The notes under the pieces: generated by a model
The model's database searches: none
Told to the model about the DNA's origin: nothing
What the model saw: the letters and a program-made list of their open reading frames with translations, nothing else
Assembly: GCA_030148545.1 (NCBI GenBank)
Contig: JASBTF010000002.1
Location: forward strand, 237,218-301,217
Reading direction: 5' to 3'
Length of the DNA stretch: 64,000 nucleotides
Source of the DNA: Pseudomonadota bacterium
Lineage (GTDB): Bacteria; Pseudomonadota; Alphaproteobacteria; UBA2136; JASBTF01
Part shown: positions 1 through 64,000 of the stretch, one piece after another
Position numbering within the stretch: the first letter of the stretch is position 1
Layout of the letters: each line of letters begins with the position of its first letter
Made by a program: the position numbers and the translations under genes

Positions 1-1856
1 CGTAGAGATGTATCCTGGTTGAGGCTATTTTGCAGTGAGTTGATGAGAAATTCATGACGCTCAGCGGTAGGGAACTGCTCTTCGCTAAATTTATTCCACA
101 AGCGCCACAGCACACTGGATTGGCCATACAAGCCACGCGCGTTGATGATAAGCGTTTTAAGCTGGTTATCAATAATTTGTGGGCGATCATCAAAATACTC
201 TTTCAGGTAATCAAATTTAGGGCCTAAATCCAGCGCAATAGTGGCCGATGGCTGTAATAACACTTCTGGCGTGGTAGCGCTCAGCGCATAGGCAATATCA
301 CGTGATTTGGTAAACTCTTGGAAGCCCTGAATAATCAAGCTGTCGAGGCTGAAATCAACATTAAGTTGTTCGTTCAAAAAGTCTGCTAGCGGTATGAGGT
401 CTTCAAATTGATCCTGCTGCCATTTATCGCGCAAAGCGTTGATGAGGAACGGTACCAAAGCACCACGCTGAATAGCACCAACCTCAGGGCGGAACTGTAC
501 TAAGGTAATAACGCGGTCAACATTATTAGCTTCCAAGGCATCGGTAAGGGCTTGCGATAGAAGGGCGTCGCGCTTCTCTTCCACAGCAGTACTCCCCTCG
601 GGTGGAATAACCACTTGCTCCAATAGCGGCAGCACATCTTCTTTAGTTTCTAGGCGCTGGTCGGTCAGGTCAAACAGCATTTGGTTATACAAACCGCGAA
701 CATCTGCAGGTAGTTGCTCAGGGTTAATATTACTGGTGAGGAAGCTAATATCGCCCGTTTTGGCAGTGGCATCACGCAGGGTAGGGAGCAGTGAGCGCCA
801 TACATCTGGCTGAGCGGGGTCAAAGCTAAGCGCTAGCTTGGCCAATTCTAGTTGAATCATTGTTTGTGGGTTTTCTAAACCCAGCTGGGCTACCTCTGGC
901 ACAACAAAAGAACTACTCACACTTTCTGTAGCTGTCACAGCAGCGGTAAGGCTAACCTCGGTCAGGCTAATACTAGCAGGCATGTCGCCGCTTAGTGTCA
1001 TTTGCTGAACATTTGGTAGCTGTGCCATTTGGTTAATGGCGCGGGCAAGGGTGCTACGGGCGGTTTCATTAAATAATTTGTTAAGTTTATAACCCTTAAT
1101 TTCAGCGCTAAAGGTATCAATAAAAGCCTGTAATGGTGAGGTGTTTGAGTTGTTTTCTAAGTATTTCAGGTAAACCAGTGGTAGTGCCTCTAGCAGAGCA
1201 GGGGGGTAGCTTTGCTCTTGCCGGCTGCGCAGCGCAATCATGTTACGTTTTAATACACGCGGGTCGTCGTTGAGGTAGCCAAGTAGTAAACCAGCCAATA
1301 GGCCAGATGCTTTAGTACGCTCACGCTTAGCCAGCAGCTGCAGCTGTGTGCGTGCGGCGGCAGGGTTATTGCGTATGAGGTCGGTTTTGGCTTGTTGGGC
1401 CAAGGCGTCGCTCAAAATATGTGTAATGGAAGGGGTGTCCGCAGCTGCGTTATATAGTGCTGTTACAGGGTGTGGGTGGCTCGTCGTTTGCCCCAAGGTG
1501 TAAACCAAGTTGCTCAGCTTTTGCTGCAGTGGAGCGCTTTGCTCTTTGCTTATTTGTAAGGGGTCGCTTAATTGGCGTAGTGGTGTGGTGAGCGATGCGG
1601 TGTTGAGCGGTGTGTTGCTTACAAAGCAGTCGTTAGCAGCGCATTGGTGCAGGAGGCTTTCCAGCAGTAGCCAGTTAAAATAAGCATGTTGTGGGCTTTC
1701 CTCCACTTCGGACTGAGCCAGCTCTACAGCGCCGCTGTAGTTGCGCTCAGTAAGCATTTTTTCAATGCGTACTTCTGGTGTTTCCCCACAGCCAGCAAGC
1801 CCACCAGCTACAGTAATAGCGAGTAAGGTGCCAATAAGGGGTGTGCGCCACATCAT
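1..1856 (-). CDS. large lipoprotein of unknown function (3' end outside window)
   Basis: An open frame on the minus strand runs to the window edge with no stop, giving about 618 visible codons. I place the start at the ATG at 1856 because it puts a lipobox (LAGC) at Cys23 after a short basic and hydrophobic segment, which fits a signal peptidase II signal. An in-frame ATG at 1904 would leave an unusually long leader. The mature part is mainly predicted helical. Its first residues resemble a TPR-like pattern (Ala and Leu spaced in a helical hairpin), but no family is clearly recognised. It is probably anchored to a membrane facing the periplasm. It is divergent from the DUF3108 gene, which starts less than 60 bp away. 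Confidence 0.7.
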   Translation of the reverse strand, partial: MMWRTPLIGTLLAITVAGGLAGCGETPEVRIEKMLTERNYSGAVELAQSEVEESPQHAYFNWLLLESLLHQCAANDCFVSNTPLNTASLTTPLRQLSDPLQISKEQSAPLQQKLSNLVYTLGQTTSHPHPVTALYNAAADTPSITHILSDALAQQAKTDLIRNNPAAARTQLQLLAKRERTKASGLLAGLLLGYLNDDPRVLKRNMIALRSRQEQSYPPALLEALPLVYLKYLENNSNTSPLQAFIDTFSAEIKGYKLNKLFNETARSTLARAINQMAQLPNVQQMTLSGDMPASISLTEVSLTAAVTATESVSSSFVVPEVAQLGLENPQTMIQLELAKLALSFDPAQPDVWRSLLPTLRDATAKTGDISFLTSNINPEQLPADVRGLYNQMLFDLTDQRLETKEDVLPLLEQVVIPPEGSTAVEEKRDALLSQALTDALEANNVDRVITLVQFRPEVGAIQRGALVPFLINALRDKWQQDQFEDLIPLADFLNEQLNVDFSLDSLIIQGFQEFTKSRDIAYALSATTPEVLLQPSATIALDLGPKFDYLKEYFDDRPQIIDNQLKTLIINARGLYGQSSVLWRLWNKFSEEQFPTAERHEFLINSLQNSLNQDTSL

Positions 1857-1913
1857 GCTGGCAAGCCTAGCACAACGCTTGTGAGATAGCGCTAGCAGTG
1901 CCATAGTTACCCC

Positions 1914-2819
1914 GTGATTTTACGTGTCTTTACTCAACTGACTGTGGCAGTTCTGCTGTTATGCTCACACATACCTGCTATGGCGTGGGATCCAGCACAG
2001 CCAGAACGCTTAAGCTATAGCGTGTCGTGGCTGGGTATCAAAGCCGGTGGCGCAGAGATTTTTTATAACCCTGGCCCCCTTACTGACCGTGGAAATATTG
2101 CCCCGGCAAGCAGTTATAGCATTGTGGTGCGTGCATGGACTGGCCCCGCTGTTAAATGGGCTTACCACGTGCGCGACCGTATTACAGTAACGGGTGAACA
2201 TGAGCCGGCAATGCCATTTAGCACCATTAAATACCAATTAGAACAATCAGAAAATGACCATCGTGGTGATAAGGTGTTGCATTACGATCGTGAAAATTTC
2301 GAAATGATTTTTCAAAACCTACATGCCAGAGAAGCGCCACGTGCCAAGCCAATGCCGCACGATAGTGTGCGTGATTTGCTCTCAGTATTGTTTCAGCTAC
2401 GTACGGAGCTAGGCCATATTGAGCAAGGTAAAACATGGGAGTACATCATGTACGACCTCACCCGCCCGCATAAGCTAACAGTTACCGCACTTGCACAGGC
2501 CACAATAAGTACCCCGCTGGGAGAGATGAGTTCGTGGGAGCTCTCCATGCGGCAGGATGAAATTGGCGGTGCTGGTAAAGTAACAGAAGGCTTACGCATT
2601 TGGGTCAGCAACACACCACAGCGTTACCCGCTTAAATTTGCCATTGCGTTACCACTGGGTGATTTCATTGTACGCTTGCAAGATGTTGGTAAAAAAGCAG
2701 GTGATAATAAGCTGAAGAGAAAAACTCGCCCGCCAGAGGATTTACCTGTAAGCGGTTTTATCCCCGAGCGTGAGGTTAAAGAAGCGCCCAGTCATGTTGC
2801 CAACCCGTATGATTGGTGA
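1914..2819 (+). CDS. DUF3108 family secreted protein
   Basis: The frame has a GTG start and an N-terminal signal peptide (hydrophobic core at residues 6-20, likely cleavage after AMA at about residue 24). The block YSVSWLGIKAGGAEI near residues 35-49 and the later pattern around residues 185-255 (LGEMSSWEL, WVSNTPQRYPLKFAIALPLGDF) are characteristic of the DUF3108 family of periplasmic, probably beta-rich proteins. Molecular function is unknown. No strong Shine-Dalgarno precedes the GTG, but no better start keeps the signal peptide. It lies 35 bp upstream of hldA on the same strand and may be cotranscribed with it. Confidence 0.8.
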   Translation: MILRVFTQLTVAVLLLCSHIPAMAWDPAQPERLSYSVSWLGIKAGGAEIFYNPGPLTDRGNIAPASSYSIVVRAWTGPAVKWAYHVRDRITVTGEHEPAMPFSTIKYQLEQSENDHRGDKVLHYDRENFEMIFQNLHAREAPRAKPMPHDSVRDLLSVLFQLRTELGHIEQGKTWEYIMYDLTRPHKLTVTALAQATISTPLGEMSSWELSMRQDEIGGAGKVTEGLRIWVSNTPQRYPLKFAIALPLGDFIVRLQDVGKKAGDNKLKRKTRPPEDLPVSGFIPEREVKEAPSHVANPYDW

Positions 2820-2854
2820 TATCTCAAGCAAGTTAATAGAGAGAGAAGAAGAGT

Positions 2855-3817
2855 ATGAACGCCCCTTGGCATGGTAAAAAAATAGCAGTTTTTGGTGATG
2901 TAACGGCCGACCGATTTGCAGATGGTCGCGCTACACGTATTTCTAACGAGGCGCCAATCCCCGTTATTGTGGTGAACAATCGTCGCGTAAGCCCTGGTTG
3001 TGGCGGTAATGCGCTGATGAATGTATTAAGCCTAGGTGCTGAGCCACTGTTGTGTGCTCCACTGGGCGATGACTTACCCGGTCAGCAGCTACGTGCATAT
3101 TTGGATGAACATGGCCTAACCAGTAAATTTTGCTACGACCATAAACAGCCAACCACCACTAAAACTCGTATTTTAGCGGCGCAACAACAAGTTGCTCGGT
3201 TCGATGAAGAACATCCCGTGGCAGAGCTAAGTGAGCAGCAACAGCAAGAGATTTACACCTTGTTAAAGGAGCTTCGTGCGGAAACCGATACTATTCTGGT
3301 GACCGATTATGGCTATAACTGGATTAACCCAACCACCCTGGCAATGATTACCGAGCTATGGGCCAACGGCCTTATTGTGTGTGACCCACAAGCGCACAAG
3401 CAGGCGACCTACCCCGGCGTGCATGTGATGAAGCCAAATTTAAAAGAATCCATGTTCATGACCGATACCCATGATATGGAAAATACCGATGCTCATGTTG
3501 AGCAGCTCGGCCGCCAGTTAATTGAAAAATACAGCATGGAGTTTGTGGTTATTACCCGCAGTGAGTGCGGTATGTCGCTCATTGAAAAGGATGGCGATGC
3601 GACCCATTTGCCAGCTCATGCGCTAACCATTACCGAGGTTTCTGGCGCTGGAGACAGCGTGGCTGCCATGCTTACGGTGGCGCTAGCGGGTGGCATGTCT
3701 CGTGTGGAGGCAGCTGAGCTTGCTAACCTTGCGGGTAGTGTTTCTGTTTCTCACCCTGGGCTGTATCACGTTCGGTACGAGGATATTCAAAACCTACAAA
3801 AAGCCAAAGCGGCATGA
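2855..3817 (+). CDS. hldA: D-glycero-beta-D-manno-heptose-7-phosphate kinase (HldA type)
   Basis: A PfkB/ribokinase-fold kinase that phosphorylates heptose 7-phosphate at C1 in ADP-heptose synthesis for the lipopolysaccharide inner core. The blocks SPGCGGNALMN (about residue 47), TTTKTRILAAQQQVARFDEE (about 100-119) and the nucleotide or anion-hole signature SGAGDSVAA (about 264) match the kinase half of HldE/RfaE. At 320 residues it has no nucleotidyltransferase domain, so a separate HldC-like enzyme should exist elsewhere. A GAGAGAGAAGAAGAG stretch just before the ATG serves as ribosome-binding site. It overlaps the next gene by 4 bp (ATGA). Confidence 0.85.
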   Translation: MNAPWHGKKIAVFGDVTADRFADGRATRISNEAPIPVIVVNNRRVSPGCGGNALMNVLSLGAEPLLCAPLGDDLPGQQLRAYLDEHGLTSKFCYDHKQPTTTKTRILAAQQQVARFDEEHPVAELSEQQQQEIYTLLKELRAETDTILVTDYGYNWINPTTLAMITELWANGLIVCDPQAHKQATYPGVHVMKPNLKESMFMTDTHDMENTDAHVEQLGRQLIEKYSMEFVVITRSECGMSLIEKDGDATHLPAHALTITEVSGAGDSVAAMLTVALAGGMSRVEAAELANLAGSVSVSHPGLYHVRYEDIQNLQKAKAA

Positions 3818-4440
3818 CCCCAAACTACTGGAGCCAAGCCTGCGCACAGCTAAGTGACGCAGACCCAGTAATGGCTACTCTCATTGCCAAATTCCCCGAT
3901 AGTATTCTTACCAAACGCGGCGATGCCTTTACCAGCTTGGCACGCGCCATTGTGGGGCAGCAAATTTCTGTAAAAGCGGCAGAGGCGGTGTGGGGGCGTT
4001 TCCTCACCACCGTTAACGCTACCGATTGCCCTAACCCATCCACTGTAGCCAAAACGAGCGATGATGACCTACGCGCCGCAGGGCTCAGCATGCGCAAGGT
4101 GGGGTATGTAAAAGCTTTGGCACAGTTTGTCGAAGCAGGCCACTTGCGCCCACAGGAGCTGGATAAACTAAACGATGCAGAAATTGTAAAAGAGCTTACC
4201 GCGCTACCCGGTATTGGTCCATGGACGGCGGAGATGTTCCTCATGTTTCATTTGCAGCGCCCCAATGTGTGGCCGGTGGATGATCTTGGTCTCACCAATG
4301 CACTTAACAAGTTTTACCCCACCAAAAAAGAACGCAAAAAGGCCGATTACCGCACCATGGGCGAGCAGTTCCAGCCTTACCGTACCGTGGCTACGTGGTT
4401 CCTCTGGCGCGCGATAGATCCTGTTCCAGTAGAATATTAA
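3814..4440 (+). CDS. DNA-3-methyladenine glycosylase II (AlkA-like, HhH-GPD)
   Basis: A cytosolic base-excision repair enzyme that removes alkylated purines. It shows the helix-hairpin-helix motif LPGIGPWTAEMFLMF (about residues 131-145) followed by the catalytic Asp region WPVDDLGL (about 153-160), and an upstream AIVGQQISVKAAEAVW block typical of the HhH-GPD fold. The 208-residue length matches the compact AlkA family without the N-terminal TBP-like domain of E. coli AlkA. It is translationally coupled to hldA through a 4 bp overlap, although the two functions are unrelated. A terminator follows directly. Confidence 0.85.
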   Translation: MTPNYWSQACAQLSDADPVMATLIAKFPDSILTKRGDAFTSLARAIVGQQISVKAAEAVWGRFLTTVNATDCPNPSTVAKTSDDDLRAAGLSMRKVGYVKALAQFVEAGHLRPQELDKLNDAEIVKELTALPGIGPWTAEMFLMFHLQRPNVWPVDDLGLTNALNKFYPTKKERKKADYRTMGEQFQPYRTVATWFLWRAIDPVPVEY

Positions 4441-4443
4441 CAA

Positions 4444-4472
4444 GAAAGCCCCGCTCAATTGGCGGGGCTTTC
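4444..4472. terminator. bidirectional terminator
   Basis: GAAAGCCCCGC and GCGGGGCTTTC arms around a short AATT-type loop. It lies between the convergent AlkA-like gene and the winged-helix gene. Confidence 0.8.
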
Positions 4473-4478
4473 TTTAAG

Positions 4479-4808
4479 TTAGCCAGTTTGTGCGGCTTGG
4501 GCTAGTTGGCTAAAGAGGTCGTGATGCTGTTTAAGCGTTTGGCGGCCTTGAGCTGTAATTTCAAAGCTGCCACTGCGCCCTTGGCCATGGTTATCATTAG
4601 TTCGTTTAAGGAGTTTATCTTCAATCAAGCTTGCCAGTTGGTTGGATAGGTTGGCCGGTTTCATCTCAACACCAAAGCGTTGAAGGGTAGTTTTAATGTT
4701 TTGTACGCTGGTATTATCTGTTTTGGCAACAGTGGATAATATCAGGAACTTTCTGAGCCTCAAGGCGTTGTCCAAGTTAATTTGAGGTGGAGCTGCTTGT
4801 GCTGCCAT
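4479..4808 (-). CDS. small winged-helix-like protein
   Basis: A 109-residue protein with no signal peptide or membrane segment. Residues 15-85 have a helix-turn-helix then wing pattern (LRLRKFLILSTVA, IKTTLQRFGVEM, LSNQLASLIEDKLLKRT, SFEITAQGRQTL). The closing ITAQGRQTL strand and helix recalls MarR/PadR-type winged-helix regulators, so a DNA-binding transcription regulator is likely, with no known target. No strong Shine-Dalgarno is visible. It is downstream of ftsK on the same strand, but its 5' side has a 116 bp spacer that could hold its own promoter. Confidence 0.6.
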   Translation of the reverse strand: MAAQAAPPQINLDNALRLRKFLILSTVAKTDNTSVQNIKTTLQRFGVEMKPANLSNQLASLIEDKLLKRTNDNHGQGRSGSFEITAQGRQTLKQHHDLFSQLAQAAQTG

Positions 4809-4924
4809 AGAAAAAATCTTTCAAAAAGTAAGGCACAGCTTGTGCTGTGCAATGTGAAGTACTTTCTAAACTACTAGCTACAATGTATATGCGTGTCAAT
4901 ATATTTGAATATAGATCGCTGGTT

Positions 4925-7177
4925 TTAATACCCGCCCTCAGGTGGCTCTTTCACAATCACATCGCGCTTGCCAACGTGGTTGGCCTCGCTAATCAAGCCA
5001 TCGGCTTCCAATTTGTCGATAATATCCGCAGCGCGGTTATAACCAATTTTCAGATGCCGCTGCACAAACGACGTACTAGCTTTTTGCTCACGCGCAATTA
5101 GTTCAATTGCTTGGCGGTATAGTGGGTCATCATCGCCTAGGTCGGCACCAGCGGTTACCGTGCCACCGTCAGCGCCACTACCCCCTTTGGTGATCTCTTC
5201 TTTATAGTTAGCTGTGCCTTGCTCCTTCAGGTGGCGGGCTACTTCCAAGCACTCTTCCTCGCTTACAAACGCGCCATGTAAACGTTCCAAGTTATTGCTG
5301 CCATTACCCATGTACAGCATGTCCCCTTTACCCAGCAGATGTTCAGCACCCTGTTGGTCCAGCACGGTACGGGAGTCAATACGGCTAGTTACGTTGAAGG
5401 AAATACGTGTCGGAATATTCGCCTTAATCAAACCAGTTACCACATCCACACTGGGTCGCTGGGTCGCCACCAGCAAGTGCATGCCAGCAGCACGCGCCAT
5501 TTGTGCTAAGCGCGCAATGTACATTTCTACCTCTTTACCAGCCACCATCATCAGGTCGGCCAGCTCATCAATCACCACTACAATGTGCGGCAGTGGCCCA
5601 TCGGCCAGGGGCTGTTCTTCATATTTTGGTTGTCCGCTAGAGGCGTCAAACCCAACCTGAACTTGGCGTGTTGGGGTTTCCCCTTTGGCTTGTAGCTCTG
5701 CAAATTTAGCATTAAAACTTTGCAAGTTTTTCACACCCAGCTGGCTCATCAGTTTGTACCGGTGCTCCATTTCCTTCACTGCCCACTTTAACGCGCCAGC
5801 TGCTTTGTTAGGGTCGGTAATCACGGGGGTTAGCAGATGTGGAATATCATTGTAAATGCTTAACTCCAGCATTTTAGGGTCAATCATAATAAACTTAAGC
5901 TGCTGTGGGTTTAGGCGGTACAGCAAACTAAGAATAAACGCATTCATCGCCACCGACTTACCCGAGCCAGTCGTACCAGCAATAAGTGCATGTGGCATTT
6001 TGCTGATATCGGCATAAACAGGCTGACCGGTGGTGTCCACACCCAGCGCCACAGTGAGCTTACCCGGGTGGGTTTCAAACTCTTGTGTTTCTAACAGTTC
6101 CCGCAGGCTAACCATGCCGCGGTCGGTATTTGGCATTTCCACACCCAGCACACTGCGGCCCGGCATGGTGGTCACGCGCACGCTTTGCGCGCTCAGGGCA
6201 CGGGCTAAATCATCGCTTAAACCAATCACAGTGCTAGATTTTGTGCCCGGTGCAGGCTCTAGCTCATACGTCGTAATCACTGGCCCGGGGCGAATATGGG
6301 TTACAGCACCTTTAACATTAAAGTTAGCCAGTTCAGCCTCTAGGCGTTGGCCATTTTGGGTGAGGGCATTCTCATCAGGGCCTTCGCTACGGTTTTTATT
6401 TTCATCAAGCAGGTCAAGAGACGGTAAGCAAAACTGATTATCTAGCGAGAGCGGTAGGTCGGCTTGTTTGGTTGGTGCGGTTTGCTTTTTAGGGGTTGGC
6501 GCTTCAATAGTAGGTTTACGTTTTGGGGTACGTTTTGGCGCAGGGGTCGCCAAAGGTAGGTCAAACTGTGCGGAGCGTTTCTTCATAAAACGGCGCACAC
6601 TACGCGCAATTAGCTTTGCCAATGCCCACAAGCGGTGTGCTAATTGTTTGCTGCCATACACAAAATCTTCCAGAGTGGCACCAGCAAGCCACATTAAACT
6701 TAGCAATAGGCCAATTAAGCTTGCCATAATCACCCCAAATAGCCCCACGCTGCTGTACAGCATGTTTACCAACAGTGTGCCCAACAAACCGCCGTTACCA
6801 ATGCCAGCATCGTATAGTGGCCAGGCACTCAGTGGTGGGAACAGGCGTAGCAACATGCCACTGGCACAAAGCAATAACGGTGTGCCAATAAAACGTAGGG
6901 CGGCATGGTTTAAAGTGCTTTCCTTAAGTAAGGTCCAGCCAAGTAGGCCAATCAGCCCCGTGAAGATAAGCGCGGATAAGCCAAAAATGTCATACAAAAA
7001 TCCTGCCAGCCAGGCGCCAGCTACACCAGCCCAGTTATGGATGCTATTTACTGGTGCGGCGCTATCCCAGCTTGGGTCTAGCGGGTGGTGGCTTAAAAGC
7101 GCAACCACTAAATAACCACACAACCCCATAAGTAGGAGTCCAAAAGCTTCAATCAGTCGTTGTTGTAGGCTGGTCAT
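4925..7177 (-). CDS. ftsK: DNA translocase FtsK
   Basis: A septum-located double-stranded DNA pump that segregates chromosome termini and activates XerCD recombination at dif. The N-terminus has four or five hydrophobic membrane segments (residues 1-175). A short basic Pro/Lys linker (about 205-245) replaces the very long linker of E. coli FtsK. The motor carries Walker A GTTGSGKS (about residue 400) and Walker B VVVIDELADLMM. The C-terminal gamma winged helix (about 680-750, with FVQRHLKIGYNRAADIIDKLE) reads KOPS sites. The 750-residue length is typical of alphaproteobacterial and SpoIIIE-sized members. Confidence 0.97.
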   Translation of the reverse strand: MTSLQQRLIEAFGLLLMGLCGYLVVALLSHHPLDPSWDSAAPVNSIHNWAGVAGAWLAGFLYDIFGLSALIFTGLIGLLGWTLLKESTLNHAALRFIGTPLLLCASGMLLRLFPPLSAWPLYDAGIGNGGLLGTLLVNMLYSSVGLFGVIMASLIGLLLSLMWLAGATLEDFVYGSKQLAHRLWALAKLIARSVRRFMKKRSAQFDLPLATPAPKRTPKRKPTIEAPTPKKQTAPTKQADLPLSLDNQFCLPSLDLLDENKNRSEGPDENALTQNGQRLEAELANFNVKGAVTHIRPGPVITTYELEPAPGTKSSTVIGLSDDLARALSAQSVRVTTMPGRSVLGVEMPNTDRGMVSLRELLETQEFETHPGKLTVALGVDTTGQPVYADISKMPHALIAGTTGSGKSVAMNAFILSLLYRLNPQQLKFIMIDPKMLELSIYNDIPHLLTPVITDPNKAAGALKWAVKEMEHRYKLMSQLGVKNLQSFNAKFAELQAKGETPTRQVQVGFDASSGQPKYEEQPLADGPLPHIVVVIDELADLMMVAGKEVEMYIARLAQMARAAGMHLLVATQRPSVDVVTGLIKANIPTRISFNVTSRIDSRTVLDQQGAEHLLGKGDMLYMGNGSNNLERLHGAFVSEEECLEVARHLKEQGTANYKEEITKGGSGADGGTVTAGADLGDDDPLYRQAIELIAREQKASTSFVQRHLKIGYNRAADIIDKLEADGLISEANHVGKRDVIVKEPPEGGY

Positions 7178-7501
7178 GGCAAAAACCTACTTAATATATA
7201 TTGTGTTGTCTGCATAAAACGCAGGATGCAGGGGTGGTGTGTGGCATTTGCGTGTTTAATTTGTCACGCCACCACGCCGGGAAGTAAATGACCGCTTACT
7301 GCTCTTAAAAACCCAGCTATTAAGCCTTTTTGAGTAGTTGCATAGTTCTAAGCTGCTTAAAAAATAGGCACGCCGATTGCTTAAGCTGCGCAACGTTCGT
7401 ACATTTCCAGCCAATAGGTTTCGCCTTAGTGCTGCGCTTTGCGCTCATCAAGGACGAGCCAGCGCACATAAAAACAAAAACTCATGGAGGAAATATCCCT
7501 T
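7178..7501. other. intergenic region, no gene seen
   Basis: This holds the divergent promoters of ftsK and the small lipoprotein. There is an AT-rich patch next to ftsK (7190-7215). A strong ribosome-binding site (TGGAGG, 7485-7490) precedes the lipoprotein start. No RNA gene or conserved frame was recognised. Confidence 0.5.
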
Positions 7502-7618
7502 ATGAAACACCTGCTAAAAATGATGCTGGTGCTAACAGTTGCTTTCGGAGCTGGTCTTGGTCTGACCGCTTGCGATGACGACGGTAGTGCTGGTAGCTCA
7601 TTCGTAATTAAGAACTAA
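7502..7618 (+). CDS. 38-residue lipoprotein
   Basis: A very short gene, MKHLLKMMLVL then a lipobox LTAC with the lipidated Cys near residue 24, then an acidic and Ser/Gly tail (DDDGSAGSS, ending VIKN). TGGAGG sits about 11 bp before the ATG. Its mature part would be only 15 residues, as in lysis or entericidin-like lipoproteins, but the sequence matches no family I know. It ends 18 bp before the ATG of the large secreted protein, so the two are probably cotranscribed and may act together. Confidence 0.7.
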   Translation: MKHLLKMMLVLTVAFGAGLGLTACDDDGSAGSSFVIKN

Positions 7619-7636
7619 TTGAGGAGCTTAGTTGAA

Positions 7637-9358
7637 ATGAAAACGTCTTTTGTAAAGTCCGCCCTATTTGGTGCGGCCATGGTAAGCACGTTCGCTGCTT
7701 CTACCGCTGCTCATGCAGTAGATGCCCTGAACGTGGTAATCAGTGAAATTCGCCTCTACACCAATGCCGATGATGCTGGCAGCCGTACCGCGGTTGTTTA
7801 CGCACCAGGTTCTAACATTGGTGAAGACTCAACCAAAACCGTAAACCTGTTTAATGCAACCCAGCGCGCTGGTACGTCCTTTAGCATTGAGACCCCTGCA
7901 GCAGGTACTTACGAGGCTATTGGTATTACCTTCGACAGTATCGATGTTGTTTCTGGTACCACTACTCTGGACCTACGTGCCCAAATGATCACCGCTGGTC
8001 AGCTGAACGCTTCTGGTGTGATGCTACTTGGTGAAAACGGTACAGGTTCACGTGCGGTTTCTGCACCAGCAGCTCCAGGTCTGAACGTATCCGTAACCGG
8101 TGTGTCCAGCCCATTGGTATCTGGTGGTGGCGCAATCAGCCTACCAACTCTAAACTTCGTACTAGACGAGTCTGACATTGTAGATAACTCTGCAACTTCT
8201 TTCTCAGTACGCTCTCTGCCAACCATTATTCCAACAGGAACCTTGGGTGGTGACAGCAGCGCACGTGCGAACGTAAGTGTAACTGTAGACACAACTGCCT
8301 TTAACGCTGTAGCAGGTTGGACCGCAGGTACAACCAAAGTACGCGTAGGTCTGTTCAGCACTGACTTGCCTGAGCGTCCGCTAGCAAGCAAGCAGTTCAC
8401 ATCTCCAAGCACCAACGGTACTGTACAGCGTGAATTTGTTGACGCGCCAGTAGGTAACGTAGCTGCTATCGCATGGATCGACACCGATGGTGATGGTCGT
8501 CTGGACTCTGGTGAGTACATGACTGCTTCTAACACCTACGTTGCTGACATGTACGAAGCTGTTTCTGGTTCTGCTGACATCAGCTTTACCGGTGTGCTAG
8601 ATGCTACTGCATTCCGCATGGGTCCTCGTGCAATTAGCCTGAGCATCATTGGCTCTGATTTCAGCGAGTACGCAGCACTGCTACTAAACGGTGGTTTTGA
8701 CAACAGCCTATGGGCAGCAGGGATTGGTACAAGCATGACCATCTCTAATGCGACTGGTAACACTGTGACATCAACCACAGCTGAGCCAATCACTGGTACC
8801 ATTAGCTTCCAGTACGCTCTAAACAGCGACCGTAGCTTGACTCGTACCGTGTCTCTGTCTGTTGTACTTGGTGCTAACAGCGTGTCTGACACTTCAAACG
8901 TAATTGATGGTGCAACATGGGATGTTGACTTCCCAGCAGGTAACGCTCTAATCTCTAATGGCTACATTGGTTTCCAACAGCCAGTAACAGACACAAGCGT
9001 ACTTGGTGGCATCAGCTGGACTGCGTCTAACACCGCAACTAGCGTGTCTCCAACTCTAACCATCACAGACATTCCACTGTTTATCACCCACCTGGCTGAT
9101 AACTCAACAAGTGGTACATACTACGTGTCTGTAACCCTGGATCTGACCGATACTGGTACAACAACCAGTAACTGGGCTGCGTCCACCACCATGCTGACAT
9201 CTACCGACTTTGCTGGTAGTCAGAGCTCCTTCACTGGGGTACTGGTGGAAGACCCATCAAGCAACGGTATTACCTTGCATGGTGAAAGCGATGACGATGA
9301 TGGCGCAACCGACACCGATGGTGAAGATGCGTTGATGTTCAACCAAGGTGACAGCTAA
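7637..9358 (+). CDS. large secreted Thr/Ser-rich protein with a calcium-loop motif
   Basis: I chose the ATG at 7637 (ribosome-binding site GAGGAG just upstream) over an in-frame TTG at 7619. The signal peptide is cleaved after AHA near residue 27. The 573-residue product is rich in Thr, Ser, Gly, Asn and Ala and has an alternating beta-strand look throughout. The first 100 mature residues weakly resemble DUF4382-type domains (VVISEIRLY, then AAGTYEAIGITF). An EF-hand-like loop (DTDGDGRLDSGE) lies near residue 280, and the C-terminus is very acidic (ESDDDDGATDTDGEDA). It has only one Met-rich region and no Cys in the mature part. Codon choice looks like that of strongly expressed genes. It is probably an abundant surface or exported protein of unknown function, followed by a terminator and the type II secretion genes. 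Confidence 0.8.
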   Translation: MKTSFVKSALFGAAMVSTFAASTAAHAVDALNVVISEIRLYTNADDAGSRTAVVYAPGSNIGEDSTKTVNLFNATQRAGTSFSIETPAAGTYEAIGITFDSIDVVSGTTTLDLRAQMITAGQLNASGVMLLGENGTGSRAVSAPAAPGLNVSVTGVSSPLVSGGGAISLPTLNFVLDESDIVDNSATSFSVRSLPTIIPTGTLGGDSSARANVSVTVDTTAFNAVAGWTAGTTKVRVGLFSTDLPERPLASKQFTSPSTNGTVQREFVDAPVGNVAAIAWIDTDGDGRLDSGEYMTASNTYVADMYEAVSGSADISFTGVLDATAFRMGPRAISLSIIGSDFSEYAALLLNGGFDNSLWAAGIGTSMTISNATGNTVTSTTAEPITGTISFQYALNSDRSLTRTVSLSVVLGANSVSDTSNVIDGATWDVDFPAGNALISNGYIGFQQPVTDTSVLGGISWTASNTATSVSPTLTITDIPLFITHLADNSTSGTYYVSVTLDLTDTGTTTSNWAASTTMLTSTDFAGSQSSFTGVLVEDPSSNGITLHGESDDDDGATDTDGEDALMFNQGDS

Positions 9359-9388
9359 GCCGCTACCTAGGTAACATCTAGTTATCAC

Positions 9389-9415
9389 AAAAACCCCCGC
9401 CTAGCGGGGGTTTTT
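9389..9415 (+). terminator. terminator of the secreted-protein gene
   Basis: AAAAACCCCCGC, loop CTA, GCGGGGGTTTTT. A partial second copy of its 3' half (CCGCCTAGCGGGGGCTTTTGC) lies at about 9533-9553. Confidence 0.9.
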
Positions 9416-9453
9416 GCTTTCAGTGTTATATTTCCGGGGGTGGGTTTTTAATT

Positions 9454-9493
9454 CTCGGCATCCCAAGCTGTCACAGACAGTTGGTTGCCGCGC
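9454..9493 (+). repeat. three-hairpin repeat family, copy A (first module only)
   Basis: CGGCATCCCAAGCTGTC, loop, GACAGTTGGTTGCCGCG. It matches the first module of the copies at 17370, 19742 and (inverted) 63212. The second and third modules are missing. Confidence 0.7.
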
Positions 9494-9587
9494 AGCAGCT
9501 TAGCTGACTGTGCGTGCATAAAGTTATACCACCGCCTAGCGGGGGCTTTTGCTTTTGCTACACTTATAAATACGTTAAAGTACGGCT

Positions 9588-10577
9588 ATGGAATCTATCC
9601 GCCCCACTGTTATTGACCAATTCCCTCTGTCACTGCGTGTTCAGCTACGTCGCAGTATGCGTTTATTGCAGCAGGTTTTTGGTGGTAAATATCAGGTGTT
9701 GTGGTTGGTATTGGCGGCGGTAGCAGTGGTTGCTTATGGTTTGTGGCAAGGTTATCAATCGTTATTTTTCAATCAATGGCCAGCGCCGCAAACGCGGCTC
9801 ATTGTGCCAGATATTGCTCCAGAACAAACACCAGCCAAACAGCAGCAAGATTTTAGCGCGCTAAGCCAGCTCAGTTGGGTGGGGCAAAAACAGGCGCAAA
9901 CTCAAATCGATAAAGAAGCAGCAAAAGCGTTGGCCGAAACAAAGCTAAAGCTAAACCTGCAAGGTACCATTTTGGGCAGTAGCCCGCGCGCAATTGTTTA
10001 TAATGAGACCGAGCGTAAAACCAAAGTAGTCAGCATTGGCGGTAAAATTGCCGAGCACATTACGTTAGAGCGTATCGAGCGCCGCCGTGTGGTGTTGAAC
10101 AATAAAGGCAAGTTAGAAACACTAACGCTGCCGGCTGCAGTACTCCCCGGTGCAGATGAGGTGGTTGCCCAGCGTAGTAAAAAACACCGCGCAGTAAGCC
10201 AAACGCCACAGCCACCAAACGGTTATATTCCTATGATGGATCGCCCACTTAAGCAGCGCTTGCAGTACACTATTAAACGTAGCGAGATTGCTCAGGTATT
10301 TACAAGCTTAAGCACACTGACCGACGAAATTCGTGTTATCCCCCGCCTGCATAACAATGCGGTAGAAGGCTATAAAGTAGATGACCTGAATGACCAAGGT
10401 TTTCTAGCTACCAAGTTAGGCTTAAAACAAGGAGATGTTCTGCTGCAGCTTAATGGTGTGCCGGTAGCGGAACGCGGCAAATTCATTCCCATGTTAATGG
10501 AGCTACGCAACGCGCGACGTGCAGAGTTGGTGGTAAACCGCGGTAATAACGTACTGTTACAGTACACGGTGGAGTAA
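9588..10577 (+). CDS. gspC: type II secretion protein GspC
   Basis: An inner-membrane protein linking the type II secretion platform to the outer-membrane secretin. A basic cytoplasmic N-terminus (about 37 residues) precedes one membrane segment (about 38-58). A homology region follows (LKLNLQGTILGSSPRAIVYN, about 123-142). The C-terminal third is a PDZ domain (about 240-329, LGLKQGDVLLQLNGVPV). Order and length (329) fit GspC of the PDZ type. It overlaps the next lipoprotein gene by one base (TAATG), so the two are translationally coupled. No other gsp core gene is in the window. Confidence 0.82.
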   Translation: MESIRPTVIDQFPLSLRVQLRRSMRLLQQVFGGKYQVLWLVLAAVAVVAYGLWQGYQSLFFNQWPAPQTRLIVPDIAPEQTPAKQQQDFSALSQLSWVGQKQAQTQIDKEAAKALAETKLKLNLQGTILGSSPRAIVYNETERKTKVVSIGGKIAEHITLERIERRRVVLNNKGKLETLTLPAAVLPGADEVVAQRSKKHRAVSQTPQPPNGYIPMMDRPLKQRLQYTIKRSEIAQVFTSLSTLTDEIRVIPRLHNNAVEGYKVDDLNDQGFLATKLGLKQGDVLLQLNGVPVAERGKFIPMLMELRNARRAELVVNRGNNVLLQYTVE

Positions 10578-11107
10578 TGCGCTTTTTTATACTCTCTGCT
10601 ACTTGTTTGCTGCTGGGTGCTTGCACCACCATGCCGCAGCAGCGTTGGCAGGCGTATCCTCCACCACAGCCACATTTGCAATATCACCAAGCTAAAGCTG
10701 CGGTAAGTAGCAGTTCTCAGTGGGAGCAATCTTATGTCTCTGCCTTTAACGAAGCACAGGCAGAGTGGCAGCCCAGCCAAACATGGAGCATCACCCCAGA
10801 TAGTATTTGGGGTAAGCCACCTACCAGTTTGGGGCAGGGCATTACACTAATACCAGATGAACTGCGCCACCGCCTGAACGATGCCATTGCCACCACGCCA
10901 GTAGGTCAGCAAGCTAGTTGGAAAAATATGGGGCTCACCTTTACATTTTTGCCTAATTCACCGTTATATCGTGCTCATGTAAGCGGTGGCCAATGCCGCG
11001 ATGGCGTGGTGGTTATCCATGGTGAAAGTATTCCTACCAGCCAACGGCGCGGCCTATTTTGTCAGGCTGGCCCCGCAAGCGATTGGTTGCTTAAGGAGTT
11101 CCGTTAG
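10577..11107 (+). CDS. lipoprotein with a surface-antigen-like C-terminus
   Basis: A signal peptidase II signal with lipobox LLGAC gives a lipidated Cys16. The mature protein starts with a Pro/Gln-rich stretch. The C-terminal part (about residues 110-176) has the order Trp-Lys-Asn, then CR, then a second Cys and a Trp near the end, resembling the C-terminal domain of the rickettsial 17-kDa surface antigen family. That match is tentative. Its position, coupled by single-base overlaps to gspC upstream and the prepilin peptidase downstream, suggests a role in assembling or piloting the secretion machine; this is inferred from context only. Confidence 0.7.
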   Translation: MRFFILSATCLLLGACTTMPQQRWQAYPPPQPHLQYHQAKAAVSSSSQWEQSYVSAFNEAQAEWQPSQTWSITPDSIWGKPPTSLGQGITLIPDELRHRLNDAIATTPVGQQASWKNMGLTFTFLPNSPLYRAHVSGGQCRDGVVVIHGESIPTSQRRGLFCQAGPASDWLLKEFR

Positions 11108-11733
11108 TGGCAACGCCGGTTGCCGACCGCCATTTACTCCCATGGGAGCGCTGGAGCATTCCATTAGCTGACCGTCACCCCGGTCCGTTAAATGTAAAAT
11201 ATGGTTATATTGCAACATTTTTATTTATTATAATTCAGTTATTTATAGCATTATTGTCTTTAAATGAGGTTTGGCTGGCAGCATTTTTACCATTAATATT
11301 GTACATATGTCTCACCAGTCGCATGATTGTGGTCGACCTCATGCACACCATTATTCCCAATGTTTACACCGCAGCGTTAGCAGTGGTTGGCATAGCCGTC
11401 TTAGCCATTATGCCAACTGTACCTTGGGGTTTTGTTGCGGTTAGTTTGGCTATTGCGCTTGGCTTGCCGGCACTGCTGTGGCTGATGGCATTCATACTGC
11501 GCCAGCCAGCAGCACTTGGCGGTGGTGATGTGAAAATGCTGCTAGCTTTGGCCTTTTGGCTGGACCCTGTCAGCCTATGCTGGGCTATGTTTGCCGGCAC
11601 AGTGTTTACGTTACCGTTGCTGTTTTTTAGTAGTTTCCGCCCTATCCCTATGGCACCGGGGTTTGCGGTAGGTGCGTTGCTAATGCTCACCTACGGCGAT
11701 GTTATAAAAAGCTGGGTTTTCAAACTGCTGTAA
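11107..11733 (+). CDS. prepilin peptidase (A24 aspartyl protease, minimal form)
   Basis: The GTG start overlaps the previous stop by one base (TAGTG). It is a polytopic membrane protein with about six segments. The two catalytic Asp motifs are visible: VVDLMHTIIPN (about residue 78) and GGGDVKML (about 139). It cleaves the leader of type IV pilins and type II pseudopilins. The zinc-binding, N-methylating domain found in PilD/GspO is absent, so either methylation is done elsewhere or this is a CpaA/TadV-like enzyme. The neighbouring gspC favours pseudopilin processing. Confidence 0.85.
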   Translation: MATPVADRHLLPWERWSIPLADRHPGPLNVKYGYIATFLFIIIQLFIALLSLNEVWLAAFLPLILYICLTSRMIVVDLMHTIIPNVYTAALAVVGIAVLAIMPTVPWGFVAVSLAIALGLPALLWLMAFILRQPAALGGGDVKMLLALAFWLDPVSLCWAMFAGTVFTLPLLFFSSFRPIPMAPGFAVGALLMLTYGDVIKSWVFKLL

Positions 11734-11752
11734 AGCCGCTATAACCGCGAGC

Positions 11753-12310
11753 ATGTTTCATAAATGCGCATGGTCTGGCTGTAGTGAGGAAGGTGAGTTC
11801 CGCGCACCGGTAGATCCTCGCGACCTGTCGCAAGTGCAATATTTTTGTGCCGAACATATCAAACGATTTAATAAGCAGTGGAATGGCCTTAAAGGCTTGA
11901 GCGTTGGCCAAGTATGGGCACTGCAAGATGGTGCTGCAACGTGGAACCGCCCCACACGCCCCATGGGTGTGCAAGGCGGCTTTGGTAAATACGCCACCTT
12001 TGGGTTCAATTCGGTGGACGACCTCTTCACTTTCTTCCAGCAACGTAATGCCACCATGCCAGAGGGCACAGCCGCACACCAAGGCATGAGCAGTGCTAAT
12101 AGCCTGCCACGCGATGTACAAGCCGCTTGTGCCATGTTGGAACTACAAGCACCGCTGCAGCCAGAAGAACTCAAGCAACATTACCGTGCATTGATTAAAC
12201 AGCACCACCCCGATTTACAAACCGAAGAGTCGGAAGACACCACCGAACGGGTGAAGGAAATCAACGTCGCTTACAAAATCCTTAAGGAATGGGTGGAACC
12301 TCAATCATAA
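11753..12310 (+). CDS. J-domain protein with N-terminal Cys/His cluster
   Basis: Residues 4-40 hold a Cys-x5-Cys then Cys-x2-His arrangement (KCAWSGC, YFCAEH), probably a metal site. A central Gly and aromatic-rich segment follows. The C-terminal J domain (about 130-185) has the HPD tripeptide that stimulates Hsp70 ATPase (HHPDLQ) and a closing helix EINVAYKILKEW. This layout is common in alphaproteobacterial DnaJ-class cochaperones distinct from DnaJ itself. It would work with the DnaK encoded at 19846-21789. Confidence 0.85.
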   Translation: MFHKCAWSGCSEEGEFRAPVDPRDLSQVQYFCAEHIKRFNKQWNGLKGLSVGQVWALQDGAATWNRPTRPMGVQGGFGKYATFGFNSVDDLFTFFQQRNATMPEGTAAHQGMSSANSLPRDVQAACAMLELQAPLQPEELKQHYRALIKQHHPDLQTEESEDTTERVKEINVAYKILKEWVEPQS

Positions 12311-12339
12311 AAAAGTGCGCCCTATAAGGGCGCACTTTA
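12311..12339. terminator. bidirectional terminator
   Basis: AAAGTGCGCCC and GGGCGCACTTT arms around TATAA, between the convergent J-domain gene and the orphan gene at 12367. Confidence 0.75.
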
Positions 12340-12366
12340 TGGATCATTTGATGGTTATAGGCTTAC

Positions 12367-12861
12367 TTAGAACAGGTAGTATAGCCTTGTCAGCTCACGC
12401 ATTTTTTTGCCTAGTTCACCATAGTTTGCAATTTCTGCCTCAAGTTGTTGGCAATCTTCATTGCTCAAATCTTCTGGGGCATCAAAAAGGTTGTTGCAAG
12501 CCTCCATCAATTCTTGGCAGATATCAGATTTACCATACTGTTCACACAGTTGGTGAGCCTCCGTCATATAGGTAGCTTGCCTCTCTCCCAATATTCGGCG
12601 TCGCTCCTCCGAGGCGGCCAAGGTAATAATATGCGGTAACCAGTCAGGGTTGGCAGTCAGGCGTTTGAACGCCGTATCACGCACATCCTCAGGTGTACGA
12701 GGGTTTTGGAAAGCATTAAAAGCTTCCATTAGCTCCTTCAAGCTTTGTGCACTTTCGTCACAATTTTCCCAGTAGTGGTCAGGCATCCAATCTGGTTTAA
12801 CCAGAGTAGGGTGTTTTTTCAGACATAAAAGCCTCCTCAACAGGACGATAAGATAACCCAT
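12367..12861 (-). CDS. unrecognised soluble protein, start possibly frameshifted
   Basis: A soluble, helical, Cys- and Glu-rich 164-residue protein; no family recognised. The ATG at 12861 lacks a Shine-Dalgarno. A much better start is the ATG at 12826, preceded by GAGGAGG at a 5-base spacing, but from there the frame stops after nine codons. One base fewer in the A6 run at 12814-12819 would join it to the long frame, giving an N-terminus MSEKHPTLVKPDW. This could be a sequencing error, a phase-variable tract, or a recent inactivation. The gene has its own terminator. Confidence 0.6.
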   Translation of the reverse strand: MGYLIVLLRRLLCLKKHPTLVKPDWMPDHYWENCDESAQSLKELMEAFNAFQNPRTPEDVRDTAFKRLTANPDWLPHIITLAASEERRRILGERQATYMTEAHQLCEQYGKSDICQELMEACNNLFDAPEDLSNEDCQQLEAEIANYGELGKKMRELTRLYYLF

Positions 12862-12902
12862 ATCTATTGTATATTTATAGGAAGGGCAAGTTTAAATTGC
12901 GC

Positions 12903-13937
12903 TTAAAACTGGTTCAACACCCAGCCTAGTACCACCACCTGAGGCACAGTGAGCAACGGTAACCACAGCACGGTGTGCCAGTTACCTACCACGCCACGTA
13001 GCAGCAACAGCTCGGTTACATCGGTAGCAATACCCGCCATGAGGAAGGTAAAGGCATTACCCGGCGCATTTGCGGCAGTCACCAGCTCAGCACCCAACGG
13101 TACCGATCCTTCCGAGCACACCTCCAGCACAGTAGCCATGGCAAGTGTGGCACCCAAACCAAGCAGGGTAGGCCCAAACCATGTTTGTAATACATCGGCC
13201 GGCACATAACTACGCACCAGCGCGGTAAGCGCTAGCCCTAAAAACAACCATTTCATGAGCGATTTATTCGCCTGCCAGCAACGCCCAATAAAACTAGGCA
13301 AATAGCGGGGGTGGAAGCGCAAGCTGTGCCAAAACGCACCCCACGTTTGTGCTTCATCTGCTGCGGCGGGTTTTTCAGCATGTGGGTTGTGTTGAATAAC
13401 ACCGCGTTGTTCTAGCGCATCTACAACTAACCCTGTCACCAGCGCCACCACAAGCGAGAGCACAATAAAGGTGAGTGTCCACCCCCAGCCAAGTAGGCTA
13501 AGCATAATTAAACTAGTGGAAAGGGAGTTCCATGGGCTCGCAATGAGGAACGCAAATACTTGGCTCAGCCGTGCCCCCTTGCGGTAGAGCTGCACACCTA
13601 CCAGGGCAATGCCATGGCTGCACAAGTCAAACAGTAAACCAGCCAAAACAGCACGCCACAAACCTTGAAAACCTGTTTTATGGCCTAGCGTTTTAAGCAC
13701 TAGCGGTTGCGGTATAAGCCCAAGCATGCCTACAGCTAAAAACGCCATCAGCATGCCCCACCAAATTTGGCCAAACAGGCCAGTAACATCGTGTGCAAGT
13801 GGCGCTAAGGTGGCAGACCATGGGCTGTAAAACTGTAGTCCCAGCGGCAAAACCAATACGCTCAGCGAAAGCCATAAAATAATATCTATACGTTGCCACC
13901 AAGGCTTGTTGGTGTTGCTGGGGCAGCAGCCGCTCAT
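12903..13937 (-). CDS. ArsP/DUF318-type permease
   Basis: An integral membrane protein of 344 residues with about eight hydrophobic segments and a cytoplasmic loop at about 180-210 rich in His, Glu and Ala. The motif SPWNSLSTSLIM in the first half and EGSVPLGAELV in the second half fit the two-repeat predicted permease family that includes the organoarsenical exporter ArsP and UPF0718 proteins. The N-terminus has an unusual CCP Cys pair. The substrate is not predictable. It overlaps the sufE stop by one base and probably forms an operon with it. Confidence 0.75.
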   Translation of the reverse strand: MSGCCPSNTNKPWWQRIDIILWLSLSVLVLPLGLQFYSPWSATLAPLAHDVTGLFGQIWWGMLMAFLAVGMLGLIPQPLVLKTLGHKTGFQGLWRAVLAGLLFDLCSHGIALVGVQLYRKGARLSQVFAFLIASPWNSLSTSLIMLSLLGWGWTLTFIVLSLVVALVTGLVVDALEQRGVIQHNPHAEKPAAADEAQTWGAFWHSLRFHPRYLPSFIGRCWQANKSLMKWLFLGLALTALVRSYVPADVLQTWFGPTLLGLGATLAMATVLEVCSEGSVPLGAELVTAANAPGNAFTFLMAGIATDVTELLLLRGVVGNWHTVLWLPLLTVPQVVVLGWVLNQF

Positions 13938-14332
13938 TAGGCAAGCTCCTGTAGTTTTTGGCTAATGGCAAAAAAGCCGTTACGACGGTTGGGGGAAAGG
14001 TGCTGTGCCAACCCTAGTTCCTCAAACACGTGCTGTGGGTTCACATCTGTTAATTCAGCTGTTGTTTTTCCTGCAAAAATACTCTGAATCAGTGCAAGCA
14101 AGCCTTTTACAATCAAAGCATCGCTATCTACCCGGAATTGCAGCGGGTCAGTAGCATCCACAACCAGCCATACTTGGCTGGTACAACCCGGTACCAAGTT
14201 TGTATCTACATATTCGTTATCGGCTAATTTAGGCAAGGCATTGCCAAGGTCTATCAGGTAGCTATAGCGGTCTTCCCAGTCATCAAACAAGGCAAAGTTT
14301 TCTTGAATTTCTGGCAGCGCAGGGATCAACAT
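13937..14332 (-). CDS. sufE: cysteine desulfurase sulfur acceptor SufE
   Basis: It accepts persulfide sulfur from SufS and passes it to the Fe-S scaffold. The acceptor Cys lies in VPGCTSQVW (about residue 49). The rest (WEDRYSYLIDLG, GLLALIQSIFAGKTTAEL, LGLAQHLSPNRRNGFFA) follows the SufE family closely, and its 131-residue length is typical. No other suf gene is present; instead it is coupled to the permease, so it is separated from the main suf cluster. Confidence 0.93.
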   Translation of the reverse strand: MLIPALPEIQENFALFDDWEDRYSYLIDLGNALPKLADNEYVDTNLVPGCTSQVWLVVDATDPLQFRVDSDALIVKGLLALIQSIFAGKTTAELTDVNPQHVFEELGLAQHLSPNRRNGFFAISQKLQELA

Positions 14333-14364
14333 GGCGAGACTATAACAAGGTTTACCAGCGTTGG

Positions 14365-15207
14365 CTATTTACCTACCAGCGCACGAAAACCTTCTTTGTA
14401 GGTGGGGTAGTCCAGCTGTACACCCAGCTGTTCTTTAATTTTATTGTTGTTAACCATGCGGAACCCTTCACCCATACCACCTTTAGGTTTAGGGGCAGAG
14501 TTTGGCAGGTTGTTAACAAACTTATCTTTGTTGAGCACCTGTGCGGCGTAGCGAATGGTATCAATCGTTGGTGCTGGCAAATCATCCGATACGTTATAAA
14601 CCTCGCCAGCTTGTGGGCTCAGCATAGAGGCAATAAATGTTTTGGTAATATCTGCCACATGAATACGGTTAATAGGCTGGCGCTCAACCGGCAAGTTTTG
14701 TAACTGCTGGTCTTTCACACGTTGCAAAATACCGCGGCCAGGGCCATAAATACCACTCAGGCGGAAAATGTGTATCGGCAGTGCTGTGGCTAAGTATGTA
14801 CGCTCAATTTTCAACCGTGAACGAGAGCGTGGGCTCATCGGGTTAGGCTCGCTTACTTCGGTCACATAATTACCAAAATACTCACCATACACACCAGTGG
14901 TAGACGTATAGCCAAACCACTTAAGGTTTTGACCCCAAGTGCTTTGTAGCTCATCTTTGTAGGTTTCCCATACAGGGTCTAACCGGTCTTCACCAGGTGG
15001 AATAAGTGTCACCGCGTGGGTTACGCCTTCGGGTAGCGGGTCACCAAACAGCACGGCACCAAAGCCAACAGCTTTTAGTTTAGCTACTTTATCGGGGTTA
15101 CGGCTGGTAAGAGATACTGTAGCACCTTGTTTGCGGAGTGCTGCGGCCAAATGGCTGGCTACATAGCCAGCGCCAAAAATAAGAACGTGAGAGCCTTGCA
15201 ATGTCAT
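14365..15207 (-). CDS. NAD-dependent epimerase-like SDR protein
   Basis: An extended short-chain dehydrogenase fold. The N-terminal dinucleotide-binding motif is GAGYVASHL (about residue 12). A catalytic-type region YTSTTGVYGEY (about 98-108) and FRLSGIYGPGRG (about 147-158) place it with the YeeZ-like subfamily of NAD(P)-binding proteins, whose substrate is unknown. The usual SDR Tyr-x3-Lys becomes Ser/Arg-rich (SRSRLKIERTYL), so catalysis is not certain. It is preceded by its own promoter region shared with the divergent GGDEF gene. Confidence 0.8.
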   Translation of the reverse strand: MTLQGSHVLIFGAGYVASHLAAALRKQGATVSLTSRNPDKVAKLKAVGFGAVLFGDPLPEGVTHAVTLIPPGEDRLDPVWETYKDELQSTWGQNLKWFGYTSTTGVYGEYFGNYVTEVSEPNPMSPRSRSRLKIERTYLATALPIHIFRLSGIYGPGRGILQRVKDQQLQNLPVERQPINRIHVADITKTFIASMLSPQAGEVYNVSDDLPAPTIDTIRYAAQVLNKDKFVNNLPNSAPKPKGGMGEGFRMVNNNKIKEQLGVQLDYPTYKEGFRALVGK

Positions 15208-15316
15208 AAGTGCTCTCTATAAAACGTGGAAAGGTTGCCAAAGTCAAGCCGATTGACAGTGCCAATAACGGGGTGTATACTGCTCCAAAACGTCAATTAC
15301 GGAACTGAATATACGT

Positions 15317-16228
15317 ATGACCACGTCCAATGTGACGGTACTAAAAGACTTTTTGCGTGAGCAGCAGCATGCTGCTAATGCTGGTATCACCCCTTTCCAA
15401 ATGATGGCTGACCACGCGCCATACGGCATTGTGCTGTTGGATCAATCATTTAATATGACGTATCTGAACCACCAGCTAGCTAGCTGGGCGGATCAGTCTC
15501 TATCTACCTTGCACAAACAACCGCTGGAAGAATTGGTACACCCGGAAGACCGCGCATTATTTAAGCGTACGCTTAAACGTGTGTGGCAGGATGGCCGCAG
15601 TTATCATGATATCGAGGTGCGTTTGTCTAACCGCCGCGCACAAATGCGCTGGGTTGCTGTGAGCCTAAGCTACCTCCCAGCCGACGATGGTTATGTAGTT
15701 GTAAACTTGGCTGATATTTCACGCCGTAAAAAGAACGAGCAGCAACTGATTGACCTTGCCACGCAAGACCACCTCACCGGCCTTGCTAACCGCATGATGT
15801 TTGATGAATCTTTGACCAAAGCAGTAAAGCGCGCCAAGCGCTACAACCAGTCTGGTGCGGTGCTGTACATTGACCTCGATAAATTTAAGCAAGTGAACGA
15901 CACTTATGGCCACCAAACAGGTGATGCTGTTCTTAAGCGCGTGGCACATATTCTTAACGAACTGTTCCGCGATACCGACCTAACAGCACGCATTGGTGGA
16001 GATGAATTTGCCGTAATTATGGACGCCGCCGGCGCCGATGAAGCAGAGAAAAAAGCAACATTGGTAGAGCAAGCTATTGCACGCATGGTGCTCAACGTTG
16101 GTAAAAAGCGTGTTACTGTTGGTGCCAGTGTTGGTGTTCATCGCTTTAGTGGCAGCTGTAATGGCAACTGTGACGATGTCATGGCACGTGCCGATGCCGC
16201 TATGTACAAACGCAAGCAATCTGCTTAG
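15317..16228 (+). CDS. diguanylate cyclase with PAS sensor domain
   Basis: It makes the second messenger c-di-GMP from two GTP. A PAS domain (about residues 25-135, starting FQMMADHAPYGIVLLD) senses an unknown signal. The GGDEF domain (about 140-300) has an intact GGDEF catalytic loop at about residue 226, and an RxxD inhibitory site (RDTD) five residues upstream, so product feedback inhibition is expected. No membrane segments, so it is cytosolic. recF follows 14 bp downstream on the same strand. Confidence 0.92.
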   Translation: MTTSNVTVLKDFLREQQHAANAGITPFQMMADHAPYGIVLLDQSFNMTYLNHQLASWADQSLSTLHKQPLEELVHPEDRALFKRTLKRVWQDGRSYHDIEVRLSNRRAQMRWVAVSLSYLPADDGYVVVNLADISRRKKNEQQLIDLATQDHLTGLANRMMFDESLTKAVKRAKRYNQSGAVLYIDLDKFKQVNDTYGHQTGDAVLKRVAHILNELFRDTDLTARIGGDEFAVIMDAAGADEAEKKATLVEQAIARMVLNVGKKRVTVGASVGVHRFSGSCNGNCDDVMARADAAMYKRKQSA

Positions 16229-16242
16229 GAAAGGCGCCAGCT

Positions 16243-17340
16243 GTGCGCATTCATAAACTCGTTACCGATACTTTTCGTAACCTAACCAACATCACCCTCG
16301 CCGTGCCGCAAGGTGCACAGCTGGTGCAAGTTGTGGGGCCTAATGGTGCGGGCAAAACATCGGTGTTGGAGGTGTTATCACTACTTTCTCCAGGCTTTGG
16401 CTTGCTTAATGCCAAACGGCAGGATCAAACTCAAATCGGCGCCAAGCAGTGGACCAGCTTTGTTGCGCTAACCGGGTACGAGGATGAGGAAACCACCATT
16501 GGCCAGCAATTTGGCGGCAGTACACGTACGCTGAAAGTAAACCGAGAAGGGGTGGAGAACCAATCAGCATTGGCACAGCTCGGTAGTGTGTTGTGGCTTA
16601 CCCCCCAGCAAGACCGCTTGTTTAAAGATGGCGCAGCACCCCGCCGCCGCTGGATAGACCGCTTGGCTTTTGGCCTTAACCCGCAACATGCTGCGGTGGT
16701 AAATCGCTTTACGCATCATCGCCGTAGTCGCCAAAAGCTATTGGAACAACACGCAGATGCCCTGTGGATTGAGCAGGAAGAGCAGCAGTTGGCCGAAGCC
16801 GGCATTGCCCTGCTACAAGGCCGTTTAGAAGCGTTGGAAGCACTCAACAGCCACGCACAGGATGTTACCCTGCATGCCAGTGGTGCCATCACCCAAGTGT
16901 TGGAGGAGGAAGACCCCGTTGCCACTTACAAAGGCAAGTTAGAGCGCTCGCGTGAGCGCGATGCACTACTGGGTAGCACCAGCAGTGGCCCCCACCGGCT
17001 GGACATTACCGGCGAACTACAAGCTGATGATAATCAGCCTAAAATCCCGCTCGACCGCACCAGTACAGGGCAGCACAAACGCGCTTTGGTTCAGCTTTTG
17101 GTGGCACAGGCGGAGCTGATTAAAGCACACACCAACCACGCCCCACTTATTTTGTTGGATGATTTTAGCGCTCATCTCGATGCTACGCGTCAGCAAGAAT
17201 TGTTGGAGCAACTCACCAGCTTAGGGAGCCAAGTGTGGCTGTCAGATATTCAGCCCTGTGCCCACGCCCCACAAAGCATCAACACCCACACCATCACCCT
17301 CAACCACGGCCAACCAGAAACTCTTGCTGAAGCAGCCTAG
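16243..17340 (+). CDS. recF: recombination protein RecF
   Basis: An SMC-like ATPase that loads RecA at gaps together with RecO and RecR. Visible are Walker A GPNGAGKTS (about residue 33), the signature loop STGQHKRALVQL (about 273), and Walker B LILLDDFSAHLD (about 303). A GTG start at 16243 gives 365 residues, the normal size. It is located away from dnaA, dnaN and gyrB, the usual neighbours, and follows the GGDEF gene by 14 bp, so it may be cotranscribed with it. Confidence 0.95.
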   Translation: MRIHKLVTDTFRNLTNITLAVPQGAQLVQVVGPNGAGKTSVLEVLSLLSPGFGLLNAKRQDQTQIGAKQWTSFVALTGYEDEETTIGQQFGGSTRTLKVNREGVENQSALAQLGSVLWLTPQQDRLFKDGAAPRRRWIDRLAFGLNPQHAAVVNRFTHHRRSRQKLLEQHADALWIEQEEQQLAEAGIALLQGRLEALEALNSHAQDVTLHASGAITQVLEEEDPVATYKGKLERSRERDALLGSTSSGPHRLDITGELQADDNQPKIPLDRTSTGQHKRALVQLLVAQAELIKAHTNHAPLILLDDFSAHLDATRQQELLEQLTSLGSQVWLSDIQPCAHAPQSINTHTITLNHGQPETLAEAA

Positions 17341-17369
17341 CTTTTGAATATTAGTTTTTGGTGGCTATG

Positions 17370-17474
17370 TCGGCATCCCAAGCTCGCGGAGCGAGTTGGT
17401 TGCCGCGGCCAATTGGATAGGTTTGGGGGGTGTTCCCACTAGCAAACAGTGGCTTTGCCAGCTGTTTGCTATCC
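17370..17474 (+). repeat. three-hairpin repeat family, copy B
   Basis: Module 1 is CGGCATCCCAAGCTCGC / GCGAGTTGGTTGCCGCGG. The middle part is divergent. Module 3 is TAGCAAACAGTGGC, TTT, GCCAGCTGTTTGCTA. It fills the space between the convergent 3' ends of recF and dnaJ and probably also acts as their terminator region. Confidence 0.75.
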
Positions 17475-18629
17475 CTAATTCTTCCAGTATCGGTTGAGCT
17501 TATCCATGAACGAATCATGCGGCGTGTTGGCATCACCAAGGCTGTCACGCAGCTGTTCCAATAGCTCTTTCTGCTTTTTGTTGAGCTTACTTGGTACGCT
17601 AATATCCACAGTAACGTGCAAATCACCAAACGCTGTGCCACCAGGTACAGGCATGCCTTTGCCACGTAGGCGGAAGGTTTGGCCACTTTGTGTGCCGGCA
17701 GGAATTGCAATTTTAGCGCGGCCACCATCAGGCGTAGGCACTTCTAGTTCACCGCCCAGCGCGGCATCTACAAAGCCTAGCGGCATGGCCAGCTGCAAGT
17801 TGCGGCCATCTCGGGTAAAAATATCATGCGGTTTAAGCTGAATAAAAATGTATAAATCGCCCGCAGGGCCACCATGTGCACCCGCTTCACCCTCGCCAGA
17901 AACCCGAATCCGCGTGCCATCATCCACACCTTGTGGAATTTTCACGTTAATGGTTTTCTCTTTCTGTACGCGGCCTTGACCATGGCAACTGTTGCAAGGG
18001 TTTTCAACAATTGTCCCACGACCATGACAACGCGGACACGTGCGCGACATGCTGAAAAAGCCCTGCGTTACGCGCATTTCACCGCTACCGCCACAGCTTG
18101 GGCAGGTTGTTGGCTTGGTGCCAGGCTCGGCACCGCTGCCGTGGCAGGTGCCACATTCGGCCAGTGTTGGTATTTTTACTTTTACAGTTTTGCCGTTAAA
18201 GGCGTCTTCCAAGCTAATCGCAAGGTTGTAACGCAGGTCCGAGCCACGGGCTGCGCCAGCTTGGCCGCCAGCACGCGCGCCGCTAAACACATCGCCAAAC
18301 AGGTCTTCAAAAATATCTTCAAAGCCACCGGCACCGCCGCCCATGCCTTGGCCAAAGTCGTGGAAACCACCGCGGCTACTGCCAGCACCACCACCCATAC
18401 CGTTTTGGAAGGCATCATGTCCATAACGGTCGTACGCTGCGCGCTTTTGGTTGTCTTTCAGCACGTCATAAGCTTCATTCAGCTCTTTAAATTTGCGCTC
18501 AGCAACCTCGTCATCTGGGTTGCGGTCGGGGTGGTATTGCATTGCTTTTTTGCGGAATGCTTTTTTCAGCGCGGCTTCATCCGCACCTTTTTCCACACCT
18601 AAAACCTGGTAATAATCTTGTTTCGACAT
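17475..18629 (-). CDS. dnaJ: chaperone DnaJ
   Basis: Hsp40 cochaperone of DnaK. The order is a J domain (1-70) with HPD, a Gly/Phe-rich region (about 75-120), four CxxCxGxG zinc-finger repeats ([32 protein letters not shown]; about 150-215) and the C-terminal substrate-binding domains. The 384-residue length is normal. It is not adjacent to dnaK; three genes lie between, but a good CIRCE operator sits 26 bp upstream, so HrcA keeps it in the same heat-shock circuit. Confidence 0.98.
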
Positions 18630-18654
18630 AACCGCCTGTTTATAGCATTCTCCC

Positions 18655-18681
18655 CTAGCACTCTCAAGCCGAAAGTGCTAG
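18655..18681. promoter_or_regulatory. CIRCE operator upstream of dnaJ
   Basis: CTAGCACTC, 9 bp spacer, AAGTGCTAG. This matches the CIRCE consensus TTAGCACTC-N9-GAGTGCTAA in 15 of 18 arm positions and is symmetric apart from the innermost pair. The binding protein HrcA is encoded at 22371-23441. The site also lies 10 bp from the divergent phosphotransferase start. Confidence 0.85.
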
Positions 18682-18690
18682 CGTAGCGCC

Positions 18691-19230
18691 ATGTTAAGCC
18701 AAATTTTTACAAACCCCGCCAATTTGTTGACCGTATCGCGCCTACTTGCACTGCCATTAGTATGGGTAGGGATGGTGTTGTACACCCCACAAAGCCTTGT
18801 TATGGCGCTAATTATCACCATTATTGCAGAGTTAACCGACGTTGCCGATGGCTATGTCGCGCGCCGCTTTAAGTTAAAGAGCGATTTAGGCGGCCTGCTA
18901 GACCCACTGGCCGATAGCGTGTTCCACCTTGGTATTTTTACGGCCTTGGCCATGGTGGGTGTGGTGCCTATTTGGCTGCTGTTTATACTCGCCGGACGAG
19001 ACATTGTGGTGGGCTATTGCCGCATGCTGGCGCGGGGTAGCGGTAATAGTGGCCATGCACGCTTGCCTGGCAAGCTTAAAACCATCACCCATGGCGTGGT
19101 TGTTGTTGTACTTATTGCCAGTGCTGCTTTTAACATAACACTGCCGGTTTTTTGGCTAGTTGCTGCGGTTATTGTCACTACACTGTGGTCTGCGGCTGAT
19201 CATGTAAAAGTCGCGCTTAAAGCGCTGTAA
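18691..19230 (+). CDS. CDP-alcohol phosphatidyltransferase
   Basis: A membrane enzyme joining a CDP-activated lipid to an alcohol. The complete family signature D-x2-DG-x2-AR-x8-G-x3-D-x3-D can be read in the stretch starting DVADGYVAR and ending LLDPLAD (about residues 50-75). About five hydrophobic segments, 179 residues, similar to PgsA-type phosphatidylglycerophosphate synthases and to cardiolipin synthases of the same superfamily; the exact alcohol is not decided by sequence. It has its start just beside the CIRCE site and could be affected by HrcA. Confidence 0.85.
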   Translation: MLSQIFTNPANLLTVSRLLALPLVWVGMVLYTPQSLVMALIITIIAELTDVADGYVARRFKLKSDLGGLLDPLADSVFHLGIFTALAMVGVVPIWLLFILAGRDIVVGYCRMLARGSGNSGHARLPGKLKTITHGVVVVVLIASAAFNITLPVFWLVAAVIVTTLWSAADHVKVALKAL

Positions 19231-19236
19231 GCAGAA

Positions 19237-19617
19237 TTATTTAGCGCAGTTTTTAGGCGAGCGCATGTAAGCACCGCATGGTGGCGCACTGTGGCGTAGC
19301 TTGCTGGCTTGTTCAGCCTCAATTTTGCGCTGTAGCGCTGCGCGGTGGCCGCTGTGAGTATGGCTTTCCACACGGCTGGTGGTGGTCGTACGTGGAATAG
19401 CAGGGCGGCTACCATTACCACCAGGCAGGCTAAAGCCACCTTGGTTATAATCATTCAAATAACGGCCAACGCTACCACCAATGCCACTATTGTTATAATC
19501 GCTTAAATAGTTACCACTGCCGCCGCCATAACCACCATTATAGTCGGACAAATAACCCCCAGCCACCGCACTCAGCGGTAGCATTACAGCAATAACAGGG
19601 GCCATCAAAATCATCAT
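19237..19617 (-). CDS. small secreted protein with YLSDYN repeats
   Basis: A 126-residue protein with a signal peptide (cleavage after AVA near residue 19). The mature N-terminus has three spaced repeats, GGYLSDYN, GNYLSDYN and GRYLNDYN, separated by 10-12 Gly/Asn/Ser-rich residues. A basic, helical C-terminus follows (HRAALQRKIEAEQASKLR) and ends with a Cys pair (PPCGAYMRSPKNC). No family recognised. It is convergent with the phosphotransferase with only 6 bp between stops. Confidence 0.65.
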   Translation of the reverse strand: MMILMAPVIAVMLPLSAVAGGYLSDYNGGYGGGSGNYLSDYNNSGIGGSVGRYLNDYNQGGFSLPGGNGSRPAIPRTTTTSRVESHTHSGHRAALQRKIEAEQASKLRHSAPPCGAYMRSPKNCAK

Positions 19618-19665
19618 GTATACGTTTATAAGGCGCTTTCCCCACCATTACAACCCCTACAATGT

Positions 19666-19697
19666 AAAAAAGCGGGCGCTAATGCGCCCGCCTTTTT
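19666..19697 (-). terminator. terminator downstream of dnaK
   Basis: GCGGGCGC, TAAT, GCGCCCGC arms with A/T runs on both sides. Read on the minus strand it ends in TTTTTT, fitting the end of the hrcA-grpE-dnaK transcript. Confidence 0.8.
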
Positions 19698-19741
19698 GTT
19701 TTAAAGCCATATATAACTCTGTTATGCACAGCATGTTGGGC

Positions 19742-19831
19742 TCGGCATCCCCAGCTCGCAATGCGAGTGGGTTGCCGCGGGGGCTGGGGTGCCCCCAGTA
19801 GCGAGGGGTGGCTTTGCCAGCCCCGACGCTA
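19742..19831 (+). repeat. three-hairpin repeat family, copy C
   Basis: Complete copy: CGGCATCCCCAGCTCGC / GCGAGTGGGTTGCCGCGG, then GGGGTGCCCCC, then GGGGTGGCTTTGCCAGCCCC. It lies between the dnaK stop and its terminator. Confidence 0.8.
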
Positions 19832-19845
19832 TTTCTGAAAACGCG

Positions 19846-21789
19846 CTAAGCGCTTTTCTTATCCTCACTCACATCCTCAAACTCAGCATCAACAACGTTT
19901 TCGTCATTTTCGGTTGAGCCTTCGGCAGTGGTTTCTGTGCCTTCTGCACCAGCGGCAGCATTTGCGGCTTCCTGCTGTTCTTTGTACAGCGCTTCACCCA
20001 AGGCCATGCTAGCTTGCATCAACGCTTCAGTTTGCTCTTTGATTGTCTCGGTAGAAGCATCTTCCTGCGCCAGAGTTTCTTCCAGCGTTTTGGCCTTAGC
20101 TTCAATGTCGTCAGCAATGTTGCTATCCACTTTATCCTTGTTTTCATTCAAGGTTTTGCGGCTAGAGTGCACCAGCTGTTCCGCTTGGTTACGGGTTTCC
20201 ACCTGTTCTTTGCGCTCTTTATCAGCTTCGGCATTGGCTTCGGCTTCTTGTACCATGCGCTCAATGTCGTCATCGCTCAAACCACCACTGGCCTGAATAC
20301 GAATACTTTGCTCTTTGTTAGTCGCCTTATCTTTAGCGCCTACGTTTACCAAGCCATTCGCATCAATATCAAAGGTTACTTCAATTTGTGGCACACCGCG
20401 TGGGGCAGGTGGAATACCAACGAGGTCGAACTGACCCAGCAGCTTGTTATCGCTTGCCATTTGGCGCTCACCTTGGAACACACGAATCGTCACCGCACTT
20501 TGGTTATCATCCGCAGTACTAAACACTTGTGATTTCTTGGTAGGAATCGTCGTGTTGCGCTCAATCAGCGGGGTAAACACGCCACCCAAGGTCTCAATAC
20601 CTAGGCTTAGCGGTGTTACATCCAGCAGCAGTACATCCTTCACGTCACCTTGCAGAATCCCTGCCTGAGTCGCCGCACCAATCGCCACAACTTCATCCGG
20701 GTTTACACCTTTGTTAGGCTCTTTACCGAAGAACTTTTGCACTTGCTCTTGCACCAGTGGCATACGGGTTTGGCCACCCACCAAAATAACCTCATCCACG
20801 TCGGATGCTTTCAGGCCAGCATCTTTCAACGCCGCTTCGCAAGGCTTTAGGGAGTTGCTCACCAAGTCTTCCACCAAGCTTTCCAGCTTAGCGCGGGTTA
20901 GCTTAACCTGTAGGTGTTTAGGGCCGCTGGCATCAGCAGTAATAAACGGCAGGTTAATCTCGGTAGAAGCGCTAGAGGAAAGCTCTTTCTTCGCTTTCTC
21001 AGCTTCATCTTTCAAGCGTTGCAGCGCCAGTTTATCCTCGCGCAGGTTCATGCTGTTTTCTTTTTTGAACTCATCAGCCAAAAAGTCGATGATACGGTCA
21101 TCAAAGTCTTCACCACCAAGGAAGGTATCACCATTGGTCGCCTTAACTTCCACCACGCCGTCGCCAATTTCCAAAATGGAGATATCAAACGTACCACCAC
21201 CAAGGTCGTAAACCGCTACGGTTTTGGTGTCATCGCCGCTTTCGCTCAGGCCATAGGCCAGTGCCGCTGCGGTTGGCTCGTTCACCAAGCGTTGCACGTT
21301 CAGGCCAGCAATTTTACCAGCATCTTTGGTTGCTTGGCGCTGCGCATCATTAAAGTACGCCGGCACGGTAATTACCGCATCGGTTACCTCGGCACCTAGG
21401 TGCTCTTCCGCAGTGGCTTTCATTTTTTGCAGAATCATCGCAGAGATCTCAGAAGGAGACATCTTCTTGCCGTCTACTTCCACCCATGCGTCGCCATTTT
21501 TACCTTCAACAATGTTGAATGGTGAGTTGGTCATCGCCTTTTTCACCATTGGGTCGTTAAAGCGACGGCCAATCAAACGCTTTACCGCGTACAAGGTGTT
21601 TTCAGGGTTGGTTACCGCTTGGCGTTTAGCGCTGGCACCCACCAGTTGCTCGCCATCCTTAGCAATCGCCACAATACTTGGTGTGGTGCGGTTACCTTCG
21701 TTGTTTTCAATCACTTTTGGCTGGTCGCCATCCATCAGCGCTACGCAGCTGTTGGTGGTTCCCAAGTCAATTCCAATAATTTTACCCAT
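19846..21789 (-). CDS. dnaK: chaperone DnaK (Hsp70)
   Basis: Main cytosolic Hsp70. It has the N-terminal ATPase motifs [12 protein letters not shown] (residue 5), [13 protein letters not shown] and VGGQTRMP, the linker [19 protein letters not shown] (about 390-405), the substrate-binding domain, a helical lid, and an acidic tail ending [10 protein letters not shown]. At 647 residues it is full length. It is third in hrcA-grpE-dnaK, 39 bp after grpE, with ribosome-binding site GGAGA before the ATG. Confidence 0.99.
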
Positions 21790-21828
21790 TTGTCTTTCTC
21801 CTGTTTATATTGGTTAATTAAAAAATTA

Positions 21829-22365
21829 TTACTTCGCCGTCACAACCAATGCGGGGCGCAGCAAACGACTATGAATGGTGTAGCCTGGCTGGTGCTCTTG
21901 CACCACGGTGTCACTCTCTTGGTCGCTGTCTACCTGTTGCATCACTTGATGGCGCTCTGGGTTCAGTTTTTCACCTACGCTGTCAAACTTCTCCACACCA
22001 AAGCGCGTCAACGTTTGCTGTAGTTGCGTTTGCACCATCTCCACACCCTGTTTCATGCTGGTTAGCTGGTTAATGTGGTCGGCCTCGGCCGGGTCGGTTG
22101 TTTCTGGAATACTCATCGCACTGGTAGCACGTTCCAAGTTGTCCTGCACGTCCAGCATGCTGCGTGCAAAGTCGGTCACTGCAAATTGGCGAATGTCCTG
22201 CACTTCTTTGGTGGTACGCTTCTTCAAGTTGTCTAGCTCAGCGGCAAGGCGCAGGGCTTTGTCATGCCATTCGTCACGCTCTTGCTGTAGCGGGTTCTCA
22301 GTGCTTTCGGCACGGTTCTCCAGCGTTTGCTCTTGTTCTGTGGCAGCGGTTTGGGCTTCGGTCAC
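21829..22365 (-). CDS. grpE: nucleotide exchange factor GrpE
   Basis: It releases ADP from DnaK. It has a long N-terminal coiled-coil helix (about residues 25-80, LRLAAELDNLKKRTTKEV) and a C-terminal beta wing (LNPERHQVMQQVDSDQESDTVVQEHQPGYTI), the GrpE signature. 178 residues is typical. It begins 5 bp after the hrcA stop, so the two are cotranscribed. Confidence 0.97.
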   Translation of the reverse strand: MTEAQTAATEQEQTLENRAESTENPLQQERDEWHDKALRLAAELDNLKKRTTKEVQDIRQFAVTDFARSMLDVQDNLERATSAMSIPETTDPAEADHINQLTSMKQGVEMVQTQLQQTLTRFGVEKFDSVGEKLNPERHQVMQQVDSDQESDTVVQEHQPGYTIHSRLLRPALVVTAK

Positions 22366-22370
22366 AGGGC

Positions 22371-23441
22371 TTATTCTCCTTGGTTAGCTTGTTGTTGGTT
22401 CTGTTCTTCTATAACTTTACTGAGCAGGCGGGCAGTGTAGTCCACCACGCCAATGGTTTGGCGGTAGTTCATGCGCATCGGGCCAATTACGCCCAATGTG
22501 CCAAGCGCGTTGGTCTGCATATCGCCAAAGCTGGTCGCAATCAAGCTACAATCGCGCGCGGGCTCCAATTTACTTTCTTGGCCCACAAACACTTGCACCC
22601 CTTCACCTTGCTGAACTTCCTCCAGCAGGGCCATCAGCAGGCGTTTTTCTTCAAACATTTTAATCAGGCCCTGCAAGCGGTCACGCACCAGCTCAGGGTA
22701 TTGGAACAAGTTGGTGCTCCCGGCAACTACCATTGCCCCGTCCGATGTCACTGGCTCGCCCCATTCAAGAGCAGCCTGCATCATATTATCAATCGTCTCG
22801 TTAATGCGGCCTTTTTGCTCGGCGATAGATTGCACCAAACCGCTGCGCGCCTCAGTCAGCGTTTGGCCTTCAATCAGTTTCTTAATTTCGCTACCCGCTT
22901 TGTTGAGCTCCTTTACATCCATAAAGGTTGGCACTTCAATCATGCGGTTTTCAATGTTACCGCCTTTGGTGACCAGCACTGCCAACACACGGTCGCCGCT
23001 TAGGCGCACAAACTGAATTTCCTCCAGCGTGTCATCGGCTTTAGGTACGGTAATCAGGCCGGCATAGTTGGTGATTTGCCCAATCAGGTTGCTGGCTTCT
23101 TTCACTACTTCATCCATAGGCTTGTCGCTGGTAATGGTTTCCTCCAGCGCCTTGCGTATGTCTAGGTCTAGGTCTTCCACCGTTACCAAGTTCTTGGCGT
23201 AGTAGCGGAAACCCTCTTCAGTAGGGATACGCCCCGCCGAGGTATGCGGGCTTGCCAGCAGGCCTTTACCTTCCAAGTCACGCATAATGTTACGATACGT
23301 CGCACCACTCAAGCCCAGCTTGTTATGTTCGCTCAGTGCTTTGCTGCCCACAGGCTCGCCACTTTCGGTATAAATATCTACCAAATCGGCCAGCACCTCG
23401 GCGCTGCGCGGGTCAATATTCGTGCGTGTATCCTTGCTCAT
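22371..23441 (-). CDS. hrcA: heat-inducible transcription repressor HrcA
   Basis: It represses chaperone genes by binding CIRCE, with GroE controlling its activity in most species. I chose the ATG at 23441 over the in-frame TTG at 23450. The N-terminal winged helix (about residues 10-85, ending LLASPHTSAGRIPTEEGFRYY) is characteristic, and the GAF-like and dimerisation parts follow. It is first in the hrcA-grpE-dnaK operon. A degenerate CIRCE upstream suggests autoregulation. Confidence 0.96.
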   Translation of the reverse strand: MSKDTRTNIDPRSAEVLADLVDIYTESGEPVGSKALSEHNKLGLSGATYRNIMRDLEGKGLLASPHTSAGRIPTEEGFRYYAKNLVTVEDLDLDIRKALEETITSDKPMDEVVKEASNLIGQITNYAGLITVPKADDTLEEIQFVRLSGDRVLAVLVTKGGNIENRMIEVPTFMDVKELNKAGSEIKKLIEGQTLTEARSGLVQSIAEQKGRINETIDNMMQAALEWGEPVTSDGAMVVAGSTNLFQYPELVRDRLQGLIKMFEEKRLLMALLEEVQQGEGVQVFVGQESKLEPARDCSLIATSFGDMQTNALGTLGVIGPMRMNYRQTIGVVDYTARLLSKVIEEQNQQQANQGE

Positions 23442-23451
23442 GGTCGGCAAT

Positions 23452-23478
23452 TTAGCACTCTCTGGTGGAGAATGACAA
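23452..23478. promoter_or_regulatory. degenerate CIRCE operator upstream of hrcA
   Basis: A perfect left half TTAGCACTC, 9 bp spacer, and a weak right half GAATGACAA (6 of 9 match). It is expected to bind HrcA less tightly than the dnaJ site. Confidence 0.6.
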
Positions 23479-23484
23479 GTCCTT

Positions 23485-23515
23485 TTTTATCACTCTATAC
23501 ATTTAAGTGATAAAA
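23485..23515. promoter_or_regulatory. 10-bp inverted repeat, candidate operator
   Basis: TTTTATCACT, 11 bp, AGTGATAAAA: a perfect 10-bp dyad between the divergent hrcA and peroxiredoxin genes. It does not match OxyR, Fur or CIRCE consensus, so the bound regulator is unknown. Confidence 0.55.
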
Positions 23516-23589
23516 CTTGCTTTTCCGCGGTGGCTGTGTTCTGCTGCGCCCATAATTAGGTATTAAATAACCAAATGGAGTACAGAACA

Positions 23590-24207
23590 ATGACAATGAT
23601 GGTTGGCAAACAGTTCCCTAGCATTACCACCACAGCCGCCATGGCCGATGGCAGCATTAACGACAGCTTTAACCCAGTAGAATACGGCAGCGGCGACTAC
23701 ACCGTGGTGTTCTTCTACCCACTGGACTTCACCTTTGTGTGCCCAACCGAGATCGTTGCGTTCGACAAAGCTACCAGCGAGTTTGAAAAGCGCGGCTGTA
23801 AAGTAGTTGGCGCAAGTATCGATAGCCATTTCTCTCACGCTGCATGGCGTAACACCCCACTAAACCAAGGTGGTATTGGCCAAGTAAGCTTCCCGCTGAT
23901 GAGCGACATGCAAAAGCAGTACGGTGAAGAACTTGGCATTTTGGCTGAAGGCGGCATGACCTACCGCGCAAGCTACTTGCTGGATAAAAACGGCACCGTA
24001 CGCCACATGATTGTGAATGACCTACCACTAGGCCGCAGTGTAGAAGAAATGCTGCGCATGGTAGATGCTCTAAGCTTCCACGAGCAGCATGGCGAAGTTT
24101 GCCCAGCCAACTGGAAAGAAGGCGAAAAAGCAATGCAAGCCACCAAGGACAGCACCGGTGCATACCTGGCTGAAAAGCACGGCCAAAGCAGTACTGCCGC
24201 AGCTTAG
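23590..24207 (+). CDS. 2-Cys peroxiredoxin (AhpC/Prx1 type)
   Basis: It reduces hydrogen peroxide and organic peroxides in the cytosol. The peroxidatic Cys lies in FTFVCPTEIVAF (about residue 50) and the resolving Cys in GEVCPANW (about 168), the typical 2-Cys arrangement. I place the start at 23590 because GGAG at 23577-23580 is correctly spaced; an ATG at 23575 would have none. 205 residues, full length. It is divergent from hrcA, with a strong 10-bp dyad between them, and is followed by a terminator. Confidence 0.95.
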   Translation: MTMMVGKQFPSITTTAAMADGSINDSFNPVEYGSGDYTVVFFYPLDFTFVCPTEIVAFDKATSEFEKRGCKVVGASIDSHFSHAAWRNTPLNQGGIGQVSFPLMSDMQKQYGEELGILAEGGMTYRASYLLDKNGTVRHMIVNDLPLGRSVEEMLRMVDALSFHEQHGEVCPANWKEGEKAMQATKDSTGAYLAEKHGQSSTAAA

Positions 24208-24223
24208 TTTGTTAAATAGCTAA

Positions 24224-24259
24224 AAAGAAAGCGCCCCGCATTGAGCAGGGCGCTTTTTT
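24224..24259 (+). terminator. peroxiredoxin terminator
   Basis: GCGCCC and GGGCGC arms with flanking AAA and a T6 tract. It also lies just beyond the 3' end of the convergent orphan gene. Confidence 0.85.
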
Positions 24260-24273
24260 AGGTGGCGCAGCCG

Positions 24274-25071
24274 TTAGGCGGCAGCGCACATTTCAGTTGG
24301 CGGAGTAACACGGTCTGTCACTCGTGCAACATCGTAGTCGTTCAAGCCGAGCTGAGCCCGAATTGCCTTGAGTGCTGCGCGGTAATCATCACGCGTATCG
24401 CATGGTGCTTTCCTCAGCAGGCCGCAGGCAATATTCAGCCAACGTTCACGCCGGCGCAGCTTGTCAAAAATATAGCTGCGCTGCGCCTTGGTGCAAAAAC
24501 CGAACACGTTGCTGAAGTTGAATAGGTACCAATCAGCCCAGTTGCCATCGCCGCCAGTGGCAATGTTTGCCATAGCGGTGCGGAGGCCAGTTTCACCCGA
24601 AATGCCAATATAGTCACTGAGAATACGCTGAACCGCTTGTACTAGCAGCTGGCTGGCTTCTTGTTCAGATACTTGCTGGCCCAGCTCAAGTATAGCTTTT
24701 TTACTGGGTAATCCATAACCATCCAGTGGTAGGATGAGCAGAAAGTTCTCATCATCCACGGCCACGGCATGGAGGCAATTGTAACGGCATTGCCAGGTAA
24801 TACCGCTCAAGCTACTTGGTTCAACACCAATGTAATGAATCCCACTACCAGATATGGATTCGTGATCATGCCCCCAATCGAGAACGGTATTGGCACCGGC
24901 CACATCAAAGCCAAACATTTGTTGCAGATCACCACGCCAATTAGTGGTTTGTTGCAGTACTGCCAGTTCGCTATTGGCAAAGCGTTGCCCAGCTTGCGGA
25001 GCCAGATGGTGTGTCAGGTGGCATAGCTCAGCATGCGTGAGCAATGCATAGTGTTTCGCATCCATAATCAT
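24274..25071 (-). CDS. unrecognised soluble protein, 265 aa
   Basis: I place the start at 25071 (AAAGGA ribosome-binding site just upstream) rather than at 25095. There is no signal peptide or membrane segment. The N-terminal half mixes helices with a beta-rich middle (WQCRYNCLHAVAVDDENFLLILPLDGYGLPSKK, about 95-127, paraphrased in part). The C-terminal part is helical and basic (YIFDKLRRRERWLNIACGLL). It is rich in Trp, His and Cys for a cytosolic protein. No family recognised. It is a single-gene unit between a peroxiredoxin and the midA operon, with the peroxiredoxin terminator at its 3' end. Confidence 0.65.
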   Translation of the reverse strand: MIMDAKHYALLTHAELCHLTHHLAPQAGQRFANSELAVLQQTTNWRGDLQQMFGFDVAGANTVLDWGHDHESISGSGIHYIGVEPSSLSGITWQCRYNCLHAVAVDDENFLLILPLDGYGLPSKKAILELGQQVSEQEASQLLVQAVQRILSDYIGISGETGLRTAMANIATGGDGNWADWYLFNFSNVFGFCTKAQRSYIFDKLRRRERWLNIACGLLRKAPCDTRDDYRAALKAIRAQLGLNDYDVARVTDRVTPPTEMCAAA

Positions 25072-25151
25072 GGTGCGTCCTTTCAACGGTAGCACCCCGA
25101 ATGGGGCAAAATATGTTTATAAACTATGAGTTAGGGCAATTTATGGGTTTT

Positions 25152-26210
25152 TCAACCCCCAAAACCTGCTGGCTCCACATCGCAATTTTGTACGTAGCAA
25201 AACGCCTTAAACAGCTCGCCCATTTCGTCCAGTGCCATCAGGCGATGTAGGCGTTGCTCCAAGTCTTGGCGGCCAGCGTCGTCTAGCTTGGCATGTATTT
25301 GTGCAGCACGTATGGGTAACCCCAAATTGGTGAGGAATACCGCCTGCGCCATCGGCCCATAGCAAGTATCGCCAAGTGCTTCTTTCACAGCCGTAAAGTT
25401 CACTTGTGTGGTTAGGTCTGCAGCGCCTGGGTGGGCTAGTGCATCAACCTTTTGGTGTTGGTGAATGGCTTGTAAGGTATCTTTTTCTGTAAATGGCGTT
25501 TTAGGGGCGGCGCCATAGTCTATAAACAAGCTTGCCAAAGGGGTATCAGCAAAGTGAGCTTTAAACTGCGCCAACCAGTCAGCAGTCGTACTGGTTTCCA
25601 CAATCTCAGCTTCGCTCTCAAACGTAGCAGTGCTCTCTTTTAGTAGTGTAAAATGCAGCTCGTTACCATCTGCCATCACGCCACGCTCCACATATTGCCC
25701 ACCACCTTGATGGTGCCATTGTTGTACGGGGAAGGCGTCTAGAAACTCATTGCCAATCACAATGGTTGGCCATGTGTTATCAACTTGGTTGATGTCGGTC
25801 ACCCATTCAATATTTTCTTCAGCTAAAGTTTGTTGCTGAATTTTGGTCAGGCTTGGGCTGGTCTCTACCAATGCTACCGAGCAGCACGACATGCTGCTTG
25901 GTGCTACTTTTCGGCATACGCGCAAAACATCGCTCATCAAAGTGCCGTGGCCAGGGCCAAGCTCGGCTAACGTCCACTCAGCAGGGCATCCCAGCTGTTC
26001 CCATGTGTTCACCACCCACAAGCAAATCAGCTCACCAAACACAGGGGTTAGCTCCGGCGCGGTAATAAAATCTCCCTGTTCTCCCAATAGGTTAGTGGTG
26101 GTGTAATAGCCAAATTCTGGGTGATACAGGCACAGCTGCATAAAATCAGCACAGCTCAGTGGGCCATTTTCTTTTATATAATTCAGTATGTTAGTGCTAT
26201 TTTTGTGCAT
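25152..26210 (-). CDS. MidA/NDUFAF7-family protein arginine methyltransferase-like
   Basis: An SAM-dependent methyltransferase of the COG1565 family, whose mitochondrial member NDUFAF7 methylates a subunit of respiratory complex I. Visible are the N-terminal block SCADFMQLCLYHPEFGYY (about residues 17-34), GDFITAPELTPVFGE (about 45-59), and the SAM motif LAELGPGHGTL (about 82). I use the ATG at 26210; a GTG at 26219 is in frame. It overlaps the lgt 3' end by 14 bp and is the last gene of carS-nadD-lgt-midA. Confidence 0.9.
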   Translation of the reverse strand: MHKNSTNILNYIKENGPLSCADFMQLCLYHPEFGYYTTTNLLGEQGDFITAPELTPVFGELICLWVVNTWEQLGCPAEWTLAELGPGHGTLMSDVLRVCRKVAPSSMSCCSVALVETSPSLTKIQQQTLAEENIEWVTDINQVDNTWPTIVIGNEFLDAFPVQQWHHQGGGQYVERGVMADGNELHFTLLKESTATFESEAEIVETSTTADWLAQFKAHFADTPLASLFIDYGAAPKTPFTEKDTLQAIHQHQKVDALAHPGAADLTTQVNFTAVKEALGDTCYGPMAQAVFLTNLGLPIRAAQIHAKLDDAGRQDLEQRLHRLMALDEMGELFKAFCYVQNCDVEPAGFGG

Positions 26211-26994
26211 GTTTACCACTCATCCATAAGAACCATATGCCGATTATCAGCATTGGTATACTTAGTAATTGTCCTTGCGACAGATAACTATAAATCCCTG
26301 TTAATTCAGTAAATTGCAAGTCTTCTACGCGGAAAAACTCTACAAAAAAGCGTGCAGTAGCGTATCCTACCAAAAACAAGCCAGAAACTCGCCATTTTTT
26401 CATGCCGTTACGCCAGCCAAAAAACCAAATAACCAGGTACAATACAATACCTTCTAACGCAGCCTCATACAGCTGGCTCGGGTGGCGCGGTAAATCATCA
26501 ACATGTGGAAAAACCATTGCCCACGGTACGTTTGTAGGGTGTCCCCATAGTTCGCCGTTTAAAAAGTTTGCTAGCCGGCCAAACAAAATACCAAACGGAA
26601 TACCGGGTACAATGCGCTCTGCAACCGCGGCAGGGTGTAATCCCTTACGCCGGCAGAATACTAATAGTGCAATGACAACACCCAATAATCCCCCGTGGAA
26701 AGCCATGCCACCTTGCCAAGTTTTCAATATTTCCAATGGGTTGTTTATAAAGTAGCTGAGCTCATAAAACAGTACATAACCAAGCCTGCCACCCAAAACA
26801 ATCCCTAAAATAATCCAAATAAACAGTGCATCAATTTCTTTTTCACCAAAGCCAGCTAATGGGTATTTTTTTAACAAGTATTGGCAGTGCCATAAACCAG
26901 CCAAAAAGCCAGCCATATAAGCCAGCCCATACCAATGCACAGTAAGGGGTCCAAGGCTAAAAGCAATGGGGTCAATTTGTGGAAAAACGAGCAT
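26197..26994 (-). CDS. lgt: prolipoprotein diacylglyceryl transferase Lgt
   Basis: An inner-membrane enzyme that attaches diacylglycerol to the lipobox Cys of prolipoproteins, the first step in lipoprotein maturation and so required by the several lipoproteins in this window. It has seven hydrophobic segments, AFHGGLLG (about residue 100), and the Lgt signature region GRLANFLNGELWG (about 140-152). I place the start at 26994 (AGGAT ribosome-binding site) rather than an upstream start at 27045 that would add 17 residues. The sequence is clearly AT-richer than its surroundings. Confidence 0.95.
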   Translation of the reverse strand: MLVFPQIDPIAFSLGPLTVHWYGLAYMAGFLAGLWHCQYLLKKYPLAGFGEKEIDALFIWIILGIVLGGRLGYVLFYELSYFINNPLEILKTWQGGMAFHGGLLGVVIALLVFCRRKGLHPAAVAERIVPGIPFGILFGRLANFLNGELWGHPTNVPWAMVFPHVDDLPRHPSQLYEAALEGIVLYLVIWFFGWRNGMKKWRVSGLFLVGYATARFFVEFFRVEDLQFTELTGIYSYLSQGQLLSIPMLIIGIWFLWMSGKHAQK

Positions 26995-26998
26995 AATT

Positions 26999-27643
26999 CT
27001 ATCCTGCTTTTTTGTATAAATTGTGTTGAGAAATATAATCTTCAATCACGCTAGGTATATGTGGCAGCGTATTGTTTTTAAATGAATTTTCTCTGATATT
27101 GGTGGCGCAGCCATTATGGTTGCTGTCATTAAGCCAGTGCCAAGTACCATTTTTTATCAATTTTGTTAAAATACTGCCGCAAGCATAGTTTTTTAGTTCG
27201 TTTTGGGTGTGCCCACGGCCAATTATTGCACCACAAAAATTATTTACCAACTTTTCCCATTGGTCCCATTTGTGAAAATTTGCCAAATTATCGCTACCCA
27301 TAAGCCATATTAAATTGTTATTAAAAGCAGGGTTTTGCGACATTTTTTGTAATGTATTAAATGTTTGCGGTGCTGTAGTTTCTGTTGCTATTTGCTGTTC
27401 AAGGTCACTAACCTCAAACCATTCAGTAACTTTATGTTGCTCAGCGAGCATTTTAGCCATTAAAAACCGGTGCTCAAAGCTTGCATAGGTCGCAGGGTCT
27501 TTATGTGGGTTTTGTGGCGTTATAAGGAAGATAATTTTTTGTAATTTTAATGCATTTTTAGCAACCCGAGCGGCAGCAATATGCCCATCATGCGGAGGGT
27601 TGGCAGATGCACCAAAAACACCAATTTTTCCGTGAGTTACCAT
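26999..27643 (-). CDS. nadD: nicotinate-nucleotide adenylyltransferase NadD
   Basis: It adenylates nicotinate mononucleotide in NAD synthesis. The nucleotidyltransferase motif GASANPPHDGHI (about residue 10) replaces the usual GGTFDPIHxGH, and NIREN near the end matches the second site (S/T-x4-R). The start at 27643 overlaps the carS 3' end by 7 bp. 214 residues, typical length. It is strongly AT-rich compared with the flanking housekeeping genes. The usual partner gene rsfS is absent here, and rlmH lies elsewhere at 63484. Confidence 0.88.
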   Translation of the reverse strand: MVTHGKIGVFGASANPPHDGHIAAARVAKNALKLQKIIFLITPQNPHKDPATYASFEHRFLMAKMLAEQHKVTEWFEVSDLEQQIATETTAPQTFNTLQKMSQNPAFNNNLIWLMGSDNLANFHKWDQWEKLVNNFCGAIIGRGHTQNELKNYACGSILTKLIKNGTWHWLNDSNHNGCATNIRENSFKNNTLPHIPSVIEDYISQHNLYKKAG

Positions 27644-28122
27644 GGCTTGTTTTTCAGCCCCATCTTGTGTGCAGCAACATTGCATATGGTGCTACCAAAA
27701 CCGCCTACAAGAATTATTAATAACACCTCATTCCAGCGCCATTCTACCCAAATTAAGCTAATTGCCAAAAAAGCGACTATATAATCTAGCTGATCTAACC
27801 CCCAGCATGGTGCGCCAGGTGCCAGCTTAAACCTACGCTTAGCAAGGCTGGATAAGGCATCTCCTGCAAGTGCTGCAGTAGCAATAGCAAAGCTATATAA
27901 AATATTTAAACCTAGTAAAAAACCAATCAAGCCACCAACGGCGCTACCCCCAATAAAACCACGCCAAGTTTTGTTAGTACCAAGTACGTTTGTACCAAAA
28001 TCCATAGGGTAGTTTAACTTAGGAAATAGTTTGTTAAGCACAGGTGGTGCTAAATTGGCTGCAAATGCAGGGCTAGCAAGCCACAGCGCGTGCATCCACC
28101 AAGGTGCGGTGTCGAACATCAT
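27637..28122 (-). CDS. CarS-like CDP-archaeol synthase family protein
   Basis: A polytopic membrane protein of 161 residues with five hydrophobic segments. It carries the family pattern ANLAPPVLNKL, then NKTWRGFIGG (about residue 50), a conserved GDALSSLAKRR (about 87-97) and PGAPCWGLDQLDY (about 102-114), which match CDP-archaeol synthase (CarS, DUF46), a relative of CdsA that transfers CMP to an archaeal ether lipid. Bacterial members exist but their substrate is uncertain; CDP-diacylglycerol or another CDP-lipid is possible. First gene of the operon with nadD, lgt and midA. Confidence 0.8.
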   Translation of the reverse strand: MMFDTAPWWMHALWLASPAFAANLAPPVLNKLFPKLNYPMDFGTNVLGTNKTWRGFIGGSAVGGLIGFLLGLNILYSFAIATAALAGDALSSLAKRRFKLAPGAPCWGLDQLDYIVAFLAISLIWVEWRWNEVLLIILVGGFGSTICNVAAHKMGLKNKPW

Positions 28123-28190
28123 AGCGCCACTTTAGGCGCATCTCTATGTACTGTCTAGCAGCTCACACGTAACTATGTTAAGGGTAGGCT

Positions 28191-29537
28191 ATGTTTACAC
28201 AGCTTACAGAACGGTTGCAGGGTGTTTTTGGCAAACTAGGCCAACGCGGGATGCTCACAGAGGATGATGTAGCAAGCGCATTGCGTGAAGTGCGCATGGC
28301 GTTGATTGAGGCGGATGTAGCTTTGCCCGTAGTAAAGCAGCTTATGGCAACGGTAAAAGAGCAAGCTGTGGGTGAGAAAGTACTAAAAGCAGTGCAACCC
28401 GGCCAGCAGGTGCTAAAAGTGGTGCATGATGCACTGTTAGAAAGCTTGGGTGAGCCTGCGGAGCTGAACGTTAGCGGTAAGCTTTCTATTATTCTGATGG
28501 CGGGTTTGCAGGGGAGTGGTAAGACCACTACTGCCGGTAAGCTGGCCTTAAAACTGAAGAATGAAGGTAAGAATGTGCTGCTGGCCAGTGCTGATATTTA
28601 CCGCCCAGCAGCACGAGAGCAGTTGGCTACCTTGGCTGAGCGTGTGGGTGTGGGTATGGTAGAAATTCATCATGAGCAGCCGCTGGATATTGCCAAACGT
28701 GCCTTGAAAACCGCGCAGGAAGAAGACGTGCAGGTACTGATTTTTGACACCGCAGGCCGTACTGACTTGGACGAAGCTATGTTGGCTGAGCTCAAGCAAT
28801 TGCATGAATTGCTAAAACCATCGGAAACATTGTTGGTTGCCGATGCATTAACCGGGCAGTCTGCCGTGAAAACCGCACAAGCTTTTACTGAGCAGGTAAC
28901 GCTCACCGGTGTGGTGCTTACTCGTATGGATGGGGATGCCCGCGGTGGTGCTGCGCTAAGCTTGCGCCAAGTAACCGGTGTGCCCATTAAATTTGCCGGT
29001 GTGGGTGAGGCAACGGATGCGTTAGAAGTGTTCCGTCCGAAAAGCGTGGCCGACCGCATTTTGGGTCAAGGTGATGTGATTAGCTTGGTGGAGAAAATTC
29101 AGCAAGCTACGGCAGGCGAGGAAGATGCACAGCAAAAGTTCCAAGAAAAGCTGTTAAGCGGCAAGCCCATGACCATGGATGACCTTAAACAGCAGTTTAA
29201 TTTTATGCGTAAAATGGGCTCGTTTAAGGGCCTGATGGGGATGATCCCTGGCCTAGGTGGCATGGGCAAAGCTTTGCAAAACAGCAATATTGATGAGAAG
29301 AAGTTGGTGGCGCATAACGTAGCCATTATTAACTCGATGACTAAAAAAGAACGCCGCGAGCCAAGTTTGCTCAACGCCAGCCGCCGTAAGCGCATTGCTG
29401 CGGGTGCGGGGGTAGAGGTTGCCGATGTAAATAAGCTGGTGAAAATGCATCGCCAAATGAACGGCATGGCCAAAATGTTTGCTGGCGGTAAAATGAACCC
29501 CATGCAGCTGATGCAGCAAATGCAGAGGCTTAAGTAG
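28191..29537 (+). CDS. ffh: signal recognition particle protein Ffh
   Basis: SRP54 GTPase that targets nascent membrane proteins to FtsY. It has an N-terminal four-helix bundle, G-domain motifs GLQGSGKTT (about residue 107), DTAGR (about 187), and TRMDGDARGG (about 245-254), then the Met-rich M domain that binds 4.5S RNA and signal sequences (MGMIPGLGGMGK, and MNPMQLMQQMQ at the end). 448 residues, full length. No 4.5S RNA gene is seen nearby. Confidence 0.98.
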   Translation: MFTQLTERLQGVFGKLGQRGMLTEDDVASALREVRMALIEADVALPVVKQLMATVKEQAVGEKVLKAVQPGQQVLKVVHDALLESLGEPAELNVSGKLSIILMAGLQGSGKTTTAGKLALKLKNEGKNVLLASADIYRPAAREQLATLAERVGVGMVEIHHEQPLDIAKRALKTAQEEDVQVLIFDTAGRTDLDEAMLAELKQLHELLKPSETLLVADALTGQSAVKTAQAFTEQVTLTGVVLTRMDGDARGGAALSLRQVTGVPIKFAGVGEATDALEVFRPKSVADRILGQGDVISLVEKIQQATAGEEDAQQKFQEKLLSGKPMTMDDLKQQFNFMRKMGSFKGLMGMIPGLGGMGKALQNSNIDEKKLVAHNVAIINSMTKKERREPSLLNASRRKRIAAGAGVEVADVNKLVKMHRQMNGMAKMFAGGKMNPMQLMQQMQRLK

Positions 29538-29632
29538 GTATACAAATTGTTGACGAAATAACCTTGTTAGCCTAGGGTATATTCCTGAATTTCTAATATC
29601 TACGAACTTTTCTAGGGAGCATCAGTCCGCTG

Positions 29633-30142
29633 GTGAGTGAATTTATGACGACTGCCGTAGACTCAAGAAGGTACGATTTTGTTCTTAAACCCTTTATCTA
29701 TCTGTCTGCTTTGACTTCTACTATTACCCTTGCTGTAGTGCTTTACTCTAGCATGTTGTTAACGGTTTCAGCCGTGTTGGCTTGGGTAAGTTTTCCGCTA
29801 CCTTTTGTGGGGGTTGACTTCACCTGGCTTGATTGGGGTGTGCGTAGTTTGTACGTGGCATCAGCGATTTTGCTGACTGTTTCTATATGTGGCGCATTCT
29901 TATCTGGCGCAAGTTTAACACCACTGGGTAGCGTCGTGCTGATCGCCTTTGCTGTTTACCTTTATCGCTGGACTGTGGTGCAAATCGGTGAGTACTTTCG
30001 CCCTGGTATTGAATTGACCTTTGATACGATCGGAACCCAGTTTACTGACCTGCAAACTGCTGCGATTTATTTTACTGGTATTGCACTTTATTGGCTGGTT
30101 GGTGTGGTGTTGGCGCTTGTAGTAATAAATACCAGTAATTAA
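29633..30142 (+). CDS. unrecognised membrane protein, about four TM segments
   Basis: A 169-residue protein starting at a GTG, with AGGGAG upstream (spacing about 13); an in-frame ATG at 29645 is an alternative. There is a short polar N-terminus, then hydrophobic segments at about 20-45, 65-90, 95-115 and 145-168, with an aromatic-rich segment between (VVQIGEYFRPGIELTFDTIG). It may be a small inner-membrane protein. No family recognised. It is followed by a strong terminator. Confidence 0.6.
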   Translation: MSEFMTTAVDSRRYDFVLKPFIYLSALTSTITLAVVLYSSMLLTVSAVLAWVSFPLPFVGVDFTWLDWGVRSLYVASAILLTVSICGAFLSGASLTPLGSVVLIAFAVYLYRWTVVQIGEYFRPGIELTFDTIGTQFTDLQTAAIYFTGIALYWLVGVVLALVVINTSN

Positions 30143-30182
30143 AAAATGCCCTGTTGGTTTTTACCAGCAGGGCATTTTTTTT
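30141..30182 (+). terminator. terminator
   Basis: TGCCCTGTTGGT and ACCAGCAGGGCA arms with flanking A6 and T8 runs. Confidence 0.9.
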
Positions 30183-30194
30183 GTGACTCTCCTC

Positions 30195-30402
30195 AAAATG
30201 CATACATAACCCCTGTTCTGCGTAGCTGAGGTTACTTCTTACCAAATACATTCAGCATAGATTGTATAAATGCCGATTGCTTTTTGGCGTAGGGGTTTGT
30301 TTTATAATGATTATTTAGTGTCACCGCTGTGAGCTGTGCATAATTCTCTTGCATGGGGCGCAAAAATGGCATACATAACCCCTGTTCTGCGCAGCTGAGG
30401 TT
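30195..30402 (+). repeat. direct duplication in the rpsP leader region
   Basis: Two near-identical copies of about 40 bp at 30195-30233 and 30362-30402, differing by one base and one indel (core CATACATAACCCCTGTTCTG, then CG-T/C-AGCTGAGGTT). They flank 128 bp that contains a TATAAT at 30303-30308 and, on the minus strand, a 40-codon frame (30232-30354). A hairpin CTGGCG / CGCCAG lies downstream at 30451-30472. No other gene is seen between 30183 and 30520. Confidence 0.75.
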
Positions 30403-30520
30403 GCCCGGAACCAACCAGAACCTTCGGGGCAAAACCGTGAGGAACTGGCGGCGCATGGGGCGCCAGGTGCATGCCTTTGAGACATGTACGTTAAACAAAG
30501 ATATATTGGAGAAGATAGAA

Positions 30521-30973
30521 ATGGCTGTAGCATTGCGTTTGGCACGTCGTGGACGTACCCACCAAGCTTTTTACCACATTGTAGCGGCGGATAGCCGTCG
30601 TTCCCGTGATGGTCGTTACATTGAACAATTGGGTTACTTTAACCCACACGCAGCAAAGGACAGCGCTGAGCGCCTGACCATTAACGCTGAGCGTTTGGAT
30701 TACTGGTTTAACAACGGTGCTCAGGCGAGTGATCGTTTGGCTCAACTGTTGGTGGACTACAAAATTGGTCCTAAAAAACTGCACGACAAATTCCTTAAGG
30801 AAAAAGGTGTGCGTGTAAAAGCGATTGAAGCGAAGAAAGCAGCAGAAAAAGCTGCTGAAGAAGCCGCTAAGAAAGCTGAAGAAGCTGCCGCTGCTGCCGA
30901 AGCCGCTGCCGCTGAAGCACCAGCAGAGGAAGCTGCAACCGAAGCTCCAGCAGAAGAAAAAGCTGCTGAGTAA
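30521..30973 (+). CDS. rpsP: 30S ribosomal protein S16 with long C-terminal tail
   Basis: The start is the ATG at 30521 (TTGGAG upstream), giving the canonical N-terminus MAVALRLARRGRTHQAFYHIV. The globular part ends near residue 105. A tail of about 45 residues of Ala, Glu and Lys follows (EKAAEEAAKKAEE pattern), longer than in E. coli (82 residues total) and like alphaproteobacterial S16. It is the first gene of rpsP-rimM-trmD. Confidence 0.97.
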   Translation: MAVALRLARRGRTHQAFYHIVAADSRRSRDGRYIEQLGYFNPHAAKDSAERLTINAERLDYWFNNGAQASDRLAQLLVDYKIGPKKLHDKFLKEKGVRVKAIEAKKAAEKAAEEAAKKAEEAAAAAEAAAAEAPAEEAATEAPAEEKAAE

Positions 30974-30974
30974 C

Positions 30975-31490
30975 GTGAGTGCTCCTAATAAGCTAGGATA
31001 CATTTGTGTGGGGCGCCTTGGCGCCCCTCATGGTTTGCGCGGTGAGCTGAAGGTGAAAAACCTCGTGAAGACTGAGCAGTGGGGTGGTTATGGCCCGTTT
31101 ATTAATCAGCAAGATGAAGAGTTACCGCAACTAACCTTGCGTGGTGCCGGTACTACTATGTTGGTCAAGCTAGATGGTGTGGATACACCTGAAGATGCAG
31201 CACGTTATAAGGGTGCGTACCTTTACACGGCGGTAGAGAACTTCCCTGAACTGGCTGAGGATGAGGTGTATTTGGCGGCACTGTATGGCCAAAAAGTACA
31301 CGACCATAGCGGTGCTGAGATTGGCACCGTGCGCGATTTGTACGATGCAGGTAGCCACCCAGCGTTGGTGGTTGCTTTGGCAAATGAAGCCGAAGCTATG
31401 GTGCCGCTGGCAGAGGAATATGTGCAAAGCACCGAGCCAGTACAGCTGACCGAAGCAGCCCAAGCCTTGCTTGACATCTACACCCAATAA
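30975..31490 (+). CDS. rimM: 16S rRNA processing protein RimM
   Basis: It assists maturation of the 30S head and binds S19. I place the start at the GTG at 30975, one base after the rpsP stop. The N-terminal barrel begins GRLGAPHGLRGELKV (about residue 12). The C-terminal PRC barrel begins VYLAALYGQKV (about 97). 171 residues, typical. Confidence 0.95.
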   Translation: MSAPNKLGYICVGRLGAPHGLRGELKVKNLVKTEQWGGYGPFINQQDEELPQLTLRGAGTTMLVKLDGVDTPEDAARYKGAYLYTAVENFPELAEDEVYLAALYGQKVHDHSGAEIGTVRDLYDAGSHPALVVALANEAEAMVPLAEEYVQSTEPVQLTEAAQALLDIYTQ

Positions 31491-31505
31491 CGGTTCCCTA
31501 AATAC

Positions 31506-32204
31506 ATGAAGCCTTGGCCTGTTACCATTCTTACCCTGTTCCCTGAAGTTTTTCCGGGTGTATTGGGGCATTCCATTACGGGTCGTGCACTCAACCAAGA
31601 TTTATGGCAATTGCGGGTAAATAACATCCGCGACCATGCATTGCCAGATAAGCATAAAACAGTGGATGACACGCCATACGGTGGTGGTGCTGGCATGGTA
31701 TTACGGCCAGATGTGGTGGCGACGAGTATCCGTGAAGCGAAGGCGCAGCAGCCAGGTGCAAAAGTAATTTTCCTCACGCCATCGGGGCAAAAGTTTGACC
31801 AAAATATGGCTGAAGAGCTAGGTGCACATGATGCCGGCTTAATTGTGCTGTGCGGCCATTATGAAGGTATTGACCAGCGCGTGCTGGATGCCGAGGTAGA
31901 TGTAGAGGTATCGATTGGGGACTATGTGCTCAGCGCTGGTGAGGTTGCCGCCCCAGTAGTGATTGATGCCTGCCTGCGCACCCGTGCTGGTGTGCTGGGC
32001 AATAACGAGACTCTGCACGAAGAAAGCCATAGTATTATTGATCCTGATAGCAATGAATCACTTGTGGAATACCCACACTATACCCGCCCAGCAGAATGGG
32101 AAGGGCAGGCGGTGCCACCGGTGCTGACCAGTGGTAACCATGCCGAAATTGCTAAGTGGCGGCTTCATCAAGCACGCCAGCGCACCAAAAAGCTTACCAA
32201 GTAA
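31506..32204 (+). CDS. trmD: tRNA (guanine-N1)-methyltransferase TrmD
   Basis: It makes m1G37 in tRNAs, preventing frameshifts. It is a SPOUT knot enzyme with LCGHYEGIDQRV (about residue 115) and SIGDYVLSAGE (about 136-146), both cofactor-binding knot elements, and PPVLTSGNHAEIAKWR near the end. 232 residues. It follows rimM by 15 bp. The usual next gene, rplS, is 2.1 kb further on. Confidence 0.97.
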   Translation: MKPWPVTILTLFPEVFPGVLGHSITGRALNQDLWQLRVNNIRDHALPDKHKTVDDTPYGGGAGMVLRPDVVATSIREAKAQQPGAKVIFLTPSGQKFDQNMAEELGAHDAGLIVLCGHYEGIDQRVLDAEVDVEVSIGDYVLSAGEVAAPVVIDACLRTRAGVLGNNETLHEESHSIIDPDSNESLVEYPHYTRPAEWEGQAVPPVLTSGNHAEIAKWRLHQARQRTKKLTK

Positions 32205-32207
32205 TAC

Positions 32208-33377
32208 TTATAGCGCTTTAAGCTTATCGACAACCTCAATAGAGGCGCTCTCTAGCTCTTGTACAAGATCCGAAATATCGGCGCTAGGGTCGCTTGCGCG
32301 GCGCTCAGCTGCTTTTTGTGCCGCTTGGTGCACACGCATATGAGGGTGTTCCATAGCATTAAACTCAGTATTGCTACCAAACTGTTTTTTACCGTCAGCA
32401 TAGTACCATTTACCAAGGCGACAAGCAGTGTGGTCGCCAATAGCTTGCGGGTTATCTAGCTTGATGCGCCCCATTTCAAAATCGACAATTTTCTTTTTCC
32501 ATAGCGCATGGTCAGCTTGTGCCAATACAACCACTTTATCTTGAATGTCTTGTTCGGCGAGTAAGGCGCGCTGTTGTTCTACCGTGTCAGTCAGCTGGTC
32601 TAGTAGAGACATAATTTGCTCTGTTTGGCTGTTGTTGCGGTCTGCTTCTTGCGAAATCGTTAAAATACTTTCTGAGATTTCGCTAGAGGCTTGAGATTGC
32701 TCACCAGTAGAGTGTGCAATACTACTCATGAGGCCCTGAATTTCTTCTGCTGAAGCATGTAGTTTGGAAACTTTTTCGGCGCCATCTGCAACTGTGCTTT
32801 GCGAACGTTGAACAGCTTCGGTTACCTTAGCAATCTCTGTTTGGATTTCTTGAATTGTCTCGCTAATTTGCTGTGTCGCTTTTTGAGACTGCTGCGCAAG
32901 CTTACCAACTTCATCAGCTACCACGGCAAAGCCTCTGCCTGCATCACCAGCGCGTGCAGCTTCAATAGAAGCATTAAGCGCCAGTAAGTTGGTTTGGTCG
33001 CTAATGTCGTTAATGGTGCTCACAACTTGCTGAATTTGGCCGGAGGCTTGCTCTAGTAGGGACATGCAGTCGCCAGTGTTTTGCATAGAGCTAGAGATGG
33101 ATTCCATCACGCGTGCTGTTTGCGAAACTTCGTTCCCCACACGTTCGGCGCTGTTGGCAGCATTTTGTGCATGAGAGGCAATACCCTTAACGGTAGATGC
33201 CATTTCTTCACTTGCGCTGGCAGTGCTACTAACTAAGCCATGAATTTTAAGTGAAGATTTACGAATCTCGCTTGTTTTAAGGCCAACATCAACAGTAGCC
33301 ATGGAGGTTTGTACAATACCACCTAGCAGTTTCTTTAATGTATGGGCGGTTGTGCTTTGTTTGGTTTTAAAAAACAT
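32208..33377 (-). CDS. soluble chemoreceptor with C-terminal CZB domain
   Basis: A methyl-accepting chemotaxis signalling domain with the CheA/CheW hairpin tip [18 protein letters not shown] (about residues 128-145). No membrane segment is present, so it is a cytoplasmic receptor. The last 110 residues form a chemoreceptor zinc-binding (CZB) domain with its His, Cys ([11 protein letters not shown]), and two later His residues (EHPHMRVH), which in known cases responds to zinc or hypochlorous acid. It is inserted on the opposite strand between trmD and rplS. No other chemotaxis gene is in the window. Confidence 0.93.
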
Positions 33378-33551
33378 ATTGGGTCTAAAGTATTATTTTT
33401 CTTGTACTTGTTATTATCTACGTGAAGAACTGTTAAAACGCAATGCCACAAACACGTAAGCTGCTACGTAGTGCGGTGAATAGAGCACAGGTAATAGAGT
33501 ATTTTTGTACGGTTTCATAAGGTGTGGGACTAATAAGAAGGACCGAGAAAG

Positions 33552-34190
33552 ATGCCGCAGCTATGGGCTGCTTTCGTCGCATGGATTGGGTTACTGGGTA
33601 GCCTGGTGGCGGCGTGGCCTGCGGTAGTGCATGCTCAAGACCTGCCACGATGTCAGCTAGATGGGCGTAGCCATATGGACTTTATGCTCACCGAATCGCG
33701 CCGTTGTGTGCTGAATACTCGCCAAGTGAACGTTATGGTGTTCCCGACGCAAGATAGCTTAACAGGAGAGAAAGTGCTGGTGGTTGGGTATGATTTGCGT
33801 AACGACCGCCCGCAGCAAATTACAAGTTCTAGCATGCATAGGCAGCATTGGGAGCGCTTGCTGCGCGAGGTTGTGCCACAAGTAACGCAGCGCCAAGAGC
33901 AGGGTGAGCGTTTTGTATTGATTGAGCAGTTTGATGGCAGTTGGCCTAAGTACGATTTTACCCGCGCTGACCAAAGCTTGTTGAACGATGTGCCTCATGT
34001 GGCTTTCTTTAGTATTCGCTTTGTATCACGCGACCCAGCGCTGCCAGATATTGTGATGCCCATTACGCTGGATGCGACAACGGGTGGCGGTATTTTTGTA
34101 GCTGGGTTAGAACCTCCGCGTGCGCCTGATGAACCGCTAGGGTTGTTTGATCGCCTGCTAACTATGTTTGGCAGTAACGCTACACGATAA
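33552..34190 (+). CDS. unrecognised secreted protein, 212 aa
   Basis: GAAGGA precedes the ATG. A signal peptide with cleavage after VHA (about residue 28) leads to a mature protein with two Cys (PRCQLDG and RRCVLN) near its N-terminus, likely a disulfide. The remainder is mixed alpha/beta, with no transmembrane segment and no recognisable family. It shares the trmD-rplS gap with the chemoreceptor gene. Confidence 0.6.
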
Positions 34191-34315
34191 AAAAGTTCAT
34201 TTTTTACTTCACATTTATCCACAGCTGGGGTATTACCCCCTGCACGCAGAATATAAGCGTATACGAGATTTGGCCAAAGCACTGTGCTAAAGGCCCCAAA
34301 ACGAGGAAGAGACCA

Positions 34316-34672
34316 ATGAACCTGGTAGAACAAATTAACGCCGAAACCATTACCCAGCTGGGTAAAGAAATTCCTGAGTTCCAAGCAGGTGATACCCTGC
34401 GTGTGCACGTAAAAGTGCGCGAAGGTGGCCGTGAGCGTATTCAGGTGTTTGAAGGCGTGTGCATTGCCCGCCATAACGATGGTATTAACAGCAGCTTCAC
34501 CGTGCGCAAGCTTTCTTTTGGTGAAGGTGTGGAGCGTGTGTTCCCACTACATGCCCCAGTGGTAGACAAAATTGAAGTATCACGTCGCGGTAAAGTGCGT
34601 CGTGCTAAGTTGTTCTACTTGCGTGGCCGTACTGGTAAATCAGCACGTATTGCTGAGCGCAAAACCAACTAA
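34316..34672 (+). CDS. rplS: 50S ribosomal protein L19
   Basis: The motif [19 protein letters not shown] and the terminal [15 protein letters not shown] are those of L19, at the 30S/50S interface. 118 residues. Ribosome-binding site GAGGAAGAG. It has its own promoter region (34191-34315), unlike the usual rpsP-rimM-trmD-rplS operon, and its own terminator. Confidence 0.98.
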
Positions 34673-34714
34673 TAGCAAGGCGCCCTATGGGCAGCAAAAT
34701 TGCTAAGATATTGT

Positions 34715-34751
34715 AAGTTAAGGGGAGGCCACAGTGCTTCCCTTAACTTTT
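34715..34751 (+). terminator. rplS terminator
   Basis: AAGTTAAGGG and CCCTTAACTT arms with a T-rich end. Confidence 0.8.
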
Positions 34752-34830
34752 ATGGTAATGGCAGGGAAAGGTTGTGTTTATGATCATAAGTAGCTATCAA
34801 TTTTTGATGCAAAAGGGGAGAGTGTAGCGC

Positions 34831-35553
34831 ATGTCGCTCGAACTGCCGTTGACAGAGGCACAGCGCCAAGCATTGTTGCAGGATTTATTGCAAGCAGGCG
34901 TAACCGATGTGCTGACAGAAGATCATACCAGCTGGCAGCCTGTGCCAGTACCTGCATCTGTACCACAAACGCAGCCAACACCGTTGGAACAACCCGTAGC
35001 TATAGCTAAGCCAACGGCAACACAATCTAAGCCAAAAGCGCCAGCTAAGCCTAAACCACAGTCGGTAGCAGCCAGTACCGAGCCAGCACATATTTGGCAA
35101 GTGGGGCAGGGGACACGTTTAACCATTATTACTGGTGCAGAATATGCACTGCAAGATAGCCCATATCCCTTTGCGAGTGAGGAGTTAGCCCTGTTGGAGA
35201 AAATGCTAGGTGCTCTGAAAATAAGCCTAACAGACACCACTAAAATTGCTGTGGCAGTAACCGATGCTCAAGGTGGTATGTTGGCACCGCAAAGTTTACA
35301 AGCGGCTACTGAAAAGCTGAACACCATGGTGGCAGCTACTCAAGGTCCATTATTGTTGTTTGGCCAAAAGGTAGCGCAGTTACTGCTGCCACAGCAGCAA
35401 GGTACGTTGCAGCAGTTACGCCAAGGCAATTTGCACACTGTGGCTAATCGGTCAGCGTGCGTAAGTTATCATCCACGCCTTTTGTTGAAACAAGCTGCCT
35501 ACAAACGCCCAGCATGGGATGATTTGCAGAAGATGATGCCGGTATTGAGCTAA
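34831..35553 (+). CDS. degenerate family-4 uracil-DNA-glycosylase-like protein
   Basis: The N-terminal 30 residues are helical, followed by a Pro/Gln/Lys linker to about residue 85. The rest resembles family-4 uracil-DNA glycosylases: SPYPFASEELALLEKML (compare PFxGEAGxLLDKML) near residue 110 and SYHPRLLLKQAAYKRPAWDDLQ near the end. Only one Cys is present, so the four-Cys iron-sulfur cluster of the family is lost, and the usual catalytic motif GExPG is missing. It is probably a non-catalytic relative. It is coupled to slt by a one-base overlap. Confidence 0.6.
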   Translation: MSLELPLTEAQRQALLQDLLQAGVTDVLTEDHTSWQPVPVPASVPQTQPTPLEQPVAIAKPTATQSKPKAPAKPKPQSVAASTEPAHIWQVGQGTRLTIITGAEYALQDSPYPFASEELALLEKMLGALKISLTDTTKIAVAVTDAQGGMLAPQSLQAATEKLNTMVAATQGPLLLFGQKVAQLLLPQQQGTLQQLRQGNLHTVANRSACVSYHPRLLLKQAAYKRPAWDDLQKMMPVLS

Positions 35554-37313
35554 TGACACTGTGGATGCGCCCGCTGGCACTGCTATGTGCCCTTATTTTC
35601 ACTGTGCCTGCACTGGCGCAGCTAGATTTATGGCCGGCGGATGTTCCCAAAGTATTAAACGACACAGATGTGCAGGAATATCGCCAGATGTTCCGGCTTC
35701 AGCGCCAATTGCAACGCCCGCAAGTGGCTGCGATGGTAAGCGGGTTAGATGACCGTTTGCTTATGGGTCACCTGATTGCCGAGCGCTTACTGCACCCCTA
35801 TACCCGTACCCCATACAAGGATCTTCAGCGTTGGCTGAGCTACTACCACGACCATCCGCAAGCAAATGATATTCATACCTTGGCAGAAAAGCGTGCGCCA
35901 CGCAGTGCAAATCACCGTGACCCCTCCATTGGCTCGCGTTTGAGCATTGCGCGTTATAGCAATGGTAGCCGGCCTAAACAAACTGAATCAGCACCTAATA
36001 CTAAGGCGCGCCAAAAGCTGCTGCGTCGGCTAAAATATTACCGTAAGAAAGAGCAATATGACCAATCTATGTCGTTGCTCAAACAAAAGAGCACTAAGAA
36101 AACATTAGGTGAGTATAGCTGGGGCCAGGTGTGCATTACATTGGCACGTAGCATGGTAAATACCGGTAATGAAAACCGTGCGCGTATTGTTGCGGGTTGG
36201 GTAGTGCGGGATGTACCAGCATTAGCTGCCGAAGCGCATTGGCTTGCAGGCCTCGCCGCATACCGCCAAAACGATTATAACAGCGCTGCGGAGTCCTTCC
36301 GTAGTGTGGTGTACCAAGCGCCAGCAGGTAGCCAAACATATACCCGTGCGGCCTATTGGGCGGCTAAAACCTATAGCCTGTTGGGTGCGGATTCTGTTGC
36401 ACAAAGCTTTTTACGTATGGCGGTCGCCAATCGTTTTGATTTTTATGGCCAGTTGGCGGCAGCACAGCTAGACCAGCCATCACCCGTACAGTTGCGTCGA
36501 CCCCGTTTGGATGTAGAGGTGCTGGATAAGCTGTATGAGGATAAAGGTATTCGCCGTGTGGTGGCGTTGGTGCAAATTGGTGAATATGCACTGGCTCAAC
36601 AAGAGCTAAAAGCAGCATATCCCCGTGTACCATATGGTGCGGATGAAACGTTGCTTGCACTTACCGAGCGTTTGCACCTGCCAAATGCCGCGATGACACT
36701 AGCCCGCAATCTTAAGGAGCGGAACCAAGTGTTTTTGAGTGGTTTGTATCCGCTTGGCATTGCATGGGCACCACGTGGTGGCGAGTTTGAGCTAGATCCA
36801 GCCTTGATTTACGGCATTATGCGCCAAGAAAGTGCGTTTGACCCGTATATTGAATCCCGCGCTGGCGCGCGCGGCTTGATGCAAATTATGCCAGACACGG
36901 CGAGTTTCATCCGTAACAAGCAAGGCCAGCAAAAATACCCAAAACATGTGTTGTTTAACCCCGCCCGCAACTTGGAGCTGGCGCAATGGTACCTTAAACA
37001 CCTAGATACTAAATTAAGCGGTAACTTGGTGCAGATGATTGCAGCATACAACGCAGGCCCCGGTAACGTGAACAAGTGGGTAGAAGCCAAGCACATTCCA
37101 ACCGCAGACCCACTGTTGTTTATTGAGAGCATTCCCTTTAAGGAAACGCGCGGTTATGTGCGCAAAGTATTGGCTAATACGTGGGTGTACCAACAGCGTT
37201 TAAACCGTCCTGCAACTAGTTTATTACAGCTGGCACGCAACCAATGGCCCGTGCATGTGGATTACGCCACCATTCAACGCATGAACACCTCCGACCAACT
37301 CGCTGCCCGATAG
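35553..37313 (+). CDS. slt: soluble lytic transglycosylase
   Basis: A periplasmic enzyme that cleaves peptidoglycan to 1,6-anhydromuropeptides. Signal peptide (cleavage after ALA, residue 22). A long superhelical U-shaped domain of alpha repeats (about 40-400) leads to the C-terminal SLT domain with catalytic Glu in MRQESAFDPYIESRAGARGLMQIM (about residue 425, given here as its two halves MRQESAFDP and GLMQIM) and AAYNAGPGNV. 586 residues, the Slt70 class. Confidence 0.93.
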   Translation: MTLWMRPLALLCALIFTVPALAQLDLWPADVPKVLNDTDVQEYRQMFRLQRQLQRPQVAAMVSGLDDRLLMGHLIAERLLHPYTRTPYKDLQRWLSYYHDHPQANDIHTLAEKRAPRSANHRDPSIGSRLSIARYSNGSRPKQTESAPNTKARQKLLRRLKYYRKKEQYDQSMSLLKQKSTKKTLGEYSWGQVCITLARSMVNTGNENRARIVAGWVVRDVPALAAEAHWLAGLAAYRQNDYNSAAESFRSVVYQAPAGSQTYTRAAYWAAKTYSLLGADSVAQSFLRMAVANRFDFYGQLAAAQLDQPSPVQLRRPRLDVEVLDKLYEDKGIRRVVALVQIGEYALAQQELKAAYPRVPYGADETLLALTERLHLPNAAMTLARNLKERNQVFLSGLYPLGIAWAPRGGEFELDPALIYGIMRQESAFDPYIESRAGARGLMQIMPDTASFIRNKQGQQKYPKHVLFNPARNLELAQWYLKHLDTKLSGNLVQMIAAYNAGPGNVNKWVEAKHIPTADPLLFIESIPFKETRGYVRKVLANTWVYQQRLNRPATSLLQLARNQWPVHVDYATIQRMNTSDQLAAR

Positions 37314-37346
37314 CGCTAGCCAACCGCTGCCATTCATGGCAGGGTA

Positions 37347-37970
37347 ATGCCCATGCTAGATTACTCTCATGAAAAACAAGCTCAGCAACAAGGTTACCGC
37401 TGTATTACCGGTGTGGATGAGGTTGGCCGTGGCCCGTGGGCTGGGCCAGTTGTAGCAGCAGCTGTTGTGCTGGATGAGGCTCATATTCCAGCTGGATTAA
37501 ACGATTCTAAAAAGCTGAGCGCTAAAAAGCGTGAGCAATTGGCAGAGCAAATTCATCAGACCGCGTTAGCAGTTAACATTGTAGAAGTTTCACCACAGCA
37601 AATTGACCAGCTTAATATTCGCCAAGCTACATTATTGGCCATGCGTCAAGCTGTGCAGGGGCTAAGTACAACAGCAGATTTTGCCTTTATTGATGGGCGA
37701 GATGTGCCACCAGAGCTAGGCTGTGCCGCTCAGTCGGTTATTAAAGGCGATGGCACGGTACAGAGCATTGCCGCAGCAGCTATTGTAGCCAAAGTGTACC
37801 GTGACCAGCTGATGGCACAACTGCATGAGGATTTTCCACACTACGGGTGGGACAGTAATGCTGGTTATGGCACTAAAACACATCAGGAAGGTTTGGCGCA
37901 GCATGGGGTTACCCAGCATCATCGGCAATCGTTTGCACCCATTAAAGCATTGGTGCAACAAGCCGCATGA
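37347..37970 (+). CDS. rnhB: ribonuclease HII
   Basis: It removes ribonucleotides from DNA. The active site begins GVDEVGRGPWAGPV (about residue 22), with the other acidic positions in ILNDSKKLS-type (LNDSKKLS) and FIDGRD. 207 residues, normal. It overlaps the glycosyltransferase gene by 4 bp (ATGA). Confidence 0.95.
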   Translation: MPMLDYSHEKQAQQQGYRCITGVDEVGRGPWAGPVVAAAVVLDEAHIPAGLNDSKKLSAKKREQLAEQIHQTALAVNIVEVSPQQIDQLNIRQATLLAMRQAVQGLSTTADFAFIDGRDVPPELGCAAQSVIKGDGTVQSIAAAAIVAKVYRDQLMAQLHEDFPHYGWDSNAGYGTKTHQEGLAQHGVTQHHRQSFAPIKALVQQAA

Positions 37971-39049
37971 GTACGTCTGAACATCATTTTATACTTTATG
38001 CTGCTCATACTCAGCACGGTGGCGGGCTTACGTATTTACATGGCATTTTGCCGGAGTTGGCCAAAATGGAAAACACTCGCTGGACAGTTATTACGCCGTC
38101 TAAAATCAGCTTAGTGCCCTTACCAAAAGGGGTGGAGGTTTTGCACTGGGATTTACCTAAAAACTTTGTACTTAAACACCTGTATGAGCAGTTTGTTGTA
38201 CCGTTTAAGTTGCGTGCGCTAAAAGCCAAGGCAGTACTGTGCAATGCTAACTATGTACCCCTATTGGCGCCTAACCCTATGCCGATTTTACACAACGACC
38301 CTAGCAGTAGTAGCCAGCGGCTGTATTGGTGGGCGCTTAAGCAGCTTACCAAGTTGGGTTTGTGGCGTGCTAAAACAGCATTTAGCGTAAGCGCTGGTAT
38401 TGTACCGTATTATGCCAAAGGTAAGGCTGCGCAAAAAATTACCATTGCAGCGCCAGGGCTGCCCGACCTGCCATGGCAAGCACCACCATTACGCGTAAAA
38501 AACAAGATTATTGCCGTGGGGGATATGTACCCGCAAAAGAATTACCCACTGCTGGTTGATGCCTTTGCCAAATTACAAAGCAAACTACCAGTTACTAAAT
38601 TAGAAATTATTGGCGATACGCTGCATGAGCAAACGGTTGCTCAGATAGAGCAAAAAATTGCTGAACATAAGCTAGCGGGTAAGGTAAAGCTGCACGGTAA
38701 GTTGGCGCACAAACAAGCTTTAAAGCACATTGCCGAGGCCAGTGTGTTGGTTAATTTATCCGAGGCTGAATCAGTTTGCTTACCCGTACTGGAAGCTATG
38801 CAATGCGGCACACCGGTAGTGAGCAATGACCTTCCTGCTGTGGTAGATGCCGCCGGCCCAGCTGTGGTGTATGTGAGCTTAGATAAGGGGGGAGATCTCT
38901 CTGCCGCGGTGGCCATTGCTTTATTAGGTGTGTTGAGTGATTTAACGATCGCCAAACATTTAGGGACCATGGGCCAGCAAAAAATTGCTGAGCGCACATG
39001 GGTACATACGGGTAATGCCATGCGTGATACATTACAAAAATACCTTTAG
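37967..39049 (+). CDS. glycosyltransferase, GT4 family
   Basis: A retaining GT-B glycosyltransferase using an activated sugar. The N-terminal domain has a Gly-rich HGGGLTYL loop (about residue 17). The C-terminal domain contains the GT4 motif E-x7-E in EAESVCLPVLEAM (about residues 265-277) followed by GTPVVSNDLPAV. The acceptor is unknown; a cell-surface polysaccharide is likely. The N-terminal position of rnhB upstream is unrelated. A terminator follows. Confidence 0.88.
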   Translation: MSTSEHHFILYAAHTQHGGGLTYLHGILPELAKMENTRWTVITPSKISLVPLPKGVEVLHWDLPKNFVLKHLYEQFVVPFKLRALKAKAVLCNANYVPLLAPNPMPILHNDPSSSSQRLYWWALKQLTKLGLWRAKTAFSVSAGIVPYYAKGKAAQKITIAAPGLPDLPWQAPPLRVKNKIIAVGDMYPQKNYPLLVDAFAKLQSKLPVTKLEIIGDTLHEQTVAQIEQKIAEHKLAGKVKLHGKLAHKQALKHIAEASVLVNLSEAESVCLPVLEAMQCGTPVVSNDLPAVVDAAGPAVVYVSLDKGGDLSAAVAIALLGVLSDLTIAKHLGTMGQQKIAERTWVHTGNAMRDTLQKYL

Positions 39050-39052
39050 CAC

Positions 39053-39082
39053 AAAAAAAGAGCCCCCTGTGGGGGCTTTTAT
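39053..39082 (+). terminator. terminator
   Basis: AGCCCCC, TGT, GGGGGCT with preceding A7 and following TTTT. It also serves the convergent orphan gene at 39090. Confidence 0.9.
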
Positions 39083-39089
39083 AAAGGGC

Positions 39090-39326
39090 TTATCTCAGGC
39101 TACAGCAGTGTAAGAAATAGAGCATTTCTTTGGGCTGCCAGTTTAAAGCTTCTAGCTTCTTAAATTTGTCATATATGGCTTGGCGAAGCATAGATTTTTT
39201 CCCTTCTGCAGATCTTTTTAGGTTTCTTTGTATTTGCTGTTGAATGGTAGCAAAGCTCTGAGCTTTTTGCTGAATTTCAGCTTTTCGGGGTTCTGGTATG
39301 TCGGAAAAGTCAGTTGGGTCAGCCAT
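39090..39326 (-). CDS. orphan helical protein 1 (78 aa)
   Basis: I place the start at 39326, where GGGAG sits nine bases upstream. An upstream extension to 39413 would run through the terminator stem. It is small and basic, with long helices (KAEIQQKAQSFATIQQQIQRN). No family recognised. First of three consecutive minus-strand unknown genes, separated from the next by that gene's terminator. Confidence 0.55.
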   Translation of the reverse strand: MADPTDFSDIPEPRKAEIQQKAQSFATIQQQIQRNLKRSAEGKKSMLRQAIYDKFKKLEALNWQPKEMLYFLHCCSLR

Positions 39327-39383
39327 GGTGCGGGCTCCCTTAAAAAATGAGTGAGTAAGCGATAATCTCATGAATGTAGCAAA

Positions 39384-39412
39384 AAGAAAAGAGCCCCCTT
39401 GCGAGGGGCTCA
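39384..39412 (-). terminator. terminator of the 39410-39949 gene
   Basis: GAGCCCC and GGGGCTC arms. The stem overlaps the stop codon of the gene, and the minus strand ends in TTTTCTTTT. Confidence 0.8.
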
Positions 39413-39949
39413 AAATAGGTTCAAAAAGTTTGTTTGAGTATGTGGTTTGCCACGTTCTCGGTATGGCGTATCTTCTGGAAGTTCTTCAGGCTGCTTAAAT
39501 TCGAATTTGTAAGCAATATGAGGAACATTCTTATCCCAATAATCACCCCAGAGGTAATTACGCAGCAAGTTAATACCAGTTTTGATACGATCATCCGTGG
39601 TGCTTTCAAAATCTTCATAAAATCCTATAAAGAGTTCGTGGGCACGTAACAATTCGTTTACCAGAGCTTGTTGGGCATCACTCCAGTAGTAAGGCTCGTT
39701 TTGGGGAGTATATCCCGTAACTTTACGCCCAAAATCTGGGTGCACCATGCCACGATCGCGCTGCTCGGCCTTTTCACGAGCTTCTTTAGCCACAATTTTT
39801 TGAACCTTACTCACACGTTGAATAGCGTTAGCAAGTTCTTTATATACCTCAAACTTTAGAGCACGGCCAAACCACTGAAAAGCTTGGTATTGATTACCCA
39901 CCTTACCTTTGGGGAAGGTGCGGTTGAGGTCACTTTTAAAGTTTCCCAT
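39410..39949 (-). CDS. orphan helical protein 2 (179 aa)
   Basis: A soluble helical protein with AGAGG before the ATG. The N-terminal region (about 20-70) is charged and helical. The centre has YTPQNEPYYWSDAQQALVNELL, and the C-terminus is rich in aromatic and acidic residues. No signal peptide, membrane segment or recognisable family. It lies between the other two orphan genes in the same orientation, 57 bp after the 40007 gene. Confidence 0.6.
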   Translation of the reverse strand: MGNFKSDLNRTFPKGKVGNQYQAFQWFGRALKFEVYKELANAIQRVSKVQKIVAKEAREKAEQRDRGMVHPDFGRKVTGYTPQNEPYYWSDAQQALVNELLRAHELFIGFYEDFESTTDDRIKTGINLLRNYLWGDYWDKNVPHIAYKFEFKQPEELPEDTPYRERGKPHTQTNFLNLF

Positions 39950-40006
39950 GTTAACCTCTTTTCTAAAAGGTTGTGGGGGCGCTTGCGCGCCCCCAGGGGT
40001 AAAGTG

Positions 40007-40543
40007 TTAGGCGGTTGCTGTATGTCGCGATTGGCCAAAGTTCGGTCGGATGATATTGTTATCGTCGCTCTGAACAATGGTGAACCGTTTCGGTGCACGC
40101 AGCTGTGCAACGCCATTCAAAAACTCTCGCCGCCACTTGTAAGAAAAGCAGTGGTCTCGCAGAGCATTGAGTGCCATTTTAGTCGAGTCGTAGGACTCAT
40201 CAGTGGCCTCTTTGAACAAGTCAGCTACACAGCCTTGCACCGCCACCATAGCATCTTGCCAAGCTGTTTTAGCCTCAGCAAAAACTTCGGTTTCCGCAGC
40301 GGTGGGTCGAGTAGAGCGGTGAGCTTCATTATCTTTTTCTACAGCTTCACCTTCATAGCGTTGCGCATCGTTGCGCATGGCCATTTGGCGGCGTTGTTTG
40401 CGGTAGCTTTCCAGAACATTGTGATGCTCATTATAAGCAGTTGCAGCTGCTTTGAGCAGGGTAATGGCCGTACGCAGTGCTTGTGCGTTCTGGCCGGAGA
40501 CTTGCTCGTATTGCGTTACGAGCGCTTCAAGTTTCGTAGCCAT
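40007..40543 (-). CDS. orphan helical protein 3 (178 aa)
   Basis: AGGAGG is correctly spaced before the ATG. Residues 1-140 form several long helices with Ala, Gln and Glu ([39 protein letters not shown]), then a short basic tail with [12 protein letters not shown]. The pattern recalls coiled-coil or phasin-like proteins but no family is established. It is the promoter-proximal gene of the three and has a structured leader (40562-40611). Confidence 0.6.
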
Positions 40544-40561
40544 ATCGGCCTCCTAAGAAAA

Positions 40562-40611
40562 GGGAACGGTGCGTGTGCTACCGGATCACCCGGCAACTTT
40601 TTATCGTTCCC
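40562..40611 (-). promoter_or_regulatory. structured leader of the orphan cluster
   Basis: GGGAACG at 40562-40568 pairs with CGTTCCC at 40605-40611, enclosing an inner ACCGG / CCGGC-type hairpin. On the minus strand it would sit in the 5' leader, just upstream of the AGGAGG. It could be a regulatory RNA fold or an operator shared with uvrB. Confidence 0.45.
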
Positions 40612-40644
40612 GAATTGAACATTGTGCTATTACATGTAGTGCGT

Positions 40645-42711
40645 ATGACGAAAAAATCAAGCCCCGTGTTAGCAGCCGACCCACAAATTACCCGTAGTGG
40701 TGCGGCAGAGTTCGATTTTAACACCAAATTTAAACCCGCAGGGGACCAACCCCAAGCCATTGCTGACCTTACCAAATGGTTGGGTGAGGGCAGTCGCGAC
40801 AATGTGCTACTGGGGGTAACTGGTAGTGGTAAAACGTTTACCATGGCTAATATTATTGTGCAGTCGGGTCGTCCGGCCATTATTATGGCGCATAACAAAA
40901 CACTGGCCGCACAGTTGTATGAAGAGTTTAAAGAGTTCTTCCCCAACAATGCGGTGGAGTATTTTGTGAGTTATTACGATTATTATCAGCCCGAGGCCTA
41001 TGTAGCGCGTAGCGATACCTACATTGAAAAAACTGCCCAAGTAAACGAGCAAATTGACCGTTTGCGCCACAGTGCCACACGCATGCTGCTAGAGCGCCGC
41101 GATGTGATTATTGTTGCCTCAGTAAGTTGCATTTATGGCCTTGGCGATCCTGAGAGCTATGCCGAAATGCTGATTCCGCTCAGCGTGGGCGATACAGTAG
41201 TGCGTGAGGAGTTGTTTGCCGGACTGGTAAACTTGCAGTACCAGCGTAATGAGGCGGCATTCTTCCGCGGGACATTCCGCAGCAAAGGCGATGTGATTGA
41301 TATTGCGCCCAGCCACCTGGAGGACGAGGCGTGGCGCTTAGTGATGTTCGATGACGAGTTGGAGGAAATTCAACGACTGGACCCACTAACGGGCGAAAAA
41401 ATTGGTACGCTGCAGCACATTACCATTTACCCTAACAGCCACTATGTAACGCCTAAGCCTGCGCTGCAACGCGCCATTAGCGGCATTAAAGAGGAACTAA
41501 AAGTACGCCTTGCCGAGCTAGAAGCCGACGGTAAACTGTTAGAAGCGCAGCGCCTAAACGAACGCACAACGTTTGACTTGGAGATGATGACCACAGTTGG
41601 CTATTGCAACGGTATTGAGAACTACAGCCGTCACCTTAGCGGCCGCGCACCGGGCGAGGCACCGCCAACCTTGTTTGATTATTTGCCAGAGGATGCACTG
41701 CTGTTTGTGGATGAAAGTCATGTGAGTGTCTCCCAAGTGGGCGGTATGTATAAGGGTGACCGCGCGCGTAAGGAGAACTTGGTGAACTATGGTTTCCGCC
41801 TGCCAAGTGCAGTGGACAACCGCCCGCTGAAATTTGAGGAGTGGGACGCCCGCCGCCCACAAACCGTGTATGTGAGCGCTACCCCCGCCAAGCATGAAAT
41901 GGAACTGGCCAAGGCACATGTGACCGAGCAAGTGGTACGCCCCACAGGGTTGGTGGATCCACCAGTGGAAATCCGCAAAACCGAAGGCCAAATTGATGAC
42001 CTGATGGCGGAGATTATCACCACGAGAGAAGCGGGTTTCCGCACCTTGGTAACCACGCTAACTAAAAAAATGGCCGAGCAACTCACCGAGTACTTGAGCG
42101 AGAACGGCGTGCGTGTGCGTTACCTGCACAGCGATATTGACACCATTGAACGTGCAGAAATTATTCGTGACCTGCGCCTTGGCGCATTTGATGTGTTGGT
42201 AGGCATTAACCTACTACGTGAAGGGCTGGATATCCCAGAAGTAGCGTTGGTAGCTATTTTGGATGCCGATAAGGAAGGTTTTTTGCGTAGCACCACGTCG
42301 CTGATTCAAACCATTGGCCGTGCCGCCCGTAACAGCGAGGGTAAAGCCGTGCTCTATGCAGATGTGATGACCGACAGCATGAAAGCTGCACTGGCCGAGG
42401 CTGAGCGTCGCCGCCAAAAGCAGCTGGCTCATAACGAGGAACATGGCATTACGCCGCAAACAGTCATCCGTGAAGTACGCCAAGGTATTGCCGGCATTAG
42501 CGAGAGCGATGGTACGAAAGGCAAACAAAAACGCCAAAAAGATGCTGCCCGTAAGGTGAAAAGCCAAGGTATTGTGGACCTACCGGCCGAGATTGAAGCG
42601 ATTAAAAAACAAATGTTACAAGCCGCCGAAGATTTGGAATTTGAAACCGCCGCCAAACTTCGCGACCGCGTACACGAGCTAGAGCGCCTGCAACTTGGGC
42701 TGGGAGAGTAG
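40645..42711 (+). CDS. uvrB: excinuclease ABC subunit B (UvrB)
   Basis: The DNA-damage recognition helicase of nucleotide excision repair. Start at the ATG at 40645. It shows Walker [14 protein letters not shown] (about residue 53), the beta-hairpin region [10 protein letters not shown] (about 108-117), the DExD/H motif DESHVSVSQ, the helicase motif TIGRAARN (about 555), and the C-terminal UVR domain that contacts UvrC ([17 protein letters not shown]). 688 residues, full length. It is divergent from the orphan cluster. Confidence 0.98.
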
Positions 42712-42712
42712 T

Positions 42713-43600
42713 ATGAAAGTTGGGCTAATTACACGTTTTGAGTCTATTAATTGGCATAGTTTTCCGGACCGTATTCGTGAAGAGTTTGAAAAACGTGGCC
42801 ATAGTTACACCGTGATAAACCCGGCAGATATTGCCATTATTTATGATGGCGATAGCTTTCCATTACGTTATGAGCACGATGATTTAAATAGTATCGATAT
42901 TTTTGATCATGCTTTTAGGAGTGATGATAACCATGGCTGGGAAATTGCCGCTTGCTTACATAACTGGCATTACAATGTGCTGCGGCCAGAGCGTGACCCA
43001 CGAGGCGATAAGGTAACCATGGCCCGCCTGTTTGCCCGAGCAGGCATACGTATGCCGCGTAGTGCAGTGCTAGACCATGAAGTTAACATGGCAAAGGTGG
43101 TAGAAGAGCTGGGCGGCTACCCAGTAGTGGGTAAGGCTCGTAATGGTAGCCAAGGGCGTAATGTAGCAATGATAAATAGTGATGCTGAACTACAAGCGTT
43201 TATTACTGAGGCACAAAAAGTTGCCCCTAATTTTTTACTGCAAGAGGTGATACGTCCACTGGGTAGTGATATCCGTGTGTTTGTAGTGGGGGATCGTGCA
43301 GTAGCTGCAATGAAACGTTTTGCACCAGAAGGGGATTTTCGGAGTAATTATTCGCTTTCTCAGCATGCAGAGCCATTTGAAATAACGGCAGAAATAGAAA
43401 CCTTAGCCGTACAGGTGGCAAAGCTGTATCAAACCAATTTTTGTGGTGTGGATATTATGATCTCCAATGGTGAGCTCATTGTGATTGAAATTAACAAGGC
43501 CCCCGGTTTAAAGGGGATTGAAAGTGTAACCAACATTAACGTTGCAGCCAAAGTAGTTGCCTTTTACGAGCAGCAGTTTACTGCATCACAAGCTGCTTAA
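42713..43600 (+). CDS. RimK-like ATP-grasp ligase
   Basis: An ATP-dependent carboxylate-amine ligase related to RimK, the enzyme that adds Glu residues to ribosomal protein S6. It has the ATP-grasp pattern GKARNGSQGRNVAMI (about residue 142) and the metal site CGVDIMISNGELIVIEINKAPGLKG toward the end, given here as CGVDIM and EINKAPGLKG. 295 residues. It starts one base after the uvrB stop, so it is translationally coupled to uvrB. The substrate cannot be deduced. Confidence 0.85.
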   Translation: MKVGLITRFESINWHSFPDRIREEFEKRGHSYTVINPADIAIIYDGDSFPLRYEHDDLNSIDIFDHAFRSDDNHGWEIAACLHNWHYNVLRPERDPRGDKVTMARLFARAGIRMPRSAVLDHEVNMAKVVEELGGYPVVGKARNGSQGRNVAMINSDAELQAFITEAQKVAPNFLLQEVIRPLGSDIRVFVVGDRAVAAMKRFAPEGDFRSNYSLSQHAEPFEITAEIETLAVQVAKLYQTNFCGVDIMISNGELIVIEINKAPGLKGIESVTNINVAAKVVAFYEQQFTASQAA

Positions 43601-43615
43601 TTAGATTTGAAAAAA

Positions 43616-43650
43616 TAAAAAAGCCCCGCTGGTAAAAACCAGCGGGGTGG
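43616..43650 (-). terminator. terminator
   Basis: CCCCGCTGGT, AAAA, ACCAGCGGGG. The T-rich run is on the minus strand, serving the orphan gene at 43663; it also lies after the RimK-like gene. Confidence 0.85.
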
Positions 43651-43662
43651 GTGAATAGTGGG

Positions 43663-44487
43663 CTAAGCCGCAACTGTTTCTTCGTAAGGATCTGTGTTTT
43701 GCAACAGGTTAAGCAGAACTTCGTGCTGCCATTTAAGGTGACGTGTGCGGGCTGTTTCTAGGATTTGTTGCTGCTTTTTATATGCTTCTTGGATAGCTTT
43801 TTGTGCAGATTGTGCAATTTCTGGGAGTTGATCCCAAGCACGGGTACTGGCGGCAGAGTGTACTGCTTTGGCGAGTTGTTCAGTGACTTTCCCCTGCAGC
43901 ACCATGGCATCGTTTGCAAGCTGCTGCCGTGTCTTCATGGCTTCAGCTTCGGCAAAAGCGTCTGCTGAGTAGGTTACTATGGTGTCCATCCATCCAGTAG
44001 TGCCATCGTTACCTATTTCTGCATAAAGGGTGGCACGTATGGCAAAGTAAGCTATTTCAGTAGCTTGAACGTGAAGATTGGTATGCCAATCTGGAAGCCT
44101 ATTTCTTGTCTGGATATTAAAGTCACTTTGGATTTTTTCTGCAGCTTTATGTGTATTTTCCCATGTATCTTTACTCGGTTCGTTACCAGCCAAGCGTTGG
44201 CGGTAAAGCTCAATTACCTTTTGAATATACGCATAAGCCTGCTCATTGGGCGCTACTCCTGTTGGTGCAACCAAGGCCAACGGGCCAAACTCACTGTTAT
44301 TGAGGAGTTCAAGAATAAACTGGCTGGGTGTATCAGAGCGGTATTTTTGGGCCTCAAGAAGAGGGTGAATATCGCTCAAGAGTTCTCTGTTTTGTGCGTC
44401 TCTTGGGTTAAGATTGCCACCCAACCTCATTTGTACAGTATTAAGCTGTGCGTATGCGAGAGGCATGGTTAGGTTGAGTTGTGTCAT
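43663..44487 (-). CDS. orphan helical protein 4 (274 aa)
   Basis: GAAAGGGG is upstream of the ATG at 44487. A soluble, mostly helical protein: residues 40-75 and 140-270 are long amphipathic segments (SAASTRAWDQLPEIAQSAQKAI, AYKKQQQILETARTRH). No signal peptide or membrane segment; no family recognised. It has its own sigma-70-like promoter (44547-44576) and terminator, so it is a single-gene transcription unit. Confidence 0.65.
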   Translation of the reverse strand: MTQLNLTMPLAYAQLNTVQMRLGGNLNPRDAQNRELLSDIHPLLEAQKYRSDTPSQFILELLNNSEFGPLALVAPTGVAPNEQAYAYIQKVIELYRQRLAGNEPSKDTWENTHKAAEKIQSDFNIQTRNRLPDWHTNLHVQATEIAYFAIRATLYAEIGNDGTTGWMDTIVTYSADAFAEAEAMKTRQQLANDAMVLQGKVTEQLAKAVHSAASTRAWDQLPEIAQSAQKAIQEAYKKQQQILETARTRHLKWQHEVLLNLLQNTDPYEETVAA

Positions 44488-44546
44488 GTGATACCCCTTT
44501 CGGGAGTGTAGAAAAGTAGACAGATAAATCAGCTAATGCTGAGAGA

Positions 44547-44576
44547 GTTATGCCCTTTTGGTATACGTACTGTCAA
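44547..44576 (-). promoter_or_regulatory. sigma-70-type promoter for the gene at 43663
   Basis: A perfect -35 TTGACA, 18 bp spacer, -10 CATAAC on the minus strand, about 60 bp before the ATG. Confidence 0.6.
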
Positions 44577-44583
44577 GTAGGGG

Positions 44584-45996
44584 TTACTTCTGCGAATACT
44601 TTTCCAACTTTTCGGCCAGCTGGCGGATGGTGAGGCCGAGGATGCGCGCGGTGAATTCTTGGTCGCCACGATAGTAATCTAGTGTGTTTAAAATCAGCTC
44701 TTGCTCCACTTCGGCGAGGGATTTGCCCACCAGCGGGCTTACATGTGCCGCACCTGTACCTTGGCTAAAGCCACCACCAGCGCTGGCATAGGCCGCGGCT
44801 GCCGGGTTTACCTGTTGGGCGGGTTGAGCTGCGGGTTGTGCAGGTGCTTCCGCTTCTTCCATACCTGCCATTTTAGCGAGCGACATAGGCGATAGCACCA
44901 CATCATCCGCATCAATCTTCTTCGCGCCCAATGCCATTAGCACCGCACGGTGCATGGTGTTTTCCAGTTCGCGTACATTACCCTTCCAGTAACAGTCGCG
45001 CAGTTTGGCTTGTGCGGCATCGGTTAGTGGCAGTGGGTCAATAGCGTTATGGCTGCTGTATAGCGCGACAAAGTGTTCCGCCAGCGGGATAATATCCTCC
45101 GGGCGCTCGCGCAGTGGCGGAATATCCAGTGTTACTACATTGAGGCGGAAGTACAGGTCCTCACGGAACTTACCTTCGGCCACGTAGTTTTCTAAGTTTT
45201 GGTTGGTCGCGGCAATTAAACGGATATCCACCGGTACGGGGCTACTGCTGCCAACCGGGTCAATCACTCTCTCTTGAATAGCCCGTAGCAGCTTAGCTTG
45301 CAGGGCGGCATCCATCTCGCCAATTTCATCAAGGAAGAGGGTGCTTTTATCAGCCAGTTGAAACTTACCCAAACGCTTTTGTACCGCACCGCTAAAGGCG
45401 CCTTTTTCATGGCCAAACAGCTCGCTTTCTAGCAGTTGTTCAGGAATTGCGGCACAGTTTACGCTAATCATCTGCTTATCAACTCGTGGGCTGCGGCTGT
45501 GAATAAACTTGGCAAAAACATCCTTACCTACACCGCTTTCGCCACGTAGCAAAATAGTAGCGTTACTCTCGGCAAAGCGTTGCGCTTGCTCTAGCAGGGC
45601 TTTAGTTTTTGGATCGGCAGCAATGGGGCCACCCGCGCTACTTTTTGCTGCGGCTTGCTGCTCTTTCACGCTGTCCATCAGCGTACCAATTTGGGAACCA
45701 TCCAGCGGGGTCGTTAAATATTCTGCAGCGCCAAGGCGAATAGCTTTTACACCTGGCTGCGGTGGTGTAGCTGGGCCATAGGCAATAACTGGAATGGTGA
45801 GCTTTTGTTCTTTCAGTGCTTTTTGGAAAGCAGCAAAGTCTTGCGCAATATCAAAAAATACTAAGCCTACTTGTTGGCTGCTTGCCGCTTCCAGCGCGGC
45901 GGTGGTGTCAGCTACATGTTGCAATGTCAGCCCAGCGTCCACCGCTTGCTTGGCAAGGGTGGCATCAGCTTGTACAGCGACTTGCAGGATAATCAT
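44584..45996 (-). CDS. FlbD-like sigma-54-dependent regulator
   Basis: I place the start at the ATG at 45996; an extension upstream to 46251 would run through the promoter region. The N-terminal receiver-like domain (1-115) lacks the acidic pair near its N-terminus, as in FlbD, so classical phosphorylation is doubtful. The AAA+ domain (about 140-375) has Walker [14 protein letters not shown] and [13 protein letters not shown], a variant of the GAFTGA loop that contacts sigma-54, plus Walker [11 protein letters not shown] Fis-type helix-turn-helix ends the protein. FlbD controls flagellar genes in Caulobacter, but no flagellar gene is present here. Confidence 0.85.
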
Positions 45997-46483
45997 GACG
46001 CACACTTTGCCATAAAGATGGGGACGATGCCAGCTGATGATGCATTTGTGTGGTGGAAGTGGCGAAGTTTTTGAAAAATATAACTTACGCGTAAGGGTTG
46101 TGCGACAGCTATAATTTTTACTGGAAGCTGTCAAGCAAACTTTGCGATTGAATCCCCTGCGGGGGGTTGTTAAAGTGTCGATCCGTGACCCACTGGTAAC
46201 ACAGTGCCAAGTGGCCACAGGGGGGCAGCAGAGAATGTGTCGCCAACACAAAAAATAAAAACTGCTACATCAAGAGGTTATGTGCCAGATCCAATAAAAT
46301 CTGTCACTTAGCAAGACTTGACCCTGAATAACTATATTTAGTAGCTTGATAGTTGCCCAACCACAATATGTTGTGGTAGAGCCAAAAGCGCCCGCCAAGG
46401 GAAATAAAGTAAAATGGCACCGCAAAAAGTGAATTGGATCACACTTGAGCGGGGGCAAAAACGGAAGTGTAAAGGGGAAAACC
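45997..46483. other. divergent regulatory region between flbD-like gene and nrdA
   Basis: No gene seen. It holds a candidate promoter for the regulator on the minus strand (TTGACA at 46134-46129, 15 bp, TATAGC), a perfect 12-bp palindrome CTTACGCGTAAG at 46084-46095, a GC-rich hairpin CCCC-TGC-GGGG near 46154-46164, and the NrdR boxes. Confidence 0.6.
46329..46376 (+). promoter_or_regulatory. pair of NrdR boxes upstream of nrdA
   Basis: Box 1 TAACTATATTTAGTAG (46329-46344) and box 2 CCACAATATGTTGTGG (46361-46376). Both fit the NrdR consensus acaCwAtATaTwGtgt at its core, and their starts are 32 bp apart, close to three helical turns, the usual spacing. NrdR would repress nrdAB when dATP is high. 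Confidence 0.8.
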
Positions 46484-48316
46484 ATGGCCTATAACATCGA
46501 TATCGATTACGACCGTAACGACTGGCTGACAGATTTTGGCCGCGCAACGTTGCAAGATCGCTATTTGATGCCGGGTGAAACCCCGCAAGATGCTTTTGCT
46601 CGTGTAGCAGCTGCCTACGCTGACGACCAAGTACACGCACAACGCCTGTACGATTACATGAGCCGTCAATGGTTTACGCCAGCAACGCCTGTGCTGGTAA
46701 ACGGTGGTACGAGCCGTGGCCTACCAATTTCTTGCTTTTTGAACGAGGTTGAAGATGCCATGGAAGGCATCGTTGGCACGTGGACCGAGAACGTATGGCT
46801 AGCCGCTAAAGGTGGTGGTATTGGTACATACTGGGGTAATGTACGCTCTATTGGTGAGCGTGTTGGTCAGGTGGGTAAAACCAGCGGTATTATTCCATTT
46901 ATTCGTGTTCAAGACTCGCTCACAATGGCGATCTCCCAAGGGTCTCAGCGTCGTGGTGCAGCAGCAATTTACCTGCCAGTAAGCCACCCAGAGATTGAAG
47001 AGTTTATTGAAGTGCGCCGCCCAACGGGTGGTGATGCCAACCGTAAAGCACTATTTTTACACAATGCTGTATGTATTACCGACGACTTTATGGAAGCGGT
47101 AGAAAAAGATGCAGAGTGGAACTTAATTAGCCCTAAAACTGGCGAAATTGTACGTACTGTACAGGCTCGTGATTTGTGGATCCGTATTCTACTCGCGCGT
47201 ATTGAAACTGGTGAGCCATACATTTTGTTTACCGACACTGTGAACAAGCAAATGCCTGAGCACCAGCGCAAGCAAGGTTTGCAGGTTAAAATGAGCAATC
47301 TCTGTTCTGAGATTACATTGCCAACTGGTATTGACCAGCATGGTAAAGAGCGTACGGCTGTTTGCTGCTTGAGCTCCGTAAACCTAGAGCATTACGAGGC
47401 GTGGAGCGAGAAGCCAGAGTTTATTGAAGACCTGATGCGCTACTTGGATAATATCCTGCAGGACTTTATTGACCGTGCGCCAGATAGTATGGCACGTGCG
47501 CGTTATGCCGCCATGCGTGAACGTAGTGTTGGTTTGGGCGCTATGGGTTTCCACAGCTTTTTGCAAAGTAAAATGATTCCATTTGAGTCTGTGATGGCTA
47601 AAGTTTGGAACAAAAAAATGTTTAAATTCATCCGTGAGCAAGCTGATGCGGCAAGTCGTAAACTTGCTGAAGAACGTGGCCCATGCCCAGATGCTGCCGA
47701 AGTGTTGGTTAAAGAGCGCTTTAGCCACAAATTGGCCATTGCACCTAACGCCAGTAGCAGCATCTACTGCGGTGGTGCTAGCCCAGGTATTGAGCCATAC
47801 CCATCTAACAGTTACACCCACAAAACGCTGGATGGTTCGTTTAACGTACGCAACAAGTACCTGAAGAAGATCCTTGCTAAGTACGACTTGGATGATGAAG
47901 ATACATGGACCAATATTACCGTGCATGGTGGCTCCGTTCAGCACATTGAAGAGCTAACTGAGCATGAAAAAGATGTGTTTAAAACTGGTTTTGAACTAAA
48001 CCAAGAATGGATTGTTGAACACGCTGGCGACCGTGCTGAGTTTATTTGTCAAAGCCAGTCTTTAAATATTTTCCTCCCCGCTGATGTGGATAAGCGCACC
48101 TTGCATATGCTGCATTTCAAGGCGTGGAAGAAAGGCGTAAAAAGCTTGTACTACTGTCGTAGTAAGTCGCTGCAACGCGCCGAAGTAGTTTCCATTAATA
48201 ACAAAGGCAAAGCAGCCGACGCAGTCATGCCGCAACAACAGCAAAAAGTTGCTGCTGCAGGTGGGGGGAATGTTTCTCCGGCCAATATGTCCGACTGTAT
48301 CGCTTGCGAAGGTTAG
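46484..48316 (+). CDS. nrdA: ribonucleoside-diphosphate reductase alpha subunit, class Ia, no ATP cone
   Basis: The catalytic subunit that reduces NDPs to dNDPs. The ATG at 46484 follows AAAGGGG. Active-site Cys are in LPISCF (residue 84), SNLCSE (about 274) and CCLSSVN (about 295), and the C-terminal shuttle pair is CIAC. The first catalytic Cys at residue 84, rather than 225 as in E. coli, shows that the N-terminal ATP cone for dATP inhibition is missing. 610 residues. Regulation may rest on the NrdR boxes. Confidence 0.95.
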   Translation: MAYNIDIDYDRNDWLTDFGRATLQDRYLMPGETPQDAFARVAAAYADDQVHAQRLYDYMSRQWFTPATPVLVNGGTSRGLPISCFLNEVEDAMEGIVGTWTENVWLAAKGGGIGTYWGNVRSIGERVGQVGKTSGIIPFIRVQDSLTMAISQGSQRRGAAAIYLPVSHPEIEEFIEVRRPTGGDANRKALFLHNAVCITDDFMEAVEKDAEWNLISPKTGEIVRTVQARDLWIRILLARIETGEPYILFTDTVNKQMPEHQRKQGLQVKMSNLCSEITLPTGIDQHGKERTAVCCLSSVNLEHYEAWSEKPEFIEDLMRYLDNILQDFIDRAPDSMARARYAAMRERSVGLGAMGFHSFLQSKMIPFESVMAKVWNKKMFKFIREQADAASRKLAEERGPCPDAAEVLVKERFSHKLAIAPNASSSIYCGGASPGIEPYPSNSYTHKTLDGSFNVRNKYLKKILAKYDLDDEDTWTNITVHGGSVQHIEELTEHEKDVFKTGFELNQEWIVEHAGDRAEFICQSQSLNIFLPADVDKRTLHMLHFKAWKKGVKSLYYCRSKSLQRAEVVSINNKGKAADAVMPQQQQKVAAAGGGNVSPANMSDCIACEG

Positions 48317-48450
48317 ACCAACCTGGTGCCGCGTAGCGGTAAACAACAATTAAATATTGTTGTTAAGGTTGTGTCCCGGAGGCTTATATGCTCGCCGTAG
48401 GCGTAGGATGTAAGTCGCAGGAAAGCCTCACAGTACAAAGTGTTGGAAAT
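48317..48450 (+). repeat. structured intergenic element, copy X1 (nrdA-nrdB)
   Basis: A closing stem CAACC / GGTTG encloses two hairpins: TGCCGC-GTA-GCGGTA and AACAACAAT, loop TAAAT, ATTGTTGTT. Then comes GTGTCCCGGAG, and a GAGGCTT / AAGCCTC stem around CGCC-GTA-GGCG. The first half is nearly identical to copy X2 at 61455. Confidence 0.75.
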
Positions 48451-48550
48451 GGAAGCAAAAAAGTTTAACTAACAGGAGGCGAAGGCCGTGCATCATACGT
48501 CTGTCGTCAATTTTCGTGAAAAACGGAGTCAACTCAAGGAGGGAAAAGGC

Positions 48551-49570
48551 ATGTCACTACTAGAAGAACGCGTGGGGTATAAACCATTCCGTTACCCTTG
48601 GGCGTACGAGGCATGGCTTCAGCAGCAGCGTATTCACTGGCTGCCCGAAGAAGTTCCCATGGCAGATGACGTAAAAGATTGGAGCACCAAACTTACCGAA
48701 GGTGAGAAGAACCTGCTGACCCAAATTTTCCGCTTTTTCACCCAGTCTGATGTAGAGGTAAACAACTGCTACATGAAGCACTACAGCCAGGTGTTTAAGC
48801 CTACCGAAGTGCAAATGATGCTGAGTGCTTTCAGCAATATGGAAACAATTCACATTGCGGCCTACAGCCACCTGCTGGACACCCTAGGTATGCCAGAAGC
48901 AACGTACAGCGCCTTCATGGAATATGAAGAAATGAAGGATAAGCACGACTACCTGCAAAACTTTGGTGTAGATACTAAAGAAGGTATTGCAACAACACTT
49001 GCTGTGTTTGGTGCCTTTACCGAAGGTCTGCAATTGTTTGCTAGCTTTGCGATGTTAATGAACTTCCCTCGTTTCAATAAAATGAAGGGTATGGGCCAAA
49101 TTGTGACCTGGAGTGTGCGTGATGAAACACTGCATACTCTCAGTGCTATCCGCCTGTTCAACACCTTTATGCAGGAAAACCCAGAGCTGTGGACCGAAGA
49201 ACTGCGCCGTAATATTACAGCAGAGTGTGAGCACATTGTTGGGTTGGAAGATCGCTTTATTGACCTAGCGTTCGAGATGGGCCCAGTAGAAGGCCTAACA
49301 CCAGATGAAGTGAAGCAGTACATTCGCTACATTGCGGACCGTCGCCTGCGCGCACTGAACTTGGATGAGTTGTACCACATTGAGAAAAATCCACTCCCAT
49401 GGATGGACAGCATGCTCAACGCTGATGAACACGCAAACTTTTTTGAGCAGCGTGCGACCGAGTACAGCAAAGCTTCCACCACCGGTACTTGGGAAGATGC
49501 ATTTAGCATTCACCTAGAGAATGCGGAAGCATTACACGCCGAGGACAGCTCCCAAGCTGCAACGGCTTAA
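48551..49570 (+). CDS. nrdB: ribonucleoside-diphosphate reductase beta subunit, class Ia
   Basis: It carries the diiron-tyrosyl radical used by NrdA. Iron ligands and the radical Tyr are visible in METIHIAAYSHLL (E-x2-H-x3-Y), FTEGLQ, and RDETLH. The chosen start is the ATG at 48551, with AAGGAGGG just upstream. An in-frame GTG at 48488 also has AGGAGG, which would add 21 residues. 339 residues. It is separated from nrdA by the structured element. A terminator follows. Confidence 0.95.
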   Translation: MSLLEERVGYKPFRYPWAYEAWLQQQRIHWLPEEVPMADDVKDWSTKLTEGEKNLLTQIFRFFTQSDVEVNNCYMKHYSQVFKPTEVQMMLSAFSNMETIHIAAYSHLLDTLGMPEATYSAFMEYEEMKDKHDYLQNFGVDTKEGIATTLAVFGAFTEGLQLFASFAMLMNFPRFNKMKGMGQIVTWSVRDETLHTLSAIRLFNTFMQENPELWTEELRRNITAECEHIVGLEDRFIDLAFEMGPVEGLTPDEVKQYIRYIADRRLRALNLDELYHIEKNPLPWMDSMLNADEHANFFEQRATEYSKASTTGTWEDAFSIHLENAEALHAEDSSQAATA

Positions 49571-49614
49571 CCAAACGTTACCAAACATAACGCTGGATAA
49601 GCCTCGGCTACGTT

Positions 49615-49647
49615 AGAAGCCCCACCGTTTGGTGGGGCTTCTGCTTT
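49615..49647. terminator. bidirectional terminator
   Basis: AGAAGCCCCACC and GGTGGGGCTTCT arms, then TTTTAT. It lies between convergent nrdB and the secreted-protein gene. Confidence 0.9.
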
Positions 49648-50084
49648 TATTGGGGTGAGTTTATGTCGCTATCCATGCTAGCCAACACATAAGGCATGAG
49701 CTGCCAGCAGTAGATATTGCCGTGTCTGGTACCATCTGGGTAGTGCTGGCGAAAATCAGCAATGAACACTGATGGCTGACCATCGTCATCTATACTCAGT
49801 AGTACTGGTTGTTCTACGCGCATAATGGCACTGGTAACACGACCTTCTACGGACATTAAATCAGGCTGGTAGTTAAAATGGACCTCGGTTGGTTGTGAAG
49901 TATTAAGCTCTGTCCACAAATAACCACCAGGTTCATGTTGGTCAAAGCTCAGCTGCCCAATAGAAAGCGGTGCTGCTTCAGTTAAAGCAATGCAAACATC
50001 GCCTTGTGCAAAGCGGTAGTTTTCAGCTTGAGCTGCGCTACAAAGTAGTATCGCGCTAAAAGCCGCTATAATGTAAGTTTTCAT
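49647..50084 (-). CDS. unrecognised secreted protein, 145 aa
   Basis: I place the start at 50084, with GGGAGG upstream, rather than at 50135. Signal peptide MKTYIIAAFSAILLCSAAQA with cleavage after AQA. The mature part has two Cys (GDVCIALTE, NIYCWQL) that could form a disulfide and an alternating beta pattern. No family recognised; likely periplasmic or exported. Confidence 0.65.
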   Translation of the reverse strand: MKTYIIAAFSAILLCSAAQAENYRFAQGDVCIALTEAAPLSIGQLSFDQHEPGGYLWTELNTSQPTEVHFNYQPDLMSVEGRVTSAIMRVEQPVLLSIDDDGQPSVFIADFRQHYPDGTRHGNIYCWQLMPYVLASMDSDINSPQ

Positions 50085-50143
50085 GGAAAACCTCCCACTT
50101 TTTATAATGAGAAAAGATAGTGGTAGATGAACCAATATATCTT

Positions 50144-50170
50144 AAAAAAGCCCCCGGCTGGGGGCTTTTA
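50144..50170 (-). terminator. aspS terminator
   Basis: AGCCCCC / GGGGGCT stem with a T6 tract on the minus strand. Confidence 0.9.
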
Positions 50171-50175
50171 GTTAT

Positions 50176-52026
50176 TTAAGCTGCCGCTTCGGCTGGTGCC
50201 TGTTGCTGTTTTTCCTCAGGCAAGTTTTTATGAGTGAGGTACAGCTCGCGTAGTTGTTGCTTATTGGCTGTGTTTGGTGCACCCATCATCAGGTCTTCAC
50301 CACGCTGTGTCATTGGGAAAATAACAACATCACGAATAATATTGGTATCGGCCAGCAGCATAATCACACGCTCTAGTCCAAGTGCGCTACCACCGTGTGG
50401 TGGGGCACCCAGTTTAAAGGCGGTGAGCATACCTTTAAAGTCTTCCTCAATTTGTGCGCGGTCATAACCCACCATTTCAAACGCGGTGGAGAGCACTTTC
50501 GGCTCTGCATTACGAATCGCACCACTCAATAGCTCATAGCCATTACACACCAAGTCGTACTGGCGTGCTTTAATGGTGAGTGGGTCTTGGTTCTGCAATG
50601 CGTCCAAGCCACCAACAGGGGCGCTAAATGGGTTATGAGAAAAATCGATGCCGTTTGGCAGATCTTCGTTTTCTTCAAACATAGGGAAGTCAGTAATCCA
50701 GCAGAATTTAAAGCTATTTTCTTCTGCTAGGCCAAGGTCTTGCCCAATGCGTACACGCAATGGTGCTGCAATTTTAAACAAGCTGTTATCTTTAGATGCC
50801 ACAAAGAACACCACATCGCCGCGTTTTAGTTCGCAACGTTTAAAGATATCTTCTAGCTGTTCTTGGCTGAGGAATTTGGCCAGCGGGCCTTTAAAGTCGC
50901 CTTCCACAGTCCAGCTGATGTAGCCTGGAGCTGCAGGTGCGCCTAGTTCTTTTTGTGCCCAACTGCCAATACCGTCAAACCAGCTGCGTGGTTTCTCGGT
51001 AGCGCCAGGTGCTGGAATAGCGCGCACGGCACCACCAGCGGCCACCATGTTTTTAAATACGCCAAAGTCGCTATTAGCAAACACGTCCGATACATCACGA
51101 ATTTCCAGCGGCACGCGCAAGTCAGGCTTGTCGCTTGCGTATTTTAGCATGGCTTCGTCAAATGGAATGCGGCGCCATGGCGTACCATCTACGCTGCGCT
51201 CTTGCTCGCCACCCCAGTTGGCAAATTTGGAGAAAATACCGCCAACCACTTCTTCGTTAATGGCAAATACTTCTTCTTCATCAGTAAAGCTCAGTTCCAT
51301 ATCCAGCTGGTAGAACTCAGTTGGGGAACGGTCAGCACGTGCATCTTCATCACGGAAACACGGTGCGATTTGGAAATATTTATCGAACCCGCTACACATC
51401 AGCAGTTGCTTAAACTGTTGTGGTGCCTGTGGTAGTGCGTAAAACTTACCTGGGTGCAGGCGGCTAGCTACCAAAAAGTCGCGTGCGCCTTCGGGGCTGC
51501 TGGCAGTCAAAATTGGGGTTTGGAACTCATCAAAACCTTTAGCCCACATGGTTTCACGTACGTGGCGCATCACGTCGTTGCGTAGTTTCATGGTGCTATG
51601 CACACGCTCGGTACGTAGGTCCAAAAAGCGGTATTTCAGGCGCATTTCTTCTGGGATACTATCGTCGGAGATGTTGTATGGCATGTCCTTCGCTTCATTC
51701 AGCACAGTCATGGCCGCTACATCTACTTCAATTTCGCCGGTAGCCATTTTAGGGTTTACTTGGCTGTCATCACGCGCAATAGCTTTACCATCAATCTGAA
51801 TAACGCTCTCAAGGCTCATGTGCGTTACGCGCTCAATCATCTCAGCGCCAGCGTTATCGGGGTGGAATACAATTTGGGTAACGCCAAAGTGGTCACGTAG
51901 GTCAATAAACACCACGCCACCATGGTCTCGGCGACGATAAATCCATCCGCTTAGTTTAACTTCGGTACCCACATGGTCACGAGTCAGTTGACCACAGGTG
52001 TGTGTGCGGTATTGTGACGAAGACAT
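50176..52026 (-). CDS. aspS: aspartyl-tRNA synthetase
   Basis: It charges tRNA-Asp. Class II synthetase of the bacterial type: N-terminal OB-fold anticodon-binding domain (about 1-110, ending in LNEAKDMP), class II motif 2 region (CFRDEDARADR, about 220), a bacterial GAD insertion (about 290-430), and motif 3 in GLERVIMLL near the end. 616 residues. Whether it also charges tRNA-Asn is not decided here. Its ATG shares bases with the divergent ankyrin gene. Confidence 0.97.
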   Translation of the reverse strand: MSSSQYRTHTCGQLTRDHVGTEVKLSGWIYRRRDHGGVVFIDLRDHFGVTQIVFHPDNAGAEMIERVTHMSLESVIQIDGKAIARDDSQVNPKMATGEIEVDVAAMTVLNEAKDMPYNISDDSIPEEMRLKYRFLDLRTERVHSTMKLRNDVMRHVRETMWAKGFDEFQTPILTASSPEGARDFLVASRLHPGKFYALPQAPQQFKQLLMCSGFDKYFQIAPCFRDEDARADRSPTEFYQLDMELSFTDEEEVFAINEEVVGGIFSKFANWGGEQERSVDGTPWRRIPFDEAMLKYASDKPDLRVPLEIRDVSDVFANSDFGVFKNMVAAGGAVRAIPAPGATEKPRSWFDGIGSWAQKELGAPAAPGYISWTVEGDFKGPLAKFLSQEQLEDIFKRCELKRGDVVFFVASKDNSLFKIAAPLRVRIGQDLGLAEENSFKFCWITDFPMFEENEDLPNGIDFSHNPFSAPVGGLDALQNQDPLTIKARQYDLVCNGYELLSGAIRNAEPKVLSTAFEMVGYDRAQIEEDFKGMLTAFKLGAPPHGGSALGLERVIMLLADTNIIRDVVIFPMTQRGEDLMMGAPNTANKQQLRELYLTHKNLPEEKQQQAPAEAAA

Positions 52027-53062
52027 GATGCTAAAAAACTCTTTCTACTCGTTGCTTAAAAATCGAGTGTTACAAAGCCACAGACTGGGCTTTATGTCAA
52101 TGCTGGTGCTTGGTTTTCCTATGTTTTTCGTAGCGCAGCAAGCCGTGGGTGAGCTATCTGTAGAAAATCCGCGTATTTACCCACAAATTATTTATACGGT
52201 GGAATCGCCGCCACGGCGTTATAGCCCACGTGGGTCGGTATTAAGCAACCCGCTACAGCGGGTAGATGGCCGCAACCAAACGAGTAATAACTACAGCAAG
52301 CAATCTGTGGCACGCCAGGCTGCGCAAAAGCGCCTTAAAGTGGCTGGTTACCCTATTAATAATGTAGGCTTGCTGGCGGCAGCGCGCCAAGGCACAGCAG
52401 AAAATATCGAAGATTTTCGCAAGCTAGGTTATTCCTTACGCGTACAAAATGCAGGCGGCGGCAGTATGTTGCACGAGGCTGTTCAAGCCGGTAATGAGGC
52501 CGTTGTAGAGTACCTGATTAAACAAAATATTCCGCTAGAAGCCGATGATAGCCGTGGTGAAACAGCACTTATTTTGGCGGTACGCCGCGGTGAAGTGGGT
52601 ATGGCCACAGCTTTGCTACAAGCTAAAGCTGATATTAACGCACAAGATCTAGATAACTGGAGCGCGCTTTTCCATGCTGCAGGGCAGGGAGATACATTGC
52701 TGATTCAACGTTTGTTGGAATATGGCGCTAGCGTGCATGGTCAGGGTCGTTTTGGGCAAACACCATTGCTACTAGCAGCACGCAGTGGCCATGACGATGC
52801 GGTGGCAATGTTGCTCAATCACGGCGCACGCCTCAACCAACGTGACTTAACCGGTAACACAGCATTATTATTAGCGGTAGAGCGTGGGCATGTGGTGGTC
52901 GCACAATATTTGTTAGCTGCCGGTGCCAATGCAAACGATATGAATAGTCGCCAGCAGCGTGCCATAGACCTTGCCTTAATGAATAACGACCGCGCCATGG
53001 CAAACTTGTTGCTAAGCTATGGCGCCCGCCGTCCGCAAGTGCTGGGCCGTGGTGGGCGATAA
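52025..53062 (+). CDS. exported or membrane-anchored ankyrin-repeat protein
   Basis: The ATG at 52025 (or 52028) interlocks with the aspS ATG on the other strand in CATG; a frame extension upstream is also open. A hydrophobic segment at about residues 20-37 suggests a signal peptide or anchor. The C-terminal two thirds holds five or six ankyrin repeats (for example GETALILAVRRGEVGMATALL, GQTPLLLAARSGHDDAVAMLL, GNTALLLAVERGHVVVAQYLL, given as separate short blocks). It is probably a periplasmic protein-binding scaffold. Confidence 0.85.
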   Translation: MMLKNSFYSLLKNRVLQSHRLGFMSMLVLGFPMFFVAQQAVGELSVENPRIYPQIIYTVESPPRRYSPRGSVLSNPLQRVDGRNQTSNNYSKQSVARQAAQKRLKVAGYPINNVGLLAAARQGTAENIEDFRKLGYSLRVQNAGGGSMLHEAVQAGNEAVVEYLIKQNIPLEADDSRGETALILAVRRGEVGMATALLQAKADINAQDLDNWSALFHAAGQGDTLLIQRLLEYGASVHGQGRFGQTPLLLAARSGHDDAVAMLLNHGARLNQRDLTGNTALLLAVERGHVVVAQYLLAAGANANDMNSRQQRAIDLALMNNDRAMANLLLSYGARRPQVLGRGGR

Positions 53063-53066
53063 TTTT

Positions 53067-53106
53067 GCTATAGCAACCAGTGGCTTTGCCATCTGTTTGC
53101 TATAGC
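53067..53106 (+). repeat. three-hairpin repeat family, hairpin-only copy G
   Basis: GCTATAGCAACCAGTGGC, TTT, GCCATCTGTTTGCTATAGC: an almost perfect 18-bp stem with the family TGGC-TTT-GCCA tip. It lies between the ankyrin gene and ihfB, and could also act as a transcript end. Confidence 0.7.
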
Positions 53107-53155
53107 TAGACATAATAGGTTGCAATTCGGTAATTAATGGTTATATATTGGTGGT

Positions 53156-53431
53156 ATGACCAAGTCACAAATGATTCAGGCGTTGGCAGACCAGTACCCA
53201 AATTTGCATCACCGCGATTTGGAACGTGTTGTTAACGTAATTTTCGATGAGCTAACAGCTGCGCTAGTACGTGGTGAGCGCATTGAACTGCGTGGATTTG
53301 GGGCATTTAGCGTGCGCAACCGCGATGCACGCCAAGGGCGTAACCCACGTACGGGCGATCCTGTCCACGTGCCGCCCAAACGCGTACCTTTCTTCAAGGC
53401 TGGTCGCGTTTTGCTCAACCGCATGAATTAA
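53156..53431 (+). CDS. ihfB: integration host factor beta subunit
   Basis: A DNA-bending nucleoid protein that pairs with IHF-alpha. It begins MTKSQMIQALADQYPNL and has the arm motif ERIELRGFGAFSVRNR and GRNPRTGDPV, the IHF-beta signature; 91 residues. It closely resembles IHF-beta rather than HU by its N-terminus. Confidence 0.93.
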   Translation: MTKSQMIQALADQYPNLHHRDLERVVNVIFDELTAALVRGERIELRGFGAFSVRNRDARQGRNPRTGDPVHVPPKRVPFFKAGRVLLNRMN

Positions 53432-53465
53432 TTTTAACTTGGCATAAGTAAAAGGGGGACGGGCG

Positions 53466-53678
53466 ATGAATGCTCGACAATTGAAGCTTTTTGGTCTCTG
53501 CTGCGCAGGTATAGCAATGGTTATTCCTTATATGTATATGCTTGCCATGTGGTTGCGTTTGGTACCACCATCACCTCAAGGTGGTGATAGCAACGGCTTT
53601 ATGATGATTGCCTTTGTGGTGGTAATGATGACTGTGGCACTCACCTCCTGCTACAAAGCGCGCAGCGCCACCGCTTAG
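53466..53678 (+). CDS. small membrane protein with two TM segments
   Basis: AGGGGG precedes the ATG. A 70-residue protein with hydrophobic segments at about 8-30 and 44-62, joined by a Pro/Gly-rich loop (PPSPQGGDSNG). No family recognised. Downstream of ihfB on the same strand, possibly cotranscribed. Confidence 0.6.
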   Translation: MNARQLKLFGLCCAGIAMVIPYMYMLAMWLRLVPPSPQGGDSNGFMMIAFVVVMMTVALTSCYKARSATA

Positions 53679-53802
53679 CTATTTACTCATACTATTTTGA
53701 TATCTTTGAATTAGAGAAGAATCTCTATTCTTGCATTATACAATTTTCTGCCGTCTAATGCGGGCAAGCAACAATAACCAATGAAATTCTAGGGGAGAGA
53801 TC

Positions 53803-55119
53803 ATGACCCAAACAGCAGCGGTGCAAGACAATTTCACCGATTACAAAGTAGCCGATATGAGCCTGGCCGAGTGGGGCCGTAAGGAAATTGAGCTAGCAGA
53901 ACAAGAAATGCCTGGCCTAATGGCCCTGCGTGAAGAGTATGGCGTCAGCCAGCCGCTAAAAGGTGCGCGCATTGCTGGTTGCCTGCACATGACTATTCAA
54001 ACCGCCGTACTTATTGAAACCCTAACCGCACTGGGTGCTACCGTGCGTTGGAGCAGCTGTAATATCTTCAGCACGCAGGACCAAGCTGCAGCTGCCATTG
54101 CTGCAGCAGGTATTCCTGTTTTTGCATGGAAAGGCGAAACAGAGGAAGAGTATGACTGGTGTATCCGTCAGACCATTAAGAGTGCAGATGGCTGGACACC
54201 AAATATGATTTTGGACGATGGCGGTGACCTAACCATGCTGATGCATGATGAGTTCCCAGAAATGATGGCCGATATCCAAGGTGTGAGCGAAGAAACCACC
54301 ACTGGTGTGGCACGTCTTTACCGCATGCAGCAGGAAGGTGCTCTAAAATGCCCAGCCATTAACGTTAACGATAGCGTAACCAAGAGTAAGTTCGACAACC
54401 TATACGGCTGTCGCGAAAGCCTGCCAGATGGCTTGAAGCGCGCTACCGATATTATGATTGCTGGTAAAACCTGTGTGGTTGCTGGCTTTGGTGATGTAGG
54501 TAAAGGTTCTGCTGACTCTTTGCGTGCTCACGGTGCTCGCGTACTGGTGACTGAGATTGACCCAATTTGTGCACTGCAAGCTGCTATGGCCGGTTACGAG
54601 GTAGTAACCATGGAGCAAGCGGCGAGCGAGGCTGATATCTTTGTAACCGCAACCGGTAACAAGGATGTTATTACCCGTGCTCACATGGAGCAAATGAAGC
54701 ATGGCGCTATTGTGTGTAACATTGGTCACTTCGATAACGAGATTCAGGTAGAGCAAATTCGTGACCTGACCTGGACCAACATTAAGCCACAGGTAGATGA
54801 AATCACCTTTGCTGATGGTAAGAGCATTATTTTGCTAGCAGAAGGTCGCTTGGTGAATTTGGGCTGTGCTACTGGTCACCCAAGCTTTGTGATGAGCTTT
54901 AGCTTCACCAACCAAACCTTGGCACAAATTGAGCTATGGAATAACCACTCTGACTACGAGCAAAAAGTGTACGTACTACCAAAACACCTAGATGAAAAGG
55001 TAGCGCACCTGCACTTGGCTAAGTTGGGTATTAACCTAACCGAGCTCACAACCGACCAAGCTGAATACCTTGGCCTCTCTGCCGAAGGCCCATTCAAGCC
55101 AGATTGGTACCGTTACTAG
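53803..55119 (+). CDS. ahcY: adenosylhomocysteinase
   Basis: It hydrolyses S-adenosylhomocysteine to adenosine and homocysteine in the methyl cycle. It shows [13 protein letters not shown] (about residue 62), the NAD-binding motif [11 protein letters not shown] (about 226), and the typical C-terminal KPDWYRY. 438 residues, bacterial length. AGGGGAGA precedes the ATG. The upstream gap does not match an SAH riboswitch; a weak candidate promoter is TTGCAT (53731) with TCTAAT (53754). Confidence 0.97.
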
Positions 55120-55124
55120 GTATG

Positions 55125-55212
55125 CTCGGGTGCTGGCAAAGCCAGCACCCGGCACCAAGGTCACCTTGGAACCGCGTGGACCAATCGCTTTCAGCGACTT
55201 GGGACCACGGGC
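55125..55212 (-). repeat. three-hairpin repeat family, copy E (inverted)
   Basis: Read on the minus strand: TCCCAAGTCGCTGAAAGCGA, then a CGCGGTTCCAAGGTGACCTTGG module, then GGGTGCTGGCTTTGCCAGCACCC. It matches copy D module by module with paired changes in the stems. It lies after ahcY. Confidence 0.8.
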
Positions 55213-55235
55213 CCACCAAGTTTACCTAAAAAATT

Positions 55236-55260
55236 AACCCGCCTTATAGGCGGGTTTTCT
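55236..55260 (+). terminator. ahcY terminator
   Basis: AACCCGCC, TTATA, GGCGGGTT, then TTTCT. Confidence 0.85.
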
Positions 55261-55344
55261 ACGGCTAGGCCTTTATGGTTTTTTGGTTATGGGATGTCTC
55301 CAGTAGCAAGCTGGGGATGTCGGGTAGCCGCTAACGTGGTTAAC

Positions 55345-55371
55345 AAAGACCCCGCCGTTGGCGGGGCCTTT
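55345..55371 (-). terminator. atpG terminator
   Basis: GACCCCGCC and GGCGGGGCC arms, 22 bp after the atpG stop on the minus strand. Confidence 0.8.
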
Positions 55372-55392
55372 AATGTGTATTTGAGTAGTAAA

Positions 55393-56262
55393 TTACACCG
55401 CTTCGGCGCCGGCAACAATTTCCACAAGCTCTTTAGTAATGGCAGCTTGGCGGGAGCGGTTGTAGTCGAGTGATAGGCGATTAATCATGTCACCAGCGTT
55501 GCGCGTGGCGTTGTCCATTGCAGTCATACGTGCAGCTTGCTCAGAAGCATCGGTTTCCAGTAGCGCGCGGAACATTACAGTGCGTACGGCACGTGGTACC
55601 AAATCATCTAGCAGGCTGGCTGCATCTGGCTCAAACTCGTAGCTAGAGCTTACTGCATCAGCAGAAGTTTCATCACTGCTTTCCACAGAAAATGGCAGCA
55701 GTTGGCTGCGTACTGGCGGTTGCTTCAACATGTTTTCAAACTGTGGGAAAATCAGTTCAACTTGGTCACAAGCATTGCTGAGGTAGTCGGTTACAGCACT
55801 GTCAATCAGCGTACATGCTGTTTCAAAGGAGAGGTCTTCCAGCTTGGTGTGTTTAGCCAGAACAGTTATGCCATCTATCTTGCCAAGTTGTTCGCACACT
55901 TTGCGGCCAACTAGCACCAGCTCAATTGTTTCAGCAGTATCGCGCAGTTCGTTAATACGCTGAGTAGCTTCTTTCACCACATTACCATTTAGGCCACCAC
56001 ACAAGCCGCGTTGGGCACCAACCACAATCAGGCGCACAGTGTTTACGCTACTACGCTGTGCCAGTAGGGGGTGGTCAGCACTGCCGCTGCTACCCAAGTT
56101 AGCTACAACTTGTTGCAGTTTGTTGGCGTAGGGGCGTGTGTCTTCACAAGCTTGGCGCGCACGGCGCACTTTAGCCGCACTTACCATTTTCATGGTTTTG
56201 GTAATTTGGCGTGTGTTCTTAACGCTTTTAATTCGGTTCCGCAGGTCTTTAAGTGATGGCAT
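55393..56262 (-). CDS. atpG: ATP synthase gamma subunit
   Basis: The central rotating shaft of F1. It begins MPSLKDLRNRIKSVKNTRQITKTMKMVSAAKVRRA (given in two parts: MPSLKDLRNRIKSVKNT and RQITKTMKMVSAAK), and ends with the C-terminal helix signature NATRNAGDMINRLSLDYNR. 289 residues. It is cut off from atpHA by an inverted gene and is not followed by atpD; a terminator comes next. Confidence 0.97.
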   Translation of the reverse strand: MPSLKDLRNRIKSVKNTRQITKTMKMVSAAKVRRARQACEDTRPYANKLQQVVANLGSSGSADHPLLAQRSSVNTVRLIVVGAQRGLCGGLNGNVVKEATQRINELRDTAETIELVLVGRKVCEQLGKIDGITVLAKHTKLEDLSFETACTLIDSAVTDYLSNACDQVELIFPQFENMLKQPPVRSQLLPFSVESSDETSADAVSSSYEFEPDAASLLDDLVPRAVRTVMFRALLETDASEQAARMTAMDNATRNAGDMINRLSLDYNRSRQAAITKELVEIVAGAEAV

Positions 56263-56290
56263 GTCTCAAACTTTTTAATTGTTCCCCCTT

Positions 56291-56319
56291 GCAATACCAA
56301 ACTTCCCGCTCTACATCAA
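56291..56319 (-). promoter_or_regulatory. candidate promoter for atpG
   Basis: -35 TTGATG, 17 bp, -10 TATTGC on the minus strand, upstream of atpG and after the inverted gene. It would be needed because a terminator ends the atpHA transcript. Confidence 0.45.
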
Positions 56320-56378
56320 GTGTATAAGACCTAATCTTGCCCTAATAGGGCGTGTTCCGCTTGAGAAAGGAGCCAGCA

Positions 56379-56744
56379 ATGGCCACTACTGCAACTGAAT
56401 CCAAGCCGTTCTGCTCGAACAACGTGGTTAACGCTTTTCGGCTCAACAAGTGCTACTTCGACTGGACTGATAACTACTATCCTTACTATGACGACATGCG
56501 CAAGCTGCTGACCGACGAGTTTTTGCAAGCCTGGCTGCGATTTTGCAGCAAAGGAATTGCCTTGGCTCACAAGCGTGGTGGCGACTATGCGATGGCACGG
56601 ATGAATCGTCTTGCACGTCGTCAAGTGCGGCCAGCTGGAGCTTATATGGCCGTTACCGAACAGCAGTGCTGTTTTGATATTTTGATGGCTGCATGGTCGG
56701 CAGAATGCGACCGTGAAGAAAACTCCATTGGCCGATTACTCTAA
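56379..56744 (+). CDS. orphan protein inserted in the atp operon (121 aa)
   Basis: I place the start at 56379, with GAAAGGAG upstream, rather than at 56352. A soluble protein rich in Cys (five) and aromatic residues in its first half (FRLNKCYFDWTDNYYPYYDD), then helical and basic (AHKRGGDYAMARMNRLARR). No family recognised. It is transcribed against atpA and atpG, between them. A perfect palindrome GCCCTAATAGGGC lies just upstream at 56339-56351. Confidence 0.65.
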   Translation: MATTATESKPFCSNNVVNAFRLNKCYFDWTDNYYPYYDDMRKLLTDEFLQAWLRFCSKGIALAHKRGGDYAMARMNRLARRQVRPAGAYMAVTEQQCCFDILMAAWSAECDREENSIGRLL

Positions 56745-56752
56745 CAGCGATC

Positions 56753-56786
56753 AAAAAACAAGCCCCGCGCGCTGCGCGGGGCTTGA
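56753..56786 (-). terminator. atpA terminator
   Basis: CAAGCCCCGCGC, GCT, GCGCGGGGCTTG with a T6 tract on the minus strand; the opposite direction has a weaker tail, so it mainly ends the atpHA transcript. Confidence 0.9.
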
Positions 56787-56807
56787 GTCGTTTAAAAGCT
56801 AGCTAGC

Positions 56808-58388
56808 TTAGGCAGCTTTTTTCTGCTCAGACTTTTTTGCAGTTTCAGTGCTCGCTGTTGTTGCGCCATCACCAAAGGTAGATAGGGCATTTTCAATAGC
56901 TTCTTTCATTTGTGCCTGTGTTTCATCGCTCAGCTTACCACTGGTAATGCTGCTCATCAGGTCATCAGTACGGGCACGTAGAGCACTTAGCAGGTGCTGC
57001 TCAAACGCGGTAATTTGGTTTACTGGCACGTTGTCCAGGAAGCCTTTAGTACCAGCGTAAATCACAACCACTTGCTCAGATGCGCTTAGTGGGCGGTACT
57101 GTGGCTGCTTGAGCAGCTCAGTCAAACGCTCACCACGTTGTAGCAATTGGCGGGTAGAGGCATCTAGGTCGCTCGCAAACTGGCTAAAGGCAGCCATTTC
57201 ACGGTATTGAGCTAGGTCCAAACGCAGGGTACCAGCAACTTGCTTCATTGATTTAACTTGTGCGGCACCACCAACACGAGACACAGACAAACCCACACTA
57301 ATCGCAGGACGTGTACCCGCGTAGAACAAGTCGGACTCAAGGAAGATCTGACCATCGGTAATGGAGATCACGTTGGTTGGAATATACGCCGATACGTCAC
57401 CCGCTTGGGTTTCAATAATTGGCAGAGCGGTGAGGGAACCAGCGCCACGCTCATCACTCATCTTCGCAGCACGCTCTAGCAAACGGCTGTGTAGGTAGAA
57501 CACGTCACCTGGGTACGCTTCACGTCCTGGAGGACGACGTAGCAGCAAGCTCATTTGGCGGTAAGCCACAGCTTGCTTAGAAAGGTCATCGTAAACAATG
57601 AGTCCGTGCATGCCGTTGTCACGGAAGTACTCACCCATGGCACAACCAGCATATGGTGCTAGGAACTGCATTGGCGCTGCATCAGATGCAGTAGCAGCAA
57701 CCACGGTGGTGTATTCCATCGCGCCAGCTTCTTCCAGCTTCTTCACCACCTGGGCAACGGTAGAACGTTTTTGGCCAACCGCCACGTAAATACAGTGCAC
57801 GGGGTTATCGGTGCTGTGGGTGTCTTTTTGGTTAATAATGGCGTCAATCGCAACTGCGGTTTTACCGGTTTGACGGTCACCAATAATCAACTCACGCTGG
57901 CCACGACCAATTGGCACAAGGGCGTCAATCGCCTTCAAACCAGTTTGTAGCGGCTGGTGAACAGATTTACGGTCAATAATACCAGGGGCAATCACTTCCA
58001 TTGGGCGTTCTTCGGAAGCTTTGATAGGGCCTTTGCCATCAATTGGGCGACCCAGTGCATCCACAACGCGGCCACACATTTCTTTACCAACTGGTACCAC
58101 AACAAATTTGCCGGTACGCTTAACACTGTCACCTTCTTCTACGCTGCGGTCTTCACCAAAAATAACCGCACCAACAGTGTCTTCGTCCAAGTTAAGGGCC
58201 ATACCCATAACGCCGCTTTCAAACTGGAGCATTTCACCAGCTTGGGCGGTCTCCAGGCCATAAATTTCAGCTACACCGTCACCAACTTTAACCACTTCAC
58301 CTACTTCGGTGCGGTTAATGGTGGTATCGGTTTTTGCGATCTGCTCTTTCAGCAGCTTGGAAATCTCACTCGCTTTGATATCCGTCAT
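56808..58388 (-). CDS. atpA: ATP synthase alpha subunit
   Basis: The non-catalytic nucleotide-binding F1 subunit. Walker [16 protein letters not shown] (about residue 169) and the signature [13 protein letters not shown] (about 363). 526 residues, slightly long because of a tail rich in Thr, Glu and Lys after residue 500. Second gene of atpH-atpA, 21 bp after atpH. Confidence 0.98.
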
Positions 58389-58409
58389 CGTCTTTTTCCT
58401 TGTTTCTCT

Positions 58410-58943
58410 TTAAGCTGTTAGGGTTTGTTTAAACTGATTAAGCTGGCCGCGCACGCTGGCATCCAAACGGGTGGAGGCCATGGTAACGACCATACCGCCC
58501 AATAGGCTGCTATCGGTTGTGGTTTCAAGCTTAATTTGTTTGGCATCTGGGCGCAGTTTCTTCAGCGCAGTTTCCACGTTCTTTTGCTCATCTTTGGTGA
58601 GCTTAGTGGCGCTGGTTACTTGCGCAGTAATAATGCCTTCGGCATCGTCTGCTACGGCTGGAATAGTAGCCAGCATGGTGCTGAGCTCCGCCGTACGGCC
58701 ATTTTCCACAACAGTGCCAATAAAGTTCTGCATCAATGCAGGCGCACCCTTGGTTGCAGTGGTTAAAATTGTGGTCAGTTGGGCTTTGTCCATGCGGGCA
58801 TTTGCCAGAGTGTTTTGCAGCTCAGTAGTAAGCGCTTCACCCAGTGCTACAGCAGCACTACGCACGTCAGCAAGGCAATTTTCGGCCTGAGCCAGTTCCA
58901 CCAAGGCGGTGGCGTATCGTTTTGCCAGAGGTGTCGTCGTCAT
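58410..58943 (-). CDS. atpH: ATP synthase delta subunit
   Basis: Peripheral-stalk subunit that holds F1 (OSCP in mitochondria). It starts LAKRYATALVELAQ, has NFIGTVVENGR (about 83) and ends TTDSSLLGGMVVTMASTRLDASVRGQLNQ in the family pattern (given as SLLGGMVVTM and DASVRGQLNQ). 177 residues. First gene of the visible atp cluster. Confidence 0.95.
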   Translation of the reverse strand: MTTTPLAKRYATALVELAQAENCLADVRSAAVALGEALTTELQNTLANARMDKAQLTTILTTATKGAPALMQNFIGTVVENGRTAELSTMLATIPAVADDAEGIITAQVTSATKLTKDEQKNVETALKKLRPDAKQIKLETTTDSSLLGGMVVTMASTRLDASVRGQLNQFKQTLTA

Positions 58944-59020
58944 TTTCTATTTAGTCATTTATTTGTTGCAACGCTTGCCGTTTACCATGGTGAGCCATAT
59001 CCCGCAAGCGTTTTTGGTGC

Positions 59021-59758
59021 TTAATCGGCAGATTTAGTTGCCTCGAGAATAAGGTTAATATCCCAACGTACTTTTGGGTCCACTGGGTGCTCGTGGCCGA
59101 GGTCAAAAATCGGGTCGCCATATTCCGTTGTGTTGCGGCGCACAACATTGGTAAAGCCAACGCTATCAAAATGCGTGCGTAGCACCGTTTCGTCATACAT
59201 AAACACATGTCCATGGCCATAAAACACTGCATTAATGGCCGCCACGGGGTGGTTAGGCACACCGTTCAACATGTCTTGAGTACTCGGGTGTGCGTGGTCT
59301 TTTGTTAAAAATTCTTCTAGCCCTTTGTCGTCCGGATTCTTTTGGTGGTGCAGGTAGCCTTTAATATATAGCTCCATATCGGGCACCACGCAGCGAATAA
59401 TACCGCCAGGCTTAAGAATACGGAAAAATTCACCAAAAGTATCACGCGCCATCATGTAGGGCATGTGCTCCAGCACATGGTGCAGGTAAATAAAGTCCAA
59501 GCTGTTATCAGGAATAGCCCACGGTAGTTGGGTGCTGTCTAGCAGTACACGCCCAGTACCGGGTAGAATATTAATATCGGAATTCAGCCACCCTTTTTCC
59601 ACACGGGCACTGCAACCAAAATGCAGACGAGGTTTATCTGCCGTTGCTAAATATTGTTGAATTTGCTTGGGTGCTAGCACCTTGTTAACAGGCACACACG
59701 CTTGTTTAACACCCCATTTGAGCACCTTTACTGGTGAGCTAAATTGTAAACCATCCAT
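59021..59758 (-). CDS. class I SAM-dependent methyltransferase (type 11 like)
   Basis: A Rossmann methyltransferase: motif I LHFGCSARVEKGW (about residue 45), an acidic strand end SDINILPG, then LDFIYLHHVLEHMP (about 87-100) and the ILKPGGIIRCVVPD motif. The substrate is unknown. An N-terminal basic and hydrophobic stretch precedes the fold. It is upstream of atpH in the same orientation, with 77 bp between; it probably has its own promoter. Confidence 0.85.
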   Translation of the reverse strand: MDGLQFSSPVKVLKWGVKQACVPVNKVLAPKQIQQYLATADKPRLHFGCSARVEKGWLNSDINILPGTGRVLLDSTQLPWAIPDNSLDFIYLHHVLEHMPYMMARDTFGEFFRILKPGGIIRCVVPDMELYIKGYLHHQKNPDDKGLEEFLTKDHAHPSTQDMLNGVPNHPVAAINAVFYGHGHVFMYDETVLRTHFDSVGFTNVVRRNTTEYGDPIFDLGHEHPVDPKVRWDINLILEATKSAD

Positions 59759-59797
59759 AGGCGCGCAGCCTACCTAATTCCGCGTTAACCACCAAGC

Positions 59798-59832
59798 AAA
59801 AAAGCCACCCCGGTTACAGAGTGGCTTGTTTG
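59798..59832 (-). terminator. terminator
   Basis: AAGCCAC and GTGGCTT arms with a T6 tract on the minus strand, ending the orphan gene at 59840. Confidence 0.75.
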
Positions 59833-59839
59833 TCTAAAG

Positions 59840-60274
59840 TTAGGCAGCGCTCGTGAGAAGTTCTTTAGGTATTTCTTTGCGCCACTCTTCAGCAACTTCC
59901 CTTGCTGTTTTATAAGTGTAGGCGGCATGAAGTTGGACGCTGAATGTCGCTATCCACGTGCCATCCCCAAAAGGAAAAGATAGACGTTTTAGCGTTTGCG
60001 GAGGTTCCAGATCATGCATCTTTTGAATATCCACAATACTGAAAACACCTTGTTGGATTTCAACCAAGCGCACGATATATAAGGCATTATGGTTAACCAC
60101 TGTTTCCTCGCTTGGGTCTTCTTGCTCCGATGAGGCGGTCAGGTATGAATCCAAATTTTTAATATGCCGCGCTTTAGCCATGCGGTAGCCTGTTACAGCA
60201 ATGGTAACAGCATAGATTGCCTTATCAGCATCAGTAGCGGATAGCTGAATAGGGTCAGAAATATTAACGAACAT
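59840..60274 (-). CDS. orphan soluble protein, 144 aa
   Basis: AGGAGG precedes the ATG at correct spacing. The N-terminus has DADKAIYAVTIAVTGYRMAKARHIKN as helix, then an acidic segment, then a beta-rich region (ALYIVRLVEIQQGVFSIVDI, GDGTWIATFSVQLHAAY). No signal peptide or known family. Single-gene unit, divergent from hemH. Confidence 0.6.
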   Translation of the reverse strand: MFVNISDPIQLSATDADKAIYAVTIAVTGYRMAKARHIKNLDSYLTASSEQEDPSEETVVNHNALYIVRLVEIQQGVFSIVDIQKMHDLEPPQTLKRLSFPFGDGTWIATFSVQLHAAYTYKTAREVAEEWRKEIPKELLTSAA

Positions 60275-60363
60275 AGCGTCCTCCTGTGCTAAGAGTTTAC
60301 CTAGGCAAACGATAGATGAGATATAACTGACGTATACATAAAACTTCCTTACACTGCAACACT

Positions 60364-61437
60364 ATGACACATACACCAGCCAACCACCCCGTTGTTAACC
60401 CTATCAAAACAGGTGTTTTGGTGGTTAATCTTGGTTCGCCGGATGATCTTTCCACCGCCAGTGTGCGTCGTTATTTACGTGAATTTTTAAGCGATAAACG
60501 GGTGATAGACCTGCCGCGTTTGGCGTGGCTACCCATTTTGCACGGTATTATCCTCAACACGCGCCCCCGCAAAACGGCTGCGGCCTACAAAAAAATTTGG
60601 TGGCCCAACTGTGAGCAGGAGGAGGGCACAGGCGCGCCGCTGAAGGTCATGACCAAGCGCCAAGCAGCCTCAGTGCAAGAATTTCTCGATAAAGAATTTG
60701 GCGCTAATACTGTGGTAGTGCGCTGGGCCATGCGTTATGCCAGCCCCAGCATTGCTAGCCAATTGCAGGAGCTGCGTGATGCCAAGTGCGACCGTATTTT
60801 AGTGATGCCGCTTTACCCGCAATATGCCGGCGCCACCACCGCCACGGTGAACGATAAAGTGTTCGATGAACTCAAAAAAATGGCATGGCAACCAGCGCTG
60901 CGTACCTTAGCACCGTATTATGATCATCCCTTATATATAGACGCGCTCGCCAAAAGCGTAACCGAACATTACAAATCATTGGGTTGGCAGCCAGATATGC
61001 TGCTCACCAGCTACCATGGCATGCCCAAACGTTACCTCACACAAGGCGACCCCTACCATTGCCACTGCGCCAAAACCACGCGCTTGCTGCGGGAAAAGCT
61101 CGGCTGGGCAGAGGATAAGGTGAAGTTGAGCTTTCAGTCACGCTTTGGCCCAGCAGAGTGGCTCAAGCCCTATACTGATGAGGTCTTAGAGGAGTTGCCA
61201 GCTAAGGGTATTAAAAAACTTGCGGTGATGACCCCGTCGTTCAGTGCCGACTGTTTAGAAACACTGGAAGAAATTGCCATGGAGGGTAAAGAAACTTTCC
61301 TTGCTGCAGGTGGTGAGCAGTTTACATTTATCCCATGTCTTAACGATGATGCTGCAGGATTACATATGTTGCACCAGCTCACACTCGAGAACCTCAGCGG
61401 TTTTGTGCAAAAATCTCCCACTGGGCGAAATTTTTAG
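60364..61437 (+). CDS. hemH: ferrochelatase
   Basis: It inserts Fe2+ into protoporphyrin IX, the last step of heme synthesis. The signature SYHGMPKRYLTQGDPYHCHC (about residue 217) includes the catalytic His. LVVNLGSPD begins the first domain (about 19-27), and the C-terminal block SFSADCLETLEEI contains the conserved Glu. 357 residues. It also contains a Cys pair CHC. Confidence 0.97.
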   Translation: MTHTPANHPVVNPIKTGVLVVNLGSPDDLSTASVRRYLREFLSDKRVIDLPRLAWLPILHGIILNTRPRKTAAAYKKIWWPNCEQEEGTGAPLKVMTKRQAASVQEFLDKEFGANTVVVRWAMRYASPSIASQLQELRDAKCDRILVMPLYPQYAGATTATVNDKVFDELKKMAWQPALRTLAPYYDHPLYIDALAKSVTEHYKSLGWQPDMLLTSYHGMPKRYLTQGDPYHCHCAKTTRLLREKLGWAEDKVKLSFQSRFGPAEWLKPYTDEVLEELPAKGIKKLAVMTPSFSADCLETLEEIAMEGKETFLAAGGEQFTFIPCLNDDAAGLHMLHQLTLENLSGFVQKSPTGRNF

Positions 61438-61454
61438 TTTCTATTGGCTTTCGC

Positions 61455-61662
61455 GGGGACCAACCCGTTGCCGCGTAGCGGCAAACAATAATTAAGTATT
61501 ATTGTTAGGGTTGTGTCCCGGAGACTTACCTTCAGGTAAGTTGAAGGCCTGCAATTTACCTAAAGGTAAATTTACGGGACACAGCGCTGCCCAGCATCCC
61601 CCGGAAGCTGGGCTTGGCCTATGGCCAACCGCGCTGGTCACACTCGAGTTTCCACGGTCCTC
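61455..61662 (+). repeat. structured intergenic element, copy X2 (hemH-rpsB)
   Basis: A large fold. Outer stem GGGGACC / GGTCCTC. Junction CAACC / GGTTG with hairpins TTGCCGC-GTA-GCGGCAA and AACAATAAT, loop TAAGT, ATTATTGTT. Then GTGTCCCG (61513) pairs with CGGGACAC (61575), enclosing ACTTACC-TTCA-GGTAAGT and AATTTACC-TAAA-GGTAAATT. Then GCCCAGC / GCTGGGC and TTGGCC-TAT-GGCCAA. No open frame of interest is present. Confidence 0.75.
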
Positions 61663-61740
61663 ATAAACTAAAAATCTCATCCCATTGGAAAATTTTGTAG
61701 TTTTGGCCAAAGCTGGTTATCTATTTTTTTAGCCTTAGCG

Positions 61741-61832
61741 GGCACGATATCCCAAGTCGCCCGCGGCGATTGGTTACCGCGGTTCCAAGGTGCCCTTGGT
61801 AACGAGGGGTGGCTTTGCCACTCCCGACGTTA
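61741..61832 (+). repeat. three-hairpin repeat family, copy D
   Basis: TCCCAAGTCGC / GGCGATTGGTTACCGCGG, then TCCAAGGTGCCCTTGG, then GAGGGGTGGCTTTGCCACTCC. It lies between element X2 and the rpsB leader. Confidence 0.8.
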
Positions 61833-61857
61833 TGATAATTTTGCTTGCATTACTGCT

Positions 61858-61992
61858 CCGTATAACGTATACGGCTCCCAACGACACACCCTGCACTGGT
61901 TGAAAAGCCAATGTACTGTGCACCTAGGTGCTACACGCAGGGGAGGACCACCACACGTGGTGGATAACAGTAAATAAAGAGGAAAATATATT
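61858..61992 (+). promoter_or_regulatory. structured leader of rpsB
   Basis: Three perfect inverted repeats: CCGTATA-ACG-TATACGG (61858-61874), CACCTAGGTG (61921-61930) and CCACCA-CACG-TGGTGG (61948-61963). AGAGGAAAA lies just before the ATG. Autoregulation by S2 is possible but only inferred. Confidence 0.5.
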
Positions 61993-62985
61993 ATGGCACT
62001 GCCACAATTTACCCTGTCTGAAATGCTGGAAGCTGGTGTTCACTTTGGTCACCGTACTTTCCGCTGGAACCCAAAAATGGGCCCGTACATTTACGGTAGC
62101 CGTAACGGCATCCACATTCTGGATCTAGAACAAACTGTACCGTTGATGTACCAAGCGCTGGGCGTTATCCGTAACACCGTTGCACGTAATGGCCGCGTAC
62201 TATTTGTTGGTACCAAGCGCCAAGCTCAAAGCATTGTTGCCGAAGCTGCTGAGCGTTGCGGTATGTACTACGTAAACCACCGTTGGTTGGGTGGTACAGT
62301 TACTAACTGGAAAACCATTAGTAAGTCTATTAAGCGCCTGAAAGAGCTAGAGCAACAATTTGCCGAAGCTGCTCAACAGAATGAAGAGTACGAGAAGCTA
62401 GTAGCCGCTGCCGAAAGCGATGAGGAAAAAGCACTTGTACCTAAGCCAAACAACCGCATGAGCCAGCTCACTAAGAAAGAGCGTCTGATGCAGCAGCGTG
62501 AATTCCAAAAGCTGCAAACTGTGTTGGGTGGTATTAAGGACATGGGTGGTATCCCTGACCTGATTATTGTTATGGATGCTAAAACCGAGCGTATTGCAAT
62601 TAACGAAGCAAACAACATGGGTATTCCAGTAATCTCCATCGTTGATACTAACGTAAACCCAGATGGTATTACGTATGTAATTCCAGGTAACGATGATGCA
62701 AGCCGTGCGCTACGCCTATACACCGGCCTGTTCTCCGATGCAGTGCTAGAAGGTATTGCACAGCAAGTATCTCGTGCCGAGTCCCCAGCTGCTATGCCAA
62801 AAATGGCTGCCAAAGGTAGCGATGCATCACAGCGTGAGACCAAGGTAAAGCTATCTCCAAAGGCTGAAGCTGCAGCAAAAGCTGCCGAAGCAGAAGCTAA
62901 AGCAGATGCTGAAACCAAGGCAGAAGAAAGCGCAACACCAGCGCCAGAAGCAAAAGCTGAAGAAACAGCTGCTGCCACTGCCTAA
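61993..62985 (+). CDS. rpsB: 30S ribosomal protein S2 with long C-terminal tail
   Basis: Starts [35 protein letters not shown] (given as [15 protein letters not shown] and [10 protein letters not shown]), the S2 signature, and has [16 protein letters not shown] (about 95). The S2 core ends near residue 260 and is followed by about 65 residues rich in Ala, Glu and Lys. 330 residues in total. The usual partner tsf does not follow; a terminator and tRNA genes do. Confidence 0.97.
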
Positions 62986-63003
62986 GCAAGCACAAGCTTA
63001 CTT

Positions 63004-63038
63004 AAATCCCCCTGCACACCGCAGGGGGATTTTTTTAT
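63004..63038 (+). terminator. rpsB terminator
   Basis: ATCCCCCTGC and GCAGGGGGAT arms around ACACC, followed by T7. Confidence 0.95.
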
Positions 63039-63085
63039 GTATTTACAAAGCGTAAAGAATCGGCTAATTAACTCCCCGTTCCTGT

Positions 63086-63161
63086 GGCGGGCGTAGCTCA
63101 GTGGTAGAGCATCAGGTTGTGGCTCTGAGGGTCGGGGGTTCAATTCCCCTCGTCCGCCCCA
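63086..63161 (+). tRNA. tRNA-His (anticodon GTG)
   Basis: A complete cloverleaf with the extra G at position -1 that pairs with C73, which is the tRNA-His identity element. The anticodon loop is TTGTGGC. The CCA is encoded. Eight pairs in the acceptor stem can be read. A long hairpin begins in the CCA (see 63158). Confidence 0.97.
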
Positions 63162-63195
63162 TTATTACTAAATTGAGCAATTTAGTAATAATGGG
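63158..63195 (+). repeat. perfect 17-bp hairpin fused to the tRNA-His 3' end
   Basis: CCCATTATTACTAAATT, loop GAGC, AATTTAGTAATAATGGG. The first bases are the encoded CCA and the preceding C. There is no T-run, so it does not look like a terminator. Confidence 0.85.
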
Positions 63196-63211
63196 TAGTT
63201 TAGGAACAGCT

Positions 63212-63290
63212 ACATGGTCGGCAAAGCCGCCATGTGCTGCCAAGGGCACCTTGAAACCGCGGCAACCTCGTTGCACTCGGGATGCCGACA
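63212..63290 (-). repeat. three-hairpin repeat family, copy F (inverted)
   Basis: On the minus strand: TCGGCATCCCGAGTGCAACG with GTTGCCGCGG, then TTCAAGGTGCCCTTGG, then ATGGCGGCTTTGCCGACCAT. It lies between the two tRNA genes. Confidence 0.75.
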
Positions 63291-63379
63291 GCAATTCTCA
63301 GCCAAAAAGTAATAATTTTGCTTGACCCAAAGCGCGCCTATCGTTAAAAACGCCTGCACGTTACGTGTAACAACCGTAT

Positions 63380-63456
63380 GGATCTGTAGCTCAGCTGGTT
63401 AGAGCACTGTGTTGATAACGCAGGGGTCGTAGGTTCAAGTCCTACCAGATCCACCA
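63380..63456 (+). tRNA. tRNA-Ile (anticodon GAT)
   Basis: Acceptor GGATCTG / CAGATCC, anticodon stem CTGTG / CGCAG with loop TTGATAA, T-arm with GTTCAAG, encoded CCA. No tRNA-Ala or rRNA follows, so it is not part of an rRNA spacer here. Confidence 0.97.
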
Positions 63457-63460
63457 TTTA

Positions 63461-63486
63461 AAAATCGCCCGGGGGGCGTTTTTTTA
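63461..63486. terminator. terminator between tRNA-Ile and rlmH
   Basis: CGCCC, GGG, GGGCG, then T7, overlapping the 3' end of the convergent rlmH gene. Confidence 0.8.
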
Positions 63487-63930
63487 TGTTCGGTGGTAGG
63501 GGTGGTTGTTAAGAATTGTGGCGGCACGGTAGAGCTGTTCCAGCAGAAAAACCTTTGCTAAACGGTGAGGGAGGGTAAGCTTGGAGAGTGCCCACAGCTT
63601 ATTTGCGTGTTCTTTTACCGCGGGTGCCAGGCCATCGGTGCCACCAATCAGAATAGCGAGCGTGCCTACACCAGTATTTTGCCATTTTTCCAATTTTTGC
63701 GAGAGTTCAACGGTGGTAAATAATTCACCACGCTCATCCATAACTACAACAGTAGCGCCATTGGCTATAGCAGCCAGCTGTGTTTTACCTTCCTGGTTTT
63801 TGCTATCAGCGGGTTTGAGGTCAACCACAGTGGTGGGAAAATACGGTTGAAGGCGCTTGAGGTATTCCTCTGCCAGCGCTGCCATGTGTGCATCACGCCC
63901 GCGGTCCACCGCAATAATTTGAATTTTCAT
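63484..63930 (-). CDS. rlmH: 23S rRNA (pseudouridine-1915-N3)-methyltransferase RlmH
   Basis: A SPOUT methyltransferase that modifies 23S rRNA helix 69 after subunit joining. It has a knot motif LAILIGGTDGLAPAV (about residue 98) and the conserved end LPHRLAKVFLLEQLYRA (about 123-139) and HPYHR. 148 residues. It is not next to nadD or rsfS, which often are its neighbours. Confidence 0.96.
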   Translation of the reverse strand: MKIQIIAVDRGRDAHMAALAEEYLKRLQPYFPTTVVDLKPADSKNQEGKTQLAAIANGATVVVMDERGELFTTVELSQKLEKWQNTGVGTLAILIGGTDGLAPAVKEHANKLWALSKLTLPHRLAKVFLLEQLYRAATILNNHPYHRT

Positions 63931-64000
63931 AAGTAAGCTATAGCAGGCTGTGCAGAGCCAAGTAAAGGTCAGCTGTGCTGCTATTAATAATTAACTAGCA

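Follow-up and report, generated by a model that had tools for sequence, protein, structure and literature searches.

The single-strand transposons of the IS200/IS605 group, together with their non-autonomous derivatives, insert 3′ of a short fixed target; their ends are structured, and some of their internal letters pair both with that target and with the end of the element itself. In catalogues, small structured repeats usually appear as simple palindromes whose movement depends on REP-associated tyrosine transposases (RAYTs). Such REP/BIME elements are intergenic, palindromic, multi-copy and often dimeric, and bear a GTAG or CGTC tag; the CGTC families concentrate in Alphaproteobacteria (PMC3733652, PMC2817692), where REP-like CGTC families are common, including in Micavibrio (PMC3733652). 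Rickettsia palindromic elements (RPEs) and other MITEs are structured repeats of ~100–150 bp, dispersed in an alphaproteobacterial genome and lacking a transposase of their own (PMC10969869). Finally, the attC sites of integrons are palindromic cassette sites recognised as a folded strand, in which structure matters more than sequence (PMC3053210, PMC2117344). Here we analyse a structured repeat, family A, of an alphaproteobacterial genome of 1.14 Mb (three contigs, 85.8% complete), starting from a window of 64,000 nucleotides, the whole stretch of DNA under study. The nearest named record, judged by NrdB, is Alphaproteobacteria bacterium CG_4_10_14_0_8_um_filter_53_9 (L131; 75% identical).

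Family A resembles the IS200/IS605 derivatives in its putative insertion 3′ of a short target, its structured ends and its internal letters capable of pairing with the target and with its own end, but it has no coding part, and its pairing is suggested by invariant letters only. The Y1 transposase domain (PF01797) gave 0 matches at E ≤ 1 in the 85.8% complete genome, while controls matched in 10 of 14; movement by a RAYT/Y1 enzyme of the same genome was accordingly rejected, although, given that completeness, a Y1 gene could lie in the missing part. The same empty search bears on the idea that A is an ordinary REP/BIME moved by a RAYT, with its inverted pair as the dimer arrangement. The elements are indeed intergenic, palindromic, multi-copy, dimeric and hosts of insertions. 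However, the units are 90–110 nt long with three to four hairpins and a junction closed over two of them, not single palindromes of 20–40 nt, and neither the A nor the C alignment (family C being another repeat of this genome) contains an invariant unpaired GTAG or CGTC tag, which makes a REP/BIME identity very improbable. Unlike RPEs, which insert in reading frames, A and C lie outside genes; long terminal inverted repeats are present in A only when it forms a dimer, and target-site duplications were not seen; unlike attC sites, A is dispersed rather than arranged in cassette arrays and folds into several hairpins rather than one.

The structured element between hemH and rpsB

Positions 61455–61662 of the window had been described in the first-pass annotation as able to fold into one closed structure of about 208 bases. 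The interval is strongly structured (fold −104.4 kcal/mol, z −8.6; 0 of 200 shuffles as good), but a single closed 208-base RNA was rejected: the interval splits into two units matched by a covariance model, R1, namely copy 1 at 61458–61547 on the + strand (103.8 bits) and copy 2 at 61548–61639 on the − strand (87.8 bits), which is inverted and abuts copy 1 directly, tail to tail. As a blast query against the genome, the 208 bases returned 18 full or partial matches, a result that reveals them as a composite. The proposed outer pairing, GGGGACC/GGTCCTC, is present in the minimum-energy fold, yet the pairing common to the copies is local, GAC pairing with the unit's own GTC.

Alignment of the copies defines a hairpin-rich unit of ~90 nt in which GAC is followed by P1, a stem that encloses two hairpins (P2 has a 3-nt loop and P3 a 9-bp stem), and then by GTCCCG, hairpin P4 and GNAGG. 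The GAC pairs with a GTC inside the unit, and the CC that follows this GTC pairs with the terminal GG. In copy 1, as delimited by pair counts, GAC 61458–61460 pairs with GTC 61515–61517, P1 comprises 61461–61466/61508–61513, P2 61469–61474/61478–61483, P3 61484–61492/61498–61506 and P4 61523–61530/61535–61542, while CC 61518–61519 pairs with GG 61546–61547. Copy 2 has an AGCGC/GCGCT variant of P1 and a GC-rich P3.

The second copy reported near 48317 is a real member of the family, as a whole unit with a long P4 at 48316–48421 (+, 88.1 bits) and not merely as a shared junction domain. It lies between nrdA and nrdB, its first base (48316) being the final G of the nrdA TAG stop codon, and Pfam Ribonuc_red_lgC is matched upstream; the interval 48317–48450 folds at −49.0 kcal/mol (z −4.3; 0 of 200 shuffles as good). 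Both base-pair changes noted between the two regions are genuine: the C:G to T:A change in a stem (CAACAAT..ATTGTTG in the nrd copy, CAATAAT..ATTATTG here) and the change from wobble to Watson-Crick pair (GCGGT versus GCGGC). The subfamily with the longer P4 comprises only four copies (L121, L125, L126, L129); three are placed precisely at stop codons, between genes that run in one direction, and one neighbours a flagellin gene.

In the 1.14-Mb genome, R1 finds 19 copies of the unit with E-values from 1e-7 to 3e-22, far above chance; these values are rough, and R1, like the family C model R2, was built from copies that it then finds. In an alignment of 17 copies, 93.6% of the cells are paired, compared with 35–41% in slid controls, and 21 of the 34 pairs have changed on both sides, giving 105 such cells (0 of 500 shuffles); copies within one genome are non-independent events, and these counts overstate the number of changes. 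RNAalifold, unaided, returns nearly the same structure. The GAC/GTC and CC/GG pairs are invariant and hence contribute no covariation support. Overall, there is strong support for family A having kept its structure while its sequence changed.

Nesting of the repeats and the proposed insertion point

The A dimer 61458–61639, with nothing between its two copies, sits in the tip of a long-armed hairpin of another repeat, family B. Its left arm (61417–61457, +), recognised as the start of a 280-bp block common to C3:256846–260053 and from other B copies, overlaps the last codons of hemH, whose stop ends at 61437; its right arm (61640–61696, +) includes the core ACTCGAGTTTCCACG at 61642–61656. Family B has about seven copies with the core CTTTCGCGGGACTC..CTACACTCGAGTTTCCACG. 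Among 61417–61696 and the copies at L071, L072, L074, L075 and L079, the tip core is almost invariant, and the arms differ between copies and stay complementary. The B-plus-A-dimer composite is also found on contig C3, with A copies at C3:258349 and C3:258439. The composite 61417–61696 is 95% identical to the C3 copy over ~280 bp, after which identity stops and the flanks are unrelated; it was thus copied as a unit.

Nesting is common in the family, with ~12 of the 19 A copies involving loops of other hairpin repeats. Six occupy one hairpin (H2) of family C, always in the same orientation (C3:243031, C3:240541, C1:497135, C1:322993, C1:40731 and C3:55212), two dimers lie in B (C1:298675 and C3:258349), and one copy is found in the P4 loop of another A (C1:578996–579159). 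This reduced genome contains about 100 copies of multi-hairpin units. By our estimate, these repeats occupy roughly 1% of its sequence and hold more than half of the A copies, a placement that is not random. Nineteen diverged copies of A share one structure, members of the family are nested in B, in C and in A itself, and the composite of B and the A dimer has been duplicated.

GAC precedes every family A copy. An empty C loop at C1:141098 reads GCGGGGACTGGGGTGTCCCCAGT, split as GCGGGGAC-TGGGGTGTCCCCAGT, and the filled loop at C3:55212 reads GCGGGGAC-[A]-AGGGTGTCCCCAGT, empty and filled loops differing by one or two further bases. Five unfilled B cores read GCGGGACTC, and P4 of several A copies reads ACTGACC. 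Where empty host loops can be compared, GAC is already in place at the insertion point; the element also carries a GTC that pairs with this GAC and, directly behind it, a CC that pairs with its terminal GG. These comparisons support the view that A would insert directly 3′ of GAC. The invariant GAC could also be part of the element rather than its target. The ends of single copies match at most as GACC/AGG, with no visible target-site duplication, and the dimer has inverted ends by construction.

Present 19 times, and settled in the loops of other repeats and at stop codons, A has the look of a small mobile DNA element more than that of a lone regulatory RNA. Among the three options that had been offered for this locus, a noncoding RNA, a regulatory leader or a mobile structured repeat, the last fits best, with dispersed copies, nested insertions for which comparable empty loops can be read, and a duplicated composite. 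On balance, we favour the interpretation that A is a small non-autonomous mobile element of conserved structure inserting after GAC, and that 61458–61639 is a tail-to-tail pair of such elements. A candidate trans-acting enzyme would recognise the folded single strand of A and cut after GAC; the structure may be kept by this recognition together with template-switch repair of palindromes, and insertions would survive where they do little harm, namely within the loops of other repeats' hairpins and at stop codons or shortly behind them.

Family C, placement relative to genes and stem changes

Family C, whose copies were extracted by iterated nhmmer, is a three-hairpin repeat with roughly 70 genomic copies (a genome scan gave 78 rows at E ≤ 0.1, several of which are weak or represent two halves of filled copies). 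Covariation is strong in this family too, its stems containing 147 cells changed on both sides (0 of 500 shuffles). The hemH–rpsB interval itself contains a copy without A inside at 61745–61837 (+; R2 92.8 bits; pair counts); it belongs to the family that hosts the six A copies. Further copies in the window were found with R2 at 19743–19836 (+, 98.6 bits), 55118–55209 (−, 86.3 bits), 63202–63287 (−, 73.4 bits) and 17371–17476 (+, 62.8 bits). Judged by gene ends, the copy at 55118 is next to the stop codon of a gene ending at 55119, and that at 17371–17476 reaches with its 3′ end into the stop codon of ORF 17475–18629, which faces inward. A truncated copy at 9456–9519 (+, 36 bits) is associated with a direct repeat, being flanked by near-identical terminator-like hairpins at 9393–9420 and 9528–9555. 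At L057 (C1:332174–335221), a direct repeat of ~80 bases, which includes a terminator-like hairpin and the initial bases of C, lies on either side of a C copy. The window also has a 39-base direct repeat (30195–30233 and 30364–30402; 92% identical, 169 bases apart).

Outside this genome, family C was detected in 2 of 289 genomes of the class, both from another alphaproteobacterial family, with seven and three copies. Among them are the copies at L241, L246, L252 (G075:C24), L242, L247 and L248 (G290). Some, not all, of the copies in these genomes are close behind stop codons (L242, L246) or tRNA 3′ ends (L241, L243). On G075:C24, three C copies lie within about 1.3 kb, and copies in these genomes also occur near tRNA genes.

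Such placement is also pronounced in the genome under study. The reverse-strand C start has a stop codon from −12 to +5 in 19 of the 30 loci tested, while ~8.5% of oriented intergenic window positions would qualify (binomial p about 1e-13; the statistic uses simple ORF calls, and copies may share history). C at these stop codons is in reverse orientation to the gene, and at several loci its first stem itself forms the stop codon. Of the seven free-standing A copies, four start precisely at a stop codon (nrdA TAG, rpmJ-like TAG, holA TGA and amidase TGA), where they are sense and lie between co-oriented genes. None of the A and C copies tested lies inside a long ORF, and overlaps are limited to unsupported short ORFs. 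The terminal AGG was considered as a ribosome-binding site and dismissed, as by inspection its spacing to start codons is inconsistent.

The stop-codon placement of both families would also fit a function and is not easily explained by plain target choice. A (and C) could then work as RNA elements at the 3′ ends of mRNAs and in operon spacers; folded just behind the stop codon, they would stabilise or process the upstream mRNA, selection having kept the copies after an ancient spread. The recurrence of C near gene or tRNA 3′ ends in a second family agrees with such a role, whereas A copies inside C run antisense to the gene at whose stop codon C lies, and an RNA role would not require A to nest in A, B and C. 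Moreover, there is no terminator-like site or T run within the A elements of either region, nor a terminator-like T run after A, and an intrinsic terminator was rejected, the stem having no T run. We consider an RNA function, the leading alternative to the mobile element, rather unlikely, and it is the stop-codon placement that keeps it at that level. The preferred reading of A as a mobile element may be reconciled with this placement if, in a shrinking genome, deletion removed the spacer between stop codon and element.

The composition of the stems bears on the same choice. Their changes are almost only between Watson-Crick pairs, with about 2–4% G-T. Family A stems contain 19 G-T and 9 A-C among 544 cells, part of both coming from long-P4 copies with a misaligned upper P4, and no G-T intermediates occur in P3; family C stems contain 12 G-T and 18 A-C among 823 cells, G-T not being favoured on either strand. 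G-T pairs are thus rare, probably scarcer than is usual for structured RNA, which argues against an RNA role, although G-T cells do exceed A-C cells in A. This slight excess would fit a folded + strand, either RNA or single-stranded DNA, and the rarity of G-T suits DNA folding or template-switch repair of palindromes at least as well as RNA.

Double changes leading straight from one Watson-Crick pair to another, with so few G-T, are also what mutation alone would leave, if template switching between hairpin arms produced the compensatory changes in the absence of selection on structure; template switching is known both to generate stems and to preserve them, and it can yield this pattern with no selection on RNA (PMC8794818). 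However, the unpaired and junction letters of A (GTCCCG, the GGA/GNA internal loop and the AAA and TTA linkers) are conserved as well, and P1, which pairs across two other hairpins, would not be maintained by simple hairpin repair. Mutation as the sole cause is therefore improbable. The earlier suggestion of selection on structure holds insofar as structure is conserved while sequence changes; selection on RNA does not necessarily follow, given the few G-T pairs, the occurrence of A copies in both orientations relative to transcription and the possibility of template switching.

Distribution and significance

The first-pass annotation recognised no known family, and this is borne out as far as Rfam goes. 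Rfam 15 identified only two tRNAs in the window at gathering score and nothing on the elements, and at eight element loci no family matched the elements at E ≤ 2; membership in a known RNA family was rejected accordingly. Family A gave no convincing match by DNA similarity in 40 genomes and none by model in 17 genomes of the order, by pattern in GTDB 220 genomes (the own genome possibly not among them) or in the examined stretches of the two C-carrying genomes. In the L131 relative, nothing comparable precedes nrdB. A phage or plasmid origin was rejected, as no similar DNA was found in phages or plasmids and no pattern match in viral contigs.

Family A thus looks like an undescribed family of small mobile DNA element. 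More tentatively, and with considerable doubt, A and C might represent the first described examples of a class of structured DNA elements whose settlement depends on structure. Such elements would insert as folded single strands, guided by the pairing of internal letters with a target of three bases (GAC for A), and would be directed to hairpin loops and stop codons, with C common to two distant alphaproteobacterial families and placed in each of them at the 3′ ends of genes or tRNAs. Compared with the simple palindromes under which small structured repeats are usually catalogued, the units described here are larger, multi-hairpin and mutually nested, and sit precisely at stop codons in a genome where the search for PF01797 was empty. 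That empty and filled loops can both be read makes the insertion rule testable. The two families also call for caution, in that strong covariation among the repeats of one genome need not imply a functional RNA.
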